The notes under the pieces were generated by a model, which saw only the letters and a list, made by a program, of their open reading frames with translations, was not told the origin of the DNA and ran no database searches. Source: an uncultured Prochlorococcus sp. (GTDB lineage: Bacteria > Cyanobacteriota > Cyanobacteriia > PCC-6307 > Cyanobiaceae). Taken from it: a DNA stretch of 64,000 bases. Positions 1-64,000 of the stretch are shown piece after piece. Location of the stretch: assembly GCA_902583265.1 (NCBI GenBank), contig CACHVD010000001.1:124001-188000 (forward strand), read 5' to 3'. The stretch's first letter is position 1. Each line of letters begins with the position of its first letter. The translations under genes were made by a program, and so were the position numbers.

Positions 1-734
1 TAAAGATCTTTCAATTTGATCGGATTTGCCATACCACCAAAACCTTTTAATGATTCTCCCGCAGGCCTAATATCTTCCAAATCAATATAAACATCAATTT
101 CTCTTTCAAGACTCTCGTTACTTGATGCCTCAAGAAGATATTTATAGCTATCTACCCATCCTCTTCTGCTATCTCCAACTTTTATATGAAGATCTTTACC
201 CTTGATTTCTAGTGATGACTTTTCTTCTCTTTGATCTTTAGGAGTTATTCCAACTTCACTGACTGATTTAATGTTTATTCTGTTAATTACCGTAGGTAGA
301 TTATTTATAAAATGAGGCTCAATTATTGCACCTGTTCCACATCCCATCATTGCTAAGTCCATCATTAATGCGAAGGCTTCCCAATCAATTAAGTTTGTTG
401 AGGTACAGTTGTATGCTCCTGAGAAATTTTGGTTCTTATTAATCCAAGGGGTTCCGCCTATCCATAACCATCTTCCTGAAGGTTGAGCTTTTTGGTTACT
501 TTGCATCTCTCTCATTAGGATTAATTCTTCTTCAGAAAGTTTTCCTAATTCTTTTAATCCCGATAAATTCCTTTCGCCTACTTCGCTCCAGTTCTCCCTT
601 TTGCCAGATGAAGTTTTTCTACTATAAGATCTGAAAAAAACTGGGTAAGCAGCTGGCGCAGTCTTTGGAAAATCATCTTTTTTAAGATTATTGGAATTGC
701 TCTCTGAAGAAGCTTTATTTGGTGCAACAGTCAC
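1..734 (-). CDS. nrdJ: Adenosylcobalamin-dependent (class II) ribonucleotide reductase, N-terminal part
   Basis: Reduces ribonucleotides to deoxyribonucleotides with a B12-generated thiyl radical. The minus-strand frame opens with GTG at 734 and runs off the left edge, so about 244 N-terminal residues are visible. Recognisable motifs are NCTSTNLIDWEAF and GCGTGAIIEPHF around residues 108-140, typical of the monomeric class II enzyme of marine picocyanobacteria. I see no in-frame ATG near the start, so GTG is chosen. It is divergent from the methyltransferase at 870; the 135 bp between them is too short for a cobalamin riboswitch and shows no such fold to the eye. Family identification is from motif recognition. 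Confidence 0.88.
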   Translation of the reverse strand, partial: MTVAPNKASSESNSNNLKKDDFPKTAPAAYPVFFRSYSRKTSSGKRENWSEVGERNLSGLKELGKLSEEELILMREMQSNQKAQPSGRWLWIGGTPWINKNQNFSGAYNCTSTNLIDWEAFALMMDLAMMGCGTGAIIEPHFINNLPTVINRINIKSVSEVGITPKDQREEKSSLEIKGKDLHIKVGDSRRGWVDSYKYLLEASSNESLEREIDVYIDLEDIRPAGESLKGFGGMANPIKLKDL

Positions 735-869
735 GATAAAAAAAAACGTATGTAAATAACCCGTACTGGAAGAATAACTCTACCTGTGGCGTCTGCAACT
801 ATTCTTACCACTATTTAACGGTTTGTGTAGAATTATGTTTAATATGAAATCTTTGTTTCAAGAAAGGAT

Positions 870-1565
870 ATGGAAAGAGTCCCCGAACCTGAATTAATGA
901 AAGAAAAAGAGCAGGTCATTTCTTATGACGAAGCTGATTTTTCAGAAGGGGAAGTTAATCTAATTAATCAAATAAATCAATATCTTTTAAAAAAAAATAT
1001 TTCTTTAGGTGAAAAAGATTTAATAGTTGATTTAGGATGTGGCCCAGGAAATATTTCTGAGAAGTTAGCAATAAAATGGCCTAATACTGCAGTCGTAGGA
1101 ATAGATGGTTCTAAAGAGATGATTTTGAGAGCAGAATATAATAAGAGTATTTCTAATAATCAAAAAAAATTAAAAAATTTACGCTACATTTGTTCTGACA
1201 TCAAAGACATTAAATCAAATAATTTTTTATTTAAAAAAAGAATTAGTTTACTTGTAAGCAACAGTTTGATTCATCACATTACCAATCTTGAAGATTTCTT
1301 CAACACAATAAGAATTTTATCTAGTAATATTACCGTAAATTTTCACAAGGACTTAAAAAGGCCATTAGATGAAAAGTCTGCTTTAGAACTCAAAGCACAA
1401 TGTTCAACTAAATATAATGAGATTTTAACTAATGATTATTATGCCTCTTTAAGAGCTTCTTATACTTTCAAAGAGTTAAAAAATTTCATCTTAGAAAATG
1501 ATCTGTCCTCTTTAAATGTGTTTGAGGAAGGTGAAAATTATTTAATAGTCTATGGTAATGTTTAA
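870..1565 (+). CDS. Class I SAM-dependent methyltransferase
   Basis: A 231-residue soluble protein. The SAM-binding motif I, VDLGCGPGNISEKL, is at residues 48-61, an acidic motif II (VVGIDGS) follows at about 75-81, and SNSLIHHI near residue 130 fits motif IV/post-motif. The Rossmann methyltransferase fold is clear but the substrate cannot be read from sequence. The ATG is preceded by AAAGGAT, a usable Shine-Dalgarno. It lies 31 bp upstream of prfC on the same strand, so the two may be co-transcribed. The C-terminal half is Lys/Glu-rich and not diagnostic. Confidence 0.8.
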   Translation: MERVPEPELMKEKEQVISYDEADFSEGEVNLINQINQYLLKKNISLGEKDLIVDLGCGPGNISEKLAIKWPNTAVVGIDGSKEMILRAEYNKSISNNQKKLKNLRYICSDIKDIKSNNFLFKKRISLLVSNSLIHHITNLEDFFNTIRILSSNITVNFHKDLKRPLDEKSALELKAQCSTKYNEILTNDYYASLRASYTFKELKNFILENDLSSLNVFEEGENYLIVYGNV

Positions 1566-1596
1566 GAACTAAGTGAAAGGCCCTTATATTATATAA

Positions 1597-3234
1597 ATGA
1601 GCTTAGGTACTAAAATTCTAAATAATAAAGAAATACTGGATGCGGTAAATAAAAGAAGAAATTTTGCTATTATTTCTCATCCAGATGCTGGGAAAACGAC
1701 TCTTACCGAGAAGCTTCTTTTGTATGGAGGTGCCATTCAACAGGCAGGAGCAGTAAAAGCTAGGGGTAATCAGAGAAAAGCCACCTCAGACTGGATGGAA
1801 CTTGAGAAACAAAGAGGTATTTCTATTACATCAACTGTATTGCAATTTGAATATGAAAGATCTGTAATTAATCTATTAGATACACCAGGACACCAAGATT
1901 TCTCCGAAGATACTTATAGAACATTAGCTGCTGCTGATAATGCAGTTATGTTGGAAGATGCTGCTAAAGGACTAGAACCTCAAACTAGAAAATTGTTTGA
2001 AGTTTGCAAGATGCGAAAAATACCAATATTTACTTTCATAAATAAAATGGATAGACCAGGGAGAGAGCCATTTTCTTTACTTGATGAAATTGAATCAGAA
2101 CTTGGATTAAATACCCTACCTATAAACTGGCCAATTGGGAGTGGCGAGGAATTTAGAGGGGTTATTGATAGAATTTCGAGAGAGGTGATTTTATTTGATA
2201 AAGCAGTGAGAGGGAAACAATCGAATGAGAAAAGATTAAGTCTTGAAGATAAAGAGCTATCAAAATATGTAGAGAGAGATTTACTTGAAAACTCACTTGA
2301 AGAATTGGAGGTTCTTGATGAGGCAGGATCTAAATTTGAAAAAGAAAAAGTTTTTAATGGCTCTTTAACCCCAGTTTTCTTTGGATCTGCCATGACTAAT
2401 TTTGGCGTAAGGCCATTTTTAGATAGTTTTTTAAAAATGGCACAAAAACCAACTTCAAGAAATAGTAATAAAGGGGATATTGAACCTGCAAGCGATGAAT
2501 TTAGTGGGTTTGTTTTTAAGCTTCAGGCAAATATGGATCCAAAGCACAGAGATAGGGTTGCTTTTATAAGAGTTTGTAGTGGCAAATTTGAAAAGGATAT
2601 GTCAGTTAAACATTCCAGAACTGGGAAAACAATTAGATTATCAAGACCACAAAAAATATTTGGGCAAGATAGAGAAGTAGTTGATGATGCCTATCCTGGA
2701 GATGTTATTGGTTTAAATAATCCAGGGATGTTTTCTATTGGAGATACTCTTTATACGGGTGCTCATCTGGAATATGAGGGCATACCATCCTTTAGTCCTG
2801 AAATATTCAGCTGGTTAAGAAATCCAAATCCCTCAGCATTTAAAAACTTTAGAAAAGGTGTTAATGAACTTCGAGAAGAAGGAGCTGTTCAGATTCTTTA
2901 TGACTTTGATGAGAGTAAAAGAGACCCTATACTCGCAGCCGTTGGTCAATTGCAGCTGGAGGTAGTAACTCACAGATTAAAAAGTGAATATGGTGTAGAT
3001 GCAAATCTTGAAGCAATGCCATATCAATTGGCTAGATGGATTTCTGATGGATGGCCAGCCATTGAAAAACTAGGCAGAATATTCAACTGTAAAATAGTTA
3101 AAGATTGTTGGAATAGGCCAGTTATTCTTTTCAAAAATGAGTGGAATCTAAATCAGTTTGTTGAAGACAATAATCAATTAAACTTAAACAAAGTTGCGCC
3201 CGTTGTTAGTGGAGTCGAACCAATTGTTTTATAA
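1597..3234 (+). CDS. prfC: Peptide chain release factor 3 (RF3)
   Basis: A translational GTPase that recycles RF1/RF2 from the ribosome after termination. The full length of 545 aa is normal for RF3. G-domain motifs are [12 protein letters not shown] (G1, residues 28-39), the DTPGHQDF switch II motif (G3, near 94-101) and NKMDR (G4, near 148-152). The post-G-domain region carries the RF3-like segment [17 protein letters not shown] near residue 450. It follows the methyltransferase with no obvious terminator between them. There is nothing unusual about the gene. Confidence 0.97.
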
Positions 3235-3285
3235 AGTCTTAATGGATTATAAAATTAGTTAATCTGTTAGTATTGGTAAAAAATT

Positions 3286-3960
3286 TTGGATTCAAACAGT
3301 AATAAAAATAATAACGAAAAATCACCTTATGAAATTTTAGGTGTAAAAGAAGGTGCTGCTTTTGAGGATATTCAGAAGGCTAGAGACATTAAAGTTAAGG
3401 AGGCTGGTGAAGACTTAATTTTAAAAGCGAAAATAGAATCTTCCTTTGATCAATTACTCATGGGTAGTTTGAAAGCCAGGCAATCAGGAAATGTAAGCTA
3501 TGAAGCTGTGAGTGCCTCAAAAAAAGAAAAACAAATTAATCAATTTGCCAATAATAACTTCCCACTTCTTTCTAAGATAAAAAATTTAAATAATAACTCT
3601 AACAATTCAAGTCAGTATAGTCTGCCAAAAATAACTACCCCCTCATTTGATAATCTTTCAATAAAAATATCTGTTGGGTTATTATTTTTAATTTTGTTAT
3701 TTATAAGTCCAGACTCTAATAATAGACTTTTACTCTCTATCTCAACATTAATACTTACCTATACTCAAATTAAATCAGGGAAAAGATTTATAGGTTCTCT
3801 CGGTTGGAGTGTTACCTTTCTCTCGATAGGATTAATATTTGGTGGATTGATTGAAAATAATTCTTTCGTTCAGGAAGTATCAAACAACTCTTTATCAATA
3901 CAAAAAATTCAAAGTATTCCGGCCATGGTTATTTTATGGCTAGGCGTAATTTTTTTATGA
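3286..3960 (+). CDS. CPP1-like (J-like) membrane protein
   Basis: A 224-residue protein whose N-terminal 75 residues ([22 protein letters not shown]) form a J-domain-like helix bundle without the HPD tripeptide. The C-terminal 100 residues contain three or four hydrophobic segments. This matches the cyanobacterial and plastid CPP1/DUF3353 family, implicated in stabilising the chlorophyll-synthesis enzyme POR; that role is transferred from the family, not shown here. The frame opens with TTG at 3286 and no upstream ATG is available. It converges on hslO with a 6 bp overlap of the 3' ends. Confidence 0.75.
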
Positions 3961-4863
3961 TTGATTTTCTATCATAGATTTAATTTCTTCATAATTTATA
4001 AGATATTTATTTTTACAAAATTCACAAACCAACTCTGCTTTGCCATCTTTCTTGAGGATGTCCTCCAACTCGCTCTTATCAAGCATTTTCATAGCATTTA
4101 AACTTCTTTGTTTGGAACACTTGCATTTAAAACTTACTTCTTGAGAACGAGCTTTTTCAGAGATTGATTTATCGTCAATATCGGGAAATATATTTCTAAT
4201 TAACTCAAGAAGATTATCTTTTGACTTAAATAGATCTTCGCTGAAAGAATTAATTTCTTTGCATCTTTCTTCAAGTAGTGAGACTAGCAGAGGGTCAGTA
4301 TCTTTTTTAGGTAAAACTTGAGCTAATAAGCCACCACTACAAATAACACTTTTATTTTGAATTTTTTCTCCAATAAATACAGCAGAAGGAGTTTGCTCTG
4401 AGTGAAATAAATATGAAGCTAAGTCTTCAGCAATATTCCCATTTACTAATTCAACAGTGCTTGTAAAGGGTTCTCCAAATCCACTATCTCTAATTACATT
4501 TAAATATCCTGTACCTAATGCTTTTGTGAAATCAAAAGAATATTTATTATTATCTATTTTGACTAGGTCCAATTCTAAATTAGGATTCCCTACATACCCC
4601 CTAACGTTCCCGTCTCTACCTGCATCAACTAGTAATCCCTTTAAAGGTCCGTCAGATCTAACTCTTAAAGTGACTCTCCCATGCATTATTTTCATCGAGC
4701 TTGCTAAAAGCAGTGAAGCACTAAATGCTCTGCCTAAGATACAGGTGGTTAAGTAAGAAAGGCCGTGTCTTTTTTTTGCTTCTAAAGAAGATTCTGTTGT
4801 TAAGACCGCAACTAATCTTATTCCTCCATTGGCTGCAGTAGCCCGAACTATCCTATCCTGCAT
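3955..4863 (-). CDS. hslO: Redox-regulated chaperone Hsp33
   Basis: Holdase chaperone switched on by oxidative disulfide formation. At 302 aa it has the usual length. The C-terminal zinc-binding redox switch is complete: CKC at about residues 247-249 and CEFC near 280-283. The N-terminal body ([18 protein letters not shown]) is typical of the family. Its 5' end overlaps the upstream ABC ATPase gene by 11 bp, indicating translational coupling in a two-gene operon. Confidence 0.95.
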
Positions 4864-5500
4864 GATTTTCTTTCATAAAATTTTTGACTTTCCCTTTTTC
4901 CAAGAATAATATCCTAGAAGGAATTCCCTCAAATAAGGCAGGTTCATGAGTAACAATAATAATTGTATTTTTATTTTTTAAATCAAGAATTAAATTCTTC
5001 ACGTCATTTCTCATTGAATAGTCTAATCCAGCAGTTGGTTCATCAAGTAAAAGAATTGAGGGGTTTCTAAGTAGTTGAACTGCAACAGCTAACCGCCTTT
5101 GTTGTCCGCCACTTAGCTCTTCTGGTGGTTGAGTCAGATTAATTTTTTTCAAACCAACTTTATTTAAAACTATTTCTATATTTTTTTCTCTTAAAGATTT
5201 ATGGCCTATTTTTAATTCTTTACCAATGGTTGTACCTATAAAGTATCTTTCAGGAAATTGGAATACTAATCCACAAAACCATCTTCTTTGTCTAGAAGAC
5301 AAAATTTTATTCTTCCAAGTAATTTTTCCCTTTTGCGGATTTGTTAATCCGCTTATTATTTCGAGAAGTGTTGTTTTCCCAGAGCCACTACTGCCGCAAA
5401 TTAAAATGATTTCATTTTCATGAACTTTTAAATTTAAATTTTCTATAATTTTTCTTTCACCAGTTTGGGGTTGATAAGATATGTCTTTTAAATCAAGCAT
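4853..5500 (-). CDS. ABC transporter ATP-binding protein (EcfA/CbiO-like)
   Basis: A 215-residue nucleotide-binding subunit. Visible motifs are Walker [11 protein letters not shown] (residues 36-45), signature [12 protein letters not shown] (near 129-140), Walker [13 protein letters not shown] (near 150-161) and the H-loop IVTHE (near 183-187). The QQ signature and overall size resemble energy-coupling-factor ATPases. No permease gene is adjacent, so the substrate is unknown. It is the first gene of an operon with hslO. Confidence 0.85.
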
Positions 5501-5583
5501 TATTAATTAAGTTATAGGTATGAATTTGAATCTAGTAATAACTTACTTATAATAGCTTTAGATCTAAAAAGATATTAGTCAAT

Positions 5584-6027
5584 ATGAATATTATTTTTAG
5601 GGAAGTTGATCCTTTTAATTGTTGGATATGGATCAGGTTTTCAGAATCACCAACTCAAGACGAAAAAAATTATTTAGATGGTGTTTTTGATAGTTGGTAC
5701 GTTTTAGGAAGGTTAGGTGGATTTAATTCTGAAAATTTGCAAACTCATGAAGAGGGTTCCGATCTAAGTTGGATGTCCTATGATAATGACCAAAAAAATG
5801 CATCTCTTCCAGCCTTAATGCATAATTTAGGAATTATGGAATATCAAAATCTTTGGGGAAGATGTTGGGTTGATTTTGGAACTTCAGACTCCATTTCAAT
5901 AGATATTTTAATTAATTCTTTGAATGAGATATCAAATAATTATGTAAAAATTGAAGAGTTAATTATTGGGGGTGAAAATAATGATTGGTCAGTTGAAGAA
6001 CATGAAGATTTAGTTTTCAAAGATTAA
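5584..6027 (+). CDS. DUF3531 family protein
   Basis: A 147-residue acidic soluble protein conserved in cyanobacteria and plastids, of unknown function. Diagnostic residues include FNCWIWIRF near the N-terminus and SWYVLGRLGGFNSENLQ around 38-54. No catalytic motif or membrane segment is evident. It is followed after only 9 bp by rsmE on the same strand, so the two are probably co-transcribed. Confidence 0.8.
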   Translation: MNIIFREVDPFNCWIWIRFSESPTQDEKNYLDGVFDSWYVLGRLGGFNSENLQTHEEGSDLSWMSYDNDQKNASLPALMHNLGIMEYQNLWGRCWVDFGTSDSISIDILINSLNEISNNYVKIEELIIGGENNDWSVEEHEDLVFKD

Positions 6028-6036
6028 GTGTTTTAG

Positions 6037-6810
6037 ATGGAAAACTTTACAAGATTAATTATTTCCCATGAAAGAATTGAAAATATTAAGAACAATAATT
6101 TAGAACTTTCTAAAGAAGAGGCTCATTATTTAAATAAAGTAATGAGGATAAAAAATGGTAAAAAAATATTTATAGCTAACGGAGAGGGTTCATTATGGAA
6201 AGCTATAAAAGTTAAAAATGATTGCTTAGAAATAATTAAATCAAAAAAACCTTACTTATTTCAAGAACAAGAAATTCACTTATTAGGAATAGCTGTTGTT
6301 ATACCAAAAAGTGGTTTTGAGGATATTTTAAAAATGTGTACTGAAATAGGAATTGATTATATACAGCCATTATTTTCAGAAAGACAGGTAAACAAAAATT
6401 TAAATTTTTCTAGAAAACTTTTGAGATGGAATTTAATTATCAATGAAGCTGTTGAACAAAGTGAGAGATTATGGAAACCATCTATTTTAAATGGAATGGA
6501 TATTATTAAATGGCTAAAAAGTAGAGATAATCAAGAAAGAGTTTCAATTTCTATAACTAGAGAAGAAACACTATATGACTTAAATCAATGGTTAAGAAAA
6601 CAACAAGAATCTGGAAATAAAAAAGGAGGTATATTTTGGAATGTAATTGGTCCTGAAGGAGGTTGGTCCGTTAAAGAAATTGATTTTTTTAAAAAAAATA
6701 ATATTACCTTTGTTAAGCTTTCCGACACTATCTTGAGAACTTCAACGGCTAGTATTAACGCATCATCAATTCTAAATCAGTGGAGAATTGATTTGAAATT
6801 AAAGAATTAG
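6037..6810 (+). CDS. rsmE: 16S rRNA (uracil-1498-N3)-methyltransferase
   Basis: SPOUT-class enzyme methylating U1498 in the 30S decoding region. At 257 aa it has the family length. The C-terminal trefoil-knot signature NVIGPEGGWSVKE (about residues 204-216) and LRTSTASINASS near 235-246 bind SAM. The N-terminal PUA-like part has the expected HYLNKVMRIKNG. It sits in a tight run with DUF3531 upstream (9 bp) and the DUF92 gene downstream (6 bp). Confidence 0.92.
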   Translation: MENFTRLIISHERIENIKNNNLELSKEEAHYLNKVMRIKNGKKIFIANGEGSLWKAIKVKNDCLEIIKSKKPYLFQEQEIHLLGIAVVIPKSGFEDILKMCTEIGIDYIQPLFSERQVNKNLNFSRKLLRWNLIINEAVEQSERLWKPSILNGMDIIKWLKSRDNQERVSISITREETLYDLNQWLRKQQESGNKKGGIFWNVIGPEGGWSVKEIDFFKKNNITFVKLSDTILRTSTASINASSILNQWRIDLKLKN

Positions 6811-6816
6811 ATAAAT

Positions 6817-7560
6817 ATGGATTTAATTAGAAATCAATTTTTTATAGGTTTTTGCATTAATTTTATTTTGATTTATATATTTTGCAGGATTCCTTTGATG
6901 ACGAAAAGTGGTTGGGTAAGTGCAGGCATCTTAGGCACAATTTTGTGGGGATGTTTGTCTTGGCAGGGATGGATGTCAGTTGTAATTTATTTATTATTTG
7001 GATCCCTCGTTACCAAAATAGGTTTTAAATTTAAAAAAGCACGAGGAATTGCTGAAAAAAGAGGTGGGAGGAGAAGTCCTGAGAATGTATGGGGCTCAGC
7101 AGCTACAGGATTATTTCTTGCCATTATGACCAAATTTAATGCTGCTAATGTAGTGATCTTTAAAGTAGGTTTTGCTGCAAGTTTTGCTGCAAAGTTGGCG
7201 GATACTTTTGGTAGCGAAATTGGAAAAAGATTTGGTAAAGACACATACTTAATTACTTCACTTAAAAAGGTGGATAGGGGAACTGAGGGAGGAATAAGTA
7301 TAGAAGGAACATTAGCTAGTGTTTTGGGATCAATATTTATGGCTTTTATAATGCTTCGTCTATCAATTATTTCTACAAAATATCATTTTATAATTGTTGT
7401 AGTTTCTGGATTCTTGGCAACACTTTCCGAAAGTATTATTGGTGCTAAATTTCAAAACAAATATAAATTAAGTAATGAATTGGTAAATGCTATTCAGACA
7501 AGTATTGCTTCTGTTTTTGCTATCTTTGCTCTTATTTTATATTCATATTTTTTAAATTAA
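6817..7560 (+). CDS. DUF92 family membrane protein (VTE6/phytyl-phosphate kinase-like)
   Basis: An integral membrane protein of 247 aa with about six hydrophobic segments and the family motif RGGRRSPENVWGSAATG (residues 80-96), plus LADTFGSEIGKRFGK near 126-140. In plants and Synechocystis, DUF92 members (VTE6) phosphorylate phytyl phosphate in tocopherol and chlorophyll phytol salvage. That activity is inferred from the family. The start lies 6 bp after rsmE, so it is probably translated from the same mRNA. Confidence 0.78.
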   Translation: MDLIRNQFFIGFCINFILIYIFCRIPLMTKSGWVSAGILGTILWGCLSWQGWMSVVIYLLFGSLVTKIGFKFKKARGIAEKRGGRRSPENVWGSAATGLFLAIMTKFNAANVVIFKVGFAASFAAKLADTFGSEIGKRFGKDTYLITSLKKVDRGTEGGISIEGTLASVLGSIFMAFIMLRLSIISTKYHFIIVVVSGFLATLSESIIGAKFQNKYKLSNELVNAIQTSIASVFAIFALILYSYFLN

Positions 7561-7576
7561 TAATATTTGGAAAGAC

Positions 7577-8221
7577 CTAAGATCCCTTCCATTTTGTAAG
7601 AATCTCCCAGCTTTTAAGTCTTTGGAAAAGCCAGAAATGACCTTCGGAATTTAGATGAATTCCATCATGCGTAATCCAATTTTTACTCCTTTTATCAGAG
7701 TACATTTCTCTAAAAGTAGGAAGAAATGGGACATTCTGATGGAGGCATACTTCCTCCATTCTCCTTTCATAAGAATTACAAAAATCATTTGAGTACCATA
7801 GACATCCTGCGAACGGCATTTTGCTTTCATCAACTGGTGTCAAACCAATAACAAATACATTTGTTTGAGAGTTCATTTCATTAATTAGCCTCTCTAATCC
7901 ATATTCAAATCCATCTATATCTAATTGATGTCTTCCATTTATCTGACCAATTGCTGCAGTGTCGTTAAGACCTACATTTAGTAGGATTGCTTTAGGTTTA
8001 TTTCTTCTCGTTTCTCCTCTAGATGACCATTCTTTTTCCCATCTAGATGAAACTTTTTCTATCCCATCTCCCCTAACGCCAAGTTGATAAATAACTGGCC
8101 CATTTTGGTTATTACCCCAATCTTTTCTAAGCCTCTCACACCATCCACCACCCTCATTATCTCCCCATCCATAAACTGAGCTATCTCCAATTACAACAAG
8201 CTGTTTTGGTAAACTAATCAC
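7577..8221 (-). CDS. SGNH/GDSL-family hydrolase
   Basis: A 214-residue esterase or lipase-like enzyme. The four SGNH blocks are visible: VVIGDSSVYGWGD (nucleophile Ser, residues 10-22), a GVRGDG block with the oxyanion Gly near 49-54, NVGLNDT (Asn near residue 83), and the DGIHLNSEGH dyad Asp/His near 186-195. There is no signal peptide, so it is probably cytoplasmic. The substrate is unknown. The gene is convergent with the DUF92 gene. Confidence 0.88.
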   Translation of the reverse strand: MISLPKQLVVIGDSSVYGWGDNEGGGWCERLRKDWGNNQNGPVIYQLGVRGDGIEKVSSRWEKEWSSRGETRRNKPKAILLNVGLNDTAAIGQINGRHQLDIDGFEYGLERLINEMNSQTNVFVIGLTPVDESKMPFAGCLWYSNDFCNSYERRMEEVCLHQNVPFLPTFREMYSDKRSKNWITHDGIHLNSEGHFWLFQRLKSWEILTKWKGS

Positions 8222-8270
8222 TATAACCGGAAAAAAATAATTACTTGATTTAACAAATTATTCTTACAAA

Positions 8271-9773
8271 TCAAGTTAAACTATTTTTGATTTTACCATT
8301 TATTAATTCTCCAACAATTGCGATGGAGCTATAAGCTATCAAAACTATGGTGACTTCTTGCCATGCGAAGGAACTTAGTGATTCTTGCAATTGCCAACCT
8401 AGACCAACACTTCCAATAATCCCAACAATTGCAGTTTCTCTAATAATGATGTCAGATCTATAAGCGCAATATGCTAAGTAACTTTTTGCTTGTTCAGAAA
8501 ATAAACCTAAAAGCCAACTAGTCTTTTTTGAGATTCCTAGAGATTTCATTGCAATATAATTTCTCTTGTCTTGGCTATCTAGATTGGAAAACAGTAATTT
8601 GCTAGTAATACCAGCGTTATGGAGACCTAATGTTAAAGCTGCTAAAGATAAAGAAGGATTATTAAAAGTTAATAGAGTTAGAAGTATTACAGGTGTAGGT
8701 ATTAAACGTAATAAAAATGCAAAAATTTTTATAAAAATTTTAGAACTATTGTTGTTAAAAATTCCTATTACTAATGGAGGTAAACTAATTGCGATTCCTG
8801 TTGATAAAAGACTTAAAATTATTGTTTCTAATATAAGTTTTAAGAAATCAAATAATCCTAAATCTGAGCTTGATTTAAAAAGAGAACTAACGGAATTAAA
8901 ATTTTCAAAATTATTATTAAAAATAAAATAAAGAAAATATGAAAAAGAAAATAAAATTGTTGTAAAAAAAACTGCAATAAAAAAAATAGATAGGATTTTA
9001 TTTGTAGTATTAAATTTTATTTTTTTGAGTATTAATCCACAAAGAATTTTTAAAATTGCTAAGGACCATAAATAAGTCCATAACTCTCTAAAATTCAAAG
9101 TTTGGAAAGATAAAAAAATACTGGTACCTATGCCTCCAATCCCAAAAAGTCCTAAAATCACAGTACTTCTTATTGAACACTCTAATCGATATAAACCAAA
9201 GTTTTTAAATGTATTTATTATTGGATTCCATATTAAAGTTAGTAAAGAAGAAAATTTAGGTGCATTTATTTGATTTATAGATTCAAAACTTTTGTAGTCA
9301 ATAGTTTCTAATTGTTCAGCAAAAACTTTTGAATTTACAGCAATATAAGGTAAGCATATAGCTATTATTCCTATCGAAAAATTTATTCCATATATTTGCA
9401 TTAATATTATTCCCCAAACCAATTCGTGTATAGATCTAATTATTGTTAGAAAAAACCTTATTATGCGGTAGAAAAAATTTGGAATATTAAAGATTTTATA
9501 AAAAATATTTGAGGAAATTATTCCAAAAATTGCTCCAAAAATAATACTTACTAACCAACTAAAAAAACCAATTAAGATTGTTTCATTTAATCGCTTAATT
9601 ACGGTAATAATAATTTCATTATCGATCTTGGGATTAAATGCAGAAATTAAGAATTCTTGGAATAATTTAAATCCTCCAAAATGAATATTGTTTATTAATT
9701 GATACCCTAGAGGTATGCATACCAAAATTGGAAGAAAAGATAATGAGGTATAGTTTAATTTTAATTTGTTCAA
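8271..9773 (-). CDS. phnE: Phosphonate/phosphite-type ABC permease, two PhnE units fused
   Basis: A 500-residue inner-membrane protein made of two consecutive PhnE-like permease modules. Each ends in an EAA-type loop: VILGLFGIGGIGTS near 205-218 and IIRETAIVGIIGSVGLG near 440-456. PhnE is normally about 270 aa, so this is a head-to-tail fusion or internal duplication providing both permease halves in one chain. It follows phnC by 4 bp. With PhnD and PhnC it would import phosphonate or phosphite; the ligand is not decidable from sequence. The coding sequence is very AT-rich with long T/A runs. Confidence 0.85.
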   Translation of the reverse strand: MNKLKLNYTSLSFLPILVCIPLGYQLINNIHFGGFKLFQEFLISAFNPKIDNEIIITVIKRLNETILIGFFSWLVSIIFGAIFGIISSNIFYKIFNIPNFFYRIIRFFLTIIRSIHELVWGIILMQIYGINFSIGIIAICLPYIAVNSKVFAEQLETIDYKSFESINQINAPKFSSLLTLIWNPIINTFKNFGLYRLECSIRSTVILGLFGIGGIGTSIFLSFQTLNFRELWTYLWSLAILKILCGLILKKIKFNTTNKILSIFFIAVFFTTILFSFSYFLYFIFNNNFENFNSVSSLFKSSSDLGLFDFLKLILETIILSLLSTGIAISLPPLVIGIFNNNSSKIFIKIFAFLLRLIPTPVILLTLLTFNNPSLSLAALTLGLHNAGITSKLLFSNLDSQDKRNYIAMKSLGISKKTSWLLGLFSEQAKSYLAYCAYRSDIIIRETAIVGIIGSVGLGWQLQESLSSFAWQEVTIVLIAYSSIAIVGELINGKIKNSLT

Positions 9774-9777
9774 CTAA

Positions 9778-10518
9778 TTAATATATTTTCTCTAAATGAA
9801 TCTTCTTTAAGTTATTTCTTTTGATATTGAAAAAAATTTTACCATCCCTTATTCCAATAACTTTATCGAAATCGTTCAGCAAATCTAATCTATGTAATGC
9901 AACTAATGCCGTCTTTGGGGATTTTTTTGTATTATTTTTATCTACATTTTCTAGCAGAAGGTTTTTAATTGTTGTTATCAATTTAGGATCTAGATTATTA
10001 AAAGGCTCATCTGCAAGTAATATATTTGATTCTTGAATTAATGATCTAGCTATAGCCACCCTTTGTTTTTGCCCCCCAGATAGTTTTCTTATTTTTTTGT
10101 CGTAAATAGAGTTATGAAGTCTACATAATTTCATATATTTATGCGCCTTCTTAAAAGAACTTATATTTAGTAAATTTTTAAAAGCGAAATAAAAATTGTT
10201 TTCCGCTAGTAGTCCACAATTAACATTTTGTTCTGCAGAGAGATCTTCTATTAATCTTAAATCTTGCCATATAGTTGTTATTTTACTTTTCTGCTTTCTA
10301 TCTAATTCCTCGAAACTTTCATTGAATATTTTAACCTCACCTTGAGTTGGCTTTATAGTGCCATTAAGAATTGATATAAGTGTAGTTTTTCCTGAACCGC
10401 TTTTACCTAAAAGTGCAATTTTTTCCCCAGAATTTATTTTTAAATTTATTTTATTTAGGATCAGATCATTTTTGTATTTATAAGATATATTATCTAATTC
10501 TAAGACAGTATTATTCAT
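9778..10518 (-). CDS. phnC: Phosphonate/phosphite ABC transporter ATPase
   Basis: ATPase of 246 aa: Walker [11 protein letters not shown] (38-47), PhnC-like IWQDLRLIEDLSAEQNV near 84-100, signature LSGGQKQRVAIARSL near 145-159, and Walker B ILLADEPFNNLDP near 165-177. The gene overlaps the 3' end of phnD by 4 bp (ATGA type) and is followed after 4 bp by the fused phnE. It energises the first phosphonate/phosphite uptake system of this window. Confidence 0.88.
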   Translation of the reverse strand: MNNTVLELDNISYKYKNDLILNKINLKINSGEKIALLGKSGSGKTTLISILNGTIKPTQGEVKIFNESFEELDRKQKSKITTIWQDLRLIEDLSAEQNVNCGLLAENNFYFAFKNLLNISSFKKAHKYMKLCRLHNSIYDKKIRKLSGGQKQRVAIARSLIQESNILLADEPFNNLDPKLITTIKNLLLENVDKNNTKKSPKTALVALHRLDLLNDFDKVIGIRDGKIFFNIKRNNLKKIHLEKIY

Positions 10519-11408
10519 CTAATTTTATTTAATTTCCTCCCGATTTCCTCTATATTTTTATATTGTTTTGATTCTGCGTTTATAAATCTTTTTGCATTGA
10601 ACATATCTAATATCTGTTTATGTGATTTTTGCTTTATATCTAAATTTAGAATTACTGATTTAAGTTTTTTTGTAAAACCTTCCCCGAATCTATTTTCAAG
10701 ATCACCTTGAGCTAACCAATGATAGTCAACATATTCTGGTGTGATCCAGAATAATTCTAAATTACTTGTTCTTTTGGGATTATTTTTAAGATTGTTTTCC
10801 CAAACCTGTTTATTTAAAGCTCCAGCATCAAATGCCCCACTATTAACTAAAGCTATAGTGGCATCATGACTCCCACTAAAACCTGCTTTTTTTCCTTTAA
10901 AATGTTTAATTTCTACCCCTGCTTGATTTAAAAAATATTCTGGCATTAATCTTCCAGAAGTTGAGTTTTCAGAGCCAAAAGTAAATCTTAAATTCTTTAG
11001 TTTTTTAAGTCCTTTAATGTTTGAAATTGAGTTAAGTTCTAAATTTTTGTTTACTATAAAAACACTTTTAAATTCCTTATCGATATCTCTTTGAGCTATG
11101 ACAATTGAATTAGGTGTTTGTAATCTTGCTTGAACTCCTGATAAACCGCCAAACCAAACTAAATCTAAATCTTTAGTTCTAAATCCAGTTACTGCTGCAA
11201 CATAATTAATAACAGGAATGTATTTAACTTCTACACCAATTTGTTTGGATAATTCTTTTGAAAATAAATTAAATCTTTTGTCCAAAATATCTTGGTTTTG
11301 ATCAGGTATTGCTCCAACTTTTAAAACTTTGGGATTTGAAAATACAGGTGATGAAAAAACAGAAAATAATAGAGATGAACTTAGTAGGAAATTCTTTAAA
11401 TTAAACAT
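10515..11408 (-). CDS. phnD: Phosphonate/phosphite ABC transporter, periplasmic binding protein
   Basis: A 297-residue secreted binding protein. Residues 1-24 form a signal peptide ending FSNP. Family landmarks are KVGAIPDQN near 29-37, DLVWFGGLSGVQAR near 79-92 and SGSHDATIALVNSGAFDAGAL near 175-195. Only the compact PhnD core is present, unlike the longer lipoprotein PhnD at 45561-46559. It lies 12 bp downstream of aspC, so a common promoter is likely. In picocyanobacteria this PhnD type has been linked with phosphite binding; assignment here is by resemblance. Confidence 0.85.
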   Translation of the reverse strand: MFNLKNFLLSSSLLFSVFSSPVFSNPKVLKVGAIPDQNQDILDKRFNLFSKELSKQIGVEVKYIPVINYVAAVTGFRTKDLDLVWFGGLSGVQARLQTPNSIVIAQRDIDKEFKSVFIVNKNLELNSISNIKGLKKLKNLRFTFGSENSTSGRLMPEYFLNQAGVEIKHFKGKKAGFSGSHDATIALVNSGAFDAGALNKQVWENNLKNNPKRTSNLELFWITPEYVDYHWLAQGDLENRFGEGFTKKLKSVILNLDIKQKSHKQILDMFNAKRFINAESKQYKNIEEIGRKLNKIR

Positions 11409-11420
11409 GTCTTAGTTAAA

Positions 11421-12599
11421 TTAATAGTATTCAGAGATTGCTTTTTCAATCCTCTTTAGTCCATCTTTTATTTTACTTTCTGAAGCTGCACAAGATATTC
11501 TTATACATTGATCAGCCCCAAAAGCTTTTCCAGGTACAACAACTAATCCGTAATCTTGAAGAGCTTTATTGCAGAAATCAATAGAAGTAATTGAGGAGTT
11601 GGGTAATTTTGGAAATGCGTAAAATGCTCCGTTAGGTTCTTCAATATAAATCCCATTTATATTATTAAGGCCCTCATAGAGAAGTCTTCTTCTCTGATCA
11701 TAATGGTTATTTATCATTGAGAAAAACTCATTATTAATTTTTAAAGCCTCTAAAGCACCTTTTTGAACAAAAGAGCAAACATTACTTGTACTTTGACTTT
11801 GTAATGCTGAGGATGCTTTGATTACATCTTTGGGACCTACTAAATAACCTATCCTCCAGCCAGTCATAGCCCATCCTTTCGCAAACCCATTTATTATAAA
11901 AATTCTATCTTTTAAGTCATTTGCTAATGAAGATAAACTGTAGTGTTTAAATTCTTTTTTAAGGATTAGTTCGTAAATCTCATCAGAAAGAATATTGATA
12001 TTTGGATTTTCTCTAGCTAAATCGGCAATTTGTAATAATTCTTCCTTTGACATAACTCTCCCAGTAGGATTATTAGGAGAATTGATAATTATAAATTTAG
12101 TTTTTGAAGAGATTTTAGACTTCAAATCTTTTATATTTATTTTGAATCCATCTTCTGCAGAAGAATTTGTAAAAATTGGCTTCCCACCCGCCAATCTAAC
12201 CATCTGGGGATAACTTAACCAATATGGAGAAGGAATAATAACTTCGTCTCCAGTATTTAACAATACTTGGAAAAGATTATATATTGCTTGCTTAGCACCA
12301 TTTGTGACCATTACATTTTCAAATTCATAATTTAAATTGTTTTGAATTTGAAGTTTATTTGCAATTGCTTTTCGGAGATCTAAATTCCCTGATGCGGGCC
12401 CGTACTTTGTAAATCCATCAAATATAGCTTTACTTGTACCCTCTATAACTTCTTTTGGGGCATCAAAATCAGGTTCACCTGCACTTAAATTGCAAATATC
12501 TACTCCTTCTGCAGATAATTGATTTGCTTTAGCACTTATCTGCAATGTAAGAGAAGGCTCAATTGAAAGTGCCCGATCAGATAAATTAACTTGACTCAT
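11421..12599 (-). CDS. aspC: Pyridoxal-phosphate aspartate aminotransferase
   Basis: Class I aminotransferase interconverting aspartate and oxaloacetate with a glutamate/2-oxoglutarate pair. The core is about 392 aa. Landmarks are LSAGEPDFDAPKE, SPYWLSYPQM, NSPNNPTGRVM, the PLP-lysine motif NGFAKGWAMTGWRIGY near 240-255, and a terminal RISCA. A longer frame reaches ATG at 12617, but the ATG at 12599 (MSQVNLSDRA) matches the usual family N-terminus. It leads the phnD-phnC-phnE run, an association that may be operonic rather than functional. Confidence 0.9.
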   Translation of the reverse strand: MSQVNLSDRALSIEPSLTLQISAKANQLSAEGVDICNLSAGEPDFDAPKEVIEGTSKAIFDGFTKYGPASGNLDLRKAIANKLQIQNNLNYEFENVMVTNGAKQAIYNLFQVLLNTGDEVIIPSPYWLSYPQMVRLAGGKPIFTNSSAEDGFKINIKDLKSKISSKTKFIIINSPNNPTGRVMSKEELLQIADLARENPNINILSDEIYELILKKEFKHYSLSSLANDLKDRIFIINGFAKGWAMTGWRIGYLVGPKDVIKASSALQSQSTSNVCSFVQKGALEALKINNEFFSMINNHYDQRRRLLYEGLNNINGIYIEEPNGAFYAFPKLPNSSITSIDFCNKALQDYGLVVVPGKAFGADQCIRISCAASESKIKDGLKRIEKAISEYY

Positions 12600-12760
12600 T
12601 GACTTATGACTTTTCAAATATGACTTTTAATAATGACAAATGCATAAATTAAGAATAAATAAAACTATCACACTATGGTTTAATTTAGTTCATTTTCTTA
12701 ATCTATTTTATTTTCATGTTTTGAGTTCTTAAGATAAAAATATTTAAAGTTTTATTTTCG

Positions 12761-13264
12761 GTGAAAAGGTTAGTAATTGGGAGAGGAAGTGTATTTGCAG
12801 ATTTGTTAGTAATTGGTGAGGCACCTGGAGCCCAGGAAGATTTAGAAGGAAAACCTTATGTAGGTAAATCTGGTAAGTTATTAAACGAATTATTAGTACA
12901 AGCTGGAATTGACTATAAGAAGGATGTTTATTTTTGTAATGTAATAAAATGTCGTCCACCAAATAATAGAAAACCTACTGCTAGAGAAATTAATATTCAT
13001 AAACCTTGGTTATTACAGCAAATAAAGTTAGTCGATCCAAAATTTATATTACTTACTGGTTCTACTGCTATGAGAGCTATTTTAGAAGTTAAAGATCCTA
13101 TAAGTAATTTAAGAGGTCAATGGATAAAAAAAGATGGGAGAGAAATTATGGTAATTTTTCATCCATCTTATTTGTTGAGATTTCCTTCAAAAGAAATCAA
13201 TAAACCCTACCATCTAACATTGAAAGACCTAGAGAATGTAAGTGGTAAACTATATGCCGTATAA
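12761..13264 (+). CDS. Family-4-type uracil-DNA glycosylase, N-terminally reduced
   Basis: Base-excision repair enzyme removing uracil from DNA. Motif 1 GEAPGAQED (residues 20-28), YVGKSGKLL (near 34-42), NVIKCRPPNNRKP (near 62-74) and the C-terminal HPSYLLR (motif 2) are present. The protein is only 167 aa from a GTG start. The N-terminal CxxC that ligates the family-4 [4Fe-4S] cluster is absent: the frame is closed by TGA at 12722-12724 and the intervening codons give no Cys. The later cluster Cys after EI is replaced (EINIHKPWL). Only the Cys of KCRPP remains as a probable ligand. Function without the cluster is uncertain. Confidence 0.82.
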   Translation: MKRLVIGRGSVFADLLVIGEAPGAQEDLEGKPYVGKSGKLLNELLVQAGIDYKKDVYFCNVIKCRPPNNRKPTAREINIHKPWLLQQIKLVDPKFILLTGSTAMRAILEVKDPISNLRGQWIKKDGREIMVIFHPSYLLRFPSKEINKPYHLTLKDLENVSGKLYAV

Positions 13265-13299
13265 TTTAGTGAAATCCTTTTTGAATATCAAAAATTTTA

Positions 13300-14517
13300 A
13301 TGTCATTAACTCAATCTAAAGAGGTTAATAGTCTCTCCAAAAGATATTCAACTCATATTGAGAGAAGGATAACTAGAACAGTAATGGTGGGTGATATAGC
13401 TATTGGAAGTGATTATCCAGTAAGAGTTCAATCGATGATAAATGAAGATACTATGGATGTCGAAAATGCTTACTTAGCTATCAAAAGACTTCATGATGTA
13501 GGTTGTGAAATAGTAAGGTTAACTGTCCCTTCCTTAGCACATGCCAAAGCAGTAGGAGATATAAAGGCAAAATTACTAGAAAATAATATCAATACCCCCT
13601 TGGTGGCTGATGTTCACCATAATGGTATGAAAATTGCAATGGAAGTTGCAAAACATGTTGATAAAGTAAGAATTAATCCTGGATTGTTTGTTTTTGAAAA
13701 ATCAGACCCTACAAGAACTGAATATACAGGTGAGGAATTTGAAACTATTAAGCAAACAATACTTAAAAGATTTACCCCTTTAGTTGAAGTTTTAAAGGCT
13801 GAAAACAAAGCTCTAAGGATTGGAGTAAATCATGGGTCTCTATCTGAGAGGATGCTTTTTACTTATGGAGATACGCCATTAGGAATGACAGAATCTGCGA
13901 TGGAGTTCGTCAAAATTTGTGATGAGCTTGATTTTCATAACATAATTATTTCTATGAAAGCTTCTAGGGCTCCGGTCATGATGGCAGCTTACAGAATGAT
14001 TGCAGATAGGCTTGACTCAGAAGGATATAACTATCCCTTACATTTAGGAGTGACTGAAGCTGGTGATGGTGATTATGGAAGGATTAAAAGTACTGCTGGA
14101 ATTGGAACGCTTTTAGCAGAGGGATTAGGAGATACCATCAGGGTTTCCTTAACAGAAGCTCCAGAAAAGGAAATACCAGTGTGCTACTCAATTTTGCAAT
14201 CTTTAGGATTAAGAAAAACAATGGTTGAATACATCAGTTGCCCCAGTTGTGGTAGAACACTTTTCAATCTAGAAGAAGTTGTAGATAAAGTTAGGAACGC
14301 TACCTCACATTTGACGGGTCTAGATATAGCAATAATGGGATGTATTGTTAATGGGCCAGGAGAAATGGCAGATGCTGATTATGGTTATGTTGGAAAAGGT
14401 AAAGGAACTATTGCCTTATATAGAAGAAAAGAAGAGATAAAAAGAGTACCTGAAGATGAGGGTGTTAATGCTTTAATCCAACTTATTAAGGATGATGGGA
14501 AGTGGATTGATCCTTAA
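13300..14517 (+). CDS. ispG: (E)-4-hydroxy-3-methylbut-2-enyl-diphosphate synthase
   Basis: Penultimate enzyme of the MEP isoprenoid pathway, a [4Fe-4S] enzyme making HMBPP that feeds carotenoid, quinone and phytol synthesis. At 405 aa it has the cyanobacterial length. Landmarks are [13 protein letters not shown] (41-53), [10 protein letters not shown] (100-109), the cluster cysteines in [12 protein letters not shown] near 304-315, and GCIVNGPGE near 347-355. It starts 35 bp after the UDG gene on the same strand. Confidence 0.96.
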
Positions 14518-14578
14518 GGATTTGTCAAATTTTTGAATTATAAATAAATTCTTTTTATAATAAAAAATATCGAATTAT

Positions 14579-15913
14579 TTGAAGAATAGAAAATTGCTTA
14601 AAAAAAAATATATATTTCTGTTTGCGACATCCTTTTCTGGGTTATTTTTAAATAATTTTGCAGAGGCAACAGTTTTAAATAATAGTTATAAAGAAGTAAT
14701 TGATCATGTTTGGCAAATTGTATATAGAGATTTTCTTGATTCAAACGGCAAATTTCAAAAGTCTAATTGGATTAATCTAAGAAAAGAAGTTTTATCAAAA
14801 ACATATTCTGACAGCAATGAAGCATATGATGCGATTAGAGATATGCTTTCTAATTTAGATGATTCTTATACAAGATTTTTAGAACCTAAGGAATTTAATC
14901 AAATGAGAATTGATACCTCTGGCGAATTAACTGGAGTTGGTATCCAAATAGTTAAAGATAAAGAAGCTGATGATTTAATAATTATTTCTCCTATAGAGGG
15001 TACCCCTGCATTTGATGCTGGAATTAAAGCTAGAGATAAAATATTATCCATAGATGATATTTCTACTGAAGGAATGAATATTGAGGATGCCGTGAAATTA
15101 ATAAGAGGACAAAGAGGTACTAAAGTAAAGCTTGAAATTCTTAGAGGTTCTCAATCCTTTTTTAAGACTTTATCAAGAGAAAAAATTGAAATAAAATCTG
15201 TATCAAGTAAAGTCAATCAAACCAAAAATGGCTTATTAATTGGCTATGTAAGAATTAAACAATTTAATGCAAATGCATCCAAAGAAACTAGAGATGCTAT
15301 TAAGGATTTAGAAACAAAAAAAGTCGCAGGATATGTTCTTGACTTGAGAAGTAATCCTGGAGGTTTATTAGAATCAAGCATTGATATCTCTAGGCACTTT
15401 ATTAACAAAGGAGTAATAGTAAGTACAGTAAGTAAAGATGGTTTAAAAGAAACAAAAAAAGGAAACGGTCAAGCTCTAACAAAAAAGCCCTTAGTTGTTT
15501 TAGTTAATGAGGGTTCTGCTAGTGCTAGTGAAATAGTGTCTGGTGCAATAAAAGATAACAAAAGAGGAAAATTAGTTGGGAAGAAAACATTTGGTAAAGG
15601 TCTAGTTCAATCCATGAGAACTCTAGTTGATGGTTCAGGTCTAACTGTTACAGTCGCTAAGTATTTAACTCCGAACGGCACTGATATAAACAAATCTGGA
15701 ATTATTCCAGACATAGAAGTAAGAATGAATATAAATCCTATACTTCAAAGAGAGATAGGAACTAGAAAAGATAAACAATATAGAGCTGGTGAAAAAGAGC
15801 TAATAAATATAATTAATAGAAAGAATCAGATAAGCGAATTTAATCCCGACACCACAAACCTTAATGCATTCCTAAAGACTAATAAGGAAGATAAAGTATT
15901 TTCATTAAATTAA
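14579..15913 (+). CDS. ctpA: Carboxyl-terminal processing protease
   Basis: S41-family serine protease of the lumen or periplasm; CtpA-type enzymes mature the photosystem II D1 protein and Prochlorococcus carries several paralogs. An N-terminal signal or anchor spans residues 8-29, a PDZ domain about 105-185, and the catalytic Ser-Lys dyad lies in NEGSASASEIVSGA and GKKTFGKGLVQS. The start is TTG at 14579; no ATG lies in frame upstream. The C-terminal 70 residues are charged and variable. Which paralog (CtpA/B/C) it is cannot be decided here. Confidence 0.88.
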   Translation: MKNRKLLKKKYIFLFATSFSGLFLNNFAEATVLNNSYKEVIDHVWQIVYRDFLDSNGKFQKSNWINLRKEVLSKTYSDSNEAYDAIRDMLSNLDDSYTRFLEPKEFNQMRIDTSGELTGVGIQIVKDKEADDLIIISPIEGTPAFDAGIKARDKILSIDDISTEGMNIEDAVKLIRGQRGTKVKLEILRGSQSFFKTLSREKIEIKSVSSKVNQTKNGLLIGYVRIKQFNANASKETRDAIKDLETKKVAGYVLDLRSNPGGLLESSIDISRHFINKGVIVSTVSKDGLKETKKGNGQALTKKPLVVLVNEGSASASEIVSGAIKDNKRGKLVGKKTFGKGLVQSMRTLVDGSGLTVTVAKYLTPNGTDINKSGIIPDIEVRMNINPILQREIGTRKDKQYRAGEKELINIINRKNQISEFNPDTTNLNAFLKTNKEDKVFSLN

Positions 15914-16824
15914 TTACTCATATCCAGCATTCTCTTTATTGGCACATAGGCTCTTCTTATTATTTCTGGGTCTAGTTCAATAGACGGGGAATTATTTTTC
16001 AAACAATCAAGAATTTTTTCTAAAGTATTTAATTTCATATATGGACACTCGTTACATTTACAACCTTCTAGATCGGGAACTTCAATAAAAATTTTATTAG
16101 GTTCTTTCTTTTTCATTTGATGAATTATTCCAGGTTCAGTTAGTACCAAGTAAGTTTTAGATGGATCTTTACTTACGAAATCAAGCAGCTTACTTGTTGA
16201 TCCAATAAAGTCTGAGAGAATTAGTAAATTTTGACTACATTCAGGATGAGCAATTACTTTTGATCCTGGATTTTGATATTTTAATTTTAGAAGTGCCTCT
16301 TCACTAAATGATTCATGAACAATGCAGCTGCCAGGCCATAATTTAAGATCTCTTCCTGAATTTTTCTGTACCCATCTCCCAAGGTTCTGATCTGGCGCAA
16401 ATATTATCTTTTTATCTTCAGGTATCTTTTTAATTAATGAGACTGCATTACTGCTTGTACATATCAGATCACTTTGAGCTTTTACTTCTGCAGTGCAATT
16501 TATATAACTTACAACATAGTGATCTGGATTTTCTTCCCTGAATTTTTGAAATTTATCTGAAGGACAATCGTCTGCTAATGAGCATCCTGCGTCAATATCT
16601 GGTAATAGGACTGTTTTATTAGGGCTAAGTATTTTTGCGGTTTCGGCCATAAAGTGCACACCGCAAAAAATTATTATATCTGCGTCATTATTTGCAGCTT
16701 TCCTAGATAGATCTAATGAATCGCCAATAAAATCTGCAATTTCCTGAATCTCTGGAGCTTGATAATAGTGCGCAAGAATAATTGCATTAGCTTTTCCGCA
16801 ACGCTCCTTTATTTCAGAAATCAA
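15910..16824 (-). CDS. nadA: Quinolinate synthase
   Basis: [4Fe-4S] enzyme condensing iminoaspartate with dihydroxyacetone phosphate for NAD synthesis. Landmarks are ILAHYYQAPEIQ (residues 16-27), FCGVHFMAETA, PDIDAGCSLADDCP and the terminal GCKCNECPYMK; the cluster cysteines are present. The listed start is TTG at 16824. The frame stays open upstream through plausible family sequence (TAKQKSVQNEEDL) to a CTG at 16876-16878, so the true protein may be about 18 residues longer with a non-canonical start. It is convergent with ctpA (4 bp overlap). Confidence 0.93.
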   Translation of the reverse strand: MISEIKERCGKANAIILAHYYQAPEIQEIADFIGDSLDLSRKAANNDADIIIFCGVHFMAETAKILSPNKTVLLPDIDAGCSLADDCPSDKFQKFREENPDHYVVSYINCTAEVKAQSDLICTSSNAVSLIKKIPEDKKIIFAPDQNLGRWVQKNSGRDLKLWPGSCIVHESFSEEALLKLKYQNPGSKVIAHPECSQNLLILSDFIGSTSKLLDFVSKDPSKTYLVLTEPGIIHQMKKKEPNKIFIEVPDLEGCKCNECPYMKLNTLEKILDCLKNNSPSIELDPEIIRRAYVPIKRMLDMSN

Positions 16825-16927
16825 ATCTTCTTCGTTTTGAACTGATTTCTGTTTTGCAGTAGAAGTTATACTGGTCAGGATTTAGAATATCTCTAAATAG
16901 ATTATATGCCTTTAAACAGAAAAAATT

Positions 16928-17761
16928 CTGACAAATTTAAAAATTGCTATTGTTGGTGACTGTCATGGTCAATGGTCTGAATTAGACTTGAAAGTTTTAT
17001 CGATTATCAACCCAAATATTGTTTTATTTGTTGGTGATATTTCTGATGGAAGTGTCAAAATAATTAAAAAAATCAATGAGATCAAAATTCCTACTTTTGT
17101 GATTTTAGGAAATCATGATAGAGGGAAAGATTCTACAGGCGAAACTCTCTCAAAGCAGATACGTGTTCTTGGTGAAAAATATTGTGCATGGGATTTGAAA
17201 GTTTTTAATAATCAAATAAATTTATTGTCTGCTAGACCATGTAGTTCTGGCGGCGGCTATTATCTTTCAAAAGAAGTTAAAGGCGTTTATGGACCAATAA
17301 CCGAACAAGATTCAATAAATAAAATTATCAAATGTTCAGAAGAGACTATTGAAGAAATACCTCTAATAATTATGTCTCATGCTGGTCCTTCGGGTTTAGG
17401 TTCAGAACCTAAAAGCATTTGTGGGAAAGACTGGAAATTACCCTCTTTAGATTGGGGAGATAGAGATTTGTCTGCTGCTATTTCTCAAATACAAAAGAGA
17501 AGAAAAGTTGATCTTGTAATTTTTGGTCATATGCACAATCGGCTTAAGAGAAATCTTGGTTTAAGAGAGATGTTTAAAATTGATAGCAAAGGGACAATTT
17601 ATTTCAACACTGCTGTAGTACCAAGATATAAAACTGATCAAGATGGGAAATTGCTAATTAACTTTTCATGGATTGAGTTTGAAAATAAGGAATTAAGGCA
17701 TGTTTCTCATCGATGGTATTCGGAGTCTGGTGAAATTCGTGAAGAAGATAATTTTTTTTAG
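16928..17761 (+). CDS. Calcineurin-like metallophosphoesterase (TIGR04168-like)
   Basis: Binuclear metal phosphoesterase of the cyanobacterial TIGR04168 type. The first metal motif, GDCHG (Asp-x-His, codons 16958-16966), lies upstream of the first conventional start (TTG at 16988), so the coding region must begin earlier. The frame is open back to a TAA, and CTG at 16928 or ATT at 16925 are the only candidates. Further motifs are LFVGDISDG, LGNHDRG, SHAGPSGLG and FGHMHNRL, all expected for the fold. The substrate is unknown. The start coordinate is a judgement. Confidence 0.8.
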   Translation: MTNLKIAIVGDCHGQWSELDLKVLSIINPNIVLFVGDISDGSVKIIKKINEIKIPTFVILGNHDRGKDSTGETLSKQIRVLGEKYCAWDLKVFNNQINLLSARPCSSGGGYYLSKEVKGVYGPITEQDSINKIIKCSEETIEEIPLIIMSHAGPSGLGSEPKSICGKDWKLPSLDWGDRDLSAAISQIQKRRKVDLVIFGHMHNRLKRNLGLREMFKIDSKGTIYFNTAVVPRYKTDQDGKLLINFSWIEFENKELRHVSHRWYSESGEIREEDNFF

Positions 17762-17784
17762 GATTAAATATCTCTGATCATATT

Positions 17785-18582
17785 TTAAGTATTATTGGGC
17801 TTTTCATATCTTGAAAATAATGTTTGAGACAAGATATAACCCGCAATTCCTGCGGCTGTAAAAGCTAAACTATTTTTAAATAAAGGTAATAAATCATTTG
17901 TTCTGGATATTATCGGTGCCAAACCAAAAATTCCAAATAACATTCCCCATAAAGGAGAAAGAAGAGCTAAAAATCCAATTGAAATGACTTGACCTTCTTT
18001 TCTTGGGGCAGATGCAAAACCTGCTACTAAACCTCCAAGAATCGATGTACATAAAGTCCATACATATTGCTCTTTGGGTAGGCCAGGGACAACTTGGCAT
18101 CCTCCTCTTTCGAGACAAATCTTTACTGAATCAATTGCATCTAATACTGCACCATCCTCACCGTGATCTTTAACATAGTATTGGTTGCCAAATCTTGTTT
18201 GAAGTTCAACCCAAAATAACCTTGGCATAAAATTAAAATAAGCCTCTCCGACGTTAAAGTTCAGCAAATTTCCCCCTCTAGGATCCGCGACTATCAACAA
18301 ACTTGTCTCATCTAAATCCCAATAGTCCTTTATTGCACTACCAGGTGAACTTTCAAACTGAGATAAATATTTAATTTTCCACCCACTTTCAATTTCTAGA
18401 TTATTGAGCTTTTCCTCTAAAGATTTTTTCTGATTAGGGCTTAATGTTTTAGCCAAATCAATTACTGGTGTTTTTTCTTCTGGTAAGAGATTTGGATTAT
18501 TTATAGCGAACACGGGTTTATGTGAAATTAAAACTAATATAGATAGAAATATTCCTAATAAATAGTTAATCTTTGAAGGCAT
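17785..18582 (-). CDS. TPM-domain protein (Psb32/TLP18.3-like)
   Basis: A 265-residue secreted, membrane-anchored protein. A signal peptide covers residues 1-26, the TPM domain spans about 35-160 (TLSPNQKKSLEEKLNNLE, WKIKYLSQ, LLIVADPRGG), and two C-terminal hydrophobic segments lie at about 172-195 and 205-255. TPM proteins of plants and cyanobacteria (TLP18.3, Psb32) act in photosystem II repair in the lumen; the role here is inferred. Confidence 0.82.
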   Translation of the reverse strand: MPSKINYLLGIFLSILVLISHKPVFAINNPNLLPEEKTPVIDLAKTLSPNQKKSLEEKLNNLEIESGWKIKYLSQFESSPGSAIKDYWDLDETSLLIVADPRGGNLLNFNVGEAYFNFMPRLFWVELQTRFGNQYYVKDHGEDGAVLDAIDSVKICLERGGCQVVPGLPKEQYVWTLCTSILGGLVAGFASAPRKEGQVISIGFLALLSPLWGMLFGIFGLAPIISRTNDLLPLFKNSLAFTAAGIAGYILSQTLFSRYEKPNNT

Positions 18583-18613
18583 AAATAAGTTCTGTCTTTT
18601 TATATTTTCGCCG

Positions 18614-19804
18614 ATGAATAGCTTACCCGCGAATAATCCAGATTGGTTAGTAAAAAAAATAATAAAAATGGGAGGGACTATAAGTTTTTATGACTTTATG
18701 AATTTCGCATTAAATGATCCTATTTATGGTTATTACGGCAGCGGTAAAGCTGAGTTAGACGTTCGAGGAGATTTTGTTACATCACCCTCTTTATCTGATG
18801 ATTTTGCTTTTTTGGTTGGTAAACAAATAGAAGATTGGTTGATTCAGTTCAAAAATAGTTTTTTATCTAATCAGAAATTAGCTGTAATTGAATTTGGAGC
18901 AGGAGATGGAAGCTTTATGAGTGGATTAATTAAATATTTTTTAGAAAATAACAATAATTTTTTGGAAGGAGTTTCTTTTGTAATTATTGAACCTAATGAA
19001 GGGATGGTAGAAAAACAAAAAAATAAATTGGAAGAATTTTTAAACTTAGGCATTGATATTTTATGGAAAGGTTTGGATGAAGTAGAGGAAAATAATATAA
19101 ATGGAATAGTTCTTGCAAATGAGGTTTTGGATGCTTTGCCAGTAGAGAGAATAACCTTCTCAAAAGGAAAATTACTTCGACAAGCAGTTTCTATAGATAA
19201 AAAATCTCATAAATTATATTTTGATGAAATGCCAATTACAAGTGAATTAAGAAAAAGTATTGAACTTGCTAAAAGTGAGTTGGGAATCACTATTCCGCCT
19301 GAAGATGCTCTTGAAGGATGGACTACAGAATGGCATATAGATAATTCAAAATGGTTAAAAGCTATTTATCAAAAAATTAATAATGGTATTTTATTGATTA
19401 TTGATTACGCTAAAGAAGCCAAAAAATACTATACCTCTAAGAATTCTGATGGGACTATAGTTTCTTATGAAAATCAAAAAATGACGAATAATGTCTTAGA
19501 TTCTCCTGGAAATTGCGATTTAACATCTCATGTGTGCATAGAAACTTTAATTAATGATGCTGAGACTCTTGGATTTAATAATGTTGGAATAACTAAACAA
19601 GGAGAGGCTTTGTTGGCACTTGGATTGGCAGAGAGACTTTATGGGATTCAGAAAGAATTTAAGGAAGATTTATCGAATGCCCTTTTAAGAAGAGAGGCAT
19701 TACTTAGACTCGTTGATCCTGTTTGTTTAGGTGATTTTAAGTGGGTTGTCTTAAAAAAGTTTAATGAGAAGAAAATGAATATAAATTCACTCTGTTTGCG
19801 TTAA
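18614..19804 (+). CDS. NDUFAF7/MidA-family SAM-dependent protein methyltransferase
   Basis: A 396-residue COG1565 (DUF185) protein. Landmarks are the N-terminal [11 protein letters not shown] and [14 protein letters not shown], motif [15 protein letters not shown] near 93-106, the family motif [12 protein letters not shown] near 171-182, and IDYAK near 258-262. The mitochondrial relative methylates an arginine of complex I; a cyanobacterial NDH-1 role is plausible but unproven. The 3' end overlaps aroB by 4 bp in convergent orientation. Confidence 0.88.
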
Positions 19805-20892
19805 GAAAAAAACTTTAAAAATAATGAATCTTCTACGTCATCATATATATCAACAGCACCAATTTCTTTCGGTAATATGAATCTCATTTTGCCATCACGA
19901 ACTTTCTTGTCGCCCATAAGTATTGTTAGAACCTCTTCTTTATTTATTTTGGGGATTTCAGTAGGAAGATCGTAACTCTCTAATAGAATTTGCTGTCTTT
20001 CTAATTCCTCTTTAGACCATAACCCTTTCTCAATTGCTATTTTCCCCGCAATATTCATACCAATTGATATTGCCTCACCATGTAGAAATTTGCCGTATCC
20101 ACATAAATTTTCAATAACGTGACCAAAAGAATGACCATAATTCAATATTGCTCTAACACCATTTTCATGTTCGTCTTGCGAAACAATATGTGACTTTGTT
20201 TTTATTGAACTATCAATTATTTTAATTAGATATTCATTCTTGAGATTTATAAGCTCATTCTTGTTTTTTTCAATTTCTAAGTATTTGAAAAGTTCTTTAT
20301 CTCTTATTACTCCATATTTTATTACTTCGGCCATGCCTGCACTAAATTCTCTTTTGGGCAAACTTTTTAAAGTTTCTGGATCAATAAAAACTGCTTTAGG
20401 TTGATTGAAAGCTCCAATTAAATTCTTACCTTTTGGATGATTTACTCCTGTTTTTCCTCCCACAGATGAATCAACCATTGATAATAATGTTGTTGGAATC
20501 TGAATATATTCGATACCTCTCAGCCAAGTCGCAGCTGCAAAACCACTTACATCTCCAACAATTCCTCCTCCAAGGGCAATAATTATTGAATTTCTATCTA
20601 AGCCAAATTCAAATGCTACATCATATATTTCACTTAAGGTTTTTAAGTTTTTATATGATTCTCCAGCTTTGATAAGGAACATTTTGGCCTGAAATTTATT
20701 ATCTTTTAAATTATTTAAAAAATTTTCTCCATACAAATTTGATATTTCTTCATTTGAAATCACAAGTATTTTTCTATTCTTTGTTATTCCAATTTTTAAA
20801 AGTTCTTCGCTGATATTATTCAGTATCCCTGCTTCTAGAGTTACTTCGTATGACTTATCACCTAATGGGACTAATATTTTTCTCTTATTCAC
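19801..20892 (-). CDS. aroB: 3-dehydroquinate synthase
   Basis: Second step of the shikimate pathway, converting DAHP to 3-dehydroquinate with NAD+ and a divalent metal. At 363 aa it is standard. Landmarks are [21 protein letters not shown] around 106-126, [24 protein letters not shown] at about 134-157, metal-ligand regions AEVIKYG and [12 protein letters not shown], and HGEAISIGM. Nothing unusual. Confidence 0.96.
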
Positions 20893-21017
20893 AATTGATT
20901 ACCTAGTTAAAATTTATAAATATTTGGTATTAAATACTTTATATATTAGCAAAATCTAAGCTCTAGATCCTTAAAAATTCAGTTGTTAAGAATTAGAAAT
21001 GGTAATAAAATCATGCT

Positions 21018-22208
21018 ATGAGTTTTAAAAAAAATATAAACGATATTAAGAAAAATTATTCCCTAGGAATAATTGGAGGTGGTCAACTGGCTTTGATGTT
21101 AACTGAGGCAGCAAAAAAAAGAGATCTAGAAGTATGTGTGCAAACAAAATCTTGTGATGATCCTGCTGGTTTAAAAGCAGATCATGTCATAGAAGCTGAT
21201 CCTTTAAAGATAAGGGGTAATAAATCATTAATTAATGAGTGTGAAAAAATAATTTTTGAAAATGAATGGATAAAAATTGATAAATTAAATTTAATTGGCA
21301 ATAAAGATATTTTTGTTCCAAGCCTTAATGCAATTAAGCCATTAGTAGATAGGTTTTCTCAAAAAAAATTAATAGATAGAATGAATATTCCCTGTCCAAA
21401 ATGGATAAGTATTGAAGAATTTAAAAATCTCTCGGATGAGGAAATCAATAATTGGACTTTTCCTCTAATGGCAAAATCAAATAAAGGTGGATATGACGGC
21501 AAAGGGAACAGAAAAATAAAGACAAAAGAAGATTTAGATTCTTTTTTAACAGAGAATAATTCTGATGAATGGTTAATAGAAGAATGGATAGAGTATGAAA
21601 AAGAACTGGCTCTTGTTGGTTCGAGAGATAGGACCGGTAAGATAAGATTCTTTCCAATAGTTGAGACATTCCAATCAAACCATGTTTGTGATTGGGTTCT
21701 TGCACCTGGAACAAATGAATATGATTTGAACTTATTTGCAATAAATATTTTCTCTTCAATAGTCAATGAACTTAATTACGTTGGAGTTTTAGCTATTGAA
21801 TTCTTCTATGGCGATAATGGTCTTTTAATTAATGAAATAGCTCCTAGAACACATAACTCAGCTCATTTCTCTATTGAAGCTTGCTCTTCAAGTCAGTTTG
21901 ATCAATATGTTTGCATTTCTTCTGGGATAATGCCACCTGAAATTAAAATGAACTGTGAAGGGGCAATTATGATAAATCTACTGGGATTAAAAAAGAATTT
22001 CCCAATCTCATTGGAAACCAGAATTAAAATGTTATCTGAAATTGAGGGTTCTAATATTCATTGTTATGGCAAATCACGAGAAATTCTGGGAAGAAAAATG
22101 GCTCACATTACATTTTTATTAAATGGTAAAACGCATTCAGAAAGATATGATGAAGCTCAAGTTTTATTAACTATGGTAAGAGACATTTGGCCATCTCCAA
22201 ATGGATAA
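21018..22208 (+). CDS. purK: 5-(carboxyamino)imidazole ribonucleotide synthase
   Basis: ATP-grasp enzyme of purine synthesis. At 396 aa, landmarks are LGIIGGGQLALML (residues 17-29), the ATP-grasp core PLMAKSNKGGYDGKGN near 149-164, EEWIEYEKELALV and NEIAPRTHNSAHFSIEAC near 273-290. It is immediately followed by the 6S RNA gene, an arrangement reported for cyanobacteria and supporting the RNA call. Confidence 0.95.
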   Translation: MSFKKNINDIKKNYSLGIIGGGQLALMLTEAAKKRDLEVCVQTKSCDDPAGLKADHVIEADPLKIRGNKSLINECEKIIFENEWIKIDKLNLIGNKDIFVPSLNAIKPLVDRFSQKKLIDRMNIPCPKWISIEEFKNLSDEEINNWTFPLMAKSNKGGYDGKGNRKIKTKEDLDSFLTENNSDEWLIEEWIEYEKELALVGSRDRTGKIRFFPIVETFQSNHVCDWVLAPGTNEYDLNLFAINIFSSIVNELNYVGVLAIEFFYGDNGLLINEIAPRTHNSAHFSIEACSSSQFDQYVCISSGIMPPEIKMNCEGAIMINLLGLKKNFPISLETRIKMLSEIEGSNIHCYGKSREILGRKMAHITFLLNGKTHSERYDEAQVLLTMVRDIWPSPNG

Positions 22209-22230
22209 AAAAATGAGTTAAAGTTAGGCT

Positions 22231-22405
22231 ACTGGATCTTTGGTTAAGTTCTTCTTTATGTGCTCTGATCTGACTTTCTTTCGACGTGAGGAGACTGTCG
22301 TGATGCGGTAGTAAACCGATCTTGTAATCGGAAACGAAAGCCCACTTTGAATCCTCTTCTGGCTTTTCCAGGTCGATGCAGCAGAGAACTGACGGGGATC
22401 CGGTA
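22231..22405 (+). ncRNA. ssaA: 6S RNA
   Basis: A non-coding interval of about 175 nt directly after purK. It folds as a long rod: a closing stem ACTGGATC (22231-22238) with GATCCGGT (22397-22404), then AGTTCT (near 22247) with AGAACT (near 22385), then CTG-ATC-GAC with GTC-GAT-CAG, CTTTCG with CGAAAG, and a terminal hairpin CCGAT/ATCGG near 22316-22331. Length, rod shape, position after purK and an intrinsic terminator fit 6S RNA, the RNA polymerase-binding regulator. End points are estimates. Its 3' strand is duplicated at 27526. Confidence 0.78.
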
Positions 22406-22452
22406 AACCTTTCAAAAGCTTGTTATAGTAACAGTTTTTGAGAGGTCTTTTT
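22375..22452 (+). repeat. Direct repeat copy A: 6S RNA 3' end plus terminator
   Basis: The 78 bp from GATGCAGCAGAGAACT through the terminator T-tract recur at 27526-27605 with four substitutions. Copy A is the native 3' end of the 6S RNA gene. The copies enclose about 5.15 kb of small orphan genes. Confidence 0.9.
22407..22452 (+). terminator. Rho-independent terminator of the 6S RNA
   Basis: ACCTTTCAAAAGCTTGTTA can pair with TAACAGTTTTTGAGAGGT (about 17 of 19 positions, including G-T pairs), leaving a three-base loop, and is followed by CTTTTT. It is a long, strong intrinsic terminator directly behind the 6S RNA. Confidence 0.88.
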
Positions 22453-22466
22453 ATTTCAATTATTAA

Positions 22467-22478
22467 GGTGCCTTACCA
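22467..22478 (+). repeat. 12-bp repeat GGTGCCTTACCA, copy 1
   Basis: Exact 12-mer just behind the 6S terminator. The same word occurs at 22614-22625 and, just behind the duplicated terminator, at 27617-27628. Confidence 0.8.
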
Positions 22479-22613
22479 GCATGATTTACCAAATTAATAA
22501 ATTGAAATAAAGTAAGTTATAATTATACTTCTTATATAGCGACAGATCACATGAAGCTTGAATTAGAGATATTTGAATTGTTTTATAGCTTTTCCAAGAT
22601 GAAAAAACCTATG

Positions 22614-22625
22614 GGTGCCTTACCA
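22614..22625 (+). repeat. 12-bp repeat GGTGCCTTACCA, copy 2
   Basis: Second exact copy, directly followed by GTAAGGTAG, which can fold back on the TTACC part (CTTACC with GGTAAG) to make a small hairpin. It lies in a 250 bp stretch without a convincing gene; a 27-codon frame at 22551-22634 crosses it. Confidence 0.75.
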
Positions 22626-22705
22626 GTAAGGTAGCTCTAATTATATTGATAGCAACTATTTACAGCTAAAGTTTGATAAGGCATAGATATTTAACTCTTA
22701 AGATC

Positions 22706-22888
22706 TTAGCTTATCCAGGGCTTATTGAGAATGGATTTATTCAAATTAAAGGTCATTTCTTGAGCTCCTTTCATACATCCTCCTGATGGGTAGCTGATAA
22801 CTTTTTTTGATATCGCACCAATACCAATAGCTAATATTCCAATACCTAATATGGCTTTTGATCTATTATTCGCAAGAAGAGATTTCAT
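22706..22888 (-). CDS. Small hypothetical membrane protein
   Basis: A 60-residue protein with a hydrophobic helix at about 12-27 (KAILGIGILAIGIGAI) followed by a Lys/Cys-containing tail. Function unknown. No strong Shine-Dalgarno precedes the ATG. It is similar in style to the other one-helix proteins of the island. Confidence 0.5.
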   Translation of the reverse strand: MKSLLANNRSKAILGIGILAIGIGAISKKVISYPSGGCMKGAQEMTFNLNKSILNKPWIS

Positions 22889-22942
22889 TAGAAGTTTGTA
22901 AGTGCCTTTATGATAGAAGCGATGAATTTTGTTCTGTGGATT

Positions 22943-23170
22943 TCAAGCGGCTTCTGGGGCAAAGATCCTACTGTTTTCTCTCCAGTATCTACAGCCCTTA
23001 ATGAGATGATCTCCTTGAGGAATAAGCTTTTGATGAAACGGACAGGTAAGGATGGTGACACAAGAACTTGTCATGCTGTACCTGAAGTGATTGCAAGTAA
23101 TACATATCTTCCGCCGTTTTCTTGTTAATGTCTCTTCCTCTAAATAGTCCCATTCATGCCAGTCCTCCAT
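22943..23170 (-). CDS. Small cysteine-rich (zinc-ribbon-like) protein behind a LexA-type box
   Basis: A 75-residue protein with ICITCNHFRYS, then CVTILTCPFHQ and KGCRYW: five cysteines, including a CxxC, plus His, arranged like a small metal-binding domain. I recognise no named family. The ATG is 8 bp from a perfect LexA-type box (23179-23192) and 26 bp from the -10, so it should be damage-inducible if LexA is present. An opposite-strand frame at 22910-23128 is less convincing. Function unknown; a nucleic-acid-binding role would be speculation. Confidence 0.62.
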   Translation of the reverse strand: MEDWHEWDYLEEETLTRKRRKICITCNHFRYSMTSSCVTILTCPFHQKLIPQGDHLIKGCRYWRENSRIFAPEAA

Positions 23171-23178
23171 AATATTTT

Positions 23179-23226
23179 AGTACAAAAGTACTAATATTTA
23201 TAGCAATTAAATTAGCTAATAGTCAA
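23179..23226 (-). promoter_or_regulatory. Sigma70-type promoter with LexA-type operator
   Basis: Read on the minus strand: TTGACT (23226-23221), 18 bp, TATAAA (23202-23197), 4 bp, then AGTACTTTTGTACT (23192-23179), then ATG at 23170. The box fits the cyanobacterial LexA consensus RGTAC-N3-DGTWCB on the plus strand (AGTACAAAAGTACT). It controls the cysteine-rich gene. Confidence 0.75.
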
Positions 23227-23509
23227 CAATTAGTTCTCGATGGGGTGATGGGTGGGGGATCTCAAGGTTTAAAAGGTATATATTTGCCTTCAGACATTTT
23301 TCATTTTTTTTGATCTTTCTATAACTAGCGAAATAAGGGTCTGAATCATCTAAGTGGTAGAAAACTTCTAACTCTTCGGTGCTAGCCATTTTTAATCTAA
23401 TTTTTTCTGCCTTATGTAATAGAGAAATTGCTTCTTTCCTACCGATAGAATTACTAGCTCTCTCCATTAAAGACACGTACCTCTTAGCGAGGTGTTTGTG
23501 CTTGTTCAT
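23216..23509 (-). CDS. Hypothetical protein with a GRKE helical module
   Basis: A 97-residue soluble protein. Residues 13-41 (LMERASNSIGRKEAISLLHK, then AEKIRLKMAST) match the N-terminal module of the zinc protein at 36747-36998 and a truncated remnant at 27447-27535. The C-terminal half (EVFYHLDDSDPYFASYRKI) is unrelated to the others. Function unknown. The promoter at 23226 overlaps its 3' end, so the two minus-strand genes are probably separately transcribed. Confidence 0.6.
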   Translation of the reverse strand: MNKHKHLAKRYVSLMERASNSIGRKEAISLLHKAEKIRLKMASTEELEVFYHLDDSDPYFASYRKIKKNEKCLKANIYLLNLEIPHPSPHRELIVDY

Positions 23510-23757
23510 TTAAGTAGTTAATTATTATTAGGCTCTTAACCCGTTCCAAATCAACAATAATATATTCCCTTAAATAGCTGTAATTATTGCATGGTTCGGT
23601 TTAGCTAAATAATTTATAAATAGGGATTGGATGCGGGCTATTCATGCTGGACGGCAAATCCCTTATTAATTTACCTAGATTATTATTTTCTGAGTTTCAG
23701 TTGATTTCTCATATACATACTTTTTTGATGATTGTGATTTATATCTTGAATTTATCT
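23510..23757. other. Intergenic stretch without a supported gene
   Basis: I see no frame, tRNA or terminator here that I can support. It separates the GRKE protein gene from the gene remnant. Confidence 0.5.
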
Positions 23758-23955
23758 CTAATAATTCATGGTTGGCTTCAGTTGTATCCCTGCAACTGCC
23801 TCATGACAACCATGTATTAATCCTAGTACTGGCAATTCAATAACAGTCTCAAAATTTGGTCCTCTTTCCGTACTTAATAGTTCCTCAAACCGCCCTATAA
23901 ATTTCAAGAAGTTAGGAGGACAATATAGGTATAGATCTAGGAGGTCTAAATGAAA
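23758..23955 (-). pseudogene. Open frame without start, probable gene remnant
   Basis: Between the small genes lies a 66-codon minus-strand frame bounded by stops with no ATG. Its translation looks like genuine protein: LYLYCPPNFLKFIGRFEELL, then STERGPNFETVIELPVLGLI, then HGCHEAVAGIQLKP. The composition is unlike random AT-rich frames. I cannot name the family. It may be the tail of a deleted gene, or use TTG at the NFL position. The region also carries nested inverted repeats (23767-23774/23807-23814 and 23779-23784/23793-23798). Confidence 0.4.
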
Positions 23956-24132
23956 CTATTCAATCAATTCACTATCCTTCCAAGATACCTAAAAGCATTT
24001 AATTATGCTGGAAACAGAATGGAAGAAACAACAAAAAATCTTGATAGAGATAACCATTTATTTGAAGACTATTGGAAGAGGGAATGCAGAGAACATCCAA
24101 CTAATCAGCATTGCTTAGTCTATTGCGACTGA
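23950..24132 (+). CDS. Small hypothetical protein with C-terminal CxxHP...CLVYCD motif
   Basis: A 60-residue soluble protein beginning MKLFNQF, with a strong AGGAGG Shine-Dalgarno 5 bp before the ATG. The C-terminal third, YWKRECREHPTNQHCLVYCD, has three cysteines and a His and resembles a recurrent picocyanobacterial orphan family. Function unknown. A strong promoter for the next gene starts 17 bp after its stop. Confidence 0.7.
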   Translation: MKLFNQFTILPRYLKAFNYAGNRMEETTKNLDRDNHLFEDYWKRECREHPTNQHCLVYCD

Positions 24133-24149
24133 GAATTTCAACTTAAGGG

Positions 24150-24178
24150 TTGACAACTGAGTATAAATACTCTATAAA
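24150..24178 (+). promoter_or_regulatory. Strong sigma70-type promoter with palindromic spacer
   Basis: TTGACA (24150-24155), exactly 17 bp, TATAAA (24173-24178). The spacer contains the 14-bp perfect palindrome GAGTATAAATACTC (24159-24172), a natural operator position for a repressor or a DNA-distorting activator. It drives the structured leader and the DUF4278-like microprotein. Confidence 0.75.
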
Positions 24179-24185
24179 TAAAGTG

Positions 24186-24282
24186 TAGTAAATGCTACTA
24201 AATCGTCCGATCTACTATTAGATAGACCGCAGTACGACTCAAGCCATAGGACGGGGACTTGAGCAAGACCAGGAGCTGCATC
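24186..24282 (+). promoter_or_regulatory. Structured, pseudoknot-capable 5' leader
   Basis: About 97 nt between the predicted start of transcription and the ATG. Visible helices are TAGTA/TACTA (24186-24200), ATCTA/TAGAT (24210-24223) and CTCAAG/CTTGAG (24238-24263). The loop of the last contains GGACG (24249-24253), complementary to CGTCC (24204-24208), giving a pseudoknot. The ribosome site AGGAG (24271-24275) lies just beyond. It could be a riboswitch, an RNA-binding site, or an independent small RNA. Confidence 0.5.
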
Positions 24283-24384
24283 ATGGTAAATATGTATTTC
24301 AACGGCAAATCTTTCGTATATTGCAAGAGCCAAGAAGAGAAAACAATAAAGCTTACTTATAGAGGATCTAGTTACTTGAGATAA
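24283..24384 (+). CDS. DUF4278-like microprotein
   Basis: A 33-residue frame starting MVNMYFNGKSF and ending KTIKLTYRGSSYLR, which carries the LTYRGxxY core of DUF4278. AGGAG precedes the ATG by 7 bp. It is expressed from the TTGACA-17-TATAAA promoter behind a structured leader. Function unknown; the short length is near the minimum for that domain. Confidence 0.65.
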   Translation: MVNMYFNGKSFVYCKSQEEKTIKLTYRGSSYLR

Positions 24385-24440
24385 ATAAATCTCATATCTA
24401 TTAGATATTTAATAATCCATCTTTTTAGAGGTACTATGCT

Positions 24441-24575
24441 ATGAAATTTACTAATTCTCCTTTTGCCATACTCGACAAGAATATGAACGCATTAGATTAT
24501 CAAAAAAGAAATCTTATAAATGAGGACTCTTGGGGAAGGGAAAATGATAATCAAACAAAAGAAGATTTTAAATAA
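24441..24575 (+). CDS. Small hypothetical protein
   Basis: A 44-residue frame, MKFTNSPFAILDKNMNALDY to GREDNxxT-type polar tail ending EDFK. It is preceded by TTAGAGGTACTATGCT, a weak ribosome site (GAGG, 12 bp upstream). It follows the DUF4278-like gene by 56 bp and may share its transcript. No domain recognised. Confidence 0.45.
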   Translation: MKFTNSPFAILDKNMNALDYQKRNLINEDSWGRENDNQTKEDFK

Positions 24576-24608
24576 AGTACTTTTTGCCTTATGCAGATAT
24601 TACTTTGT

Positions 24609-24962
24609 TTATTTTGTTTTACAAAGAATATAAAGCCAGCCAAAGAAAGTAGCAAAAGCAATTATTGGAGCAATATTCTTATTAAATGGACTTAAAAATC
24701 TTTCTATCGAAAGTGGTACATATAAAATAACCAAATACCAATAGAGAGCAGATAGTAATCCAAACAATAAAGCCAGAAGAATATAAAAAGGTAAGATATA
24801 TAGTCTTCTTTTTTTAATTCTCTCCTCTGTAATATTTTCTGTTAAACCAATTCTTGACCAATAACCACCATTTAATTGAAGAAAAAACTTTAAAAATATT
24901 CCGTAAGTATTTATAAAAAATCTAGATAAAGCAAATAACGGTGAAATTATAAATCTTTGCAT
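24609..24962 (-). CDS. Hypothetical membrane protein
   Basis: A 117-residue protein with two clear membrane segments (about 52-78 and 93-113) and an aromatic N-terminal region. The gene starts within the stop codon of the upstream 62-aa membrane protein gene (1 bp overlap), so the two are translationally coupled. No family recognised. Confidence 0.6.
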   Translation of the reverse strand: MQRFIISPLFALSRFFINTYGIFLKFFLQLNGGYWSRIGLTENITEERIKKRRLYILPFYILLALLFGLLSALYWYLVILYVPLSIERFLSPFNKNIAPIIAFATFFGWLYILCKTK

Positions 24963-25150
24963 TAAAGCTTTAAAAATTTAATTAGTTCAGTATTAGAAGT
25001 CTTACTAATAGTATTATCTTTTTTATCTCTATATTTCGTTAGGAAAAATACCATTGAGCTAAAAATAATTAAAAATCCTATTAATGAAATTCGATAGAAA
25101 AAATCATCAGACATATCGAAAAAAGCTGATCTTTTATATTTGTTTCTCAT
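24962..25150 (-). CDS. Small hypothetical membrane protein
   Basis: A 62-residue protein with one membrane helix (ISLIGFLIIFSSMVFFL, about 21-37) and a Lys/Asp-rich tail. It is first gene of a coupled pair with 24609-24962. Just upstream of its ATG the minus strand reads TTGATAGTC, then a hairpin AGAGGG/CCCTCT (25158-25176), a layout repeated at 42708. Confidence 0.55.
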   Translation of the reverse strand: MRNKYKRSAFFDMSDDFFYRISLIGFLIIFSSMVFFLTKYRDKKDNTISKTSNTELIKFLKL

Positions 25151-25318
25151 ATAAAAAAGAGGGTTACTTACCCTCTAATGTAGAATGACTATCAATTAAA
25201 AGTAGCTTGATCTGAAAGTCGAATCATAAATATGACTTAATTAAATTCCGTAAATTATCAGCTACTCACAGTTGAGATTTTTATGTAACATAATAAGTTT
25301 ACATAAAGTAACAATTAA

Positions 25319-25513
25319 ATGAAAAGACTTATTCCATATATTGCCTTTGCTTGTTTAACTGGTTTCACAGCTACATCAGGGTTACCAGTTATGGCTGGAG
25401 CTTGTAGCAGTCACATGAATAAAAAAGCAGAGATCGAATGTGCTGAAAATGATAATGAGTGTCAAGCTGAAAAAGCTTCAAAGTTTGAATTAAAAGATTC
25501 TCTCAAGTCATAA
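25319..25513 (+). CDS. Small secreted cysteine-containing protein
   Basis: A 64-residue protein with a signal peptide (IPYIAFACLTGFTATSG, cleavage probably after VMA-G at residue 27). The mature part of about 37 residues has three cysteines and many acidic residues. It is probably periplasmic or lumenal. No family named. A short membrane peptide gene follows at 25518. Confidence 0.65.
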   Translation: MKRLIPYIAFACLTGFTATSGLPVMAGACSSHMNKKAEIECAENDNECQAEKASKFELKDSLKS

Positions 25514-25517
25514 AATT

Positions 25518-25622
25518 ATGACTCAAATCAATTTATTTATGAACTCTGCTCCAAGAGATTTGATTGAGTTCTTATTCTTTGCCGCTGTTGGTTTCATTGC
25601 AGGCACCTTTGGACTAATTTAG
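25518..25622 (+). CDS. Single-helix microprotein
   Basis: A 34-residue frame, MTQINLFMNSAPRDLIEFLF followed by FAAVGFIAGTFGLI. Its C-terminal half is a membrane helix with small-residue GxxxG-like spacing. It starts 4 bp after the preceding secreted-protein gene, suggesting coupling. Function unknown. Confidence 0.45.
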   Translation: MTQINLFMNSAPRDLIEFLFFAAVGFIAGTFGLI

Positions 25623-25734
25623 AAGTAGAATTTAAATTCTTTATTTCTTCTAACCTTTTCAAGTTTTTCTTTCTTTTATCTGGAAGCTTGCTTATAAAAT
25701 AATTTAATTAATCAAAATTAAAAATTTTTTTAAA

Positions 25735-25878
25735 CTACCTTTTATAAATAAATTTTTGAATGTCTACGAATAAGCTAGATTTTGATCTAAAAAATCCATT
25801 ATTTTTTAAATAAGATTTTCCTTTCTCTATATTTTCAATTCTTTTTTCATAAGAATTTTCATCTAAATCTTTTTGCAT
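25735..25878 (-). CDS. Small basic hypothetical protein
   Basis: A 47-residue frame beginning MQKDLDENSYEKRIENIEKG and ending DIQKFIYKR. It is charged and probably helical, with no known domain. No good Shine-Dalgarno is visible, so confidence is modest. The flanking 25623-25734 and 25879-26138 hold nothing further I can support. Confidence 0.4.
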   Translation of the reverse strand: MQKDLDENSYEKRIENIEKGKSYLKNNGFFRSKSSLFVDIQKFIYKR

Positions 25879-26138
25879 AAAAAAATAATTGGAATCTTAT
25901 TCTGAATAATACTCACAAAAAAGCGGTTACCTAATATACATAAAATTTCTTTTTTGAATTTCTTCTCATTCAAACTAAAGATCTAAAAAATAGTTTTATT
26001 CTTAAATTTCTAATATTAAATATGAAAAATAAATTAAAAATTAAATTTTTAGAAAAAAGATAATTTAGGTAGGAAACACTACATCAATTACAATTCAGGA
26101 ATAATTAGTTTGTAGATATAAATCTATTTCGAATAATT

Positions 26139-26267
26139 ATGGAATTCGCTAAAAAATTTATGACCGAAAAAGCTGAAAAGCTTAACGGTAAAGCAGCAAT
26201 GCTTGGAATGTTCGCTCTTATAGGGGCATACTATTTTACTGGTCAAATTGTTCCAGGTATTTTCTAA
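26139..26267 (+). CDS. hli: High-light-inducible (Hlip) protein
   Basis: A 42-residue single-helix member of the LHC superfamily: EKLNGKAAMLGMFALIGAYY is the chlorophyll-binding helix (Glu and Asn ligands, helix about residues 12-32), ending TGQIVPGIF. Hlips bind chlorophyll and carotenoid and dissipate energy near photosystem II under stress. Short copies like this are the typical island and phage-shared type. A hairpin with T-run follows at about 26291-26320. Confidence 0.9.
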   Translation: MEFAKKFMTEKAEKLNGKAAMLGMFALIGAYYFTGQIVPGIF

Positions 26268-26329
26268 GGAAGAGCTCATTAAAACTTTTAGGGGTTGGTA
26301 ATTTTCAGCCCCCTTTTTTTATTTAATGA

Positions 26330-26467
26330 TTAAGAATCTCTAGATATCTTGTTTTTCATATCTTCAATATTCTTGATTAATTTGTCTAACCACCCTGTAT
26401 TTTCTTCCGGTTTTAGATATGTAATTTTTGGTTGATTAATTTCAAGTGTCTCGAAATCTCCACTCAT
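26330..26467 (-). CDS. MSGD-family small acidic protein, copy 1
   Basis: A 45-residue protein, MSGDFETLEINQPKITYLKP then a polar helix ending KISRDS. AGGAGG lies 4 bp before the ATG. A paralog with the same first 15 residues (MSGD-Y-ETLEINQPKI) is encoded at 42856-43008. It lies beside an hli gene. Function unknown. Confidence 0.65.
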   Translation of the reverse strand: MSGDFETLEINQPKITYLKPEENTGWLDKLIKNIEDMKNKISRDS

Positions 26468-26694
26468 AAATCCTCCTTTGTATATTTGTTTAGCTACATC
26501 TTTGTTCTAATTGATTTGACTAAAACACTACGTATCTAATGTGTGCGGTTTGAAGAACATTTAGGTACGGAAAGAGGTATGTTGTTTTAGTAATTTAAAC
26601 CTATGGCTGAACTAGATTAATAATATGGTTGTTATGAATCAGTTGCATTGCTAAAACTGAAATAAACCCTAAACTCTAAATTGCATTTAATAAA

Positions 26695-26877
26695 ATGACT
26701 TACTACAGTTGCTTTGATCAAAAAGGAAATATTATTGCTCGTTGTCAGACTAAAGAAGATATAAATGTTCTAAAGAAAATGGGAAGACCAATAGTGGAAA
26801 TAAAAGAAATGAAAAAAGAGGAATCAGTTGTTTGTTCTTTAACTGGTAGTCCCTCCGATTACAACGAAGATTATTAA
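26695..26877 (+). CDS. Small hypothetical protein (CFDQKGN type)
   Basis: A 60-residue soluble protein, MTYYSCFDQKGNIIARCQTK, with three cysteines and an acidic tail. The compact start and balanced composition look like a genuine picocyanobacterial orphan gene. Function unknown. A 52-codon frame follows immediately. Confidence 0.6.
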   Translation: MTYYSCFDQKGNIIARCQTKEDINVLKKMGRPIVEIKEMKKEESVVCSLTGSPSDYNEDY

Positions 26878-26881
26878 GATT

Positions 26882-27040
26882 ATGAATCAAAGAACACTTC
26901 AATTAAATCAACATGGAAGATCAGTAGTTCTTTTGTTGGTTGCATTGAATAGCATTTTTACTTTCTTTTCTACTTTTGAAAAAGCATTAACTTATCGCGA
27001 GATAAAAATATTTAGGTATTTGTGGATTAACAGTCAATAA
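26882..27040 (+). CDS. Small membrane protein, tentative
   Basis: A 52-residue frame beginning MNQRTLQLNQHGRSVVLLLV with a hydrophobic stretch at about 15-31. It starts 4 bp after the preceding stop and ends before a strong terminator at 27057. The Arg/His-rich N-terminus followed by VLLLVALNS resembles other island one-helix proteins. Confidence 0.4.
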   Translation: MNQRTLQLNQHGRSVVLLLVALNSIFTFFSTFEKALTYREIKIFRYLWINSQ

Positions 27041-27056
27041 ATAAAATTTAAGTCAT

Positions 27057-27085
27057 AAAAAAAGACCTTTTTACAGGTCTTTTTT
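27057..27085. terminator. Bidirectional Rho-independent terminator
   Basis: AAAAAAGACCT and AGGTCTTTTTT form a perfect stem with a short loop, A-rich before and T-rich after, so it can stop transcription from either side. It ends the 26695-27040 transcription unit. Confidence 0.85.
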
Positions 27086-27446
27086 AATGGTGACGACAGA
27101 AAGGAGATCTATTTAATAATCAGATTAAGAATTTTCTTAGAAATTAGTTTTGTAAGTAAAAGTGATGACTCACTTCTTCATGCTTTACAAACGACTTTAT
27201 TTTTAAGATAGTTCAGAATTAATCCCGAAAGTTTAATTTCTGATCACTTAACTTTCTTTCCGGTAAGGATAGAGAAGTTAAATTACCTTGGTATTAAAGA
27301 CCATGGATTAGTGAAGATCTAGTTGGTCAACCTTGGTTGAGTCGATCACCAGAACTGTCGTATTATTAAAGTAATCGGTCTCAAATATTTTGCATGAATC
27401 CTTAAGATTGATTTAATCATGATTAATTCAATCTTTAATCAGAGGA
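27086..27446. other. Non-coding stretch with inverted repeats
   Basis: About 360 bp without a supported gene. TTAACTT (27248-27254) and AAGTTAA (27275-27281) form a hairpin, and a GTTGGTCAACC-like dyad lies near 27322. A small RNA here is possible but I cannot define one. Confidence 0.4.
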
Positions 27447-27535
27447 CTAACTCATCTCGTAGTTATCAAATTTAGTTTTTAACTTTGCTGCTGTATGTAT
27501 CAGCCTAACTGCTTCTTTCCTTCCAGATGCAGCAG
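27447..27535 (-). pseudogene. Truncated GRKE-module gene at the repeat junction
   Basis: The minus-strand frame reads AASGRKEAVRLIHTAAKLKT then KFDNYEMS and a TAG at 27447-27449. It aligns with the module in the proteins at 23216-23509 and 36747-36998. There is no start: the frame runs back into repeat copy B and a stop. It therefore looks like the 3' end of a gene cut by arrival of the 6S-derived repeat. Confidence 0.6.
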
Positions 27536-27605
27536 AGAACTAACGGGGATCCGGTTAACCTTTCAAAAGCTTGTTATTGCAACAGTTTTTGAGAGGTCTT
27601 TTTTT
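27526..27605 (+). repeat. Direct repeat copy B: partial 6S RNA 3' end plus terminator
   Basis: An 80 bp near-copy of 22375-22452 containing the 3' strand of the 6S closing stem and the entire terminator hairpin (27558-27605). The 5' portion of the 6S gene is missing, so it cannot make a 6S RNA. It is a likely attachment or duplication scar. Confidence 0.88.
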
Positions 27606-27616
27606 GGCTCTTAAGG

Positions 27617-27628
27617 GGTGCCTTACCA
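27617..27628 (+). repeat. 12-bp repeat GGTGCCTTACCA, copy 3
   Basis: Exact 12-mer about 11 bp behind the duplicated terminator, mirroring the position of copy 1 behind the native one. Confidence 0.8.
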
Positions 27629-27673
27629 CTAGCTCAAGGTTGGCGTAGAACTCCTGTAGTTTGGTAATTATTT

Positions 27674-27964
27674 TTAAGCAGCATCATATTCTTCCCTATC
27701 TTCAAGCTCTCTCATAAATCTTTTATCTAATAAGTAATTGTCTATAAGCTCTGCTGCCATCACTATCTCAGCAGCATTTTTAGATAGTTCTTGTGGATCT
27801 TTGTCTAATAAATAATTGTCTATAAGCTCTAGATTGTACTCGTTTTCTTTAATTGGTTTATCGCTGTCTAATAGCTTTCTTATTTGTGTAAATACAAGCT
27901 CTTGATCGTATCCACTTTCTCTAATTTCTTTCAACATTTCGTCTGGAATTTCCATAATCGTCAA
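27674..27964 (-). CDS. Hypothetical protein with internal ELIDNYLLDK duplication
   Basis: A 96-residue acidic protein. The decapeptide ELIDNYLLDK occurs twice (about residues 46-55 and 72-81) with near-identical DNA, a recent internal duplication. The remainder is helical and charged (MEIPDEMLKEIRESGYDQEL). Function unknown. It is the first gene beyond repeat copy B. Confidence 0.6.
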   Translation of the reverse strand: MTIMEIPDEMLKEIRESGYDQELVFTQIRKLLDSDKPIKENEYNLELIDNYLLDKDPQELSKNAAEIVMAAELIDNYLLDKRFMRELEDREEYDAA

Positions 27965-28176
27965 CCCCTATGTGATAGTTTTTTAGAGGAAAATAAGCCT
28001 AAATAAGCCAGTAATAGAGCTATTTAGAGCAAATTAGAGCCTATATACTCATACTTACGAACAAATAAGAAAAAAGCAAGAAAGGAATATAAGCAGTTAT
28101 TGGAAGAGGGTTGGAGGACGACAAGTATATTTAAAAGCTGTTTTTAAAAAAGTTTTAAATTGGGGGTTGTTTCATT

Positions 28177-28437
28177 TTATTCAACTGGAGTTAGTGAATA
28201 ACAAATATCTTTATAACCATTTTCTTTATCCCACTCTTTCATCTCTGGAGTACTTGTAGCAGCAGCAAATCCTTCTAAGTCTTTTACTTTAAGTATTAAG
28301 TGACTTTTATGATCATTTATCTTGATGAGCTCATATTCTTCGACATATTTATGTCCCTCCTCTTCGTGGAAATCAGCTACAAATTTATCGAAATCTTCAA
28401 AAGAACAATCAAAAGTAGAAACTATTAAGGTATTCAT
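28177..28437 (-). CDS. Hypothetical protein, ferredoxin-like fold candidate
   Basis: An 86-residue protein, MNTLIVSTFDCSFEDFDKFV, with alternating strand/helix pattern (beta-alpha-beta-beta-alpha) reminiscent of small dimeric alpha/beta-barrel domains, but no signature residues. Upstream on the minus strand is GATTGACAGTCGATCTA (28482-28466), a 17-mer also found at 42708. Confidence 0.6.
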   Translation of the reverse strand: MNTLIVSTFDCSFEDFDKFVADFHEEEGHKYVEEYELIKINDHKSHLILKVKDLEGFAAATSTPEMKEWDKENGYKDICYSLTPVE

Positions 28438-28526
28438 AAAAATGAGGGTTTTATCTCTTCAATTTTAGATCGACTGTCAATCATGTATTTAATTTGATGA
28501 GTTAAATAATTTGTTTACCAAAATAC

Positions 28527-28573
28527 TTGACGATCCATTTCTAATGTATTTATATTAGTAGTACACATGTATT
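28527..28573 (+). promoter_or_regulatory. Promoter with LexA-type operator, DUF1651 locus 1
   Basis: TTGACG (28527-28532), 18 bp, TATATT (28551-28556), then AGTACACATGTATT (28560-28573), which matches RGTAC-N3-DGTWCB except T for C. The operator covers the expected transcription start and ends 8 bp before the ATG at 28582. Confidence 0.68.
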
Positions 28574-28581
28574 ACTAATTA

Positions 28582-28881
28582 ATGACTTTAGGAGGAGCTA
28601 ATGTTTGGACTAATTTTTCTTACGGTTATCGTAATGAGTCCCCAAGTGGTTGGTTGCTTAGTCCAGACCGCAGCAGATTAATTTTATTTACAAAGAATAA
28701 AAAATCTCCAAGAAATAGTATGAGAATTTTTGCTCATACATATTATGCAAATGATTTTGGTGAGCCAATGGCAATTAAATCATCCACTCAAATGTATTTG
28801 GATAATGCTTGGGATAAATGGCATGACCTTCAATTAGAAGGTTGGACTTTTGAAGAACTTGAATTACCTGAATCAGTATGA
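28582..28881 (+). CDS. DUF1651-family protein 1
   Basis: A 99-residue soluble protein. The DUF1651 core runs from PSGWLLSPDRSRLILF (about 21-36) through FGEPMAIKS and AWDKWHDLQLEGW. The first 20 residues are poorly conserved with the paralog at 31027, whereas an overlapping +1 frame there is better conserved. It has almost no leader and no Shine-Dalgarno before its ATG. It overlaps the next gene by 4 bp (ATGA), in a three-gene chain ending at 29160. Function unknown; damage-inducible if the LexA box is real. Confidence 0.7.
   Translation: MTLGGANVWTNFSYGYRNESPSGWLLSPDRSRLILFTKNKKSPRNSMRIFAHTYYANDFGEPMAIKSSTQMYLDNAWDKWHDLQLEGWTFEELELPESV
28601..28681 (+). CDS. Nested +1-frame hydrophobic peptide 1
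   Basis: A 26-codon frame inside the DUF1651 gene: MFGLIFLTVIVMSPQVVGCL and a short tail. AGGAGG (28590-28595) lies 5 bp before its ATG, a better start context than the host gene has. It is one hydrophobic helix with a GC that resembles a lipobox. The paralogous locus encodes a matching 26-residue peptide at 31046-31126. Not previously known to me. Confidence 0.5.
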   Translation: MFGLIFLTVIVMSPQVVGCLVQTAAD

Positions 28882-29018
28882 CTAACTTAAATCCAATCAA
28901 AAAGAAACTATCAAAAGCAGATAGAAAGATATCTATACAAGACCCATCAAAATTATTAGCAGAATTTTTTAATGGTGTTGTCATTGAACTTGATGAAGAA
29001 TATAAATATGACTCATAA
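28878..29018 (+). CDS. Small hypothetical protein, coupled to DUF1651 gene
   Basis: A 46-residue protein, MTNLNPIKKKLSKADRKISI then a more acidic C-terminal half (LLAEFFNGVVIELDEE). The ATG overlaps the DUF1651 stop (ATGA) and its 3' end overlaps the next gene by 11 bp, so all three are translationally coupled. No domain recognised. Confidence 0.58.
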   Translation: MTNLNPIKKKLSKADRKISIQDPSKLLAEFFNGVVIELDEEYKYDS

Positions 29019-29160
29019 AGAATTGATAGATCAAGTTTCCGCAAATTTATTTAAACAAAGTGGAAAGTTAGAAAGCAGAAGATCTTGGTTGGCAATGAGA
29101 AATTATCTTGAACAATTAGATACCGAACAACTTAAATCCATGCTTAAGGACCACGGATGA
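29008..29160 (+). CDS. Small helical hypothetical protein, third gene of the chain
   Basis: A 50-residue protein, MTHKELIDQVSANLFKQSGK, Lys/Glu-rich and probably two helices. A longer frame starts at 28972, but the ATG at 29008 overlaps the preceding 3' end naturally. Function unknown. Confidence 0.55.
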   Translation: MTHKELIDQVSANLFKQSGKLESRRSWLAMRNYLEQLDTEQLKSMLKDHG

Positions 29161-29170
29161 TTTAAAAACT

Positions 29171-29284
29171 TTATTTAGTTTTTATTTTTTTCTTAATTCT
29201 CAGGAAACCGTAAGTTGCAAAGCCAACCAAAAACATATCTAAGTAAATATGCCAAGTAGGAAAAATCTGGTGTATTAATTCCAT
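29171..29284 (-). CDS. Single-helix small protein
   Basis: A 37-residue frame, MELIHQIFPTWHIYLDMFLV then GFATYGFLRIKKKIKTK: one membrane helix and a basic tail. Its start overlaps the stop of the ligase-domain gene by 1 bp, so it is likely the third gene of that operon. Confidence 0.5.
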   Translation of the reverse strand: MELIHQIFPTWHIYLDMFLVGFATYGFLRIKKKIKTK

Positions 29285-30033
29285 TAACGTTTTATTGCCA
29301 CTTGCCAATAAGGATAATCTAAATTTGATTTTTCTCTAATCAATTGTAATTTTCTAGAATTTATTTTTACTACTATTCCATCTGTTGGATATTTACTAAA
29401 AAGCTTCCCTTCAAGCCATTGTTTTCTAAATACTTCAACTTGGCTCGTAAAGTTGCATGAAATATCCTGAGGGATCGTGAAGCCAAGCTTTGAAAGACTT
29501 TTTTTGGACTCATATTGGTTAAGTGTTGAATTAAGTATTTGAAATGCGCAGAAGCTAAGACTTTCAGAAAATCCTTCTTTAGCTCTTAGAAATCCAGAAG
29601 CGATTCTCTGGGAGATATTTGGACTTTGGTTGGGTGCATATAATTCGCCTCTAACTTGAAGAACCCCTCGTAAAGGGAGATAATTGGGAATGTCTTGGAC
29701 TTTAATAAGTTTACTAGTAACGTCCGCTCCTTTTCTTGAAATTGCTTTCTCCAAGGTTCCATCCCTATATTGCAAAGCAACGGCACAACCATCAATTTTT
29801 GGTTCAATTAATAATCTGGTATCTACTAATAATCCTTTCAAAAATTCATCTATTGAATCCTTTTCTAATGAAGGTAAAACTAGTTTATTTTTCTTTTTAA
29901 AGTAATCACAATTAGGGTTTGTTCTTAATAAATTTTTTTCAAGTTGGTCGAATTGCTTATCAGAGATTAAAGCATTACCATTTCTGTAATTATCGTCATA
30001 CCATTCAATTCGTTCTTCTAAATAAGTCTTCAT
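29284..30033 (-). CDS. Stand-alone NAD+-dependent DNA ligase adenylation domain
   Basis: A 249-residue protein matching the N-terminal part of LigA. Motif I EPKIDG carries the nucleotidyl-accepting Lys (about residue 78); VRGELYAP is motif III (about 126-133); TDGIVVKIN is motif IV (near 217-225); YWQVAIKR is motif V at the very C-terminus. An upstream IDWYDxxY-like segment (RIEWYDDNYRNGN, 8-20) is a shortened Ia domain for NAD+ binding. The OB, zinc, HhH and BRCT domains of full LigA (about 670 aa) are absent. It may self-adenylate or act as a nucleotidyltransferase; nick sealing without an OB domain is doubtful. Confidence 0.8.
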   Translation of the reverse strand: MKTYLEERIEWYDDNYRNGNALISDKQFDQLEKNLLRTNPNCDYFKKKNKLVLPSLEKDSIDEFLKGLLVDTRLLIEPKIDGCAVALQYRDGTLEKAISRKGADVTSKLIKVQDIPNYLPLRGVLQVRGELYAPNQSPNISQRIASGFLRAKEGFSESLSFCAFQILNSTLNQYESKKSLSKLGFTIPQDISCNFTSQVEVFRKQWLEGKLFSKYPTDGIVVKINSRKLQLIREKSNLDYPYWQVAIKR

Positions 30034-30240
30034 TTAATAGGATGGCTTAAGTTTTCGGTTAGGCATCAAACTTGGTTTATCTATAATCCATTTTTCTCTA
30101 TCTTCATATTTAACAGTCCATAAAAGAAATGAAGAAATTTCTTTTAGCGTTATGCCAACCAAATACCTTGTTTTTGGACTTATTGATATAAATCCAACTA
30201 CTAATATTAATAAAAAAAGTTTAAACATGCCTTTAATCAT
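30034..30240 (-). CDS. Small membrane protein upstream of the ligase domain
   Basis: A 68-residue protein with an N-terminal hydrophobic helix (FKLFLLILVVGFISI) and a basic cytoplasmic-looking tail (NRKLKPSY). Its stop abuts the start codon of the ligase-domain gene, so the two are co-translated. Function unknown. Confidence 0.58.
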   Translation of the reverse strand: MIKGMFKLFLLILVVGFISISPKTRYLVGITLKEISSFLLWTVKYEDREKWIIDKPSLMPNRKLKPSY

Positions 30241-30271
30241 TTAAAAACTCTGCGTAATTTTTACGAACTTT

Positions 30272-30529
30272 TTAATTAATGCAATTTTTATAACCTTCAA
30301 TCTTTGCTAGTTCATTAATGTTCAAACCTGTTTCCTCTAGCAAAGTTTCTCCTATATCGTCCTTGTTAAATTTAGTTAAAGCTCCTTTAGTAGAGTACTT
30401 AATACATAGGTTTTTGTATTTTGCTTCTTTGACAACAGGAGATAAATAAAAACCAAACAAGATGATAAAAGCTCCATAGGTTACAAATTTTCTGTGGTTT
30501 TTCCACCATTCATAAAATTTATTTGACAC
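30272..30529 (-). CDS. Small hypothetical membrane-anchored protein
   Basis: An 85-residue protein: one helix at about 17-33 (YGAFIILFGFYLSPVV) and a soluble C-terminal domain with two cysteines (LCIKYSTKGA and YKNCIN). It lies 31 bp upstream of the previous gene and could start the same operon. Confidence 0.55.
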   Translation of the reverse strand: MSNKFYEWWKNHRKFVTYGAFIILFGFYLSPVVKEAKYKNLCIKYSTKGALTKFNKDDIGETLLEETGLNINELAKIEGYKNCIN

Positions 30530-30598
30530 GAAAAATAAATAATTAATTTCTATTTTAAATTGATTGTCAACAGATTACTTTAGTAATTGAAGGATTGC

Positions 30599-30907
30599 TT
30601 AATTTATTGGTTTTTCATTAATAGAATTAATCCAAGAATAATATCTTGATTTTCTAATCCTTTGCTCTTTCGAGACTAATCTATCCGCAGATTCTAGGGG
30701 TGATTCTCCTTCCTCAACTTTTGTTGTAATAGAAATACCAAAACCTTTTGCTTCAATTTTTGCAATGCCACCCTCTAAAAAAAATAAAAAAGACCAACCT
30801 TTGTTCCATCCTAAATAGAAGGGATTTCGATACATTGCATTCTTTTGGAGATACTCTTTAAATGATATTTTCCTTTTCAAGGAGTTACTTGTATTCTCTA
30901 TTACCAA
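30599..30907 (-). CDS. Hypothetical protein
   Basis: A 102-residue protein, basic, with an aromatic central region (YLGWNKGWSFLFFLEGGIAK) and a charged helical tail. No domain recognised. Its start is divergent from the second LexA-type promoter at 30975. Confidence 0.5.
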   Translation of the reverse strand: MVIENTSNSLKRKISFKEYLQKNAMYRNPFYLGWNKGWSFLFFLEGGIAKIEAKGFGISITTKVEEGESPLESADRLVSKEQRIRKSRYYSWINSINEKPIN

Positions 30908-30974
30908 ATAAGAAGTTTGCGGCTGATTATTTCTGGAAAGGAATTTTAGTATTTAAATAATTCCAGAGGAATAC

Positions 30975-31020
30975 TTGACGCCTACTAGTAGTACATTTAT
31001 ATTAATAGTACAACTGTATT
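30975..31020 (+). promoter_or_regulatory. Promoter with LexA-type operator, DUF1651 locus 2
   Basis: TTGACG (30975-30980), 17 bp, TATATT (30998-31003), then AGTACAACTGTATT (31007-31020), 6 bp before the ATG at 31027. Same layout and the same single deviation from the LexA consensus as at 28527-28573. Confidence 0.68.
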
Positions 31021-31026
31021 ATCTTT

Positions 31027-31317
31027 ATGACTTCAGGAGTTGCTAATGTTCGGACTTATTTTTATCGTGGCAGCCTTGCTGACCCCCCAACTGGCTGGTT
31101 GTTTAACAAAAAAAGTGGTTTATTAATTTTCTTTGAGAGTTATAAGAAGTCTGTATCTAATAACTTAAAAGTATATACTCACCTTTTCTATGCAAATGAA
31201 TTAGGTGAACCAGCCCAAATTAAAAATTCAAGACTTCATTCTATTGAGTGTGCTTCTGAAACATGGAATGAATTAATTTCAGGAGGTTGGCAAAATGTTA
31301 CTAATAAATTTCAGTAA
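31027..31317 (+). CDS. DUF1651-family protein 2
   Basis: A 96-residue paralog of 28582-28881, with PTGWLFNKKSGLLIFF (about 20-35), YANELGEPAQIKNS and WNELISGGW matching the DUF1651 core. The first 18 residues diverge from the paralog except where the nested +1 frame is conserved. Its 3' end overlaps the next gene by 23 bp. Confidence 0.7.
   Translation: MTSGVANVRTYFYRGSLADPPTGWLFNKKSGLLIFFESYKKSVSNNLKVYTHLFYANELGEPAQIKNSRLHSIECASETWNELISGGWQNVTNKFQ
31046..31126 (+). CDS. Nested +1-frame hydrophobic peptide 2
   Basis: A 26-codon frame, MFGLIFIVAALLTPQLAGCL and a basic tail, with AGGAG (31035-31039) 6 bp before its ATG. Identical length and stop position to the peptide at 28601-28681, sharing MFGLIF, PQ and GCL. 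It is one hydrophobic helix. Confidence 0.5.
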   Translation: MFGLIFIVAALLTPQLAGCLTKKVVY

Positions 31318-31486
31318 TCATGATCAAGGTAAATCCGTCATAATGGGAATATCTAAAAGAATCTACCCTAAAACGAAAACATACAAAGATTTGTATTACT
31401 TGCAATCACTTTCGATACAGCACTACAGAAACTTTTGCAACTATCTTGATATGTCCAAGATACGAAAAACGTATACTACAGGGTGA
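31295..31486 (+). CDS. Small basic hypothetical protein
   Basis: A 63-residue protein rich in Lys, Tyr and Arg (KRIYPKTKTYKDLYYLQSLS). AGGAGG lies 8 bp before the ATG, supporting this start inside the DUF1651 3' end over the internal ATG at 31343. Function unknown; possibly nucleic-acid binding by charge alone. Confidence 0.5.
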   Translation: MLLINFSNHDQGKSVIMGISKRIYPKTKTYKDLYYLQSLSIQHYRNFCNYLDMSKIRKTYTTG

Positions 31487-31653
31487 TCATTTGTTTAAGG
31501 TTGTGAGTATTGGCAAAAAAATAGGACTATATTTTCTCCTTAAGGATTTTAATTATTATCCAATTAAACTTTTCTAGGTACAGATATTTAATTGTGTAAA
31601 CAAAGCATTATTTTATACAACTTAAAAAAATCTTTTTAAGTAATTTGAGAATT

Positions 31654-31755
31654 ATGATGCAATTTTACTTTTCTATATTTCTATTAGTTGTGCTTACATT
31701 TTTTGCACTTTTATTAGATGCACCAGAATTGGCTACTTTAATTCAAACATTTTAG
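31654..31755 (+). CDS. Single-helix microprotein
   Basis: A 33-residue frame, MMQFYFSIFLLVVLTFFALL then LDAPELATLIQTF, almost entirely a membrane helix. No clear Shine-Dalgarno. A weak hairpin AATCAG/CTGATT follows at 31765-31785. Confidence 0.4.
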   Translation: MMQFYFSIFLLVVLTFFALLLDAPELATLIQTF

Positions 31756-31837
31756 AAAATAATAAATCAGCATTTATACTGATTTACTTTCTTTATAAGT
31801 AAGTCGTAAGTTTAACCTGTTGAATAGGAGGGATCTA

Positions 31838-31879
31838 ATGATTGACAGTCCACCAGAGGAGTTAGATTATAAAATTTAA
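31838..31879 (+). CDS. 13-codon frame with good ribosome site, tentative
   Basis: AGGAGGGATCTA precedes ATG of MIDSPPEELDYKI, and a terminator follows. The nucleotide word GATTGACAGTC inside it recurs at other island sites. It may be a peptide, or a promoter and leader remnant. Confidence 0.25.
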   Translation: MIDSPPEELDYKI

Positions 31880-31905
31880 ATCTAGATAAAACTAATGCTA
31901 AATCT

Positions 31906-31940
31906 GGAATGATTCTTCTTTTTGAGATTCATTCCTTTTT
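31906..31940 (+). terminator. Rho-independent terminator
   Basis: GGAATGA (31906-31912) and TCATTCC (31929-31935) form a stem followed by a T run. Confidence 0.65.
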
Positions 31941-32049
31941 AATTTCTTTCTAAAAAAATTTAAATTAAATATATTAAATTTTTAAAATAAAAAATCTGAA
32001 CATATTAAAATAATTTGATGTTAAAGACACTTCTTGAAAGTGATTAACT

Positions 32050-32232
32050 TTACCTGAATCCAAAACCAGTTTTTTGATCTTCTTTTTCTTCCCATTCATT
32101 CATAATTAGTTTTAGTAAACATTTAACTTCTAAATTCGAAGCATCAGTATCTTTTTGAAGATTTATACAAATGTTTTTAATTTCCTCATAAGCATTATCA
32201 ATTAATATTGTTTTCTGATCTGGATTAGCCAT
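32050..32232 (-). CDS. Small hypothetical protein
   Basis: A 60-residue acidic soluble protein, MANPDQKTILIDNAYEEIKN, with two cysteines and a C-terminal GFGFR. It starts 6 bp after the stop of the upstream gene at 32239. Helical pattern resembles the 69-aa protein at 33979. Function unknown. Confidence 0.52.
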   Translation of the reverse strand: MANPDQKTILIDNAYEEIKNICINLQKDTDASNLEVKCLLKLIMNEWEEKEDQKTGFGFR

Positions 32233-32238
32233 AGAATT

Positions 32239-32436
32239 TTAAAATGCTCCATTACAGTTGAACCCGCTGCAGTTAATAACTCTAAAAATATTCATTACAA
32301 AGTTGTGGAATCTTTCATCATAAAAAAATGCCCAGGTTGTAAATATAGCAAAACCAGAGACAGCAAAAGCAGCATATTGAAGCCAATGTATTCCATAGCT
32401 GTCTAATCCATTTTTATCAAAATCAGAATTACCCAA
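32239..32436 (-). CDS. Small membrane protein
   Basis: A 65-residue protein with one helix (WLQYAAFAVSGFAIFTTWAFF, about 19-39) and a C-terminal pair of cysteines (INCSGFNCNGAF). It is directly upstream of 32050-32232, in a probable operon. Function unknown. Confidence 0.52.
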   Translation of the reverse strand: MGNSDFDKNGLDSYGIHWLQYAAFAVSGFAIFTTWAFFYDERFHNFVMNIFRVINCSGFNCNGAF

Positions 32437-32537
32437 TTACTTTTTTTACTTATAATAAAAATTTTTGTTAAAAAAGGAGAGTTTGTTTTGAACGAGAGAT
32501 TTATTTACTTTTCTTGAGACTTTAATGAATTTATTTT

Positions 32538-32792
32538 TTAAATAAAACCAGGTACTATCCACCCAAAAAAACCGTAGTTTATTATCAAAGCCAAAAAACC
32601 AATCATAGCTAATCTCCCATTTGTTATTTCGGCATTTTTCCAAAATTTACCCGTATAATTTTTAATTTTTTTCGAATTTTTATCTATCAAATAATTTGGT
32701 TCTAAAGGTTCCTGCAATCTTTTGATAGCGTATAAAGAGAATTGAATAGTAATTGCGATAATAACAACTATAAAACTAGTAAGAGCATCCAT
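32538..32792 (-). CDS. Hlip-type protein with extra N-terminal helix
   Basis: An 84-residue protein. Residues 54-84 (AEITNGRLAMIGFLALIINY then GFFGWIVPGFI) form an LHC-type chlorophyll-binding helix with the NGRLAMIGF motif. Unlike the 42-residue Hlip at 26139 it has an additional hydrophobic segment at residues 5-23 and a basic linker. A photoprotective, chlorophyll-binding role is inferred from the family. Confidence 0.82.
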   Translation of the reverse strand: MDALTSFIVVIIAITIQFSLYAIKRLQEPLEPNYLIDKNSKKIKNYTGKFWKNAEITNGRLAMIGFLALIINYGFFGWIVPGFI

Positions 32793-33144
32793 TTGTAGAT
32801 TTCATATGTGATCAATTAGTAAGCCAAAGAGTAAATGACATTTGTGTTTATCAACATTTCCTTATTTCTGCTTTATTGAGAGAGGAAATCCTAACTTGAA
32901 TTATTAATAAATGTAACATATTTTAAAAAAAATAGTATGAATTCTTACTTTTTCTTTCGATTTAACACCTTTAGGGACTAAAGTGTTACATTTATGTGTT
33001 AGATGTATTAAGACTTTTCTTGATTGAATTACAGAATTAGATTTAAAGTTTTATTTCTAAAAACAGATAAAGAATTGAAAAAATTTCCCTAGGAATATTC
33101 ATTTAATATTATTTATTTAAAATATATTTAATAAATAGAAATTA
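32793..33144. other. Intergenic stretch with one hairpin
   Basis: No supported gene in about 350 bp. AACACCTTTAG and CTAAAGTGTT (32964-32987) form a stable hairpin without a clear T-tract. The rest is AT-rich; part must be the promoter region of the Hlip-like gene at 32538-32792. Confidence 0.4.
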
Positions 33145-33264
33145 TTACTTTTGTTTGATTTCAGGTAGGTAAAATTTATTGCCTAATGTATAACCAATTG
33201 ACATGAGTACGAACCCAATAAGTTGAGGTAAATGAGAATTTGCTAGAGATATTTTTTCCATCAT
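33145..33264 (-). CDS. Single-helix microprotein
   Basis: A 39-residue frame, MMEKISLANSHLPQLIGFVL then MSIGYTLGNKFYLPEIKQK, with one moderately hydrophobic helix. A second ATG follows the first. Function unknown. Confidence 0.4.
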   Translation of the reverse strand: MMEKISLANSHLPQLIGFVLMSIGYTLGNKFYLPEIKQK

Positions 33265-33315
33265 TTTTAATTTTATAAACTAATATAATAATAAAAAATT
33301 TTTAAAACTGTAAGT

Positions 33316-33489
33316 TTATTTTCTTTTTGATTCTTTAATTTCCCCAGATTTTTTTAGTGAATTAAAAAGTCTTTCATTTTCTGTTTTTAAATTATCTAAT
33401 GCAGATTTTGTGAATTGTTCTTTAGCCTCAAATTTTGCTGATCTTATAACTTTTTTATTAGGTAATTTTTTCTTCGGTTCTGACTTCAT
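33316..33489 (-). CDS. Small very basic protein
   Basis: A 57-residue Lys-rich protein, MKSEPKKKLPNKKVIRSAKF, followed by a helical Glu/Lys stretch. There is no Shine-Dalgarno of note. High charge suggests RNA, DNA or protein binding, but nothing specific. Confidence 0.45.
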   Translation of the reverse strand: MKSEPKKKLPNKKVIRSAKFEAKEQFTKSALDNLKTENERLFNSLKKSGEIKESKRK

Positions 33490-33586
33490 ATAAAAAACTT
33501 TTTAAAAATTTTAGAAGTTATTTTTTTTGAATTAGGTATTATTTTTTACAGTTTTCTGGTTAATAATATTTGTTTACATAGACAAA

Positions 33587-33799
33587 TTAATCTTTATCTT
33601 TTGGGAGCCTTAACCATCCAGAAGTCCATTCTGATTTTAGTTTTGACCATGGGATCCTTTTAATAACTTTTTTATTTTTGGTAGGAAAAATATCTACCCA
33701 TCTATCTTCATTTTTACCGCCATAAGTTTTAACTTGAAAATGCCTATTACCATTAATTGTTTCTGGTGCTGTCCAACAAGGAGTAGGAGGCCATTTCAT
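33587..33799 (-). CDS. Small Trp-rich protein (TIGR02450/DUF2389-like, tentative)
   Basis: A 70-residue protein with six tryptophans. The pattern NGNRHFQVKTYG ... RIPWSKLKSEWTSGWLRL resembles the KHF.V...W..LK....W..GW layout of the small Trp-rich family TIGR02450. Its N-terminus MKWPPTPCWTAPETI is unusual. Function unknown. Confidence 0.6.
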   Translation of the reverse strand: MKWPPTPCWTAPETINGNRHFQVKTYGGKNEDRWVDIFPTKNKKVIKRIPWSKLKSEWTSGWLRLPKDKD

Positions 33800-33822
33800 G
33801 AGAAATTTAAAAGTTGAAAAAA

Positions 33823-33909
33823 CTAAAGGTTGCTTTGCCCAGTCAAAACTAAACCATAATAAGCAATCGTACCAAGGATAAGTATGATACCTAGTATTCT
33901 AATAATCAT
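33823..33909 (-). CDS. 28-residue single-helix protein, tentative
   Basis: MIIRILGIILILGTIAYYGL then VLTGQSNL. The size and helix are like small photosystem or cytochrome b6f subunits, but no match is recognised. It lies 23 bp upstream of the Trp-rich gene on the same strand. Confidence 0.35.
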   Translation of the reverse strand: MIIRILGIILILGTIAYYGLVLTGQSNL

Positions 33910-33978
33910 GCTTTAATATTTTTAAATTCACATTATATTAAAAAAGTTTTTAGATTTGAGTTGAATATTTAATATTTT

Positions 33979-34188
33979 CTAATTTTTCCTTTTTTTATTT
34001 CTAACTATGGAGTGACAAGATTCCGGATGCCATTCATTCTGGATTTTGCCAATAAAATCATAAATAAATGAATCGGGACATCCAGTTTCCTTTTGAAGTT
34101 CTGAAAGTTCTTCTTTAATGAATTCATATACGCTCGTTATTACCCCTAAATTTTCTTTTTGGGAGGGAGCCCATTTTTTAATCTCCAT
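33979..34188 (-). CDS. Small hypothetical protein
   Basis: A 69-residue soluble protein, KKWAPSQKENLGVITSVYEF then a Cys-containing helical part ending RNKKRKN. It overlaps the 3' end of the upstream gene by 11 bp, so is coupled to it. Function unknown. Confidence 0.55.
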   Translation of the reverse strand: MEIKKWAPSQKENLGVITSVYEFIKEELSELQKETGCPDSFIYDFIGKIQNEWHPESCHSIVRNKKRKN

Positions 34189-34369
34189 TAATATTTTTTA
34201 AATTATTTTCCACAATATCGTAATAGGTTATGTCTCCATAATCAGCATCTGAACAACATAAATCTCCATAAAGTTCCTCTAACAAATCGTAGGCATCTGA
34301 ATACTTATCAAAACTTTGAGCGGTTAATTCGTCATCTTTCCCGTCAATTCTAATTATTTTGAAGGTCAT
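34178..34369 (-). CDS. Small acidic hypothetical protein
   Basis: A 63-residue acidic protein, MTFKIIRIDGKDDELTAQSF, with a CC pair (GDLCCSDADYGD). Small alpha/beta pattern; first gene of the overlapping pair with 33979-34188. Function unknown. Confidence 0.58.
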   Translation of the reverse strand: MTFKIIRIDGKDDELTAQSFDKYSDAYDLLEELYGDLCCSDADYGDITYYDIVENNLKNINGD

Positions 34370-34430
34370 ATTTTGCTTAGATGCGAAAAGTATTCTTTTG
34401 ACTTATTAGACCATCTTATAAATAAAAATC

Positions 34431-34637
34431 TTATTTAGGAGAATTGCTTGGATAAAGCTTCTGAATTTTATTTTTCTGAATTTCTATTTTTCTTTGTTTA
34501 TATTTTTTTGCCATTATTTTTCTGATAAATAATTGTGGGATAAGCCAGACTAATGCAATAGCTATAGCCATGAAAGCAGGATTTCTCCACGTTAACCTAA
34601 TAATCTCTTGTATAAATTCTTGATTGAAAATTTCCAT
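34431..34637 (-). CDS. Small membrane protein with basic tail
   Basis: A 68-residue protein: one helix (NPAFMAIAIALVWLIPQLFI, 19-38) then a strongly basic stretch KKYKQRKIEIQKNKIQK. Orientation with the basic tail in the cytoplasm is predicted by the positive-inside rule. Function unknown. Confidence 0.58.
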   Translation of the reverse strand: MEIFNQEFIQEIIRLTWRNPAFMAIAIALVWLIPQLFIRKIMAKKYKQRKIEIQKNKIQKLYPSNSPK

Positions 34638-34810
34638 ACATTAAATTTTGATGATAAAAATATCTCTGCTTTATTTTTAAAATTCTTTTGTATTCTAGAA
34701 GTTATTATAACCTTAATAATTTTTATAAGGAATTTTATAAATTTTTTCTTTTTCTAGTTTGTTTTTTATATATTTGAATTTAGATTAATTTTTTATTTTT
34801 TAGTTTAGAG

Positions 34811-35476
34811 ATGTCGACTTATCTAATTACAGGATCAAATAGGGGTATTGGATTAGAACTATGTAGGCAAATTCATAAGAGGGGAGATAACGTAATAGCA
34901 ACGTGTAGGAAAGCTTCAAAAGAACTAAGAGATTTAGGAGTGAGAATTGAAGAGAATATAGAAATTTCTTCTGATAAGTCAATAACAAATTTGCTTAAAA
35001 AATTATCTGGAGTTAACTTAGATTGCTTAATTCATAATGCAGGAATTTATGAATTTAATTCTTTCGAAAACTTAGATAAAAAAAGTATTTTGCGTCAATT
35101 TGAAGTCAATGCATTGAGCCCAATATGTATGACTCAATCACTTAAACATCTTTTAAAAAGATCTTCTAAAGTTGCTTTTATCACAAGTAGAATGGGATCT
35201 ATTGATGATAATACATCAGGAAGTTCTTACGGTTACAGGATGTCTAAAGTCGCGCTGTCGATGGCAGCAAAATCTCTTTCCATAGATTTATCAAGAGAAG
35301 ATATTTATGTAGCTATTTTGCATCCTGGGTTAGTGAGTACAAGAATGACTAGCTTTACAAGAAATGGGATTAGTCCTGAAGAATCAGTAAATGGCCTTTT
35401 AAAACGTATTGATTCTTTAAATAAGAATAACTCTGGTTCGTTTTGGCATGCCAACGGAGAAGTTTTGCCCTGGTAA
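34811..35476 (+). CDS. Short-chain dehydrogenase/reductase
   Basis: A 221-residue classical SDR. The cofactor motif TGSNRGIGLELC is at residues 7-18, HNAG at about 75-78, and the catalytic Ser, Tyr and Lys are in ITSRMG...SYGYRMSK (Tyr near 138, Lys near 142). PGLVSTRM follows. It resembles C-factor-like short SDRs. The C-terminus is short but the active site is complete. The substrate is unknown. It is the largest enzyme gene in its part of the island. Confidence 0.88.
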   Translation: MSTYLITGSNRGIGLELCRQIHKRGDNVIATCRKASKELRDLGVRIEENIEISSDKSITNLLKKLSGVNLDCLIHNAGIYEFNSFENLDKKSILRQFEVNALSPICMTQSLKHLLKRSSKVAFITSRMGSIDDNTSGSSYGYRMSKVALSMAAKSLSIDLSREDIYVAILHPGLVSTRMTSFTRNGISPEESVNGLLKRIDSLNKNNSGSFWHANGEVLPW

Positions 35477-35608
35477 TATTTTAGACTTTGTATTAAAAAG
35501 GTTTATATCGTTAATTTGTTAAAAAACTTTTAAATTTTTAACGAATTTCTTACCTTGTTCAATTTTTTTGGTTAACTTTAAAAAAACATTAGTAAAGGAG
35601 GTGATTCA

Positions 35609-35731
35609 TTGTCGTATCTACCGAAAAATGCGGTTATCAAAGGGGCCGTGAATTCAGTATCTTCATCACATTCATTGGTCTCTTTTTCTTTAATTAAGAA
35701 AAAAGGTTTTATTATAAATAGATTTATATAA
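35609..35731 (+). CDS. Small protein behind an exceptionally strong Shine-Dalgarno
   Basis: A 40-codon frame starting at TTG, (M)SYLPKNAVIKGAVNSVSSS then HSLVSFSLIKKKGF. The leader AAAGGAGGTGATTCA is complementary to about 12 bases of the 16S 3' tail. A strong terminator (35753-35788) closes the unit. The peptide is Ser-rich with no known domain. A TTG start paired with a near-perfect ribosome site is notable. Confidence 0.5.
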   Translation: MSYLPKNAVIKGAVNSVSSSHSLVSFSLIKKKGFIINRFI

Positions 35732-35752
35732 ATCAATCACTTAATAATCAAT

Positions 35753-35788
35753 AGCTCTGCATCTCAAATAGTTGCAGAGCTTTTTTTT
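35753..35788 (+). terminator. Strong Rho-independent terminator
   Basis: AGCTCTGCA (35753-35761) and TGCAGAGCT (35773-35781) form a perfect 9-bp stem, followed by at least eight T. It ends the short 35609-35731 transcript. Confidence 0.9.
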
Positions 35789-35816
35789 GACTTTAAGTAG
35801 TCTTTGAAAATTTAAT

Positions 35817-35918
35817 CTATCTTTTTTGGCCGAAATAAATTAATGCTAAAAAAGATAAAGTGCTTACTAAAGCGATTAAATACCACCCAGTTGAAGAGTT
35901 GCTAGTTACTTCCGTCAT
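35817..35918 (-). CDS. Single-helix microprotein, gene 4 of an overlapping chain
   Basis: A 33-residue frame, MTEVTSNSSTGWYLIALVST then LSFLALIYFGQKR: one membrane helix. Its start overlaps the preceding stop by 4 bp (ATGA). Last of four coupled minus-strand genes from 36492. Confidence 0.5.
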   Translation of the reverse strand: MTEVTSNSSTGWYLIALVSTLSFLALIYFGQKR

Positions 35919-36010
35919 TTATTCTGATTTTTGTCTGTGAAATTTATTATTTGTGTAAAAACAACAATTGATGCCATTAAAAAAACTAAAAGTATGTAAG
36001 TTACGTTCAT
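35915..36010 (-). CDS. Single-helix microprotein, gene 3 of the chain
   Basis: A 31-residue frame, MNVTYILLVFLMASIVVFTQ then IINFTDKNQNK: one helix and a polar tail. Its ATG abuts the stop of the 84-aa gene, and it overlaps the next gene by 4 bp. Confidence 0.5.
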   Translation of the reverse strand: MNVTYILLVFLMASIVVFTQIINFTDKNQNK

Positions 36011-36265
36011 TTATAGAAAAATGCTAACTATTAAAAAGATTAATCCTAAAACTACCGTAACAATTGCTCCATCAACTAATAAGTCTTTCCATGTATAACT
36101 TTTGAGCATCTTTGTTTTATCTTCTTCACTCATGAGGTTGTTCAACCACTTCCAATCTAAAAGCTGTGTCATTGCAACGCCAAAAATTAAATGACCAATC
36201 AAAATACCAATTAGATCAATCCTAGAAATATCTTTAGTGAAACTTGTAATAATAAAAAAATCCAC
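36011..36265 (-). CDS. Small membrane protein, gene 2 of the chain
   Basis: An 84-residue protein with two membrane segments (about 17-36 and 64-83) separated by a charged loop (DWKWLNNLMSEEDKTKMLKS). It starts within the stop codon of the upstream gene (1 bp overlap). Function unknown. Confidence 0.6.
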   Translation of the reverse strand: MDFFIITSFTKDISRIDLIGILIGHLIFGVAMTQLLDWKWLNNLMSEEDKTKMLKSYTWKDLLVDGAIVTVVLGLIFLIVSIFL

Positions 36266-36492
36266 TAGCTTTTTTCTTTATTAGATAAAGCTCCTCCTTC
36301 ATCTTTGTATTTTTCCCAAGCTTCACTTATTTTTGCTTTAGAGAAATTTTTTTTCACCTCAGAGAATTTATCTTTGAGGTTATTAAAACTGTTTGCTAAT
36401 TCTTTTTTTGTTGGTTTATCAAGAAAGTTTGATGTTAATTTCCATAAATACCAGCTACTAGCTAGAAGAAGGATTAATCCCAGTAATTGCAT
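36265..36492 (-). CDS. Small membrane-anchored helical protein, gene 1 of the chain
   Basis: A 75-residue protein: N-terminal helix (LLGLILLLASSWYLWKL) then a Lys/Glu-rich amphipathic stretch (FNNLKDKFSEVKKNFSKAK) likely to form a coiled coil. It heads the overlapping four-gene chain. Function unknown. Confidence 0.6.
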   Translation of the reverse strand: MQLLGLILLLASSWYLWKLTSNFLDKPTKKELANSFNNLKDKFSEVKKNFSKAKISEAWEKYKDEGGALSNKEKS

Positions 36493-36572
36493 ATAAGTTT
36501 CTTACTATCCTACAACTTTTTAATTGATTTCGATTAATTAATTTAATACCAATAGAAGATTCTAATGTTCAA

Positions 36573-36728
36573 TCAAAATTTTAACCAGTGAAAAAATATC
36601 CTATCAAGCAACCAAATAGTTAAACCCCCTTCTAGGAATGCAAGCCAGTACATACCATAATCTGAAAAACCCATTTGCTCTTTGACTGTCTTAATTAATT
36701 TTTTATGAGCTTTTATGAGATCTTTCAT
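36573..36728 (-). CDS. Small membrane-associated protein
   Basis: A 51-residue frame, MKDLIKAHKKLIKTVKEQMG with an aromatic hydrophobic C-terminal segment (YWLAFLEGGLTIWLL). Basic amphipathic N-terminus then one hydrophobic segment. Function unknown. Confidence 0.5.
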   Translation of the reverse strand: MKDLIKAHKKLIKTVKEQMGFSDYGMYWLAFLEGGLTIWLLDRIFFHWLKF

Positions 36729-36746
36729 TAATAAATCAAATTTGTT

Positions 36747-36998
36747 TTAAAGCTTTAGATTTTCTTTAATTAAGAAACCCTTCCCATAACAAGATAAACA
36801 GGTTTTCGTTTCGTCTATTGAAACCCGTAAAAACCCAACTCCATTGCATCTAAAGCAGTTCACTTTAGTGGTTGAGTATAGCTTTGACTTGATTTTAGCA
36901 GCACGATTTAAGTAAAAAACAGTTTCTTTACGGCCGTTAGCTTGAGCAGCTTTATTTAAAAGCTTTTTGTAATTGACTTTTAGTTCTTGATTATTCAT
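36747..36998 (-). CDS. GRKE module fused to DnaJ-type zinc finger
   Basis: An 83-residue protein. Residues 10-42 match the GRKE module (KAAQANGRKETVFYLNRAAK) of 23216-23509 and the remnant at 27447. Residues 48-77 hold CFRCNGVGF and CLSCYGKGF, a paired CxxCxGxG zinc site as in the DnaJ cysteine-rich domain. It could bind a client or partner protein. Function unknown. Confidence 0.65.
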   Translation of the reverse strand: MNNQELKVNYKKLLNKAAQANGRKETVFYLNRAAKIKSKLYSTTKVNCFRCNGVGFLRVSIDETKTCLSCYGKGFLIKENLKL

Positions 36999-37287
36999 CT
37001 TTTTGTAGAAACTATGGTGCTTTTACAGGGAAAACTGATGTTAAATAATCTAAACAAAATTTAGAGTTTTCCTTTAATATTTCTAATCTGATCTCTAACT
37101 GAGATCTAATTAATATAACTAGGATTTATTTTATATGTTTTGCGCAAAGTGTATAAATTTGGATATTTAATAGAAACTTTATAATTGAAAACTTAAAATT
37201 TATAGATAATTCAAAAAATATTATTTCGTTTTAATAAGGAAGTTAAGAAAATTTATCTTTTAAAAAATAAATTTGCGTTCTACTGAA

Positions 37288-37527
37288 TCAACCAGCTTTT
37301 TTAAGGTTTTTTACTAAAAAATCATTTTCATTAGTAAGTACTTCGAGATTAGATTTTTTCAATACTTCTTTGGCTTCTGGAATTAAAATTTTTTTTGTCT
37401 TATTTGTTTTCATAAAACTTAAAATTAAATTCTTAAACGACAGCAAAATCATAGTGATCCCCAAAAAAAATTGTGGATAGTTTTTCTTAAAAAAAGATAA
37501 TATTTTATTTTGCACATAGAAATTCAA
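37288..37527 (-). CDS. Small membrane protein
   Basis: A 79-residue protein with a hydrophobic stretch at about 20-38 (QFFLGITMILLSFKNLILSF) and a charged C-terminal half ending NLKKAG. No domain recognised. One of three DnaA-box-like 9-mers lies inside its 5' part. Confidence 0.48.
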   Translation of the reverse strand: MNFYVQNKILSFFKKNYPQFFLGITMILLSFKNLILSFMKTNKTKKILIPEAKEVLKKSNLEVLTNENDFLVKNLKKAG

Positions 37528-37582
37528 ATTTAATCAACATATTGTGGAAAACCCTGTTGAAAAACTCTTAAAAAGTGGATAA
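37472..37582 (+). other. Cluster of three DnaA-box-like 9-mers
   Basis: TGTGGATAG (37472-37480), TGTGGAAAA (37543-37551) and AGTGGATAA (37574-37582), each one mismatch from TGTGGATAA, all in the same orientation within 111 bp. No origin-associated gene is nearby. The following 37583-37944 is AT-rich and otherwise empty to my eye. Confidence 0.35.
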
Positions 37583-37944
37583 CTCTTCGGGAGCATTATC
37601 AAAACTAGCTTTTCTAGAAAACTTTTTAAGTATTAATACTTCATCAAAAAAAACTAAATATAGTTTAAAAAGTCACAAAATCTCTTGTCATAACAGTGGG
37701 ATCATTACTTTTTAAAAAAGATAAAATATCTATTTAAGAAGCTCATGTTGATAGAAAATTTAAAGAGTTTTTTCCTCGTGATGTATCAATTTGAAAATTA
37801 AGGTGAAGAATAATCAATCTAAACTTGAAATTTTTAATTTTTGCCTTATGTAATCAAAAAATTGTTTAATTCGGTTTTCTCTATGGAAATATTTCTCAAA
37901 CCTGAAATTAACCAAATAGATTAAAAGCACTTTAGAAAACTCAA

Positions 37945-38181
37945 ATGACGGAAGAAAAAAAAGATTCAAAAAAATGTTCTGGAAAGAAAAACATCATGTT
38001 CGCCTATGGTTTTATACAACTCGGTTCTAGTTTCGTATCTGCAATAGCATTAGCTGCAATTGCTTTTGGATTCTGTTCAGTAAAAAAAGAGTCTAAACTT
38101 TTCAACAAGTGTGTTGCCGAAATTATTGACGATGGAGGTACTATTTCTGAGGCAGTAAGGTATTGCAATGGTGGCAATTAA
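37945..38181 (+). CDS. Small membrane protein with cysteines
   Basis: A 78-residue protein: Lys-rich N-terminus, one helix (QLGSSFVSAIALAAIAFGFC, about 30-49), then a periplasmic-type tail with CVAEIIDDGGTISEAVRYC. The tail resembles the short CV..I..GG.S...A...C motif of other island proteins. Function unknown. Confidence 0.6.
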   Translation: MTEEKKDSKKCSGKKNIMFAYGFIQLGSSFVSAIALAAIAFGFCSVKKESKLFNKCVAEIIDDGGTISEAVRYCNGGN

Positions 38182-38203
38182 AAATCCATTACAAATAAAT
38201 TAA

Positions 38204-38446
38204 ATGGATTCAGCATTTGATTTGATCATTGATTCTTTAAAAGATGAACCAATTGGAGAAACTGACCATTTCATTTGGTTCATAACTGATATTGGTATTG
38301 TTGCCCTTTTTAAAAGAGATCATAACATTAAAACTTGTAGTTCAAATGTCGAGAATGAGGCTAATAAAATAGGGTTGGATATTACTAAAGAAGAAAAAGA
38401 GTTACTTAAAATAAAAGAGAAACATCTTTTCTTGTTCTATTCATGA
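38204..38446 (+). CDS. Small hypothetical protein
   Basis: An 80-residue soluble protein, MDSAFDLIIDSLKDEPIGET, with an alpha/beta pattern. It begins 22 bp after the preceding gene on the same strand, possibly co-transcribed. Function unknown. Confidence 0.55.
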   Translation: MDSAFDLIIDSLKDEPIGETDHFIWFITDIGIVALFKRDHNIKTCSSNVENEANKIGLDITKEEKELLKIKEKHLFLFYS

Positions 38447-38466
38447 CCTAGAATTAAATTCTTGAT

Positions 38467-38661
38467 TTAGAAAGATGGCTCTAGGTTAAATTCCGGCTCG
38501 TTAACAATGCTTTCACTAATTAATTCGTAAGTCAGATCTTTATTTAGGGCATTTATATAAGACGTATAAAGTTTTCCCCAAACAAATTCGAATTCATCTT
38601 TACTTAAATTCTTGAAAAGAATCTCCCCTTTGAAGTAAATGTGATAAGAATCATTCATCAT
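38467..38661 (-). CDS. Small hypothetical protein
   Basis: A 64-residue acidic protein, MMNDSYHIYFKGEILFKNLS then EFEFVWGKLYTSYINAL. The compact beta/alpha pattern recurs in picocyanobacterial orphan proteins; I cannot name a domain. Convergent with 38204-38446. Confidence 0.58.
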   Translation of the reverse strand: MMNDSYHIYFKGEILFKNLSKDEFEFVWGKLYTSYINALNKDLTYELISESIVNEPEFNLEPSF

Positions 38662-38756
38662 AGAAAGTAAATCTTAACCTTTTTAACGCAGTTACACATG
38701 CATGTAGTATTAGGTGCTACTAAAAAGAAATTTATATTTTGGAGTTAGAAATACTT

Positions 38757-39068
38757 TTAGACTATCCGTGTATTCATTTTTTGTTTTTTGAATAATCCGA
38801 CTGTCTCATCAAGATCCATACAAGGCTGAATACTTATATCCATTAATCTTCTCCATGGATGCCATTGCTTCCAAATTGTCTCAAGAGAATCTGCACTCAC
38901 TACTGAATGTCCAATCCCATTTTGAACCATAAAAATCCAAGAATGAACCTCATAGTTTTCAGGTCTGTTTTGGGGACCACCTGATTCGTACCAATTAATT
39001 AGCATTTCGGCACCTTCTTCTTGATCCTCGCCATCTGTAAATTCGTATGAAATTAAATACCTTTGCAT
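38757..39068 (-). CDS. DUF3303-like protein
   Basis: A 103-residue soluble protein: MQRYLISYEFTDGEDQEEGA, then YEVHSWIFMVQNGIGHSVV and LETIWKQWHPW. The alternating pattern and WHPWxxxMDI segment fit the small alpha/beta family DUF3303. Function unknown. Confidence 0.58.
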   Translation of the reverse strand: MQRYLISYEFTDGEDQEEGAEMLINWYESGGPQNRPENYEVHSWIFMVQNGIGHSVVSADSLETIWKQWHPWRRLMDISIQPCMDLDETVGLFKKQKMNTRIV

Positions 39069-39351
39069 ATCGATTTTTTTTAAAATCTCTAAACTATCTT
39101 AACTCTAGATTTAAATATTGCCTCCCAATTTAATTAATGCTATGAAGTTTATAGAGGTGATTGTTTTAAATGGCCGAAAGATTTGGAAAAATTAAAAAGA
39201 ATATTTTGACTAATTTATCTTTTATAAATAAGACAATTTTGAAGTATTTTCAAAATCATGATCTGTTCGTATAGATCCAGTTAACAGATAAAATTTGATA
39301 CGTTTTAAAATACCTTAAATTAGTTAGCATATTTGTACTTTAAAGATACTA

Positions 39352-39750
39352 ATGATAAATAAACCAATAATAAATAAAAAGGATCAAAGCGATCCAATTG
39401 ATAATTTAGAGTATGAAAAAGTTCTAGAAGAAGAAATAATTAATTCGTACGAAAGTAAATTTCAGAAAGATACTGAAGAAGGTATTAAAAAAATTAAATT
39501 CTACAGACTTAAAAGAACTCCATTAGAAATATTAAATAGATCATTTTTCTTTTTCTTTATTGGAAGTTTTCTTTTCTCTTTGTTTTTAGCTTATTCAGAA
39601 AGTAAGTTATGGTTCATACTTTATGTAATAAGTGCATTGTCATGTGTTTTCTATACTCCTAATAGAAAGGCACTTAAAGAATTAATAGCAGCTTGGCCGA
39701 ATATAGAAGATCTCATTAAAGGGAGGAGTATGTGGAGAAAAGGCAAGTAA
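39352..39750 (+). CDS. Hypothetical membrane protein
   Basis: A 132-residue protein with a charged N-terminal half and two hydrophobic helices (about 67-82 and 86-101: FFFFFIGSFLFSLFLAYSES, LWFILYVISALSCVFY). The C-terminal tail is basic. No family recognised. Confidence 0.6.
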   Translation: MINKPIINKKDQSDPIDNLEYEKVLEEEIINSYESKFQKDTEEGIKKIKFYRLKRTPLEILNRSFFFFFIGSFLFSLFLAYSESKLWFILYVISALSCVFYTPNRKALKELIAAWPNIEDLIKGRSMWRKGK

Positions 39751-39847
39751 ATAGATTATGAAACCGTTAATTTCATTTAAAAAATGGTTACTAAATATCC
39801 TTGTGCCATACATCGAGGGCACCAACAAGAAAAAAAGAGGATAAAAA

Positions 39848-39985
39848 ATGAGTTTAATAAAGGTTGGAATTATTGTTGAAATTTTTTTGTTTGTAGGAGT
39901 TTTTTTATGGGTCAGGAAACTAAATAGTAAACAAAGTAGGCAACCATCTCTATCAAAAAAAACAATAAAAAATCTCAAATTTTAG
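39848..39985 (+). CDS. Small single-helix protein
   Basis: A 45-residue frame, MSLIKVGIIVEIFLFVGVFL then a basic tail (WVRKLNSKQSRQPSLSKKT). Typical one-helix plus basic tail layout. Function unknown. Confidence 0.45.
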   Translation: MSLIKVGIIVEIFLFVGVFLWVRKLNSKQSRQPSLSKKTIKNLKF

Positions 39986-40105
39986 GATTTTGATCACAAA
40001 ATAAGGAATCTCAATAAAGAAATCAAATTTATGGGAAAATTCAGTACTTTTTTCTCTCACTTTGTATGTGAAATCGGTTAGAACATCTAATAGTTCTTAA
40101 AAAAT

Positions 40106-40459
40106 ATGGTTTCCTCCATTCAAGGTCTTGCTCCAATAACCAATCCATTAAACAGTGTCTTAATAGAAAAGAAACTAATAAATGTTGATCAGAAGTTTAT
40201 TCAACTTGTTTCCCTGGCAGAAGGGTTACCTAGGACAGAAGTTATTGAAAGTGGAAGGAACTATTGGAGAGGTGTTTGTAGAAGCTTGATTTTTAGATTT
40301 CCTGATGATCTTGAAATTTTGAAGCTTGATGTAAGAAGTTATGTAGATAGATCAAAAGGAATTATTCAGATAAGATCTGCAGCAAGATTAGGGCAATCAG
40401 ATTTAGGCGTTAATCTAAGAAGAGTGGAATACTTGTTTAATCAATTAGAAAAATTTTAA
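40106..40459 (+). CDS. DUF1499 family protein
   Basis: A 117-residue protein. The end IIQIRSAARLGQSDLGVNLR (near 91-110) and the VDRSKG segment are characteristic of DUF1499, widespread in cyanobacteria and plants. It has no signal peptide and is unusually short at the N-terminus. Function unknown. Confidence 0.75.
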   Translation: MVSSIQGLAPITNPLNSVLIEKKLINVDQKFIQLVSLAEGLPRTEVIESGRNYWRGVCRSLIFRFPDDLEILKLDVRSYVDRSKGIIQIRSAARLGQSDLGVNLRRVEYLFNQLEKF

Positions 40460-40536
40460 TTAATCTATTTTTTATAAATTTAAGGTTCTTTTTACTAAAT
40501 AGGTGTGCTTTAATTCATAAGAATATTTGAAATGCC

Positions 40537-40668
40537 ATGGTAAAGATAATCTTAGTAGGAATCATTGTCGCGCTTGTATATTCTCAACCTGACCTTCGTC
40601 TTACGGTAGCTGATTGGTTAAAAGCAGCTTCTGATTTTCTAATTGAATCGGTACAAGTAAAACCTTGA
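40537..40668 (+). CDS. Small membrane-anchored protein
   Basis: A 43-residue frame, MVKIILVGIIVALVYSQPDL then RLTVADWLKAASDFLIESVQ. N-terminal helix and amphipathic C-terminal helix. The MxKIILVGIIVALxYSQPDLRxT style is familiar from picocyanobacterial small proteins, so I consider it real. Confidence 0.55.
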   Translation: MVKIILVGIIVALVYSQPDLRLTVADWLKAASDFLIESVQVKP

Positions 40669-40851
40669 ATAAATTTTTAAAGAAGCATTAAAAAAGACCT
40701 GAGACACTAATTATTTGTTTAACGCATAGAGCTACGAAAATAAATATTATTATTCTGCTAAATATATATTTCACTTAAACAAATAAATAGTTTTAGGAAC
40801 ATAATAGAAAATTTTTTTGAAATTTTTGAATAGTTAACGATAATAAGGATT

Positions 40852-41907
40852 ATGAAGCTTAGATTATTTGAGTTCTATTTTATTAAAGACTATTTAAGGC
40901 CTTGGTTTGGTCTTATTTATTCTTTATTTTTTCTGTTTTTTTTAGGTGCAATTGGCTATCGAATAACAGAAGGATGGGAATGGAGTGATTGCTTATGGAT
41001 GGTTCTAATCACAATAACCACTATTGGTTTTGGAGAAGTTCAACCTTTAAGTCCTGAAGGCAGGATCGTAACTGTTTTAGTAATCGTTGGCGGATTGATC
41101 TTTATTCAATTTACTTTTCAAAAAGCTGTTAGATTATTCGAATCCGGCTATTTTCAAAGAGTAAACGAATTACGTTTTAAAAGACTTCTTAGAAAAATGG
41201 AAAATCATGTAATTTTGTGCGGATATGGGAGGGTAGGACAGGAAATATCAAACCAAATAAAAACGCAAAATATTCCAATTATTGTTGTAGAAAGCGATGA
41301 AGATAGAAAAAAGATTGCCGAGGAAAATGGTTTAGAAGTGCTTTGCGCTGATGCAACTCTTGATGAGACTTTAAAACTGGCAGGATTAGAAAAATGCAAA
41401 AGTTTGGTTGTTACCTTACCTAATGATGCTGCTAATTTATATGTTGTTTTGAGTGCCAAAGGGATAAGAAGTTCAATTAGAGTAATTGCAAGAGCTGGCA
41501 CTGAAGAAGCTGCAAGTAAATTGAGATTGGCTGGAGCAAGTATAGTTGTAAGCCCTTATATAGCTGCAGGAAGAGCAATGGCATCAATGGCTTTAAGACC
41601 AATAGCTATTGACTTTCTAGATCTGCTTGCAGGAAGTGAATGTGAAATTGAAGAATTTGAATTAAGTAATGATATTAGTCTTTTTGAAACAGCAGAGAAA
41701 AGATCACTTTCTGAACTCGGAATAGGTAAAAAGAGTGGTGCAAAAATTTTAGCTATTAAAGAGAACGAAAAATTATTTACTAACCCTGGAGGTAATTTCA
41801 TACTTCAACCAGGTCAGGTTTTAATAGCATTTGGTAGTAAAGAACAGCTTAATATTTTGAACGGTTTATTAGGAAATCTTGTCGTGGCAGTAGAGTTATT
41901 AAAATAG
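40852..41907 (+). CDS. Two-helix potassium channel with RCK/TrkA-N domains
   Basis: A 351-residue channel subunit. Two membrane helices flank a pore loop with the selectivity filter TTIGFGE (about 62-68). The RCK N domain begins VILCGYGRVGQEIS (about 119-132) and binds nucleotide; a TrkA-C-like domain (ISLFETAEKRSLSELGIG) ends the chain. It is expected to form a tetrameric, ligand-gated K+ channel in the cytoplasmic membrane. GFG replaces the commoner GYG filter, which is seen in some prokaryotic channels. Confidence 0.9.
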   Translation: MKLRLFEFYFIKDYLRPWFGLIYSLFFLFFLGAIGYRITEGWEWSDCLWMVLITITTIGFGEVQPLSPEGRIVTVLVIVGGLIFIQFTFQKAVRLFESGYFQRVNELRFKRLLRKMENHVILCGYGRVGQEISNQIKTQNIPIIVVESDEDRKKIAEENGLEVLCADATLDETLKLAGLEKCKSLVVTLPNDAANLYVVLSAKGIRSSIRVIARAGTEEAASKLRLAGASIVVSPYIAAGRAMASMALRPIAIDFLDLLAGSECEIEEFELSNDISLFETAEKRSLSELGIGKKSGAKILAIKENEKLFTNPGGNFILQPGQVLIAFGSKEQLNILNGLLGNLVVAVELLK

Positions 41908-42178
41908 ATAGATCGAGATTCAGAATTAATTGCTAAATTGATTGTGGGTGGAATAAATTAAATGTTAAATCTATATTGTTATTACCATAACCAAATTCTG
42001 AAGAGGAAAAGCTAAACTAAAAAGTATAAAAAATGATGAGAAAATTAATTAAAAATTTATTTGAAATTAATTATTTTGTGATTGGTTTTTGAAAATAATT
42101 TAATTTCTTAAAGATAACTTTTTCTTAAATTATTTTTAAATTTCATATGACATAAATATAGATAATTGAATAATCTTA

Positions 42179-42580
42179 ATGCATATTAATGATGCAGTGT
42201 TTTTAGAGGATTTATGCCCTAAGCTCAAATTAAGATTTTGGCGAAAGTCTATTCATACTTTTACCGACAAAAGATGTATATATTGCGGAAAACCTTCAGA
42301 ATCTATTGATCATATATTGCCACGAAGTCAAGGAGGATTAAATTTAACAGAAAATTGTGTTCCAGCTTGTCTTTCATGCAATGGAGACAAATCAGATGAG
42401 AATGTTTTTGATTGGTATAGAAAGAAAAAATTTTATGATCCTAGAAGGGCAATGGCTATTAGGGCATGGTTAGAGGGAGACTTAAGATTATCTATAAGAT
42501 TATTACAATGGGCTAATCAAGAAATTAAGGAAAATAAAGCAAATTTTGAACAAAAAGAATCCAATCTAGAAGCTGCTTAA
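42179..42580 (+). CDS. HNH endonuclease domain protein
   Basis: A 133-residue protein with a complete HNH motif: CIYCG (35-39), DHILPRSQGG (about 44-53), ENCVPACLSCNGDKSD (about 59-74). The zinc-binding CxxC pairs and the catalytic His are present. The C-terminal part (YDPRRAMAIRAWLEGDLRLS) is a helical extension seen in cyanobacterial relatives. Substrate DNA and role are unknown; a homing or repair role cannot be told. Confidence 0.86.
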   Translation: MHINDAVFLEDLCPKLKLRFWRKSIHTFTDKRCIYCGKPSESIDHILPRSQGGLNLTENCVPACLSCNGDKSDENVFDWYRKKKFYDPRRAMAIRAWLEGDLRLSIRLLQWANQEIKENKANFEQKESNLEAA

Positions 42581-42707
42581 ATATCAAAGATAATTAAGTT
42601 AATGGAATATATTAAATATAAACTAAGAGAAAAACATAAAAAACTTGAAGAAGAAAATATTATCTTCTAAATGAAAAGCTCACCACTTGCACCGCAATTT
42701 TAAATAC

Positions 42708-42745
42708 GATTGACAGTCGATCTAATATAGAGGGAAAAACCCTCT
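42708..42745 (+). promoter_or_regulatory. Repeated element GATTGACAGTCGATCTA with hairpin
   Basis: The 17-mer at 42708-42724 is identical to 28482-28466 (minus). It is followed by the hairpin AGAGGG/CCCTCT (42729-42745). A related element with the same hairpin lies upstream of the gene at 25150. No gene follows here before 42855, so it looks like an orphan regulatory copy. Confidence 0.4.
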
Positions 42746-42855
42746 TTGTTTAATAACCCATCCCATGCAATTTATGGCATATGTGGGGAATAGTATTTTT
42801 GATAATTTATAAACGATTACTCCAATAAATATCAGTAATAAAAAATCGTCGTAGA

Positions 42856-43008
42856 TTAAGCAGCATCAGATATGTTGTTATTCGTATCTTCAATCATTTC
42901 AATCTCCTTAATCATTTCCTCTAGCCATAAAGTATTATCTTCTGATCTCTTTTTAAAATAAGAAATCTTAGGTTGATTGATTTCTAATGTCTCATAATCT
43001 CCACTCAT
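42856..43008 (-). CDS. MSGD-family small acidic protein, copy 2
   Basis: A 50-residue paralog of 26330-26467: MSGDYETLEINQPKISYFKK, then a WLEEMIKEIEMIEDT helix. Sixteen kilobases separate the copies. The first 15 residues are nearly invariant while the tail varies, so the N-terminal segment is probably the functional motif. Confidence 0.65.
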   Translation of the reverse strand: MSGDYETLEINQPKISYFKKRSEDNTLWLEEMIKEIEMIEDTNNNISDAA

Positions 43009-43137
43009 AAAATTTTCCTATTTTAGTACAAAATTTAGTTAGTTTATTTATTAGTTTCACTAAGGGGAAAATAAGAAAAAATTAATTTATGGTTAATTCA
43101 TACTTATAGAAACTAAATAATTTTGTATCAATATGAA

Positions 43138-43953
43138 CTAAATAATAGCTTTTCTTATTTTTGCTGTAATCCATTCACTAAAAACAACCGCTACTACTAT
43201 TACTAATAAAATAACTGATACCTTAGCCCAAGCTAAGTCTCCTATTTGAGCATCTAATTCTATCCCTATACCTCCTGCTCCAACTAAGCCAACAACAGTT
43301 GCTTCTCTTATATTTATATCCCACCTATAAATAGAAATACTCGTAAATGCTGGGAGAATTTGAGGCACTATGCCAAAGGTCATAATTTGTGCTTTATTTG
43401 CCCCTGTTGCCTCAATAGCTTCAATTTGGTTTTCATCAATTTCCTCAATAGCTTCATAAAGTAATTTTCCACAAAATCCTATCGATCTTAATCCTATAGC
43501 AATTATGCCAGCCAAGACTCCTGGACCGACAACTGCAACCAGAAGTAATGCCCAGATTACTGAATTAATTGATCTGCTTGAAACTATGCAAAATAAGGCT
43601 AAAGGTCTTATAAACTTTTTACTCGGAGTAGTATTGTTTGCGGATAAAAAAGCTAATGGGATTGCAATTAAGGTTCCAATCGTTGTACCAATAGTCGCGA
43701 TATTTAAAGTATCCCATATAGGTTTTATTAAAGTATAGAAATAATTAGTTTCTGGAGGAATCATCCTACCTAAAAGATCTAAAGCCTCATTATGTGAATT
43801 AAAAACATAAAACCAGATTGTATTACTACTAATCAAACCGAAACATAGGCTAAAAATTAAAGTTCCTAAAAACCAACAAAGCCAGTTTAGTAAATCTCTT
43901 TTTCGATCAAATTTTTTCCAGGTTTTGTAATCCTTTTGTTTTATAATTGGCAT
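43138..43953 (-). CDS. phnE: Phosphonate/phosphite ABC permease, second cassette, E2
   Basis: A 271-residue inner-membrane permease with about six helices. The EAA loop region reads EAIEATGANKAQIMTFGIVP (near 183-202) and is followed by INIREATVVGLVGAGGIG. It is separate from its partner, unlike the fused permease at 8271. Its start overlaps the stop of the other permease by 1 bp, giving a coupled pair. Confidence 0.9.
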   Translation of the reverse strand: MPIIKQKDYKTWKKFDRKRDLLNWLCWFLGTLIFSLCFGLISSNTIWFYVFNSHNEALDLLGRMIPPETNYFYTLIKPIWDTLNIATIGTTIGTLIAIPLAFLSANNTTPSKKFIRPLALFCIVSSRSINSVIWALLLVAVVGPGVLAGIIAIGLRSIGFCGKLLYEAIEEIDENQIEAIEATGANKAQIMTFGIVPQILPAFTSISIYRWDINIREATVVGLVGAGGIGIELDAQIGDLAWAKVSVILLVIVVAVVFSEWITAKIRKAII

Positions 43954-44750
43954 TACTTTATTAATTTCCTTAAATGACTAGATGTATATTCAACAATCAT
44001 CACGATAGAAATAATTACGATAAGAACAGCTGCTGCAATCTCAAATTCATATCTATCAAAGGCTTTATTTAAGGTAGAACCAATACCTCCTCCCCCAACT
44101 ATTCCAATTACCGCTGACTCCCTGAAATTAATATCCAATCTATATAAAGATAATCCGATAAATCTTGGCATAACTTGAGGTTGGACACCATAATTAATCC
44201 ATTGAAACCAATTACTTCCAGTAGATTTGATTGCTTCAGCTTGGGATTTACTTATTTCTTCAATATCTTCAGATAATAATTTAGCGAAAAAGCCTATTGT
44301 CGAAAAACTTAGAGTTACCATCCCAGCAAAAGGTCCAAAACCCATTAACTTAACAAAAAATATTGCTAAGATTACTTCCTGAAAACTCCTTGATAATGTG
44401 ATAATTCCTCTTGAAAAAAAATAAACAAATTTAGGAGCTATGTTTTTAGCAGCTCCCAAGGAGACAGGAATAGAAATAATTATCCCCACAATAGTTGCTA
44501 CAATAGTCATCCATAAACTTTCAAAAATACCAGCCAAAATCTCATCAGATCTAGTTATAAAATCTGGAGGGAAAAAAGCAAATATAAAGTTTTTACCCCT
44601 TGGGATCCCTTCAAGAATTCTTTGCCAATCAATTTCCGTAGTTAGGAAAACAGATAATAAATAAGTACTAATGAGTAAAATTAATCCAATTCTTAATAAC
44701 TTATTTTTTATTAATGGTTTTCTTTCCCAAATTACTTTCTTATCTTTCAT
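43953..44750 (-). CDS. phnE: Phosphonate/phosphite ABC permease, second cassette, E1
   Basis: A 265-residue permease: EAIKSTGSNWFQWINYGVQP is the EAA loop and INFRESAVIGIVGGGGIGS follows. Homologous to its neighbour, consistent with a heterodimeric transmembrane pore. It lies 11 bp downstream of phnC. Confidence 0.9.
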   Translation of the reverse strand: MKDKKVIWERKPLIKNKLLRIGLILLISTYLLSVFLTTEIDWQRILEGIPRGKNFIFAFFPPDFITRSDEILAGIFESLWMTIVATIVGIIISIPVSLGAAKNIAPKFVYFFSRGIITLSRSFQEVILAIFFVKLMGFGPFAGMVTLSFSTIGFFAKLLSEDIEEISKSQAEAIKSTGSNWFQWINYGVQPQVMPRFIGLSLYRLDINFRESAVIGIVGGGGIGSTLNKAFDRYEFEIAAAVLIVIISIVMIVEYTSSHLRKLIK

Positions 44751-44761
44751 TTAATATATTT

Positions 44762-45529
44762 CTAATTTGCTACGGTTTTAGACCAGTCTTCTTCTCCATA
44801 TATATTTGTAAGTATTGCTTCTGATAAGCCACTTGCCTTGCCATCGTAAACAATTTCTCCAGCTTTTAAACCTATTATTCTTTCTGCAAAATTCTGAGCA
44901 AGAAAAACATCATGAATATTTATGATTGCAGCAAGATTTCTTTCCTTACATAACTCGCATATTAATCGCATAATTTGCCTGGAATTTTTGGGATCTAAAC
45001 TAGCTGTAGGTTCATCTACTAAAAGTAACATTGGATTTTGTATCAAAGCTCTAGCAATTCCTACTCTTTGCCTCTGCCCTCCTGATAATTCATCGGCTCT
45101 TTTATCAAGCATATGCTCTAGTCCAATTCTTTGAAGCAATCGGAATGCTTCTTCAATATCTTTTTGAGGAAATTTCCTGAAAAAACTATTCCAAAATCCT
45201 ACGTAACCTAATCTACCGGAAAGGACATTTTCCATTACACTTAATCTTTCTACCAAAGCAAATTCCTGGAAAATCATTCCAATTTGTCTTCTTATTTTTC
45301 TTAATTTAGATTTATTTAAAGAAGTAATGTCATTTTTTTCATTAGCGAAATAAACTTTCCCTGAAGTGGGCTCAACTAATCTATTTATTGTTCTAATAAA
45401 AGTACTTTTACCAGCACCTGAAGGACCGATAAGAGCAACTACTTGCCCATTAGGAATTTCTAGGTTTATTCCTTTAAGCGCCTCTTCTCCAGTTGGATAA
45501 ACCTTTTTGAGGTTTATTGTTTTAAGCAT
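44762..45529 (-). CDS. phnC: Phosphonate/phosphite ABC ATPase, second cassette
   Basis: A 255-residue PhnC: Walker [18 protein letters not shown] (35-51), Q-loop [17 protein letters not shown], signature [15 protein letters not shown], Walker [14 protein letters not shown]. The PhnC-type [16 protein letters not shown] is diagnostic. It lies 31 bp after phnD. Confidence 0.92.
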
Positions 45530-45560
45530 TAAGTCTGATTTTATTTATGATTAATAATTT

Positions 45561-46559
45561 TTATTTGCAATCATAAACAACACCATTAGCCTTATCTATT
45601 TTTCTAATAACATCCCAATCGTGCTTGTGACTTATTGAAATGAATCTATCAGCCTTTTTAAATTCTTTATCTAATGTTGAATTATCCCAGTTATAGGTGT
45701 AAAAAGCTTGCTTTACTTTTGCAACTACAGCTGGATGTAAATTATGAGCATGAGCATAACCTGTCGTTGGGAAGGTTTGGGATTTATAAATAGTTCTTAT
45801 TTTAGAAGAATCAACAACACCTCTTGCATCCATTCTTGTAAGAACTGAGTTAGCAATTGGTGCTACTTCATAATCTTTGTTTGCAACACCCATTATTGAA
45901 TTTTGATGCTTGCCAGAAAAGACCGGGGTGAAATCTTTATTTGCCTCAAGACCAAATTCTCCTTTAAGAATGGCCGATGGTGCTTTAAATCCTGAATTAG
46001 ATGTCTTAGATGTAAATGTAACTTTTTTACCTTTTAAATCTGCAGGAGAATTAATTGGACTATCAGAAGGAACAATAATTTCCATTTCATAACCGTAAGA
46101 TAAATCTTTTTTAGCCATCATTCCAAATGGAACTGCTCCTGCACATGCTGCTGCCACTGTATTGCTTCCAGTATTAATTCCTGCTACATGAAGACGTCCA
46201 GATCTCATTGCTTCAACTTGAGCAGCATAAGATTGAACTGGTAAGAAAGTGACTTTTTTACCAGTCACCTTAGACATATGTGTTACAAAATCTTCCCAAA
46301 CTTTTGCATAAACGGAAGGGTCTTCAACAGGTGTATATGAGAACACAATGGTTTCAGGATCTATCCATTCATCTTCGGAAAGGGGTAGGTCTGCGAGAAA
46401 ATCTCCATCTCGATCACAATATTTGCTGTCAACAGTATTATTTGGATTGCAATCAGATAAATCTAAATCTCCAATTAAATCATTTGATTTGTTTCCACAA
46501 CTTGAAATACTTGTACTGATTATTGATAGACCTAAGACGATCTTTAATAAATTTTTCAT
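45561..46559 (-). CDS. phnD: Phosphonate/phosphite binding lipoprotein, second cassette
   Basis: A 332-residue lipoprotein: signal ending TSISSC (Cys near 21), then an acidic N-terminal extension with a DxDGDxxxD-like calcium-type loop (CDRDGDFLADLP, near 49-60), then the PhnD core (IVFSYTPVEDPSVY, VHVAGINTGS-type ligand loop, FTSKTSNSGFKAPSA). It is longer than PhnD at 10515 and of the type often linked with methylphosphonate or phosphite uptake. No phnY, phnZ, ptxD or C-P lyase gene is in the window. Confidence 0.88.
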   Translation of the reverse strand: MKNLLKIVLGLSIISTSISSCGNKSNDLIGDLDLSDCNPNNTVDSKYCDRDGDFLADLPLSEDEWIDPETIVFSYTPVEDPSVYAKVWEDFVTHMSKVTGKKVTFLPVQSYAAQVEAMRSGRLHVAGINTGSNTVAAACAGAVPFGMMAKKDLSYGYEMEIIVPSDSPINSPADLKGKKVTFTSKTSNSGFKAPSAILKGEFGLEANKDFTPVFSGKHQNSIMGVANKDYEVAPIANSVLTRMDARGVVDSSKIRTIYKSQTFPTTGYAHAHNLHPAVVAKVKQAFYTYNWDNSTLDKEFKKADRFISISHKHDWDVIRKIDKANGVVYDCK

Positions 46560-46631
46560 TAGTGTTGAATTTATTCTCCATATTTAACTTGCTCTAAAGA
46601 GATTAACTTTTTCCCAAAAAGAGTTTAAATT

Positions 46632-46673
46632 CTGATTAATTGTTTTATTTTGAGTTAGTCAATTTTTAATCAG
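46632..46673. promoter_or_regulatory. Inverted repeat in the phnD/Crp-regulator divergent promoter region
   Basis: CTGATTAATTG (46632-46642) and CAATTTTTAATCAG (46660-46673) form an 11-bp interrupted dyad between the divergent genes, a good place for the regulator encoded at 46752. No Pho box is visible here. Confidence 0.45.
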
Positions 46674-46751
46674 ATTTATTAGGGAATTAAATAATTTTTA
46701 ATTTATTTTTAACTTTATAAATTTAGGGTGAAAGCATTTTAAAAAATAAAT

Positions 46752-47288
46752 ATGATAATTCCTGAAAAGCAAAATATAGAATTTAAAGAAAATACAATTC
46801 TAGAAGTCAAATCAGGAATATTAATAATGCAATCAAAAATCAAGAATAAGAAAAATATTATTGGGATAATAAATGAAAATGTTGTAATAAATTTGGAATT
46901 ATGTAACTACGAAAATATTAAATTAATTGCGTTGACAAATTGCGAAATTAAAACAATTAAAAGAGGGCTATTTTTTTCATCTACAGACTTATTAACAAAA
47001 AGTCTAAAAAGAATTGATCAATTGGAAAAACTTTTATTAATAAGTAATATAAAAAAATCAGAAGAAAAACTAAAAGAATTTCTTTTATACTTATCTTCAA
47101 TTATTGGCTTAAAAAAAGATAAACATATTTATCTAAATTTAAAAGAATTTAATTTTACCCATAAAATTATTGGTAATTCAATTTCTTCAACAAGAGTAAC
47201 CGTAACAAGAAATTTAAAAATACTAGAAAAAAAAGGTTGGCTCAAATTTGAAAAAAAAGGTATTTTAATTCCGTTTAAAGATAATTAA
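46752..47288 (+). CDS. Crp/Fnr-superfamily transcriptional regulator
   Basis: A 178-residue protein, short for the family. The winged helix occupies the C-terminus (LNLKEFNFTHKIIGNSISST then RVTVTRNLKILEKKGWLKFE, about 130-170) with the recognition helix STRVTVTRNLK. The N-terminal part is a reduced beta-roll without recognisable cyclic-nucleotide residues. Divergent from phnD and near phoBR, it may be the PtrA-type phosphorus-responsive activator known from Prochlorococcus; this is inference. Confidence 0.8.
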   Translation: MIIPEKQNIEFKENTILEVKSGILIMQSKIKNKKNIIGIINENVVINLELCNYENIKLIALTNCEIKTIKRGLFFSSTDLLTKSLKRIDQLEKLLLISNIKKSEEKLKEFLLYLSSIIGLKKDKHIYLNLKEFNFTHKIIGNSISSTRVTVTRNLKILEKKGWLKFEKKGILIPFKDN

Positions 47289-47340
47289 CCAAGCCTTAAT
47301 AAAATAGATTTATTTTATATATACAAATAATATCTTTATT

Positions 47341-47646
47341 ATGTCTTGTTCTATAACATCTGTTTTTACTTTTAGAATTGAAAGCACTTTCGATGAATGG
47401 GCAGCAATATTTGATAGTGCAGAAGCAGATAAAAGGCATTCAGAATTTGATATTAAGCCACTTTTTAGAGGAGTAAGTAAGAAAGATCCTCAAAAAGTTA
47501 TTGTTATTCATCAAGCTCCAGAAGGTAATGTTCAAAAGTTTGTAGAAGCTAATGGTGACTGGATGGCAACTCATAGAGTTGACTTATCAACAATGGAAGA
47601 ATCATCTTGGACTTTTTCAGCAACAACGGAGAATTGTTGTGATTAA
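47341..47646 (+). CDS. DUF3764 family protein
   Basis: A 101-residue soluble protein. FTFRIESTFDEWAAIFDSAE and PLFRGVSKKDPQKVIVIHQA are characteristic of DUF3764, small proteins common in marine picocyanobacteria. Probable dimeric alpha/beta fold. It starts 53 bp after the Crp-type gene and ends 4 bp before the lipoprotein gene, so may be in one operon. Confidence 0.75.
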   Translation: MSCSITSVFTFRIESTFDEWAAIFDSAEADKRHSEFDIKPLFRGVSKKDPQKVIVIHQAPEGNVQKFVEANGDWMATHRVDLSTMEESSWTFSATTENCCD

Positions 47647-47649
47647 CAA

Positions 47650-47898
47650 ATGAAAAGACTACTATTCCCACTACTAGCTCTCTCAACTATTTTCCTTGCG
47701 AGTTGTACTAGTAACCCAAACAAAATAGGTACTCAAAAGGTTTCTGAAACCCAAAAGCAGAGAGAAGTTTGTCTAGATTGGTATGGCTACAGAATTGATA
47801 CCAATAAAGCAATTAATGATTTAAATCTAAAAATTGAAACCGAATCAGAATTAATGGCTTATTGTGATTTCTTCAAGAATGTAGCTGATACAAAATAG
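47650..47898 (+). CDS. Small lipoprotein
   Basis: An 82-residue protein with signal and lipobox LPLLALSTIFLASC (Cys 19). The mature part has three more residues of note (VCLDWYGYRID and AYCDFF). Probably periplasmic-side membrane anchored. Function unknown. Confidence 0.72.
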   Translation: MKRLLFPLLALSTIFLASCTSNPNKIGTQKVSETQKQREVCLDWYGYRIDTNKAINDLNLKIETESELMAYCDFFKNVADTK

Positions 47899-47917
47899 AT
47901 TTAGACAAAAAAGAAAT

Positions 47918-48088
47918 TTAATCTTTTGAGTCACTCGATTTCATTTCTTTTTGTGCTTGCTTGATTCTTTCTTCAAAGACTGATCTTCTATATGGAGTTA
48001 CTTCTCCATTTTTAGTTGCCAAGATTTGGGCTTCATAAAGCCTCCTGGCTCTTGTGATTTTTTCTCTTATTTGAGAGAGCTCATTCAT
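47918..48088 (-). CDS. Small helical basic protein
   Basis: A 56-residue frame, MNELSQIREKITRARRLYEA then TPYRRSVFEERIKQAQKEMK. Strong amphipathic helices and charge. It is conserved in style with picocyanobacterial orphans. Function unknown. Confidence 0.58.
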   Translation of the reverse strand: MNELSQIREKITRARRLYEAQILATKNGEVTPYRRSVFEERIKQAQKEMKSSDSKD

Positions 48089-48297
48089 GATCTTATGCAG
48101 TTAATGAGAATCCCGTTCCCTATTCTCATATCATGCGTCCAAATAAATTGGATGAACGTCGAAAATAACCTAACATTCGAAAAACAAGTTTGGATTTAAG
48201 ATATATTTAAGAAATATTTAAAAGTAGCACTTAATAAAATAATTTTAAATAGAAAGTTTATCTAGAGGTAAATATTTTCGACCATGATCATGTGATG

Positions 48298-48498
48298 TTA
48301 GTCTTCATTCTCTAATGTTTTGTAATATCTCCTAGATTGAGGTGATTTGAGAGAATCATTATAATTTTTGATTAATATCGAATCATCCAAAAAAGATATA
48401 TTTTCTCTTTTAAAACTTTCTTTATAAGAATATTCGATTTGCTCCTTATTTTTTGTTTGATTTAATCTTTTGGTAGAGGGTAAATTATTTAAACTCAT
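48298..48498 (-). CDS. Small hypothetical protein
   Basis: A 66-residue polar protein, MSLNNLPSTKRLNQTKNKEQ, with SPQSRRYYKTLENED at the end. No domain. The coding bias is ordinary for the region. Confidence 0.5.
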   Translation of the reverse strand: MSLNNLPSTKRLNQTKNKEQIEYSYKESFKRENISFLDDSILIKNYNDSLKSPQSRRYYKTLENED

Positions 48499-48716
48499 TT
48501 CTTATTGTTATTTTTAATTTAATGTCTTCAATATTCAAGGCGTAAAAATGTAGAAGACTTTTATACTTTAAAATTATTAGATTAAGAAGTTATTAAGCAG
48601 AAAATAAATTTGTTTAAAAAACTTCTAAATTTCTAAACTAAATATTTTTCTAATAATCAAAGTTTATTTAATAAGAATTTAACTCAGTGTTAACAATAGA
48701 CACTTAAAAAATAAAT

Positions 48717-48869
48717 ATGAATAAGATTCAACTTGTTAATTTCATTACTTTTTCAATTCTTGAAAGTAAAAGAGTTGAAGACAGATTATTTAGAAAAGAA
48801 ATTCATAGCTATCTTACCCAACTAAATAAAAAACAATTAAAAGCAATTACAAGTGAATTTATCATTTAA
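48717..48869 (+). CDS. Small helical protein
   Basis: A 50-residue frame, MNKIQLVNFITFSILESKRV then DRLFRKEIHSYLTQLNKKQL. It ends 8 bp before the lipoprotein gene start. Function unknown. Confidence 0.45.
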   Translation: MNKIQLVNFITFSILESKRVEDRLFRKEIHSYLTQLNKKQLKAITSEFII

Positions 48870-48876
48870 ACAAAAT

Positions 48877-49299
48877 ATGAAAAAGCTACTGGTTGTATTT
48901 ATTCTTATTCTTACTTCTTGCAGTACAAAAGATGAATTATCCATTACCCAAGAAGAAGTATCCATTACCCAAGAAGAATTATCCATTACAAAAGATGAAA
49001 TTTCGATTACGAAAGGTAAATCATCCATTAATGATGAAAAAAAATTATTTTATGTAACTAAAGAAACGGCTGTTCGTCTTTGTGGAGGTAAATCCAGAAT
49101 AATTGAAAGTGAAAATGAAGAAATAATAAAAATAGAAGTAAAGGATTTTTCAAATGTTGAAAAAGAAAAATTTGTTCAATTTACTCTCGTTGAGACAGAT
49201 AGGAAAGGGGGTAAATATAGAATTGTTAATTGTTATCCAAATAAAGATCCTAAAAAATCGGTAATTAAAACAATCAAGACTAATTACAAGTTAAATTAG
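48877..49299 (+). CDS. Lipoprotein with SITQEE heptad repeats
   Basis: A 140-residue lipoprotein when started at ATG 48877 (the open frame begins at GTG 48853). Lipobox ILILTSCS. Right after the lipid Cys come five near-perfect 7-residue repeats of the type ELSITQE, encoded by 21-bp DNA repeats at about 48930-49030. A globular part with one disulfide-capable pair (RLCGGKS, VNCYPN) follows. The repeats may be a spacer or coiled stalk. Function unknown. Confidence 0.68.
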   Translation: MKKLLVVFILILTSCSTKDELSITQEEVSITQEELSITKDEISITKGKSSINDEKKLFYVTKETAVRLCGGKSRIIESENEEIIKIEVKDFSNVEKEKFVQFTLVETDRKGGKYRIVNCYPNKDPKKSVIKTIKTNYKLN

Positions 49300-49319
49300 T
49301 CTTAGGTCAACTAGATCAA

Positions 49320-49673
49320 ATGAGGATATTTAAATTTCTACTTATAATTCCTGTAATAACTTTAATAATTATTTTTCAAACCTCTTTGCAAAATCGTTAT
49401 CTAATAGCTTCTGATATTAGAGATGGACAAACAATTTTTAGAAATGTTTGTGCAGGCTGTCATGTTAAAGGTGGATCAGTCGTTCTTAAAGGATCCAAAT
49501 CATTAAAACTTTCCGACCTTGAAAAAAGAGGAATAGCAGATGTAAATTCAATAACAATAATTGCCAATGAAGGGATTGGTTTTATGAAGGGTTATAAAAA
49601 AAAATTGAAGGATGGAGAGGATAAGGTTCTTGCACAATGGATCATTCAAAATGCAGAAAAGGGTTGGGAGTAA
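49320..49673 (+). CDS. Class I cytochrome c (c6-like)
   Basis: A 117-residue secreted c-type cytochrome: signal or anchor at residues 5-22, heme-binding CAGCH near 43-47 with RNV before it, distal Met in GFMKGYKKKL near 88-97. The size and DGQTIFRNVCAGCHVKGG resemble cytochrome c6 relatives. It is an electron carrier in lumen or periplasm; partner unknown. It ends at the start codon region of the LptA-like gene. Confidence 0.88.
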   Translation: MRIFKFLLIIPVITLIIIFQTSLQNRYLIASDIRDGQTIFRNVCAGCHVKGGSVVLKGSKSLKLSDLEKRGIADVNSITIIANEGIGFMKGYKKKLKDGEDKVLAQWIIQNAEKGWE

Positions 49674-50042
49674 ATGAAAAGCGTCCTTCTTGCATCGTTT
49701 TTATTTCTATTAGCTGAATTTTCTTTTGCTGAGGAATTAACTAATTACACAATTACATCTGATTCTCAAAAAAATACTTTAAAAGGTGATTTTGAAGCAA
49801 TTGGAAATGTAGTTGTTAAAAGGACTAAGGATAATTTTGAAGCCTCCTCAGATAAGCTTACTTACGATAGTGATTCGAAAACTTTAATACTATTTGGAAA
49901 TATATTTATTAAAAACTTAGAATCAGAAGGATTATCAATTGAAGAAACATCTGGAGATGAGTTGACCATATTTACTGAAACAGGACTTTTTGAATTCAAA
50001 TCTCAAAATAAAAATAGAGTAACAACAAAAATTAAATTCTAA
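49674..50042 (+). CDS. OstA/LptA-like periplasmic protein
   Basis: A 122-residue protein with signal peptide (LLASFLFLLAEFSFAEE). ITSDSQKNTLKGDFEAIGNV then ASSDKLTYDSDSKTLILFGN follow the beta-jellyroll repeats of the OstA N-terminal domain, which bridges lipopolysaccharide transport. It abuts the cytochrome gene exactly. Length is short compared with LptA (about 180 aa). Confidence 0.8.
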   Translation: MKSVLLASFLFLLAEFSFAEELTNYTITSDSQKNTLKGDFEAIGNVVVKRTKDNFEASSDKLTYDSDSKTLILFGNIFIKNLESEGLSIEETSGDELTIFTETGLFEFKSQNKNRVTTKIKF

Positions 50043-50148
50043 ATAAAGGCTTGCTTTAAAAAAATTTGTATTAAAAGGAAATTTTAAATGAGATTTAAAG
50101 CTGCTTTAATCTAAATAATCTATAAATAAATAAAATAAGTTATTAATT

Positions 50149-50316
50149 ATGCATCCAGGCAAAGTAATCAAAGATCCACAAATCAATGACACTTATTATG
50201 ATCCAGATTTAGACAAGTTTTATCAATACGTAAAAATTGGCGACTTTCCGCCAGAATGGGTGGTGACAGATTTAGATGAAGATGACGATTATTTTTACGC
50301 TTCGATGGGATATTAG
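50149..50316 (+). CDS. Small acidic hypothetical protein
   Basis: A 55-residue protein, MHPGKVIKDPQINDTYYDPD, ending DLDEDDDYFYASMGY. Strongly acidic and aromatic. No domain recognised. The 50317-50516 region that follows carries the phoB promoter. Confidence 0.55.
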   Translation: MHPGKVIKDPQINDTYYDPDLDKFYQYVKIGDFPPEWVVTDLDEDDDYFYASMGY

Positions 50317-50405
50317 TTTTAATATCTATTATTAAATTCAATAAATTAGTCTCTTTAAAATTTGTGTGAGGAAGATTAAAGAGACAATTTAAATATAAAT
50401 AAAAG

Positions 50406-50424
50406 GGTTTAAGGGAAAATTAAA
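50406..50424. promoter_or_regulatory. Candidate Pho box upstream of phoB
   Basis: Read on the minus strand: TTTAATTT-TCC-CTTAAACC, two 8-bp half-sites with a 3-bp gap, 108 bp before the phoB ATG. It fits the cyanobacterial CTTAAC-type repeat loosely. Confidence 0.42.
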
Positions 50425-50531
50425 AAGGAAATAAGATTAAATAAAAAAAATAATAATTCAATGTAAATTAATTATGAAATAATTAGATCAAATAATTTTG
50501 ATTATATAAAATAAAATTGTTGGAACTTTCA

Positions 50532-51260
50532 ATGGCTATTAAAGATCATAAAAGTTTGCAAGACTCAAGAATTCTTCTTGTAGAGGATGATAAGAGTATT
50601 AGGCTTACAGTCAGTGAAACCTTGAGCAGCGAAGGTTTTAGAGTATCAACTTTCAAAGACGGTTTAAGTGCCTTAGATTTTATTAATAATGATATTAAAA
50701 AAGATGTTGACCTAATAATTCTAGATTTAATGTTGCCAGGGTTAAATGGATTAGAGTTATGTAGAAAAATAAGAAATGAAGAAGACTATACACCCATATT
50801 AATTTTGAGTGCTAAAGATAATGAATCAGACAGGGTTCTTGGTTTAGAGGTTGGTGCAGATGATTATTTAACAAAACCTTTTGGTTTAAATGAATTAATC
50901 GCTAGATCTAGAGCCTTAATAAGAAGATCTAAACGTAATAAAAAATATATAGAAAAATCAAAAACTGTTCTCGAGTTTAATCATATAAAAATGTTCTTGG
51001 AAGAATGCAGGGTAACTTCTTTTGATAAAGAAATACCATTATCTCCCAAAGAATTTAAATTATTAGAGTTATTTTTGAAAAATCCAAAAAGAGTATGGTC
51101 AAGGGATTTAATTCTAGAAAAAATATGGGAAATTGACTTTATTGGTGATACTAAAACCGTAGATGTTCACGTTAGGTGGTTAAGAGAGAAATTAGAACAA
51201 GATCCCTCAGCTCCAAAACTTCTGAAAACTGTTAGAGGTTTTGGCTATAAGTTTGGATGA
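50532..51260 (+). CDS. phoB: Phosphate response regulator
   Basis: OmpR-type response regulator. Receiver: LLVEDDKSIRLTV, phospho-acceptor Asp in DLIILDLMLPG, and the Lys in DYLTKPFG. C-terminal winged helix: LSPKEFKLLELFLKNP and VDVHVRWLREKLE with RGFGYKF at the end. The ATG at 50532 is preferred to TTG 50517. It overlaps phoR by 4 bp, a classical two-component operon. Confidence 0.93.
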   Translation: MAIKDHKSLQDSRILLVEDDKSIRLTVSETLSSEGFRVSTFKDGLSALDFINNDIKKDVDLIILDLMLPGLNGLELCRKIRNEEDYTPILILSAKDNESDRVLGLEVGADDYLTKPFGLNELIARSRALIRRSKRNKKYIEKSKTVLEFNHIKMFLEECRVTSFDKEIPLSPKEFKLLELFLKNPKRVWSRDLILEKIWEIDFIGDTKTVDVHVRWLREKLEQDPSAPKLLKTVRGFGYKFG

Positions 51261-52417
51261 AAATGAAAACACTACAAGAAGTATTATTGTTTTTTCATCA
51301 GAATTGGAAAATACAAGTTAAGCAGTTTTCTCAATCAAAAGAAAAAAAATTTGAAGTTGATAAAAATAAGTATAAAAAAACTATTGATTTCCCATTTGAT
51401 AAAATTAGACCTCAAGAAGTGTTGTCTTGGTTAGATTATTCATCGCAAGGGTGGATAATCTTATCATCTGATCTAACAATAAAATTTATCAATCAGAAAG
51501 CTTTATCTCTTATTAGGATTATCAAATATAAAGATGTTATTGGAAAAGCAATTAATGATATTAATGAGCTTGAAGTACTTAGTAATAAAATTCTATATTT
51601 AAGAAAAAATGATTTCCCATTCAACCTTGATTTCACAATTGCGGGAGTACCCATTTCGGTAAAAATTGTTAGAGGAAGAAAAAAGAATTATTTAATATTA
51701 TTGGAAAGTAAATTATCAATTGAATCGATAAAAAAACGACAAAATCAATTAATTAATGATGTGTCTCATGAACTGAAAACCCCTCTTACATCACTTATCT
51801 TAATTGGGGAAAGACTTGAATCAGTAGTATCAAAAAAGGATAGGTATCTTGTTAAAAGACTTAAGAAAGAGTCAAAAAGATTAAGAAAAATGGTCGAAGA
51901 GACTTTAGAGCTTTCTAAGCTAGAAAGTAGCGAAAATTTTAATAAAAACAAAAAAATATCTATTTCAGATTTGATTATGGAATCTTGGCAAACACTAAAA
52001 CCGCTTGCAGAAAAAAAGGATATAAAAATAAATTTATTTTCTCCAACAAAATATTATATATCTGGGGATATTGAAAATTTAAAAAGAGCATTTATAAATA
52101 TTTTAGATAACGCTATTCGTTATTCCCCAACAAAAGAGGGCATACAAATTGAAATTTTTAAGAGAGATAGCTCTGTTGTTATAAGAGTTAGAGATAAAGG
52201 TATTGGATTAGAAGAAAATGAATCAAATGACATTTTTTCTCGTTTTTATCGTGGGGATCCATCAAGGACTAAATTTAAGAAAAGTGGAAGTGGTTTAGGT
52301 CTTTCAATTACAAAAAAAATAATTATAAACAATAAAGGTTTCATAAAGGCATTTAATCATAAAGATGGGGGAGCGATAATTGAAACAATCTTTCCGTTTC
52401 TTCATACAGATTTATAG
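51257..52417 (+). CDS. phoR: Phosphate sensor histidine kinase
   Basis: A 386-residue HisKA kinase. A PAS-like segment covers about 45-150 (WIILSSDLTIKFINQKALSL); the H-box is NDVSHELKTPLTSLIL (phosphorylated His near 175), N-box LDNAIRYSP, and G-boxes DKGIGLEEN and GSGLGLSITKKI. I see no convincing membrane helix, in contrast to the membrane-anchored E. coli PhoR, so it appears soluble or peripheral. It phosphorylates PhoB under low phosphate. Confidence 0.92.
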   Translation: MKMKTLQEVLLFFHQNWKIQVKQFSQSKEKKFEVDKNKYKKTIDFPFDKIRPQEVLSWLDYSSQGWIILSSDLTIKFINQKALSLIRIIKYKDVIGKAINDINELEVLSNKILYLRKNDFPFNLDFTIAGVPISVKIVRGRKKNYLILLESKLSIESIKKRQNQLINDVSHELKTPLTSLILIGERLESVVSKKDRYLVKRLKKESKRLRKMVEETLELSKLESSENFNKNKKISISDLIMESWQTLKPLAEKKDIKINLFSPTKYYISGDIENLKRAFINILDNAIRYSPTKEGIQIEIFKRDSSVVIRVRDKGIGLEENESNDIFSRFYRGDPSRTKFKKSGSGLGLSITKKIIINNKGFIKAFNHKDGGAIIETIFPFLHTDL

Positions 52418-52424
52418 GGAAAAT

Positions 52425-52751
52425 TTAAAAAATATTAGGACATGATTTTTCTGCAATAAATTTTTTTAAATTCAAAACCCCTTCTCTTGTAAAAAGAATG
52501 CTTCCTTCTTTGGAGTCATCTGCCCAGTAAGTATCTCTTTTGCCAATAGCTAACCAAAGCCTATCAGGTAATGTTGGCATGTACATACTCTCAAAAGCAG
52601 ATGTTCCAATATCATTTTCTTCTTTCATATCTTTGCATGCTTCTATCATTAGTTTGGGTCGATTTAAATAATGCCTGACACCCTGCCAATAATATTTAGT
52701 TTCAGCTTTGACTGGGGCGATGAATAAAATAATAAATATTAGGTATTTCAT
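52425..52751 (-). CDS. Small secreted hypothetical protein
   Basis: A 108-residue protein with a signal peptide cleaved after VKA (residue 16). The mature part has two cysteines (IEACKDM and KSCPNIF) and is aromatic. It is convergent with phoR. Function unknown. Confidence 0.68.
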   Translation of the reverse strand: MKYLIFIILFIAPVKAETKYYWQGVRHYLNRPKLMIEACKDMKEENDIGTSAFESMYMPTLPDRLWLAIGKRDTYWADDSKEGSILFTREGVLNLKKFIAEKSCPNIF

Positions 52752-52784
52752 GAATTTAATTTTTTTTAATTATAAGAACTGCAA

Positions 52785-52816
52785 AAAAAAAGCCACCTTA
52801 TATAAAAGGTGACTTT
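52785..52816. terminator. Rho-independent terminator
   Basis: AAAAAGCCACCTT and AAGGTGACTTTT form a stem with one C-A mismatch, bounded by A- and T-runs. It ends the phosphatase-like gene and could also act on the opposite strand. Confidence 0.72.
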
Positions 52817-52831
52817 TATTAGTAGTTTTAA

Positions 52832-55114
52832 CTAGATTTTTCCAATATTTAGGAAAAGAGTTTCACCAGTTGATTTCTTTCCAGTCCCATCGTTGTCAGT
52901 TGAAATCCATGCTTGCCCGTCGCTTGTTATTGCTAAGCCTTCAATCTTCTCAAGGATAAACCCACCCGTAGATTGCATTACTGGTTTTAGATCAGTAACT
53001 AACTCTTTTTCAACTAAAGGATAAAGTCTGGGAGGAATATTAGTCTGAAGACCTTCGAAAATAACATCATCTAAATCTATTTTATATATAGCTTTTAATT
53101 TCGCTTTCTTACCATAGAAACTATCTCTTTCGATTACATAAAGTGCCCCGTCATGGTAAGTCAATTCTGAAATGCCAACTCCACCTTTTTTGATCCTATC
53201 TAATTGATAATTTACTGCCCCCCACTGTTTAGTTTTTAAATTATAAGAAAGGATCTTAGTAGTATTGAAAGTATCATCACCCCAAGGCTTCTGTTGGGCA
53301 ATATAAAGAATATCCCCATTTCTTGTTATACCTTCAAAACCAGGGTTTTTAGCATAATTAAGATATGAAGGTGGTGGAGTTATCTTCTCTAAAATTTCAC
53401 CATCTGAGCTTACATGGTAGATTGCAGGAGGATGTTCATTTAGCTTTTTCTTGATTCCTTCAGTAGAGATGTAGAATCCACCATTACCATCAGTAGTAAT
53501 ACCTTCTTGATCCATAAATAATGCAGTCTTACCATCTAGCTTTATATCTATAGCTCTTTCTAATAGCGCTGGCGAAGATGAAGGATCAATAACGTAAATT
53601 CTTGGCTGAGTTTTAAAAGTTCCATCATTTACAGCATAAATCTTACCGTCATCACCAGCCACCATTCCACTTATCGCACCCCAAGATACAAATTCAAGCC
53701 CATTTTCATTTGTTAAATGTGGGTATGAAGCAGGAGCATCTTGTAGTTGATAAATAGTCACATGAGAAGATAAACCAGGTTCTTTTTTGTTGTAGTCTTT
53801 TTCATTTGCTGAGGCAATTAATCCCCTCTCTGGAATTGCGACAAATCCCTCTGGTCCAATGCCTGATGGAAGTAATTGAGTAAGCAAAGGTTGATTTAGC
53901 TCTGTGATATCGTAAACAGCTACTATCCCAGCTCGTTCAGCACCAACAAATAAATAGGGCGTTCCATTAATTTTTGAATATGTAACTGACTCAGGTTCTA
54001 CTCCCTTTTTACCTGCTCTTCCATCTTGGAAATGACCTATTTGTGCAATTGCTCTTTCTAGTCTATTTGCATCTTCATAAACTACTGTTCCATCTTTTTT
54101 AAAAATAGTCCAGGATCTTGAACCACCTCTTTTCGCCTGATTTGGATCAATATGCTTGTAATCGCCTTCATTTGCTGTTGCAAAATGATCATTACCAATC
54201 CAAGTAAGACCATCGGGTTCTCTTCTTACATTCTTTAGTTTGCTTTTAAATTTATGTGCTCCATCTTTCTTTGTATCCATTCCTGCCATTTGTTTTACAA
54301 TCCCTGCTGAGAAATGTGATATTACATTTCCATCTTTATCAATTACTGCAAGATGGTTGTTTTCTTGAAGAGAGACAACTGTTTCACCAAGATCATTGAT
54401 AGCAACGAATTCTGGTTCAGGATCGCTAGGAGCTATTTCAGATAATCCTGTTAAATTAACTTTTTTTATTGAATTGCATTGTATTTTCCCTCTTTTGTTT
54501 AACTTCACAAGAGAAACGTAACCTGGAGGATTAATTTGTTTACCTTCCTCATCTAATTGAGGGATAAATCCATTTTTATATTCTTCATCCCTTTCATTTT
54601 CTATAGCGACAGCTAGAAATGTTCCGTCTGGTGAAACAAAAACGCTATCAGGCTGCCCACCTAAATCACATTCTTTTACTGCTTTTCTTGTTTCTAAATT
54701 GTATTGAACTAATGCTCCTGAAGGATTTGTATAACTTTCAGATGTATTTGAACCTATATAAGCATTGTTTCCAAGTGCCGCAATTCCAGTGGGTTCTGCT
54801 TCCAGTTCAACAACTCCCAATGCTTTAGGTTTTGCAGGGTCTGAGATGTCAACTAAACCTACTACCCCTAGATCGCTATCTGTATACATCAATGTCTTTC
54901 CATCTTCTGATGCTGTAACTACTTCTGAAGAGGTTTTGGTTGTAGATTTTGATCCCTCTGGTAAATTATCACTTACATTAAAAGAGGAAATTCTGTTGAA
55001 GTTTTTTTCATTTGCCCAATATTTTGTATTCCAATTTGCAAATCCGCTACTTGTAGAGGAGGCGAATATTGCAAGTAATGCTGAAAAACTTGCAGCAGCT
55101 AGGGTTTTTTTCAT
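52832..55114 (-). CDS. Secreted esterase-like/phytase-like protein, annotated as alkaline phosphatase in relatives
   Basis: A 760-residue exported protein with a signal peptide (residues 1-26). The N-terminal half has beta-propeller blades (DGKTLMYTDSDLGVVGLVD, PDSVFVSPDGTFLAVAIEN); the C-terminal half has the esterase-like-activity-of-phytase pattern (LFMDQEGITTDGNGGFYIST, NPGFEGITRNGDILYIAQQK). It sits at the position labelled alkaline phosphatase in the Pho cluster of relatives, but it is not the classic PhoA, PhoX or PhoD fold. Phosphoester cleavage is therefore plausible, not shown. Confidence 0.72.
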   Translation of the reverse strand: MKKTLAAASFSALLAIFASSTSSGFANWNTKYWANEKNFNRISSFNVSDNLPEGSKSTTKTSSEVVTASEDGKTLMYTDSDLGVVGLVDISDPAKPKALGVVELEAEPTGIAALGNNAYIGSNTSESYTNPSGALVQYNLETRKAVKECDLGGQPDSVFVSPDGTFLAVAIENERDEEYKNGFIPQLDEEGKQINPPGYVSLVKLNKRGKIQCNSIKKVNLTGLSEIAPSDPEPEFVAINDLGETVVSLQENNHLAVIDKDGNVISHFSAGIVKQMAGMDTKKDGAHKFKSKLKNVRREPDGLTWIGNDHFATANEGDYKHIDPNQAKRGGSRSWTIFKKDGTVVYEDANRLERAIAQIGHFQDGRAGKKGVEPESVTYSKINGTPYLFVGAERAGIVAVYDITELNQPLLTQLLPSGIGPEGFVAIPERGLIASANEKDYNKKEPGLSSHVTIYQLQDAPASYPHLTNENGLEFVSWGAISGMVAGDDGKIYAVNDGTFKTQPRIYVIDPSSSPALLERAIDIKLDGKTALFMDQEGITTDGNGGFYISTEGIKKKLNEHPPAIYHVSSDGEILEKITPPPSYLNYAKNPGFEGITRNGDILYIAQQKPWGDDTFNTTKILSYNLKTKQWGAVNYQLDRIKKGGVGISELTYHDGALYVIERDSFYGKKAKLKAIYKIDLDDVIFEGLQTNIPPRLYPLVEKELVTDLKPVMQSTGGFILEKIEGLAITSDGQAWISTDNDGTGKKSTGETLFLNIGKI

Positions 55115-55175
55115 TTAGTGAGTAAGGAGATACATATTTATGCTCCCTTTAAAAAGTTAAGAAAAAAAAATTAAT

Positions 55176-55194
55176 TTATTAAGAACAATTTAAG
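55176..55194 (-). promoter_or_regulatory. Candidate Pho box upstream of the phosphatase-like gene
   Basis: On the minus strand: CTTAAATT-GTT-CTTAATAA, about 62 bp before the ATG. Two half-sites with the 11-bp period of cyanobacterial Pho boxes. Confidence 0.5.
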
Positions 55195-55218
55195 GTTTAT
55201 AAAAAGGTAAGCAAAAAA

Positions 55219-55245
55219 AAAGGACCTCCTAATTGGAGGCCCTTT
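55219..55245. terminator. Rho-independent terminator after the porin gene
   Basis: AAAGGACCTCC and GGAGGCCCTTT form a stem with one mismatch, with A- and T-runs at the sides. Confidence 0.8.
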
Positions 55246-55262
55246 TTATATTGTTAATTTCG

Positions 55263-56567
55263 TTAGAACTTGAAACCAACTTCTGCACCGATACCAGTAG
55301 TATCATCTCCACCTTTAGCTCCTTCAACTATAAATGCAAAAGGAGTAAAACTCATACCATCATTAAATTTGTAGGTATAAGAAAGATCATAGGCATATAA
55401 CTCCTCATCTCCATCGGTTATAGCACCGTTGGTACCCATACCTATTGTGATTTCACCAGGGCCAAGATCAGAACTTAGTCCAACTGCGAATTGAGTTGTA
55501 TCCTTGCCTGATTCTGGGCTACCAAATTCGTATCCACCACTAATTGTTGGAAAACCATCAGGAGAATAAGAAGCATTTATACCCCAGTATGTTGCTACAT
55601 CTACATCAGCGTAAGCGAGAGCAAGACCATAATTATCTCCACTATAAGCAACGTTTAGAGCATATATGTCTTCACCTTCTGATGTGAACATACCTTTAGT
55701 TTTTTCACCATCTTCAGCTGAAACACCAAGTCCAAATGAAAAACCATTATCTAGATCATAACCAGCACTAATTGTCTGATCACCACCAACAGCAATAGAG
55801 TTTCCTGTTCCACAATCACTTAAAGCGTCAACAGTGTTCCCATATTCACAAGCACCAGTAAATTGCTTACTTGCATCTAATGAATCACCAACAGTTATAG
55901 ACCAACCTCCCAATGGGAATGAGTAGTTTAAGTCAGAAACTTTAAGTACATCTCCAGAACCTTTACCGAAGTCTGTAACAGCGAGGAAACTGTCTGTATC
56001 AGGTGTATTTCCTGTTTCAATTTCAACGTTTAAGTTGTCTTCACCAGTAAAACTTGTGTTTAAATCGACTTCCCAGAAATATGCAGCCATAACAGCTTCA
56101 TCAGTTACACCATCAGTACCACCAATCTGGAATTTAGCTTTCCCTTTCATAGTGGTTGTATCGCTGAAAGAACCAGCTTCAATTCCGTTCACCCGAGCTT
56201 CAAGGCCATCGACTCTTCCTTTCATAATTGCCAACTCTGAACCAAGCTCGTCACTTAATCTGTCTATTTGAGCTCCGTTCATTAAGCCTTCACCACCTGC
56301 AATTAAGTTGTTTAATTCAGCAGCAGCTTCTAAACGAGTAACTGAGTTACCATTGAATCTTGGACTATTTGTTAGATCCTTTAATGAATCGTAAGCCCAA
56401 TCTCCAGGTAATAAAGTATCGGATTTAAAATCACCTAAAGATACTAAATTATTAGTATTTGAAAATCTACCAAGATCAGAAGTATTGATCTCAGATGCGC
56501 TTACTGCGAAACCTGATGCCAAAGAAATTATGGCAGGAGCAGCAATTAATTTTTGAAAAAGTTTCAT
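55263..56567 (-). CDS. som: Outer-membrane porin of the Som/SLH type
   Basis: The open frame reaches 56612, but ATG 56567 (MKLFQKLIAAPAIISLASGF) begins a proper signal peptide and has GAGG 4 bp upstream. The mature part has an SLH-like segment (LLPGDWAYDSLKDLTNSPRF, then NGNSVTRLEAAAELNNLIAG), a short coiled coil (ELAIMKGRVDGLEARVNGIE) and a beta-barrel ending in Phe (GAEVGFKF). With pstS and phoBR nearby and a Pho box before it, it is probably a phosphate-starvation-induced porin. Confidence 0.88.
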   Translation of the reverse strand: MKLFQKLIAAPAIISLASGFAVSASEINTSDLGRFSNTNNLVSLGDFKSDTLLPGDWAYDSLKDLTNSPRFNGNSVTRLEAAAELNNLIAGGEGLMNGAQIDRLSDELGSELAIMKGRVDGLEARVNGIEAGSFSDTTTMKGKAKFQIGGTDGVTDEAVMAAYFWEVDLNTSFTGEDNLNVEIETGNTPDTDSFLAVTDFGKGSGDVLKVSDLNYSFPLGGWSITVGDSLDASKQFTGACEYGNTVDALSDCGTGNSIAVGGDQTISAGYDLDNGFSFGLGVSAEDGEKTKGMFTSEGEDIYALNVAYSGDNYGLALAYADVDVATYWGINASYSPDGFPTISGGYEFGSPESGKDTTQFAVGLSSDLGPGEITIGMGTNGAITDGDEELYAYDLSYTYKFNDGMSFTPFAFIVEGAKGGDDTTGIGAEVGFKF

Positions 56568-56619
56568 GAACCTCACACGTAAAAAATGGATAAATATCCA
56601 TACACATAACAACTAATAA

Positions 56620-56638
56620 AGGTTAAGAAACGGGTAAG
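56620..56638 (-). promoter_or_regulatory. Candidate Pho box upstream of the porin gene
   Basis: On the minus strand: CTTACCCG-TTT-CTTAACCT, the closest to the CTTAACCT repeat consensus in the window, 53 bp from the porin ATG. Confidence 0.62.
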
Positions 56639-56792
56639 AAATAAAGTCAAAAGGGAAATTTAAAAAGAACTTAAACTGTTCTTAAAGTAAAAAAAAATTT
56701 TTTTAATTTTCTCTTACAAAAGTTATAAATTAATCTAAGTTTTTTTTTAAATATTTTCAAAACCAAACGAAAAAAAGCTCTAACCAAGATTT

Positions 56793-56811
56793 AGTTTAAG
56801 AGAGGGTTAAG
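56793..56811. promoter_or_regulatory. Candidate Pho box upstream of pstS
   Basis: AGTTTAAGAGAGGGTTAAG; on the minus strand CTTAACCC-TCT-CTTAAACT. It lies 87 bp before the pstS ATG in the porin/pstS divergent region. Confidence 0.58.
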
Positions 56812-56897
56812 AACTTATTAATTAAAAGATAAAATTTAAATTAAAGAGTATTTGTGTATAAATTCAATGCTATATATATGAAGTCTTTAATTTAATC

Positions 56898-57893
56898 ATG
56901 ACATCCATGAACATAGCTAAGAAAGCTTTGGTTTTCACTTCTGCAGTAGCCATTGCTGCTGGTACAAGTGTTCCTGGCACAAGTGTTTCTGCTAAAACAA
57001 GATTAAGTGGTGCTGGAGCATCATTTCCTGCCAAAATTTATACTCGTTGGTTCAAAGATTTAGCCTCTTCAGGTGGCCCAAGAGTAAATTACCAAGCTGT
57101 TGGTTCAGGCTCTGGAAGAAAAGCTTTTATTGATCAGACAGTAAACTTTGGTGCTTCTGATGATCCTATGAAGGCTAAAGATATAGCAAAGGTAACAAGG
57201 GGATTAGTTCAGATTCCTATGGTTGGAGGAACCATTGCTTTTGGTTATAACTATGATTGCGATTTGAAACTTACTCAAGAACAAGCAGTACAAGTTGCTA
57301 TGGGTATGATCAAGAATTGGAAAGAAGTTGGTTGTAAACCTGGTAAATTAACTTGGGCACATCGTTCTGACGGATCAGGTACAACTAAAGCTTTTACAAA
57401 CTCTATGGAAGCTTTTTCAAAAACTTGGACTTTAGGTACAGGTAAGTCTGTTAAATGGCCTTCAGGTGTTGGTGCAAAAGGTAATTCAGGCGTGGCAGGT
57501 GTCATCCAGAATACTCCAGGCGCAATTGGTTATGTTAACCAGTCCTACATTAAGGGAAATGTTAAGGCGGCTGCACTTCAGAATCTTTCAGGTGAGTTTC
57601 TAAAACCATCTGTAGAAGCAGGAGCTAAGGCCCTTAATGGTATTACTCTAGATGAAAATCTTGCTGGTAAAAATCCTAATCCAACTGCAAAAGGAGCATA
57701 CCCTATAGCTTCATTAACATGGATACTTGCTTATGAAGAGGGTAATGGTAGAAACACTAAAGCTATCAAACAAGCCTTTAATACATTGTTAAGTGATGAG
57801 TATCAAGATAAAGCTCCATCACTTGGATTTGTTCCCTTAAAAGGAGATATTCTTGAGAAGTCAAGAGCTGCTGTAAAAAGAATCGGTAAATAA
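56898..57893 (+). CDS. pstS: Phosphate ABC transporter, periplasmic binding protein
   Basis: A 331-residue PstS. Signal peptide: NIAKKALVFTSAVAIAAGTS, cleavage near residue 32. Phosphate-binding segments: GAGASFPAKIYTRWFKDL, QAVGSGSGRKAFIDQTVNFG, and the HRSDGSGTTKAFTN loop. It is divergent from the porin and precedes chrA with a terminator between. High-affinity phosphate capture. Confidence 0.96.
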   Translation: MTSMNIAKKALVFTSAVAIAAGTSVPGTSVSAKTRLSGAGASFPAKIYTRWFKDLASSGGPRVNYQAVGSGSGRKAFIDQTVNFGASDDPMKAKDIAKVTRGLVQIPMVGGTIAFGYNYDCDLKLTQEQAVQVAMGMIKNWKEVGCKPGKLTWAHRSDGSGTTKAFTNSMEAFSKTWTLGTGKSVKWPSGVGAKGNSGVAGVIQNTPGAIGYVNQSYIKGNVKAAALQNLSGEFLKPSVEAGAKALNGITLDENLAGKNPNPTAKGAYPIASLTWILAYEEGNGRNTKAIKQAFNTLLSDEYQDKAPSLGFVPLKGDILEKSRAAVKRIGK

Positions 57894-57910
57894 ACCGTAA
57901 GAAAATATTT

Positions 57911-57940
57911 AAAAGGAGGAATTTATTTCCTCCTTTTTTT
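57911..57940. terminator. Bidirectional terminator between pstS and chrA
   Basis: AAAAGGAGGAA and TTCCTCCTTTT pair perfectly around TTTAT with A- and T-runs outside. It serves pstS on the plus strand and touches the chrA stop on the minus strand. Confidence 0.92.
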
Positions 57941-59165
57941 ATGCAAACAAATATTTTGACAAGCCTAATATTAAAGAAAAAAGAATGAGTATGTATGTTG
58001 GAACTATTTTTAAAAAAGATAATAGTGTGGAGATTAAAACTAAAAAAATAGAGCTAATTAAAAAGAATTTTGATGAAAAACTATCTTCAATTAAATTAAA
58101 TCCAGAGAAAATAACTGCTCCAGGAATTGTATTGATCACTCCTTCGATAAAGAAATTAATCGATTTAATTCTGTTTTTTATAAAGCCTTTTCCAAAAACA
58201 AAAATCAATAAAAAACTTGGTAAAAAAATTGCAAAAGTTGATATAAATGAATACTTTAAAGCTTCATTTATTCCTCCAACCGAAAATCCTGCTTTGTATC
58301 CAATAAAACTTGCAATTAGTAAGACAGGCCCAGGTGTTATTTGGCTAATCATTATTCCATCTATAAATTCATTATTTGTTAACCATCCTTGCGAGATAAC
58401 ATAATCACTCATAAGAGGAATGATTACTAATCCCCCTCCAAAAATAAAAAGTCCCGATTTAAAGAAGAAAAAAAACAGATTAAGGTAATCTACTAAAAAC
58501 TTTGAGTTTATAGACTCTCTTAAAAAATTATAAAACTTTGATATATCTAAAAAGACCGAGCTAATCAAAAATGAGGTTGTTGAAAATATAGATAAAGGGA
58601 CCAAGCTATAAAAAATATCTTTGAATTTCTTTAAAAATGTATTTATCAATCCTGCAATACTAAGAATTGTTATGAGTGGAAATTGAATACCATTATATTT
58701 AGCAAATATAAGTAGAAATAATATTGAGCTGGAGAATAATAGTCGATCAAACTTTAATCTTTTTTTTAATAGAACTAATGAGAATGAAAAAATTATTCCT
58801 GCAATAATAGGCGGATTAAAATAAATTAAATCTGTTAGAAATTTTGATCCGGAACCAATTTGCCAAAAAAAGCTAAGAGCTAATACCGAAAAGAATCCCG
58901 GGATAATGAAACTGATACCTGATATTAATCCACCAAGATAACCATTTATTTCAAGACCTATATATATTGCTAATTGAGTAGATATTGGCCCTGGAAGCAA
59001 TTGACATAATCCAATACCTTTTTCAAAAGATTGGGTTGAGATCAATTTTTTATTATTTATAAGTTCATCTTCTAGTAAGGAAATATGAGCATAGGGTCCA
59101 CCAAAACTTAAAATACCAATTTTTAGAAAAGTTTTTGCGAGTTCAATTAAGGATATTTTTGCCAT
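57939..59165 (-). CDS. chrA: Chromate-transporter-family (ChrA) protein
   Basis: A 408-residue CHR-family membrane protein with two homologous halves, each starting with [14 protein letters not shown]-like (about 11-24) and [13 protein letters not shown]. Each half carries a PGP motif ([12 protein letters not shown] and [13 protein letters not shown]). It is expected to export chromate, or a related oxyanion. Placed between pstS and arsJ. Confidence 0.88.
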
Positions 59166-59195
59166 TAAAATATTCTAATTCCTAAAAATTAGTCT

Positions 59196-60455
59196 TTATA
59201 GAGCTGATAGGCTTTGTTTGAACGAGGGTAATTTAAGACTGGAAATCCATGATAAGAATATTAAAAGTGATGAAAAATAAAGACAATATTGAAGTCCAAT
59301 ACTTGGATTTCTTCCAATCATAAATAATAAGCCGGAGAGTAATGTTCCAATTAGTCTTCCAGCCGCATTTGCCATGTAATAGAAGCCTACATTTAAACTG
59401 ACTTTTTCATTATCAGAGTAGGCCAAAATCATATAAGAATGTGTAGATGAATTCATTGCAAAAACAAATCCAAAAATAGTAAGTCCTAAAATTATTGCTA
59501 TTGATGGAGAACTTTCTCTCCATAATGCGATTCCTATCAAAGATGGTATGACCATTAATACGGCACTCCAAAATTGGATAGCTTTACGATCTGGACTTTC
59601 TTTTTGGCCCCACATCTTTCTAATTGCTGGAGCCGAAGCTTGAACAATTCCATAACCTATTACCCAGGCCCCAAGAAATAATCCTATTTCCATGTAGTCC
59701 CAACCAAATGCCATATCAAGGAATACTGGAAGAGCTACAACAAACCAAACATCTCTTGCTCCAAAAAGAAAGAATCTTGCTGCTGAAAGAATATTTATGG
59801 CATCTGATTTTGAAAAAAGATCATTAAAAGCTGGTTTGGTCTTCATCTTACCAATTTCTCCAGGTAAAATTAATGTCAATAAAAAGGCTAAGCAGAGTCC
59901 AAAACCCATAATTCCTACAGCATTATTGAATCCAAATAACTTATATAAAAGTCCACCCAAGAAGAACCCAACTCCCTTAAGAGCATTTTTAGATCCAGTT
60001 AAAATAGCAACCCATTTAAAAAGTTGTTTTTGGCCAGTATCATTGCCATTATTTGTCTCTGGAACAACTGTCTTAACAGCACTTTTAGCACTCATTTTGT
60101 TTAAATCTTTTGCTATCCCACTGACTGCTTGAGCAACCATAACGTATACGACACTAAATATTACTGGCCAATCCTCCTTAACTGGAATAAGCATGAAAAG
60201 AGCAATGATTTGAAGGATAGTCCCAATCCATAAAGTAAGCCTTAAACCATATCTTGCTCCTATCCAACCACCATATAGATTAGTAATTATTCCAAAAAAC
60301 TCATAAAAAAGGAAAAGTAGAGCAATTTGTAGAGTTGTGTAACCTAGCTCATGAAAGTGACCAACAACTAATAATCTTAATGCGCCGTCAGTAAGCGTGA
60401 ACGCCCAATAGTTTGCTGTCACAACACTATATTGTTGAATATTAGATAACTTCAT
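59196..60455 (-). CDS. arsJ: Organoarsenical efflux MFS permease ArsJ
   Basis: A 419-residue MFS transporter with about 12 helices. YSVVTANYWAFTLTDGALRL (9-28), HFHELGYTTLQIA and the NLYGGWIGARYGLR loop are characteristic of ArsJ. It exports 1-arseno-3-phosphoglycerate made by the GAPDH-like enzyme whose gene lies 11 bp upstream on the same strand, giving arsenate resistance. Confidence 0.9.
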   Translation of the reverse strand: MKLSNIQQYSVVTANYWAFTLTDGALRLLVVGHFHELGYTTLQIALLFLFYEFFGIITNLYGGWIGARYGLRLTLWIGTILQIIALFMLIPVKEDWPVIFSVVYVMVAQAVSGIAKDLNKMSAKSAVKTVVPETNNGNDTGQKQLFKWVAILTGSKNALKGVGFFLGGLLYKLFGFNNAVGIMGFGLCLAFLLTLILPGEIGKMKTKPAFNDLFSKSDAINILSAARFFLFGARDVWFVVALPVFLDMAFGWDYMEIGLFLGAWVIGYGIVQASAPAIRKMWGQKESPDRKAIQFWSAVLMVIPSLIGIALWRESSPSIAIILGLTIFGFVFAMNSSTHSYMILAYSDNEKVSLNVGFYYMANAAGRLIGTLLSGLLFMIGRNPSIGLQYCLYFSSLLIFLSWISSLKLPSFKQSLSAL

Positions 60456-60466
60456 AAAGACATAAA

Positions 60467-61489
60467 TTAAATCTCTTTTTTGATTACATATTCAGTAAGA
60501 TCTGCAAGTCTGCAGCTGTAACCCCACTCGTTGTCATACCAAGCGTATATCTTTAATAAATTTGAATTAACAACCATCGTTGATAAACTATCAACTATTG
60601 AACTTCTAGAGTCATTTACATAATCTGCAGAAACTAAAGGTCTTTCTTCGTAGCCAAGAATTCCTTTTAAATAAGTTTCTGAAGCTTCCTTAAGTGCCAA
60701 ATTTACTTGTTCAACTGTCACTTCTTTATTTAATTCAAAAACTGCATCTGTTAAAGAACCATTAAGTAGAGGAACTCTTACTGCATGCCCATTTAATTTT
60801 CCTTTTAATTCTGGGAAGATCTCAGCTATTGCTTTTGCAGATCCAGTAGTAGTAGGTATTAAACTTTGCATACATCCTCTTGCTCTCCTCAAATCGCTTT
60901 TATAAAAATCAACAGGAACTTGAGTGTTCGTGACATCGTGAATAGTTGTAATAGCGCCATGTTTAATTGAGAAATTTTCATTAATTACCTTTACTATCGG
61001 AGCTAAACAATTTGTAGTGCAGGATGCAGCGGTTACTAATTTATTTTTGGACGGGTCATAAAGACTTTGATTTATACCGTAAACAATATTAAGTGATTCA
61101 GCTTCTGCAACAATTCCTTTGACTGGACAAGCTACTATTACTCTTTTCATCCCAAGAGAATCAAAATAGGGATTTAGTTTGTCTGGCTTCTTATTCTTTC
61201 CTGTACATTCCAAAATAATATCTACAGAAGATTTTTCCCAAGGAACATCAAGGTAATTTTTAAACGATGTGTAGGCTAATTTCATTCCATCAATTATTAT
61301 TTCTTCTTCGTTAACCTTTATATCTTTCACCCATCTACCATGGACTGAATCGAATTCGAGTAGATGCGCAGCAGCATTCGAATCTCCTGCTATCTCATTT
61401 ATATGAGTTATTTCTATATCAGCTCTATCCCATAATGCTCTGAAAACTAATCTGCCAATTCTTCCAAAACCATTAATTCCAATTTTCAT
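60467..61489 (-). CDS. gap: ArsJ-associated glyceraldehyde-3-phosphate dehydrogenase
   Basis: A 340-residue [21 protein letters not shown] (3-18), catalytic Cys in [10 protein letters not shown] (near 153), and [12 protein letters not shown]. Its operon with arsJ shows that its likely role is to add arsenate to glyceraldehyde-3-phosphate, rather than central glycolysis. Divergent from arsR. Confidence 0.9.
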
Positions 61490-61518
61490 AACTTTGAAAT
61501 TTTCTATTAAAATTATAT

Positions 61519-61541
61519 ATCAAAATATTTTGATGTATCAA
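61519..61541. promoter_or_regulatory. Candidate ArsR operator
   Basis: The perfect palindrome ATCAAAATATTTTGAT (61519-61534) overlaps a second dyad TTGAT-GT-ATCAA (61530-61541), between the divergent gap-arsJ and arsR. Confidence 0.68.
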
Positions 61542-61605
61542 GAAATTTTATTAATGAAATCTTTTTTATTTAAGCTATATTAAGGAAAATTTAATTACTT
61601 TAAAA

Positions 61606-61926
61606 TTGTTAAAAGTTATTAGCAAAGTAAAAAAAGAAAATATATCTAAGTTGATGGTTTCATTTTCCGATCCTTTTAGGTTAGAAATAATTGACCTAAT
61701 GATGGATGGAGAAGTTTGTGTTTGCGATATTATGAAATTAACTAAGTTATCTCAATCAAGAATTTCATATCACATAAAAATTTTGAAGGAAGCTGGTCTT
61801 ATCTCAGACAGACAAGAAGGTAGATGGGTGTACTACAGCTTAAATAAAGAATCTCTTTTTTTGATCAAAGAATGGATAACTTCTTTGACAGATTTTTCTT
61901 CAAATAGAAAACGTTGCTGCGAATAA
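61606..61926 (+). CDS. arsR: ArsR-family repressor
   Basis: A 106-residue winged-helix metalloregulator: VSFSDPFRLEIIDLMMDGEV, then CVCDIMKLTKLSQSRISYHI. The CVCD site on the alpha-3 helix matches the As(III)-binding Cys pair of classical ArsR, and a CC pair ends the protein. The start is TTG at 61606 with no ATG upstream. It presumably represses gap-arsJ and itself. Confidence 0.9.
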   Translation: MLKVISKVKKENISKLMVSFSDPFRLEIIDLMMDGEVCVCDIMKLTKLSQSRISYHIKILKEAGLISDRQEGRWVYYSLNKESLFLIKEWITSLTDFSSNRKRCCE

Positions 61927-61937
61927 ATTATATTTTA

Positions 61938-62177
61938 TTAATTAACTTCTGATTCCCTGTCATAAGTCATTCCTGATTGTTCCATCCACTCAGCTTTAGT
62001 TTTGCAATTTTGTTTGTGATTAAAGATGTGAAAACCTTCAATAATAATCATTATGGATAGAAGCAAAACAGGAATAAAATATACAGGGGAAGATATTACT
62101 TCTTTATATTTGATTTGAGCAATAAATTCCCTGTATTTAGACATCTCTTCAGTTTCTATTTGATAAATAATATTCAC
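61938..62177 (-). CDS. Small membrane protein
   Basis: A 79-residue protein with one helix (VYFIPVLLLSIMIIIEGFHI, about 32-51) and a soluble C-terminal tail with one Cys (KQNCKTKAEWMEQSG). Placed between arsR and pstC. Function unknown. Confidence 0.62.
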   Translation of the reverse strand: MNIIYQIETEEMSKYREFIAQIKYKEVISSPVYFIPVLLLSIMIIIEGFHIFNHKQNCKTKAEWMEQSGMTYDRESEVN

Positions 62178-62256
62178 CTATGGTTAAGTAAAGTTAAAGA
62201 AAAAATTTTTGAAGAAATTAATTTAAGGATGTTTACTTTTCATGACTTTCTTATAC

Positions 62257-62275
62257 CTTTAACCCCTCTTAAAGT
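62257..62275 (+). promoter_or_regulatory. Candidate Pho box upstream of pstC
   Basis: CTTTAACC-CCT-CTTAAAGT on the plus strand, 46 bp before the pstC ATG, with the same 8+3+8 layout as the others. Confidence 0.6.
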
Positions 62276-62321
62276 CTTTTACAACATTTAGTAGTAGATT
62301 TAAAGAGATATTCTTTTTTTA

Positions 62322-63269
62322 ATGGAAGAGAAATTAACTCTTTTCAAGAATCGTAAAAGATTCGGTATAGAAAAAAATATAGATATTATCTTCAAGAATA
62401 CTGCCCTAGTCTTGTCTAGTTTCGTAGCAATAATACTTTTAGGAATTATTTTAGTTGTTTTTTTTCAGTCATTTGAATCCTTTTCAAGGTATGGCTTGAA
62501 GTTTTTAGTCACCTCTGAATGGAATCCAGTAAAAGATGAATACGGAGCTTTTACTGCAATTTATGGCACATTAGTAACCTCATTTCTTTCGTTATTAATA
62601 ACTATCCCTTTGGGCGTTGGAACTGCAATATTTATTACCGAGGACTTTGTACCGAAAGTTTTTAGAGAAATAATAGGTTCCTTTGTTGAATTATTAGCGG
62701 CTATTCCATCAGTTGTATTGGGACTCTGGGCAATATTTGTTATGGAACCTTTTTTTAGAGCCTTCTTTGTCTTTTTACATAATTTCTTTGGTTGGATACC
62801 TTTATTTAGTACAGAACCTACAGGCAGGAATTCCTTGTTAGCAATATTGATTTTAGTAGTAATGCTTTTACCAATAGTGACTTCTATAGCTAGAGATTCT
62901 CTTAATCAAGTCCCTAAAAAGTTAAGAAATGCAGCCTACGGAATTGGAGCAAGTAGATGGAAAACGATATTTTCAGTAATTTTGCCAGCAGCATTATCAG
63001 GAATTATGGCAGGTGTTCTTTTGGCTTTAGGAAGGGCAATGGGTGAAACTATGGCTGTCACGATGATTATTGGTAATTCTAATGCATTTAGTTGGTCTCT
63101 ATTATCTCCTGGATATACTATTTCCTCCATGCTCGCAAACCAGTTTGGTGAGGCAGATGGAAGTCAGGTTTCATCGCTGTTTTATGCAGCTTTTGTACTA
63201 ATGATCCTATCTTTAGTTGTCAATATCTTTGCGCAGTGGCTAGTTAAGAAATTTAGTCTCAAATATTAG
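62322..63269 (+). CDS. pstC: Phosphate ABC transporter permease
   Basis: A 315-residue inner-membrane permease with about six helices. LVTSEWNPVKDEYGAFTAIY (near 63-82), GSFVELLAAIPSVVLGLWAI, and the EAA-type AAYGIGASRWKTIFSVILPA (near 205-224) are typical of PstC. It is followed after 6 bp by pstA. Confidence 0.95.
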   Translation: MEEKLTLFKNRKRFGIEKNIDIIFKNTALVLSSFVAIILLGIILVVFFQSFESFSRYGLKFLVTSEWNPVKDEYGAFTAIYGTLVTSFLSLLITIPLGVGTAIFITEDFVPKVFREIIGSFVELLAAIPSVVLGLWAIFVMEPFFRAFFVFLHNFFGWIPLFSTEPTGRNSLLAILILVVMLLPIVTSIARDSLNQVPKKLRNAAYGIGASRWKTIFSVILPAALSGIMAGVLLALGRAMGETMAVTMIIGNSNAFSWSLLSPGYTISSMLANQFGEADGSQVSSLFYAAFVLMILSLVVNIFAQWLVKKFSLKY

Positions 63270-63275
63270 ATAATT

Positions 63276-64000
63276 ATGAATTCACTTTATTATCAAAAAA
63301 GATTATCAAGAAATATAGGAGATAAATTCTTTACTTCTTTATCAGTAATTTGTGCATTGATCGCAATACTTCCTTTGATTTTTTTGGTGACTTATATTCT
63401 CATCAAAGGGGGATCTCAAATTACACCAGAACTATTTACTTTAGAGCCAAATCCACCTGGAGACGATTTAGATGCAGGCGGTATTAATCCTGCATTGGTC
63501 GGGACATTAATAATAACTACCATTGCTTCAATTATCGCCATACCAGTAGGTGTTGGTGGTGGAATATATCTAGCTGAATACTCTAAAGGTGGAGCTTTTT
63601 CAAGATTCATTAGATTCGGAGTTAATGTTCTGGCGGGAGTCCCCTCAATAATTGCCGGTGTCTTTATTTATGCCTTAATTGTTTCTACAAAGATCTTATT
63701 TGGAAGTATGTACAGTGGCTTGGCGGGAGGTATGGCACTATCAATATTGATGTTGCCTACTGTGATTAAGACCACTGACGAAGGTTTAAAGTTAGTTCCT
63801 AACGAATTAAGATATGCGTCTCTTGGTATTGGAGCAAGTATGTATACAACCATATTAAAAGTTACTTTGCCCTCTGCCTTTAGGTCTATTGCTACTGGGG
63901 TTGTACTTGGGATCGCAAGAGCTGCAGGTGAAACAGCCCCTTTGATATTTACGGCTTTATTCTCTTACTACTACATAATTGGCTTTGGCGACTTGTTTTA
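63276..64000 (+). CDS. pstA: Phosphate ABC transporter permease, N-terminal part
   Basis: The frame begins MNSLYYQKRLSRNIGDKFFT and runs off the right edge (about 241 residues seen). GVPSIIAGVFIYALI and the EAA loop LRYASLGIGASMYTTILKVT then ITAxRSIATGVVLGIARAAGET mark it as PstA. pstB is expected just beyond. Confidence 0.93.
   Translation, partial: MNSLYYQKRLSRNIGDKFFTSLSVICALIAILPLIFLVTYILIKGGSQITPELFTLEPNPPGDDLDAGGINPALVGTLIITTIASIIAIPVGVGGGIYLAEYSKGGAFSRFIRFGVNVLAGVPSIIAGVFIYALIVSTKILFGSMYSGLAGGMALSILMLPTVIKTTDEGLKLVPNELRYASLGIGASMYTTILKVTLPSAFRSIATGVVLGIARAAGETAPLIFTALFSYYYIIGFGDLF

Follow-up and report, generated by a model that had tools for sequence, protein, structure and literature searches.

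The window, by which we mean the whole 64,000-nucleotide stretch of Prochlorococcus DNA that was analysed, almost certainly holds an integrative island, now decayed, that was inserted at the 3' end of its 6S RNA gene, and the 6S gene of ocean cyanobacteria is a recurrent docking site for mobile DNA, as is known for tRNA genes. 6S RNA binds RNA polymerase and has a regulatory function, and site-specific islands classically lie in tRNA or tmRNA genes. Our literature search, outside which the main tycheposon paper lay, found no report of 6S as an integration target.

The repeat at the 6S end and the unoccupied site

The features of the island are listed in Table 1. An earlier note, made from the DNA alone, had described direct repeats of 78-80 bp with four substitutions, 5.15 kb apart, that take in about 30 nt of the 6S end and the terminator. 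Our computation agrees with it: the repeat is 78 nt long with 95% identity and a spacing of 5151, it starts 36 nt before the end of the RF00013 match and extends through the terminator, and its two copies, A and B, differ at 22391, 22405, 22427 and 22429 (copy A numbering). Beyond the repeat a weaker similarity is seen, 87.7% across about 106 nt, because the word GGTGCCTTACCA comes after both copies. When the assembly (1.04 Mb, 30 contigs, 64% complete) was searched for the 6S tail it was found at only two places, copies A and B, with E values of 4.2e-80 and 1.6e-29. A full-length 6S match was retained in all 20 of the relatives' loci tested, occupied and unoccupied alike.

The near relatives G610 and G361 do not have the 5.15 kb, and in them purK and 6S are followed directly by what stands behind copy B in the window, the 27674 ORF matching at 100% and 99% and the 28177 ORF at 99% and 95%, respectively. 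The 6S end of both relatives matches copy A at 22391 and copy B at 22405, 22427 and 22429, which is the pattern expected if the island went into the 3' end of 6S; the unoccupied site with the predicted hybrid sequence is thus present in relatives. The narrow crossover interval of Table 1 presupposes that the A at 27542 was already there at integration and did not arise by mutation afterwards. Among 92 examined loci showing both 6S and the native flanking gene, which are not a random sample, the two were 139-188 nt apart in 57 (unoccupied) and the remaining 35 were occupied. The empty sites that the earlier note had suggested looking for therefore exist, and the hybrid 6S end of G610 and G361, together with the integrase-bearing relatives at the same site, bears out its view that the target is the 6S RNA gene. 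The att direct repeat at both ends, with the gene restored at one end, is present in the window and also in other genera.

Table 1. Features of the 6S island and its surroundings (window positions)
Position	Strand	Feature	Basis or remarks
22226..22410	+	6S RNA gene, intact; 3' end is the integration target	Rfam RF00013, 89.5 bits, model 1-187
22375..22452	+	Copy A, made up of the final 36 nt of 6S and the terminator	Portion right of the crossover probably element-derived
22392..22404	+	Likeliest crossover interval, ACGGGGATCCGGT	G610/G361 letters; safer, wider interval 22369-22404
22453..27525	.	Body of the element between copies A and B, almost certainly a decayed one
22469..22491	+	Predicted P' arm: one intact iteron TGCCTTACCA (22469), one degenerate (22482)	Relatives, e.g. 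G597 and G531, have four
22616..22625	+	Additional TGCCTTACCA word	In conserved left-end leader
22706..22888	-	60-aa ORF, recurrent in 6S islands	Matches in islands of G509, G597, G531, G488, G512, G176, G566 and others
22943..23170	-	75-aa ORF, recurrent in 6S islands	A diverged relative lies outside the island
23216..23509	-	97-aa ORF, recurrent in 6S islands
24201..24263	+	Glutamine-II riboswitch aptamer	RF01704, 59.5 bits; G568 has one at the same relative place
24283-24384		33-aa ORF after the riboswitch aptamer	No Pfam match
24609..25150	-	Pair of adjacent small ORFs (117 and 62 aa)	Also in the G568 island
25319..25513	+	64-aa ORF	Order as in G568, G434, G531, G566
26139..26267	+	42-aa ORF, presumably Hli-like by motif	No Pfam match above cut-off
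26695..26877	+	60-aa ORF	In G568, the final ORF ahead of the integrase
27525..27527	.	Deletion joint: G568-like sequence stops, 6S core starts	G568 alignment
27526..27603	+	Copy B: the host's original 6S 3' end with the host terminator, displaced
27619..27628	+	TGCCTTACCA word behind copy B	Probably a relic of an earlier element
27674..28437	-	Two ORFs (96 and 86 aa), probably what remains of an older element	Also in G610, G361
28501..28581	.	Native flank, resuming about here, as far as the DUF1651 gene at 28582	DUF1651 by Pfam

Intact islands and their integrase

In intact relatives the order is a complete 6S gene, its terminator, about four 10-bp iterons, the cargo, a tyrosine integrase gene that runs the other way and the displaced 6S end, so that an integrase gene adjoins one att site; the integrases that the earlier note had proposed to look for occupy this same 6S site. 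All 10 genus copies with an intact start, G479 among them, have a piece of the 6S 3' end on the 5' side of the integrase. In G442 this piece belongs to the low-light type and matches the 6S of G022 at 91% over 35 nt; the 6S gene itself was not found in the assemblies of G442, G568 and G204. PF00589 was matched by 3 of 3 integrases and by 8 of 8 in a second set, one in each being just under the cut-off, and the residues at what we take to be the catalytic positions are kept in all seven aligned copies. No 6S end was found at two broken genus pieces (G390 contig 4 and G482, the latter still behind its 6S gene) or at two remote recombinases (G416 and G437). The cargo in AG-388-F11 and MIT 9314 has a phosphonate-type ABC transporter. 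In MIT 9314 the integrase match covers residues 1-249 only. Comparison of integrase with purK identity gave a mixed picture with no clear sign of recent transfer.

Outside the genus, the integrase was 4.3-38.9 kb 3' of 6S and on the opposite strand in 8 of the 10 genomes that have both, from seven genera, and a second 6S end was in view in seven of these eight. Four of the 13 long integrase matches outside the genus were away from 6S (two in G160, one in G226 and a second one in G214), and no 6S end was found on the stretches examined there. When a sample of the class was searched at 1e-30, only 1 of 194 genomes matched, namely G160, which is of the same family and has its integrase not at 6S; we draw no family limit from this sample.

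Iterons and arms

At least one iteron, of three words derived from the same loci in which they were later counted, was present in 24 of the 35 occupied loci as against none of the 57 unoccupied ones; with one mismatch allowed, 11 occupied loci were without any. In 4000 random stretches, 57 had one iteron and 12 had two. The word TGCAGGACCA is in both arms of the five genomes with both arms on one contig (G026, G509, G593, G380 and G268), and the TGCCTTACCA link between arms is that of G568 and the mini-element G578, whose right end is 77.5% over 80 nt to that of G568 and matches that of G026 over only 12 nt. Outside the genus, the two arms of nine own pairs share 15, 27, 11, 31, 20, 11, 29, 5 and 19 ten-mers, whereas wrong pairs share 1.8 on average (n=72), with at least 3 in 13 of the 72; G255 has two arms without a match. 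The iterons are candidate binding sites of the integrase. The layout of the 6S islands is like that of a lambda-type attP, in which a core is flanked by arms bearing repeats of short words, some of them beside the start of int. The difference is that the words of the 6S islands, whose arm sites are predicted, vary by element type and mostly agree across the two arms of one element.

Loss of the integrase and alternative explanations

The earlier note had seen only small orphan genes and no recombinase in the interval. The enclosed ORFs are indeed all small, none of those scanned reached the Pfam cut-off, and the integrase searches of the assembly (64% complete) gave 0 matches, the integrase gene being absent from the window's own element. 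What happened to it can be seen from G568 (AG-349-I11), which the window follows at 97.7% over 27000-27526 before it jumps about 1.5 kb to the core; the part of G568 that is skipped is the entire integrase gene and the P arm. Judged by this alignment, the window's island is a deletion remnant of a G568-like element and, its integrase being deleted relative to G568, we count it as a remnant and not as an intact member. The word decayed, which the earlier note had used, is thus correct.

Another explanation is that the island relies on the integrase of a different island to mobilise it in trans, as a nonautonomous element or phage satellite would, and that it ordinarily has no integrase of its own. 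Integrase-less islands with the same gene set do recur (G434, G531 and G566), and the integrase is rare (matches in 18 of 266 genomes, several mere pieces) whereas occupied sites are common (35 of the 92 loci of the non-random sample). However, the endpoints of the integrase deletion differ among the window, G434, G531 and G566, as if one autonomous type had decayed several times, the iterons and P arm that mobilisation in trans needs are lost in the window, and a PHROG scan of ten proteins from relatives named an integrase, a homing endonuclease and a transcriptional regulator and no structural family. We regard this explanation as improbable. Even less probable is a homologous or illegitimate duplication of a segment with the 6S end, made without a recombinase. 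The window has no recombinase, and exchange between islands does occur, as the same gene set recurs with different left ends in G434 and the window, but only the last part of 6S is repeated, from about the same point in several genera, an integrase adjoins the repeat in the intact cases, and alignment with G568 places the window's lost integrase in a deletion. Hardly any weight can be given to terminator shuffling, raised in the earlier note, in which the 6S terminator is an often-copied cassette: terminators behind 6S vary much among strains, a stray 6S-tail piece lies 613 kb away in G429 and some other genomes, examined in part, have weak second matches, but the window's assembly has just two copies, the copied part contains 6S sequence, the terminators accompany island ends, and in the loci examined second 6S ends lie in the 6S island, stray pieces apart.

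Among the loci examined, the second 6S ends outside the 6S island were the stray pieces of G429 and G432 (a short contig). Other genomes with the left flank of the G429 piece and without the insert read CCATGTCATGC there, and for this reason it looks like a secondary-site insertion at a core-like sequence. The right side of this piece is a mosaic.

Several other candidates were tried and rejected. A tRNA or tmRNA as the true target was one, ARAGORN having found none in the window, at locus L119, at seven loci and at twelve loci round more distant integrases. Separately, tRNA-Thr genes are near sites that match the left flank of the G429 stray piece, away from 6S islands. As regards phage origin, there was no similar DNA in 50,697 phage records (distant mode, E 1e-5), and when the IMG/VR viral contigs were searched for the integrase with a single-protein query, which reaches close relatives only, no relative was found. 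For anti-phage defence cargo, PADLOC gave just nuclease matches (Cas4, DruK and Cas4-like) for one of ten proteins. An AlphaFold model of the integrase was set aside at a mean pLDDT of 45.

Proposed mechanism

Returning to integration at the 6S gene, a probable course of events is that a circular element carrying a copy of the last part of 6S and its own terminator, flanked by integrase arm sites, would have its attP recombined by the tyrosine integrase with the corresponding end of the host's 6S. The incoming copy would then complete the 6S gene and become copy A, and the old end, together with the host terminator, would be shifted to the far side as copy B. In the window, a later one-step deletion would have removed the integrase along with the arm beside copy B, and the island would therefore be stuck. 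The 6S site has been used more than once, and tandem arrays are the result. At the level of sequence, this course is supported by the unoccupied sites, the exchanged 3' ends, the linkage of integrase to 6S ends, the arm words and the G568 deletion; the circular form, excision and transfer between cells are presumed.

A further idea, which we consider possible but doubtful, is that 6S is the dedicated site of this integrase clade throughout the family and that insertion couples the transcription of element and host, because every insertion gives this global RNA polymerase regulator new final nucleotides and an entirely new terminator. The island would then tune or sense 6S levels, for example with excision timed by growth state, until the host deletes the integrase and locks the island in place.

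Relation to known islands and significance

The tycheposons of Prochlorococcus were reportedly described by Hackl et al. in 2023. In the part of PMC10872708 drawn upon here, seven tRNA genes serve as their sites; as far as that part goes, tycheposons and 6S islands share the Prochlorococcus host, a tyrosine recombinase, nutrient cargo and an RNA-gene site, and differ in that the target here is 6S RNA and not one of those seven. The tyrosine recombinase of the 6S islands is present in relatives. The tyrosine-integrase islands of tRNA and tmRNA genes (Islander/TIGER class; PMC12424338) likewise have the integrase at one end, the 3' end of the gene restored, the displaced fragment at the other end and tandem arrays, whereas the target here is a regulatory RNA. 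Sites are classed in that paper as tRNA/tmRNA, protein-coding or intergenic, and the 6S site would fall under intergenic. Surveys of tRNA and tmRNA genes only would file such islands there, and therefore others may be hidden.

Recurrent use of 6S in eight genera of one family makes the rule wider than translation RNAs, and the site is a test case for why integrases pick RNA genes. With about eight element types, each having an arm word of its own, the 6S islands offer natural material for the study of integrase arm-site specificity, and the integrase deletions at one site, of which at least three differ, illustrate how islands of this kind become fixed. Finally, the 6S site holds accessory genes, some of them for nutrients, in an abundant ocean phototroph and therefore explains one recurrent source of differences between strains.

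The 6S RNA repeat and its unoccupied sites

The earlier note had described a direct repeat of the 3' end of the 6S RNA gene with its terminator, and this was borne out: the two copies of 78 nt are 95% identical, differ in four letters and are spaced 5151 bp apart. Copy A comprises the 36 nt that end the match to 6S (RF00013) and the terminator, and when the assembly of the window (1.04 Mb, 64% complete) was searched, the 6S tail was found at just two places, copies A and B. Within the genus, the 6S tail was matched in 215 of 266 genomes, and in 83 of 87 of good quality, at E values up to 0.01. From part of these genomes 109 loci with full-length 6S were tabulated, and the native flanking gene, encoding a DUF1651 protein, is on the stretch in 92 of them. 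In this sample, which is non-random and favours two-copy genomes, close relatives and good assemblies, 6S and the start of the DUF1651 gene behind it are 139 to 188 nt apart in 57 of the 92 loci and 232 nt to 15.5 kb apart in the other 35. Comparison for empty sites had been proposed in the same note, and besides these 57 loci such sites were found in the close relatives G610 and G361, where both genes that sit behind copy B in the window come straight after purK and 6S (protein identities 100 and 99% in G610, 99 and 95% in G361). The 6S end of both relatives agrees with copy A at the first of the four differences and with copy B at the remaining three, which would be expected if copy B keeps the host's original right half and the right half of copy A is element-borne. 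The crossover would then lie between 22391 and 22405, provided that the first difference predates integration and is not a later change in the useless copy B; when this is not assumed, it would fall within 22369-22404. A complete 6S RNA was scored by Rfam in 20 of 20 loci, occupied and unoccupied (81.5 to 96.5 bits), which indicates that insertions leave the 6S gene whole and exchange its final nucleotides and terminator.

Integrases at the 6S gene

A search for integrases at the site, which the note had also proposed, was positive in relatives. In AG-388-F11 (G026) the complete 6S gene is followed by other genes over 15.2 kb, then by a tyrosine integrase of 432 aa encoded on the opposite strand, a 6S 3' fragment and the native flank. 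Relatives of this integrase were found in 18 of the 266 genomes, several of them being pieces or remote, and a profile search also gave 18. Further strains bearing one include AG-402-K22, AG-418-D13, AG-402-K16, AG-426-D16, AG-349-I11, AG-686-M10, AG-363-C20 and MIT 9314, in the last of which the match covers residues 1-249 only. All ten integrase copies with an intact start, G479 included, have a 6S-type segment upstream of the start codon; the one in G442, a genome whose assembly has no 6S gene, belongs to the low-light kind (91% identical to the 6S of G022 across 35 nt). No 6S end was found in the stretches around the broken integrase pieces of G390 (contig 4) and G482 or around the remote recombinases of G416 and G437; the G482 piece is 3.7 kb behind its own 6S gene, on the opposite strand. 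The presumed catalytic residues (R, K, H, R, H, Y) are kept in 7 of 7 aligned integrases, and PF00589 matched 3 of 3 proteins in one scan and 8 of 8 in another, one in each being just under the curated cut-off. As cargo, AG-388-F11 and MIT 9314 have a phosphonate-type ABC transporter in common, and among the proteins encoded in other islands are a 1234-aa TPR protein, a 1224-aa SUFU-domain protein, a PD-(D/E)XK nuclease and a GIY-YIG endonuclease.

The decayed element of the window

That the element in the window is decayed, one of the two options given in the note (the other being a satellite), was supported by comparison with AG-349-I11 (G568). Five ORFs of the window are found there in the same order, interspersed with three more genes, and an integrase of 435 aa comes after them. 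The two sequences are 97.7% identical over 527 nt up to 27526, where the window skips about 1.5 kb to the 6S core; the missing part contains the entire integrase gene and arm of G568. Three other genomes, G434, G531 and G566, are likewise without the integrase. On the G568 scale the left deletion endpoint is 7802 in the window and about 7735, 7753 and 7709, respectively, in these three, and on the right the deletions of the window and G434 stop at the core, those of G531 and G566 past the 6S fragment. Because the endpoints differ, the integrase was lost at least three times and probably four. The right-hand ends of the deletions in the window and in G434 (L107:6784), which have unlike left endpoints, fall on identical core letters, GATGCA, a hint that the integrase may have made them by way of a cryptic partner site. 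The remaining cargo is a Glutamine-II riboswitch, present at the matching place in the G568 island, and small ORFs.

Behind copy B there is another arm word with two ORFs, present also in G610 and G361, and this is probably part of an older element remnant. There are signs of tandem arrays in G509, G515, G479, G176 and G204. In G429 a stray piece of 6S tail, together with TGCCTTACCA words and the left leader of the element, lies 613 kb from the 6S gene; since its left flank occurs in other genomes without the tail, the piece may have inserted at a secondary site that resembles the core.

Features of the window and of compared stretches
Feature	Position	Remarks
6S RNA	22226-22410	RF00013
Copy A	22375-22452	
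Copy B	27526-27603	
Inverted repeat in element	23861-23893 / 26545-26577	33 nt, 88% complementary, 2.65 kb apart
Glutamine-II riboswitch in element	24201-24263	
Five ORFs shared with G568	24609 to 26877	
Two ORFs behind copy B	27674-28437	
DUF1651 protein	28582-28881	native side of island
NAD-dependent DNA ligase adenylation domain protein	29284-30033	249 aa, stand-alone, PF01653; adjoins the 6S island in many genus loci
DUF1651 relative	31027-31317	native side; 40% identical to the first over 88 residues
Yfr17 small RNA	37434-37698	111 bits
Second Glutamine-II riboswitch aptamer	48104-48161	
G568 Glutamine-II riboswitch	L120:14306-14368	
G578 minimal element	L122:2043-2380	about 240 bp; both 6S-island ends, everything between deleted
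G429 stray 6S tail	L112:6707-6960	G429:C1:1284706 onward
G429 SUFU-domain protein	L111:4544-8218	1224 aa, in 6S island

Arm words

Many occupied sites have 10-bp words downstream of the 6S terminator, up to four and in G010 six, spaced 12 to 13 bp, of three types in the genus: TGCAGGACCA, TGCCTTACCA and TGTCCTACCA. Permitting one mismatch, they occur in none of the 57 unoccupied loci, at least once in 24 of the 35 occupied loci (at least twice in 19) and two or more times in 13 of the 17 loci lacking the flanking gene on the stretch, compared to 57 (at least one) and 12 (at least two) of 4000 random stretches; since the words were read partly from the loci counted, these counts describe rather than test. 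Eight integrase genes of the first type have two TGCAGGACCA at their start (in G593 one of the two has a mismatch), that of G568 has one TGCCTTACCA and that of G442 two GGTCCTACCA. For TGCAGGACCA, both arms are on one contig in five genomes and their words agree. The TGCCTTACCA arms are joined in the G578 remnant, which has a left end like that of the window's element and, at its right end, 77.5% identity to the G568 arm over 80 nt, as against only 12 nt matched with G026. No pair of arms with TGTCCTACCA was seen within the genus, and this word is in both arms of G145, which belongs to another genus. The element in the window has a left end of the TGCCTTACCA type, in which one iteron is intact and another degenerate, compared to four in each of G597, G531, G488 and G512. 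The arm words are putative binding sites of the integrase.

Occurrence outside the genus

When the family was searched with a profile of seven integrases, 39 of 300 genomes gave matches, many being weak matches to other proteins. Long matches (>300 positions) outside the genus numbered 13, of which nine are at 6S. In eight of these (G214 contig 14, G328, G145, G168, G223, G151, G255 and G082) the integrase is encoded on the strand opposite to 6S, 4.3 to 38.9 kb beyond its 3' end, and the ninth, in G204, was assigned by a 6S-like segment that is followed by four TGCAGAACCA-type words. The four away from 6S are two in G160, one in G226 and one on contig 2 of G214. Linkage was seen in eight of the ten genomes where 6S itself was found, in seven genera. 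In seven of the eight the integrase start adjoins a further 6S end of 47 to 75 nt (81 to 100% identical), and in the eighth, G168, the contig stops at the integrase. In G080, of yet another genus, a short integrase piece has a 6S-like segment at its start (85% over 46 nt compared to the 6S of G145). The two arms of nine elements have 15, 27, 11, 31, 20, 11, 29, 5 and 19 ten-letter words in common, compared to a mean of 1.8 in 72 wrong pairings, of which 13 have at least three; the value of 5 is that of G255, an exception in which the common words are not iterons.

Among the papers listed in a mostly open-access literature, which did not include the tycheposon paper and comprised PMC12424338, PMC2518516, PMC10872708 and PMC12884075, among others, no report of 6S as an integration site was met. 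What we describe is a known mechanism at an apparently new target gene, 6S, recurrent across one family.
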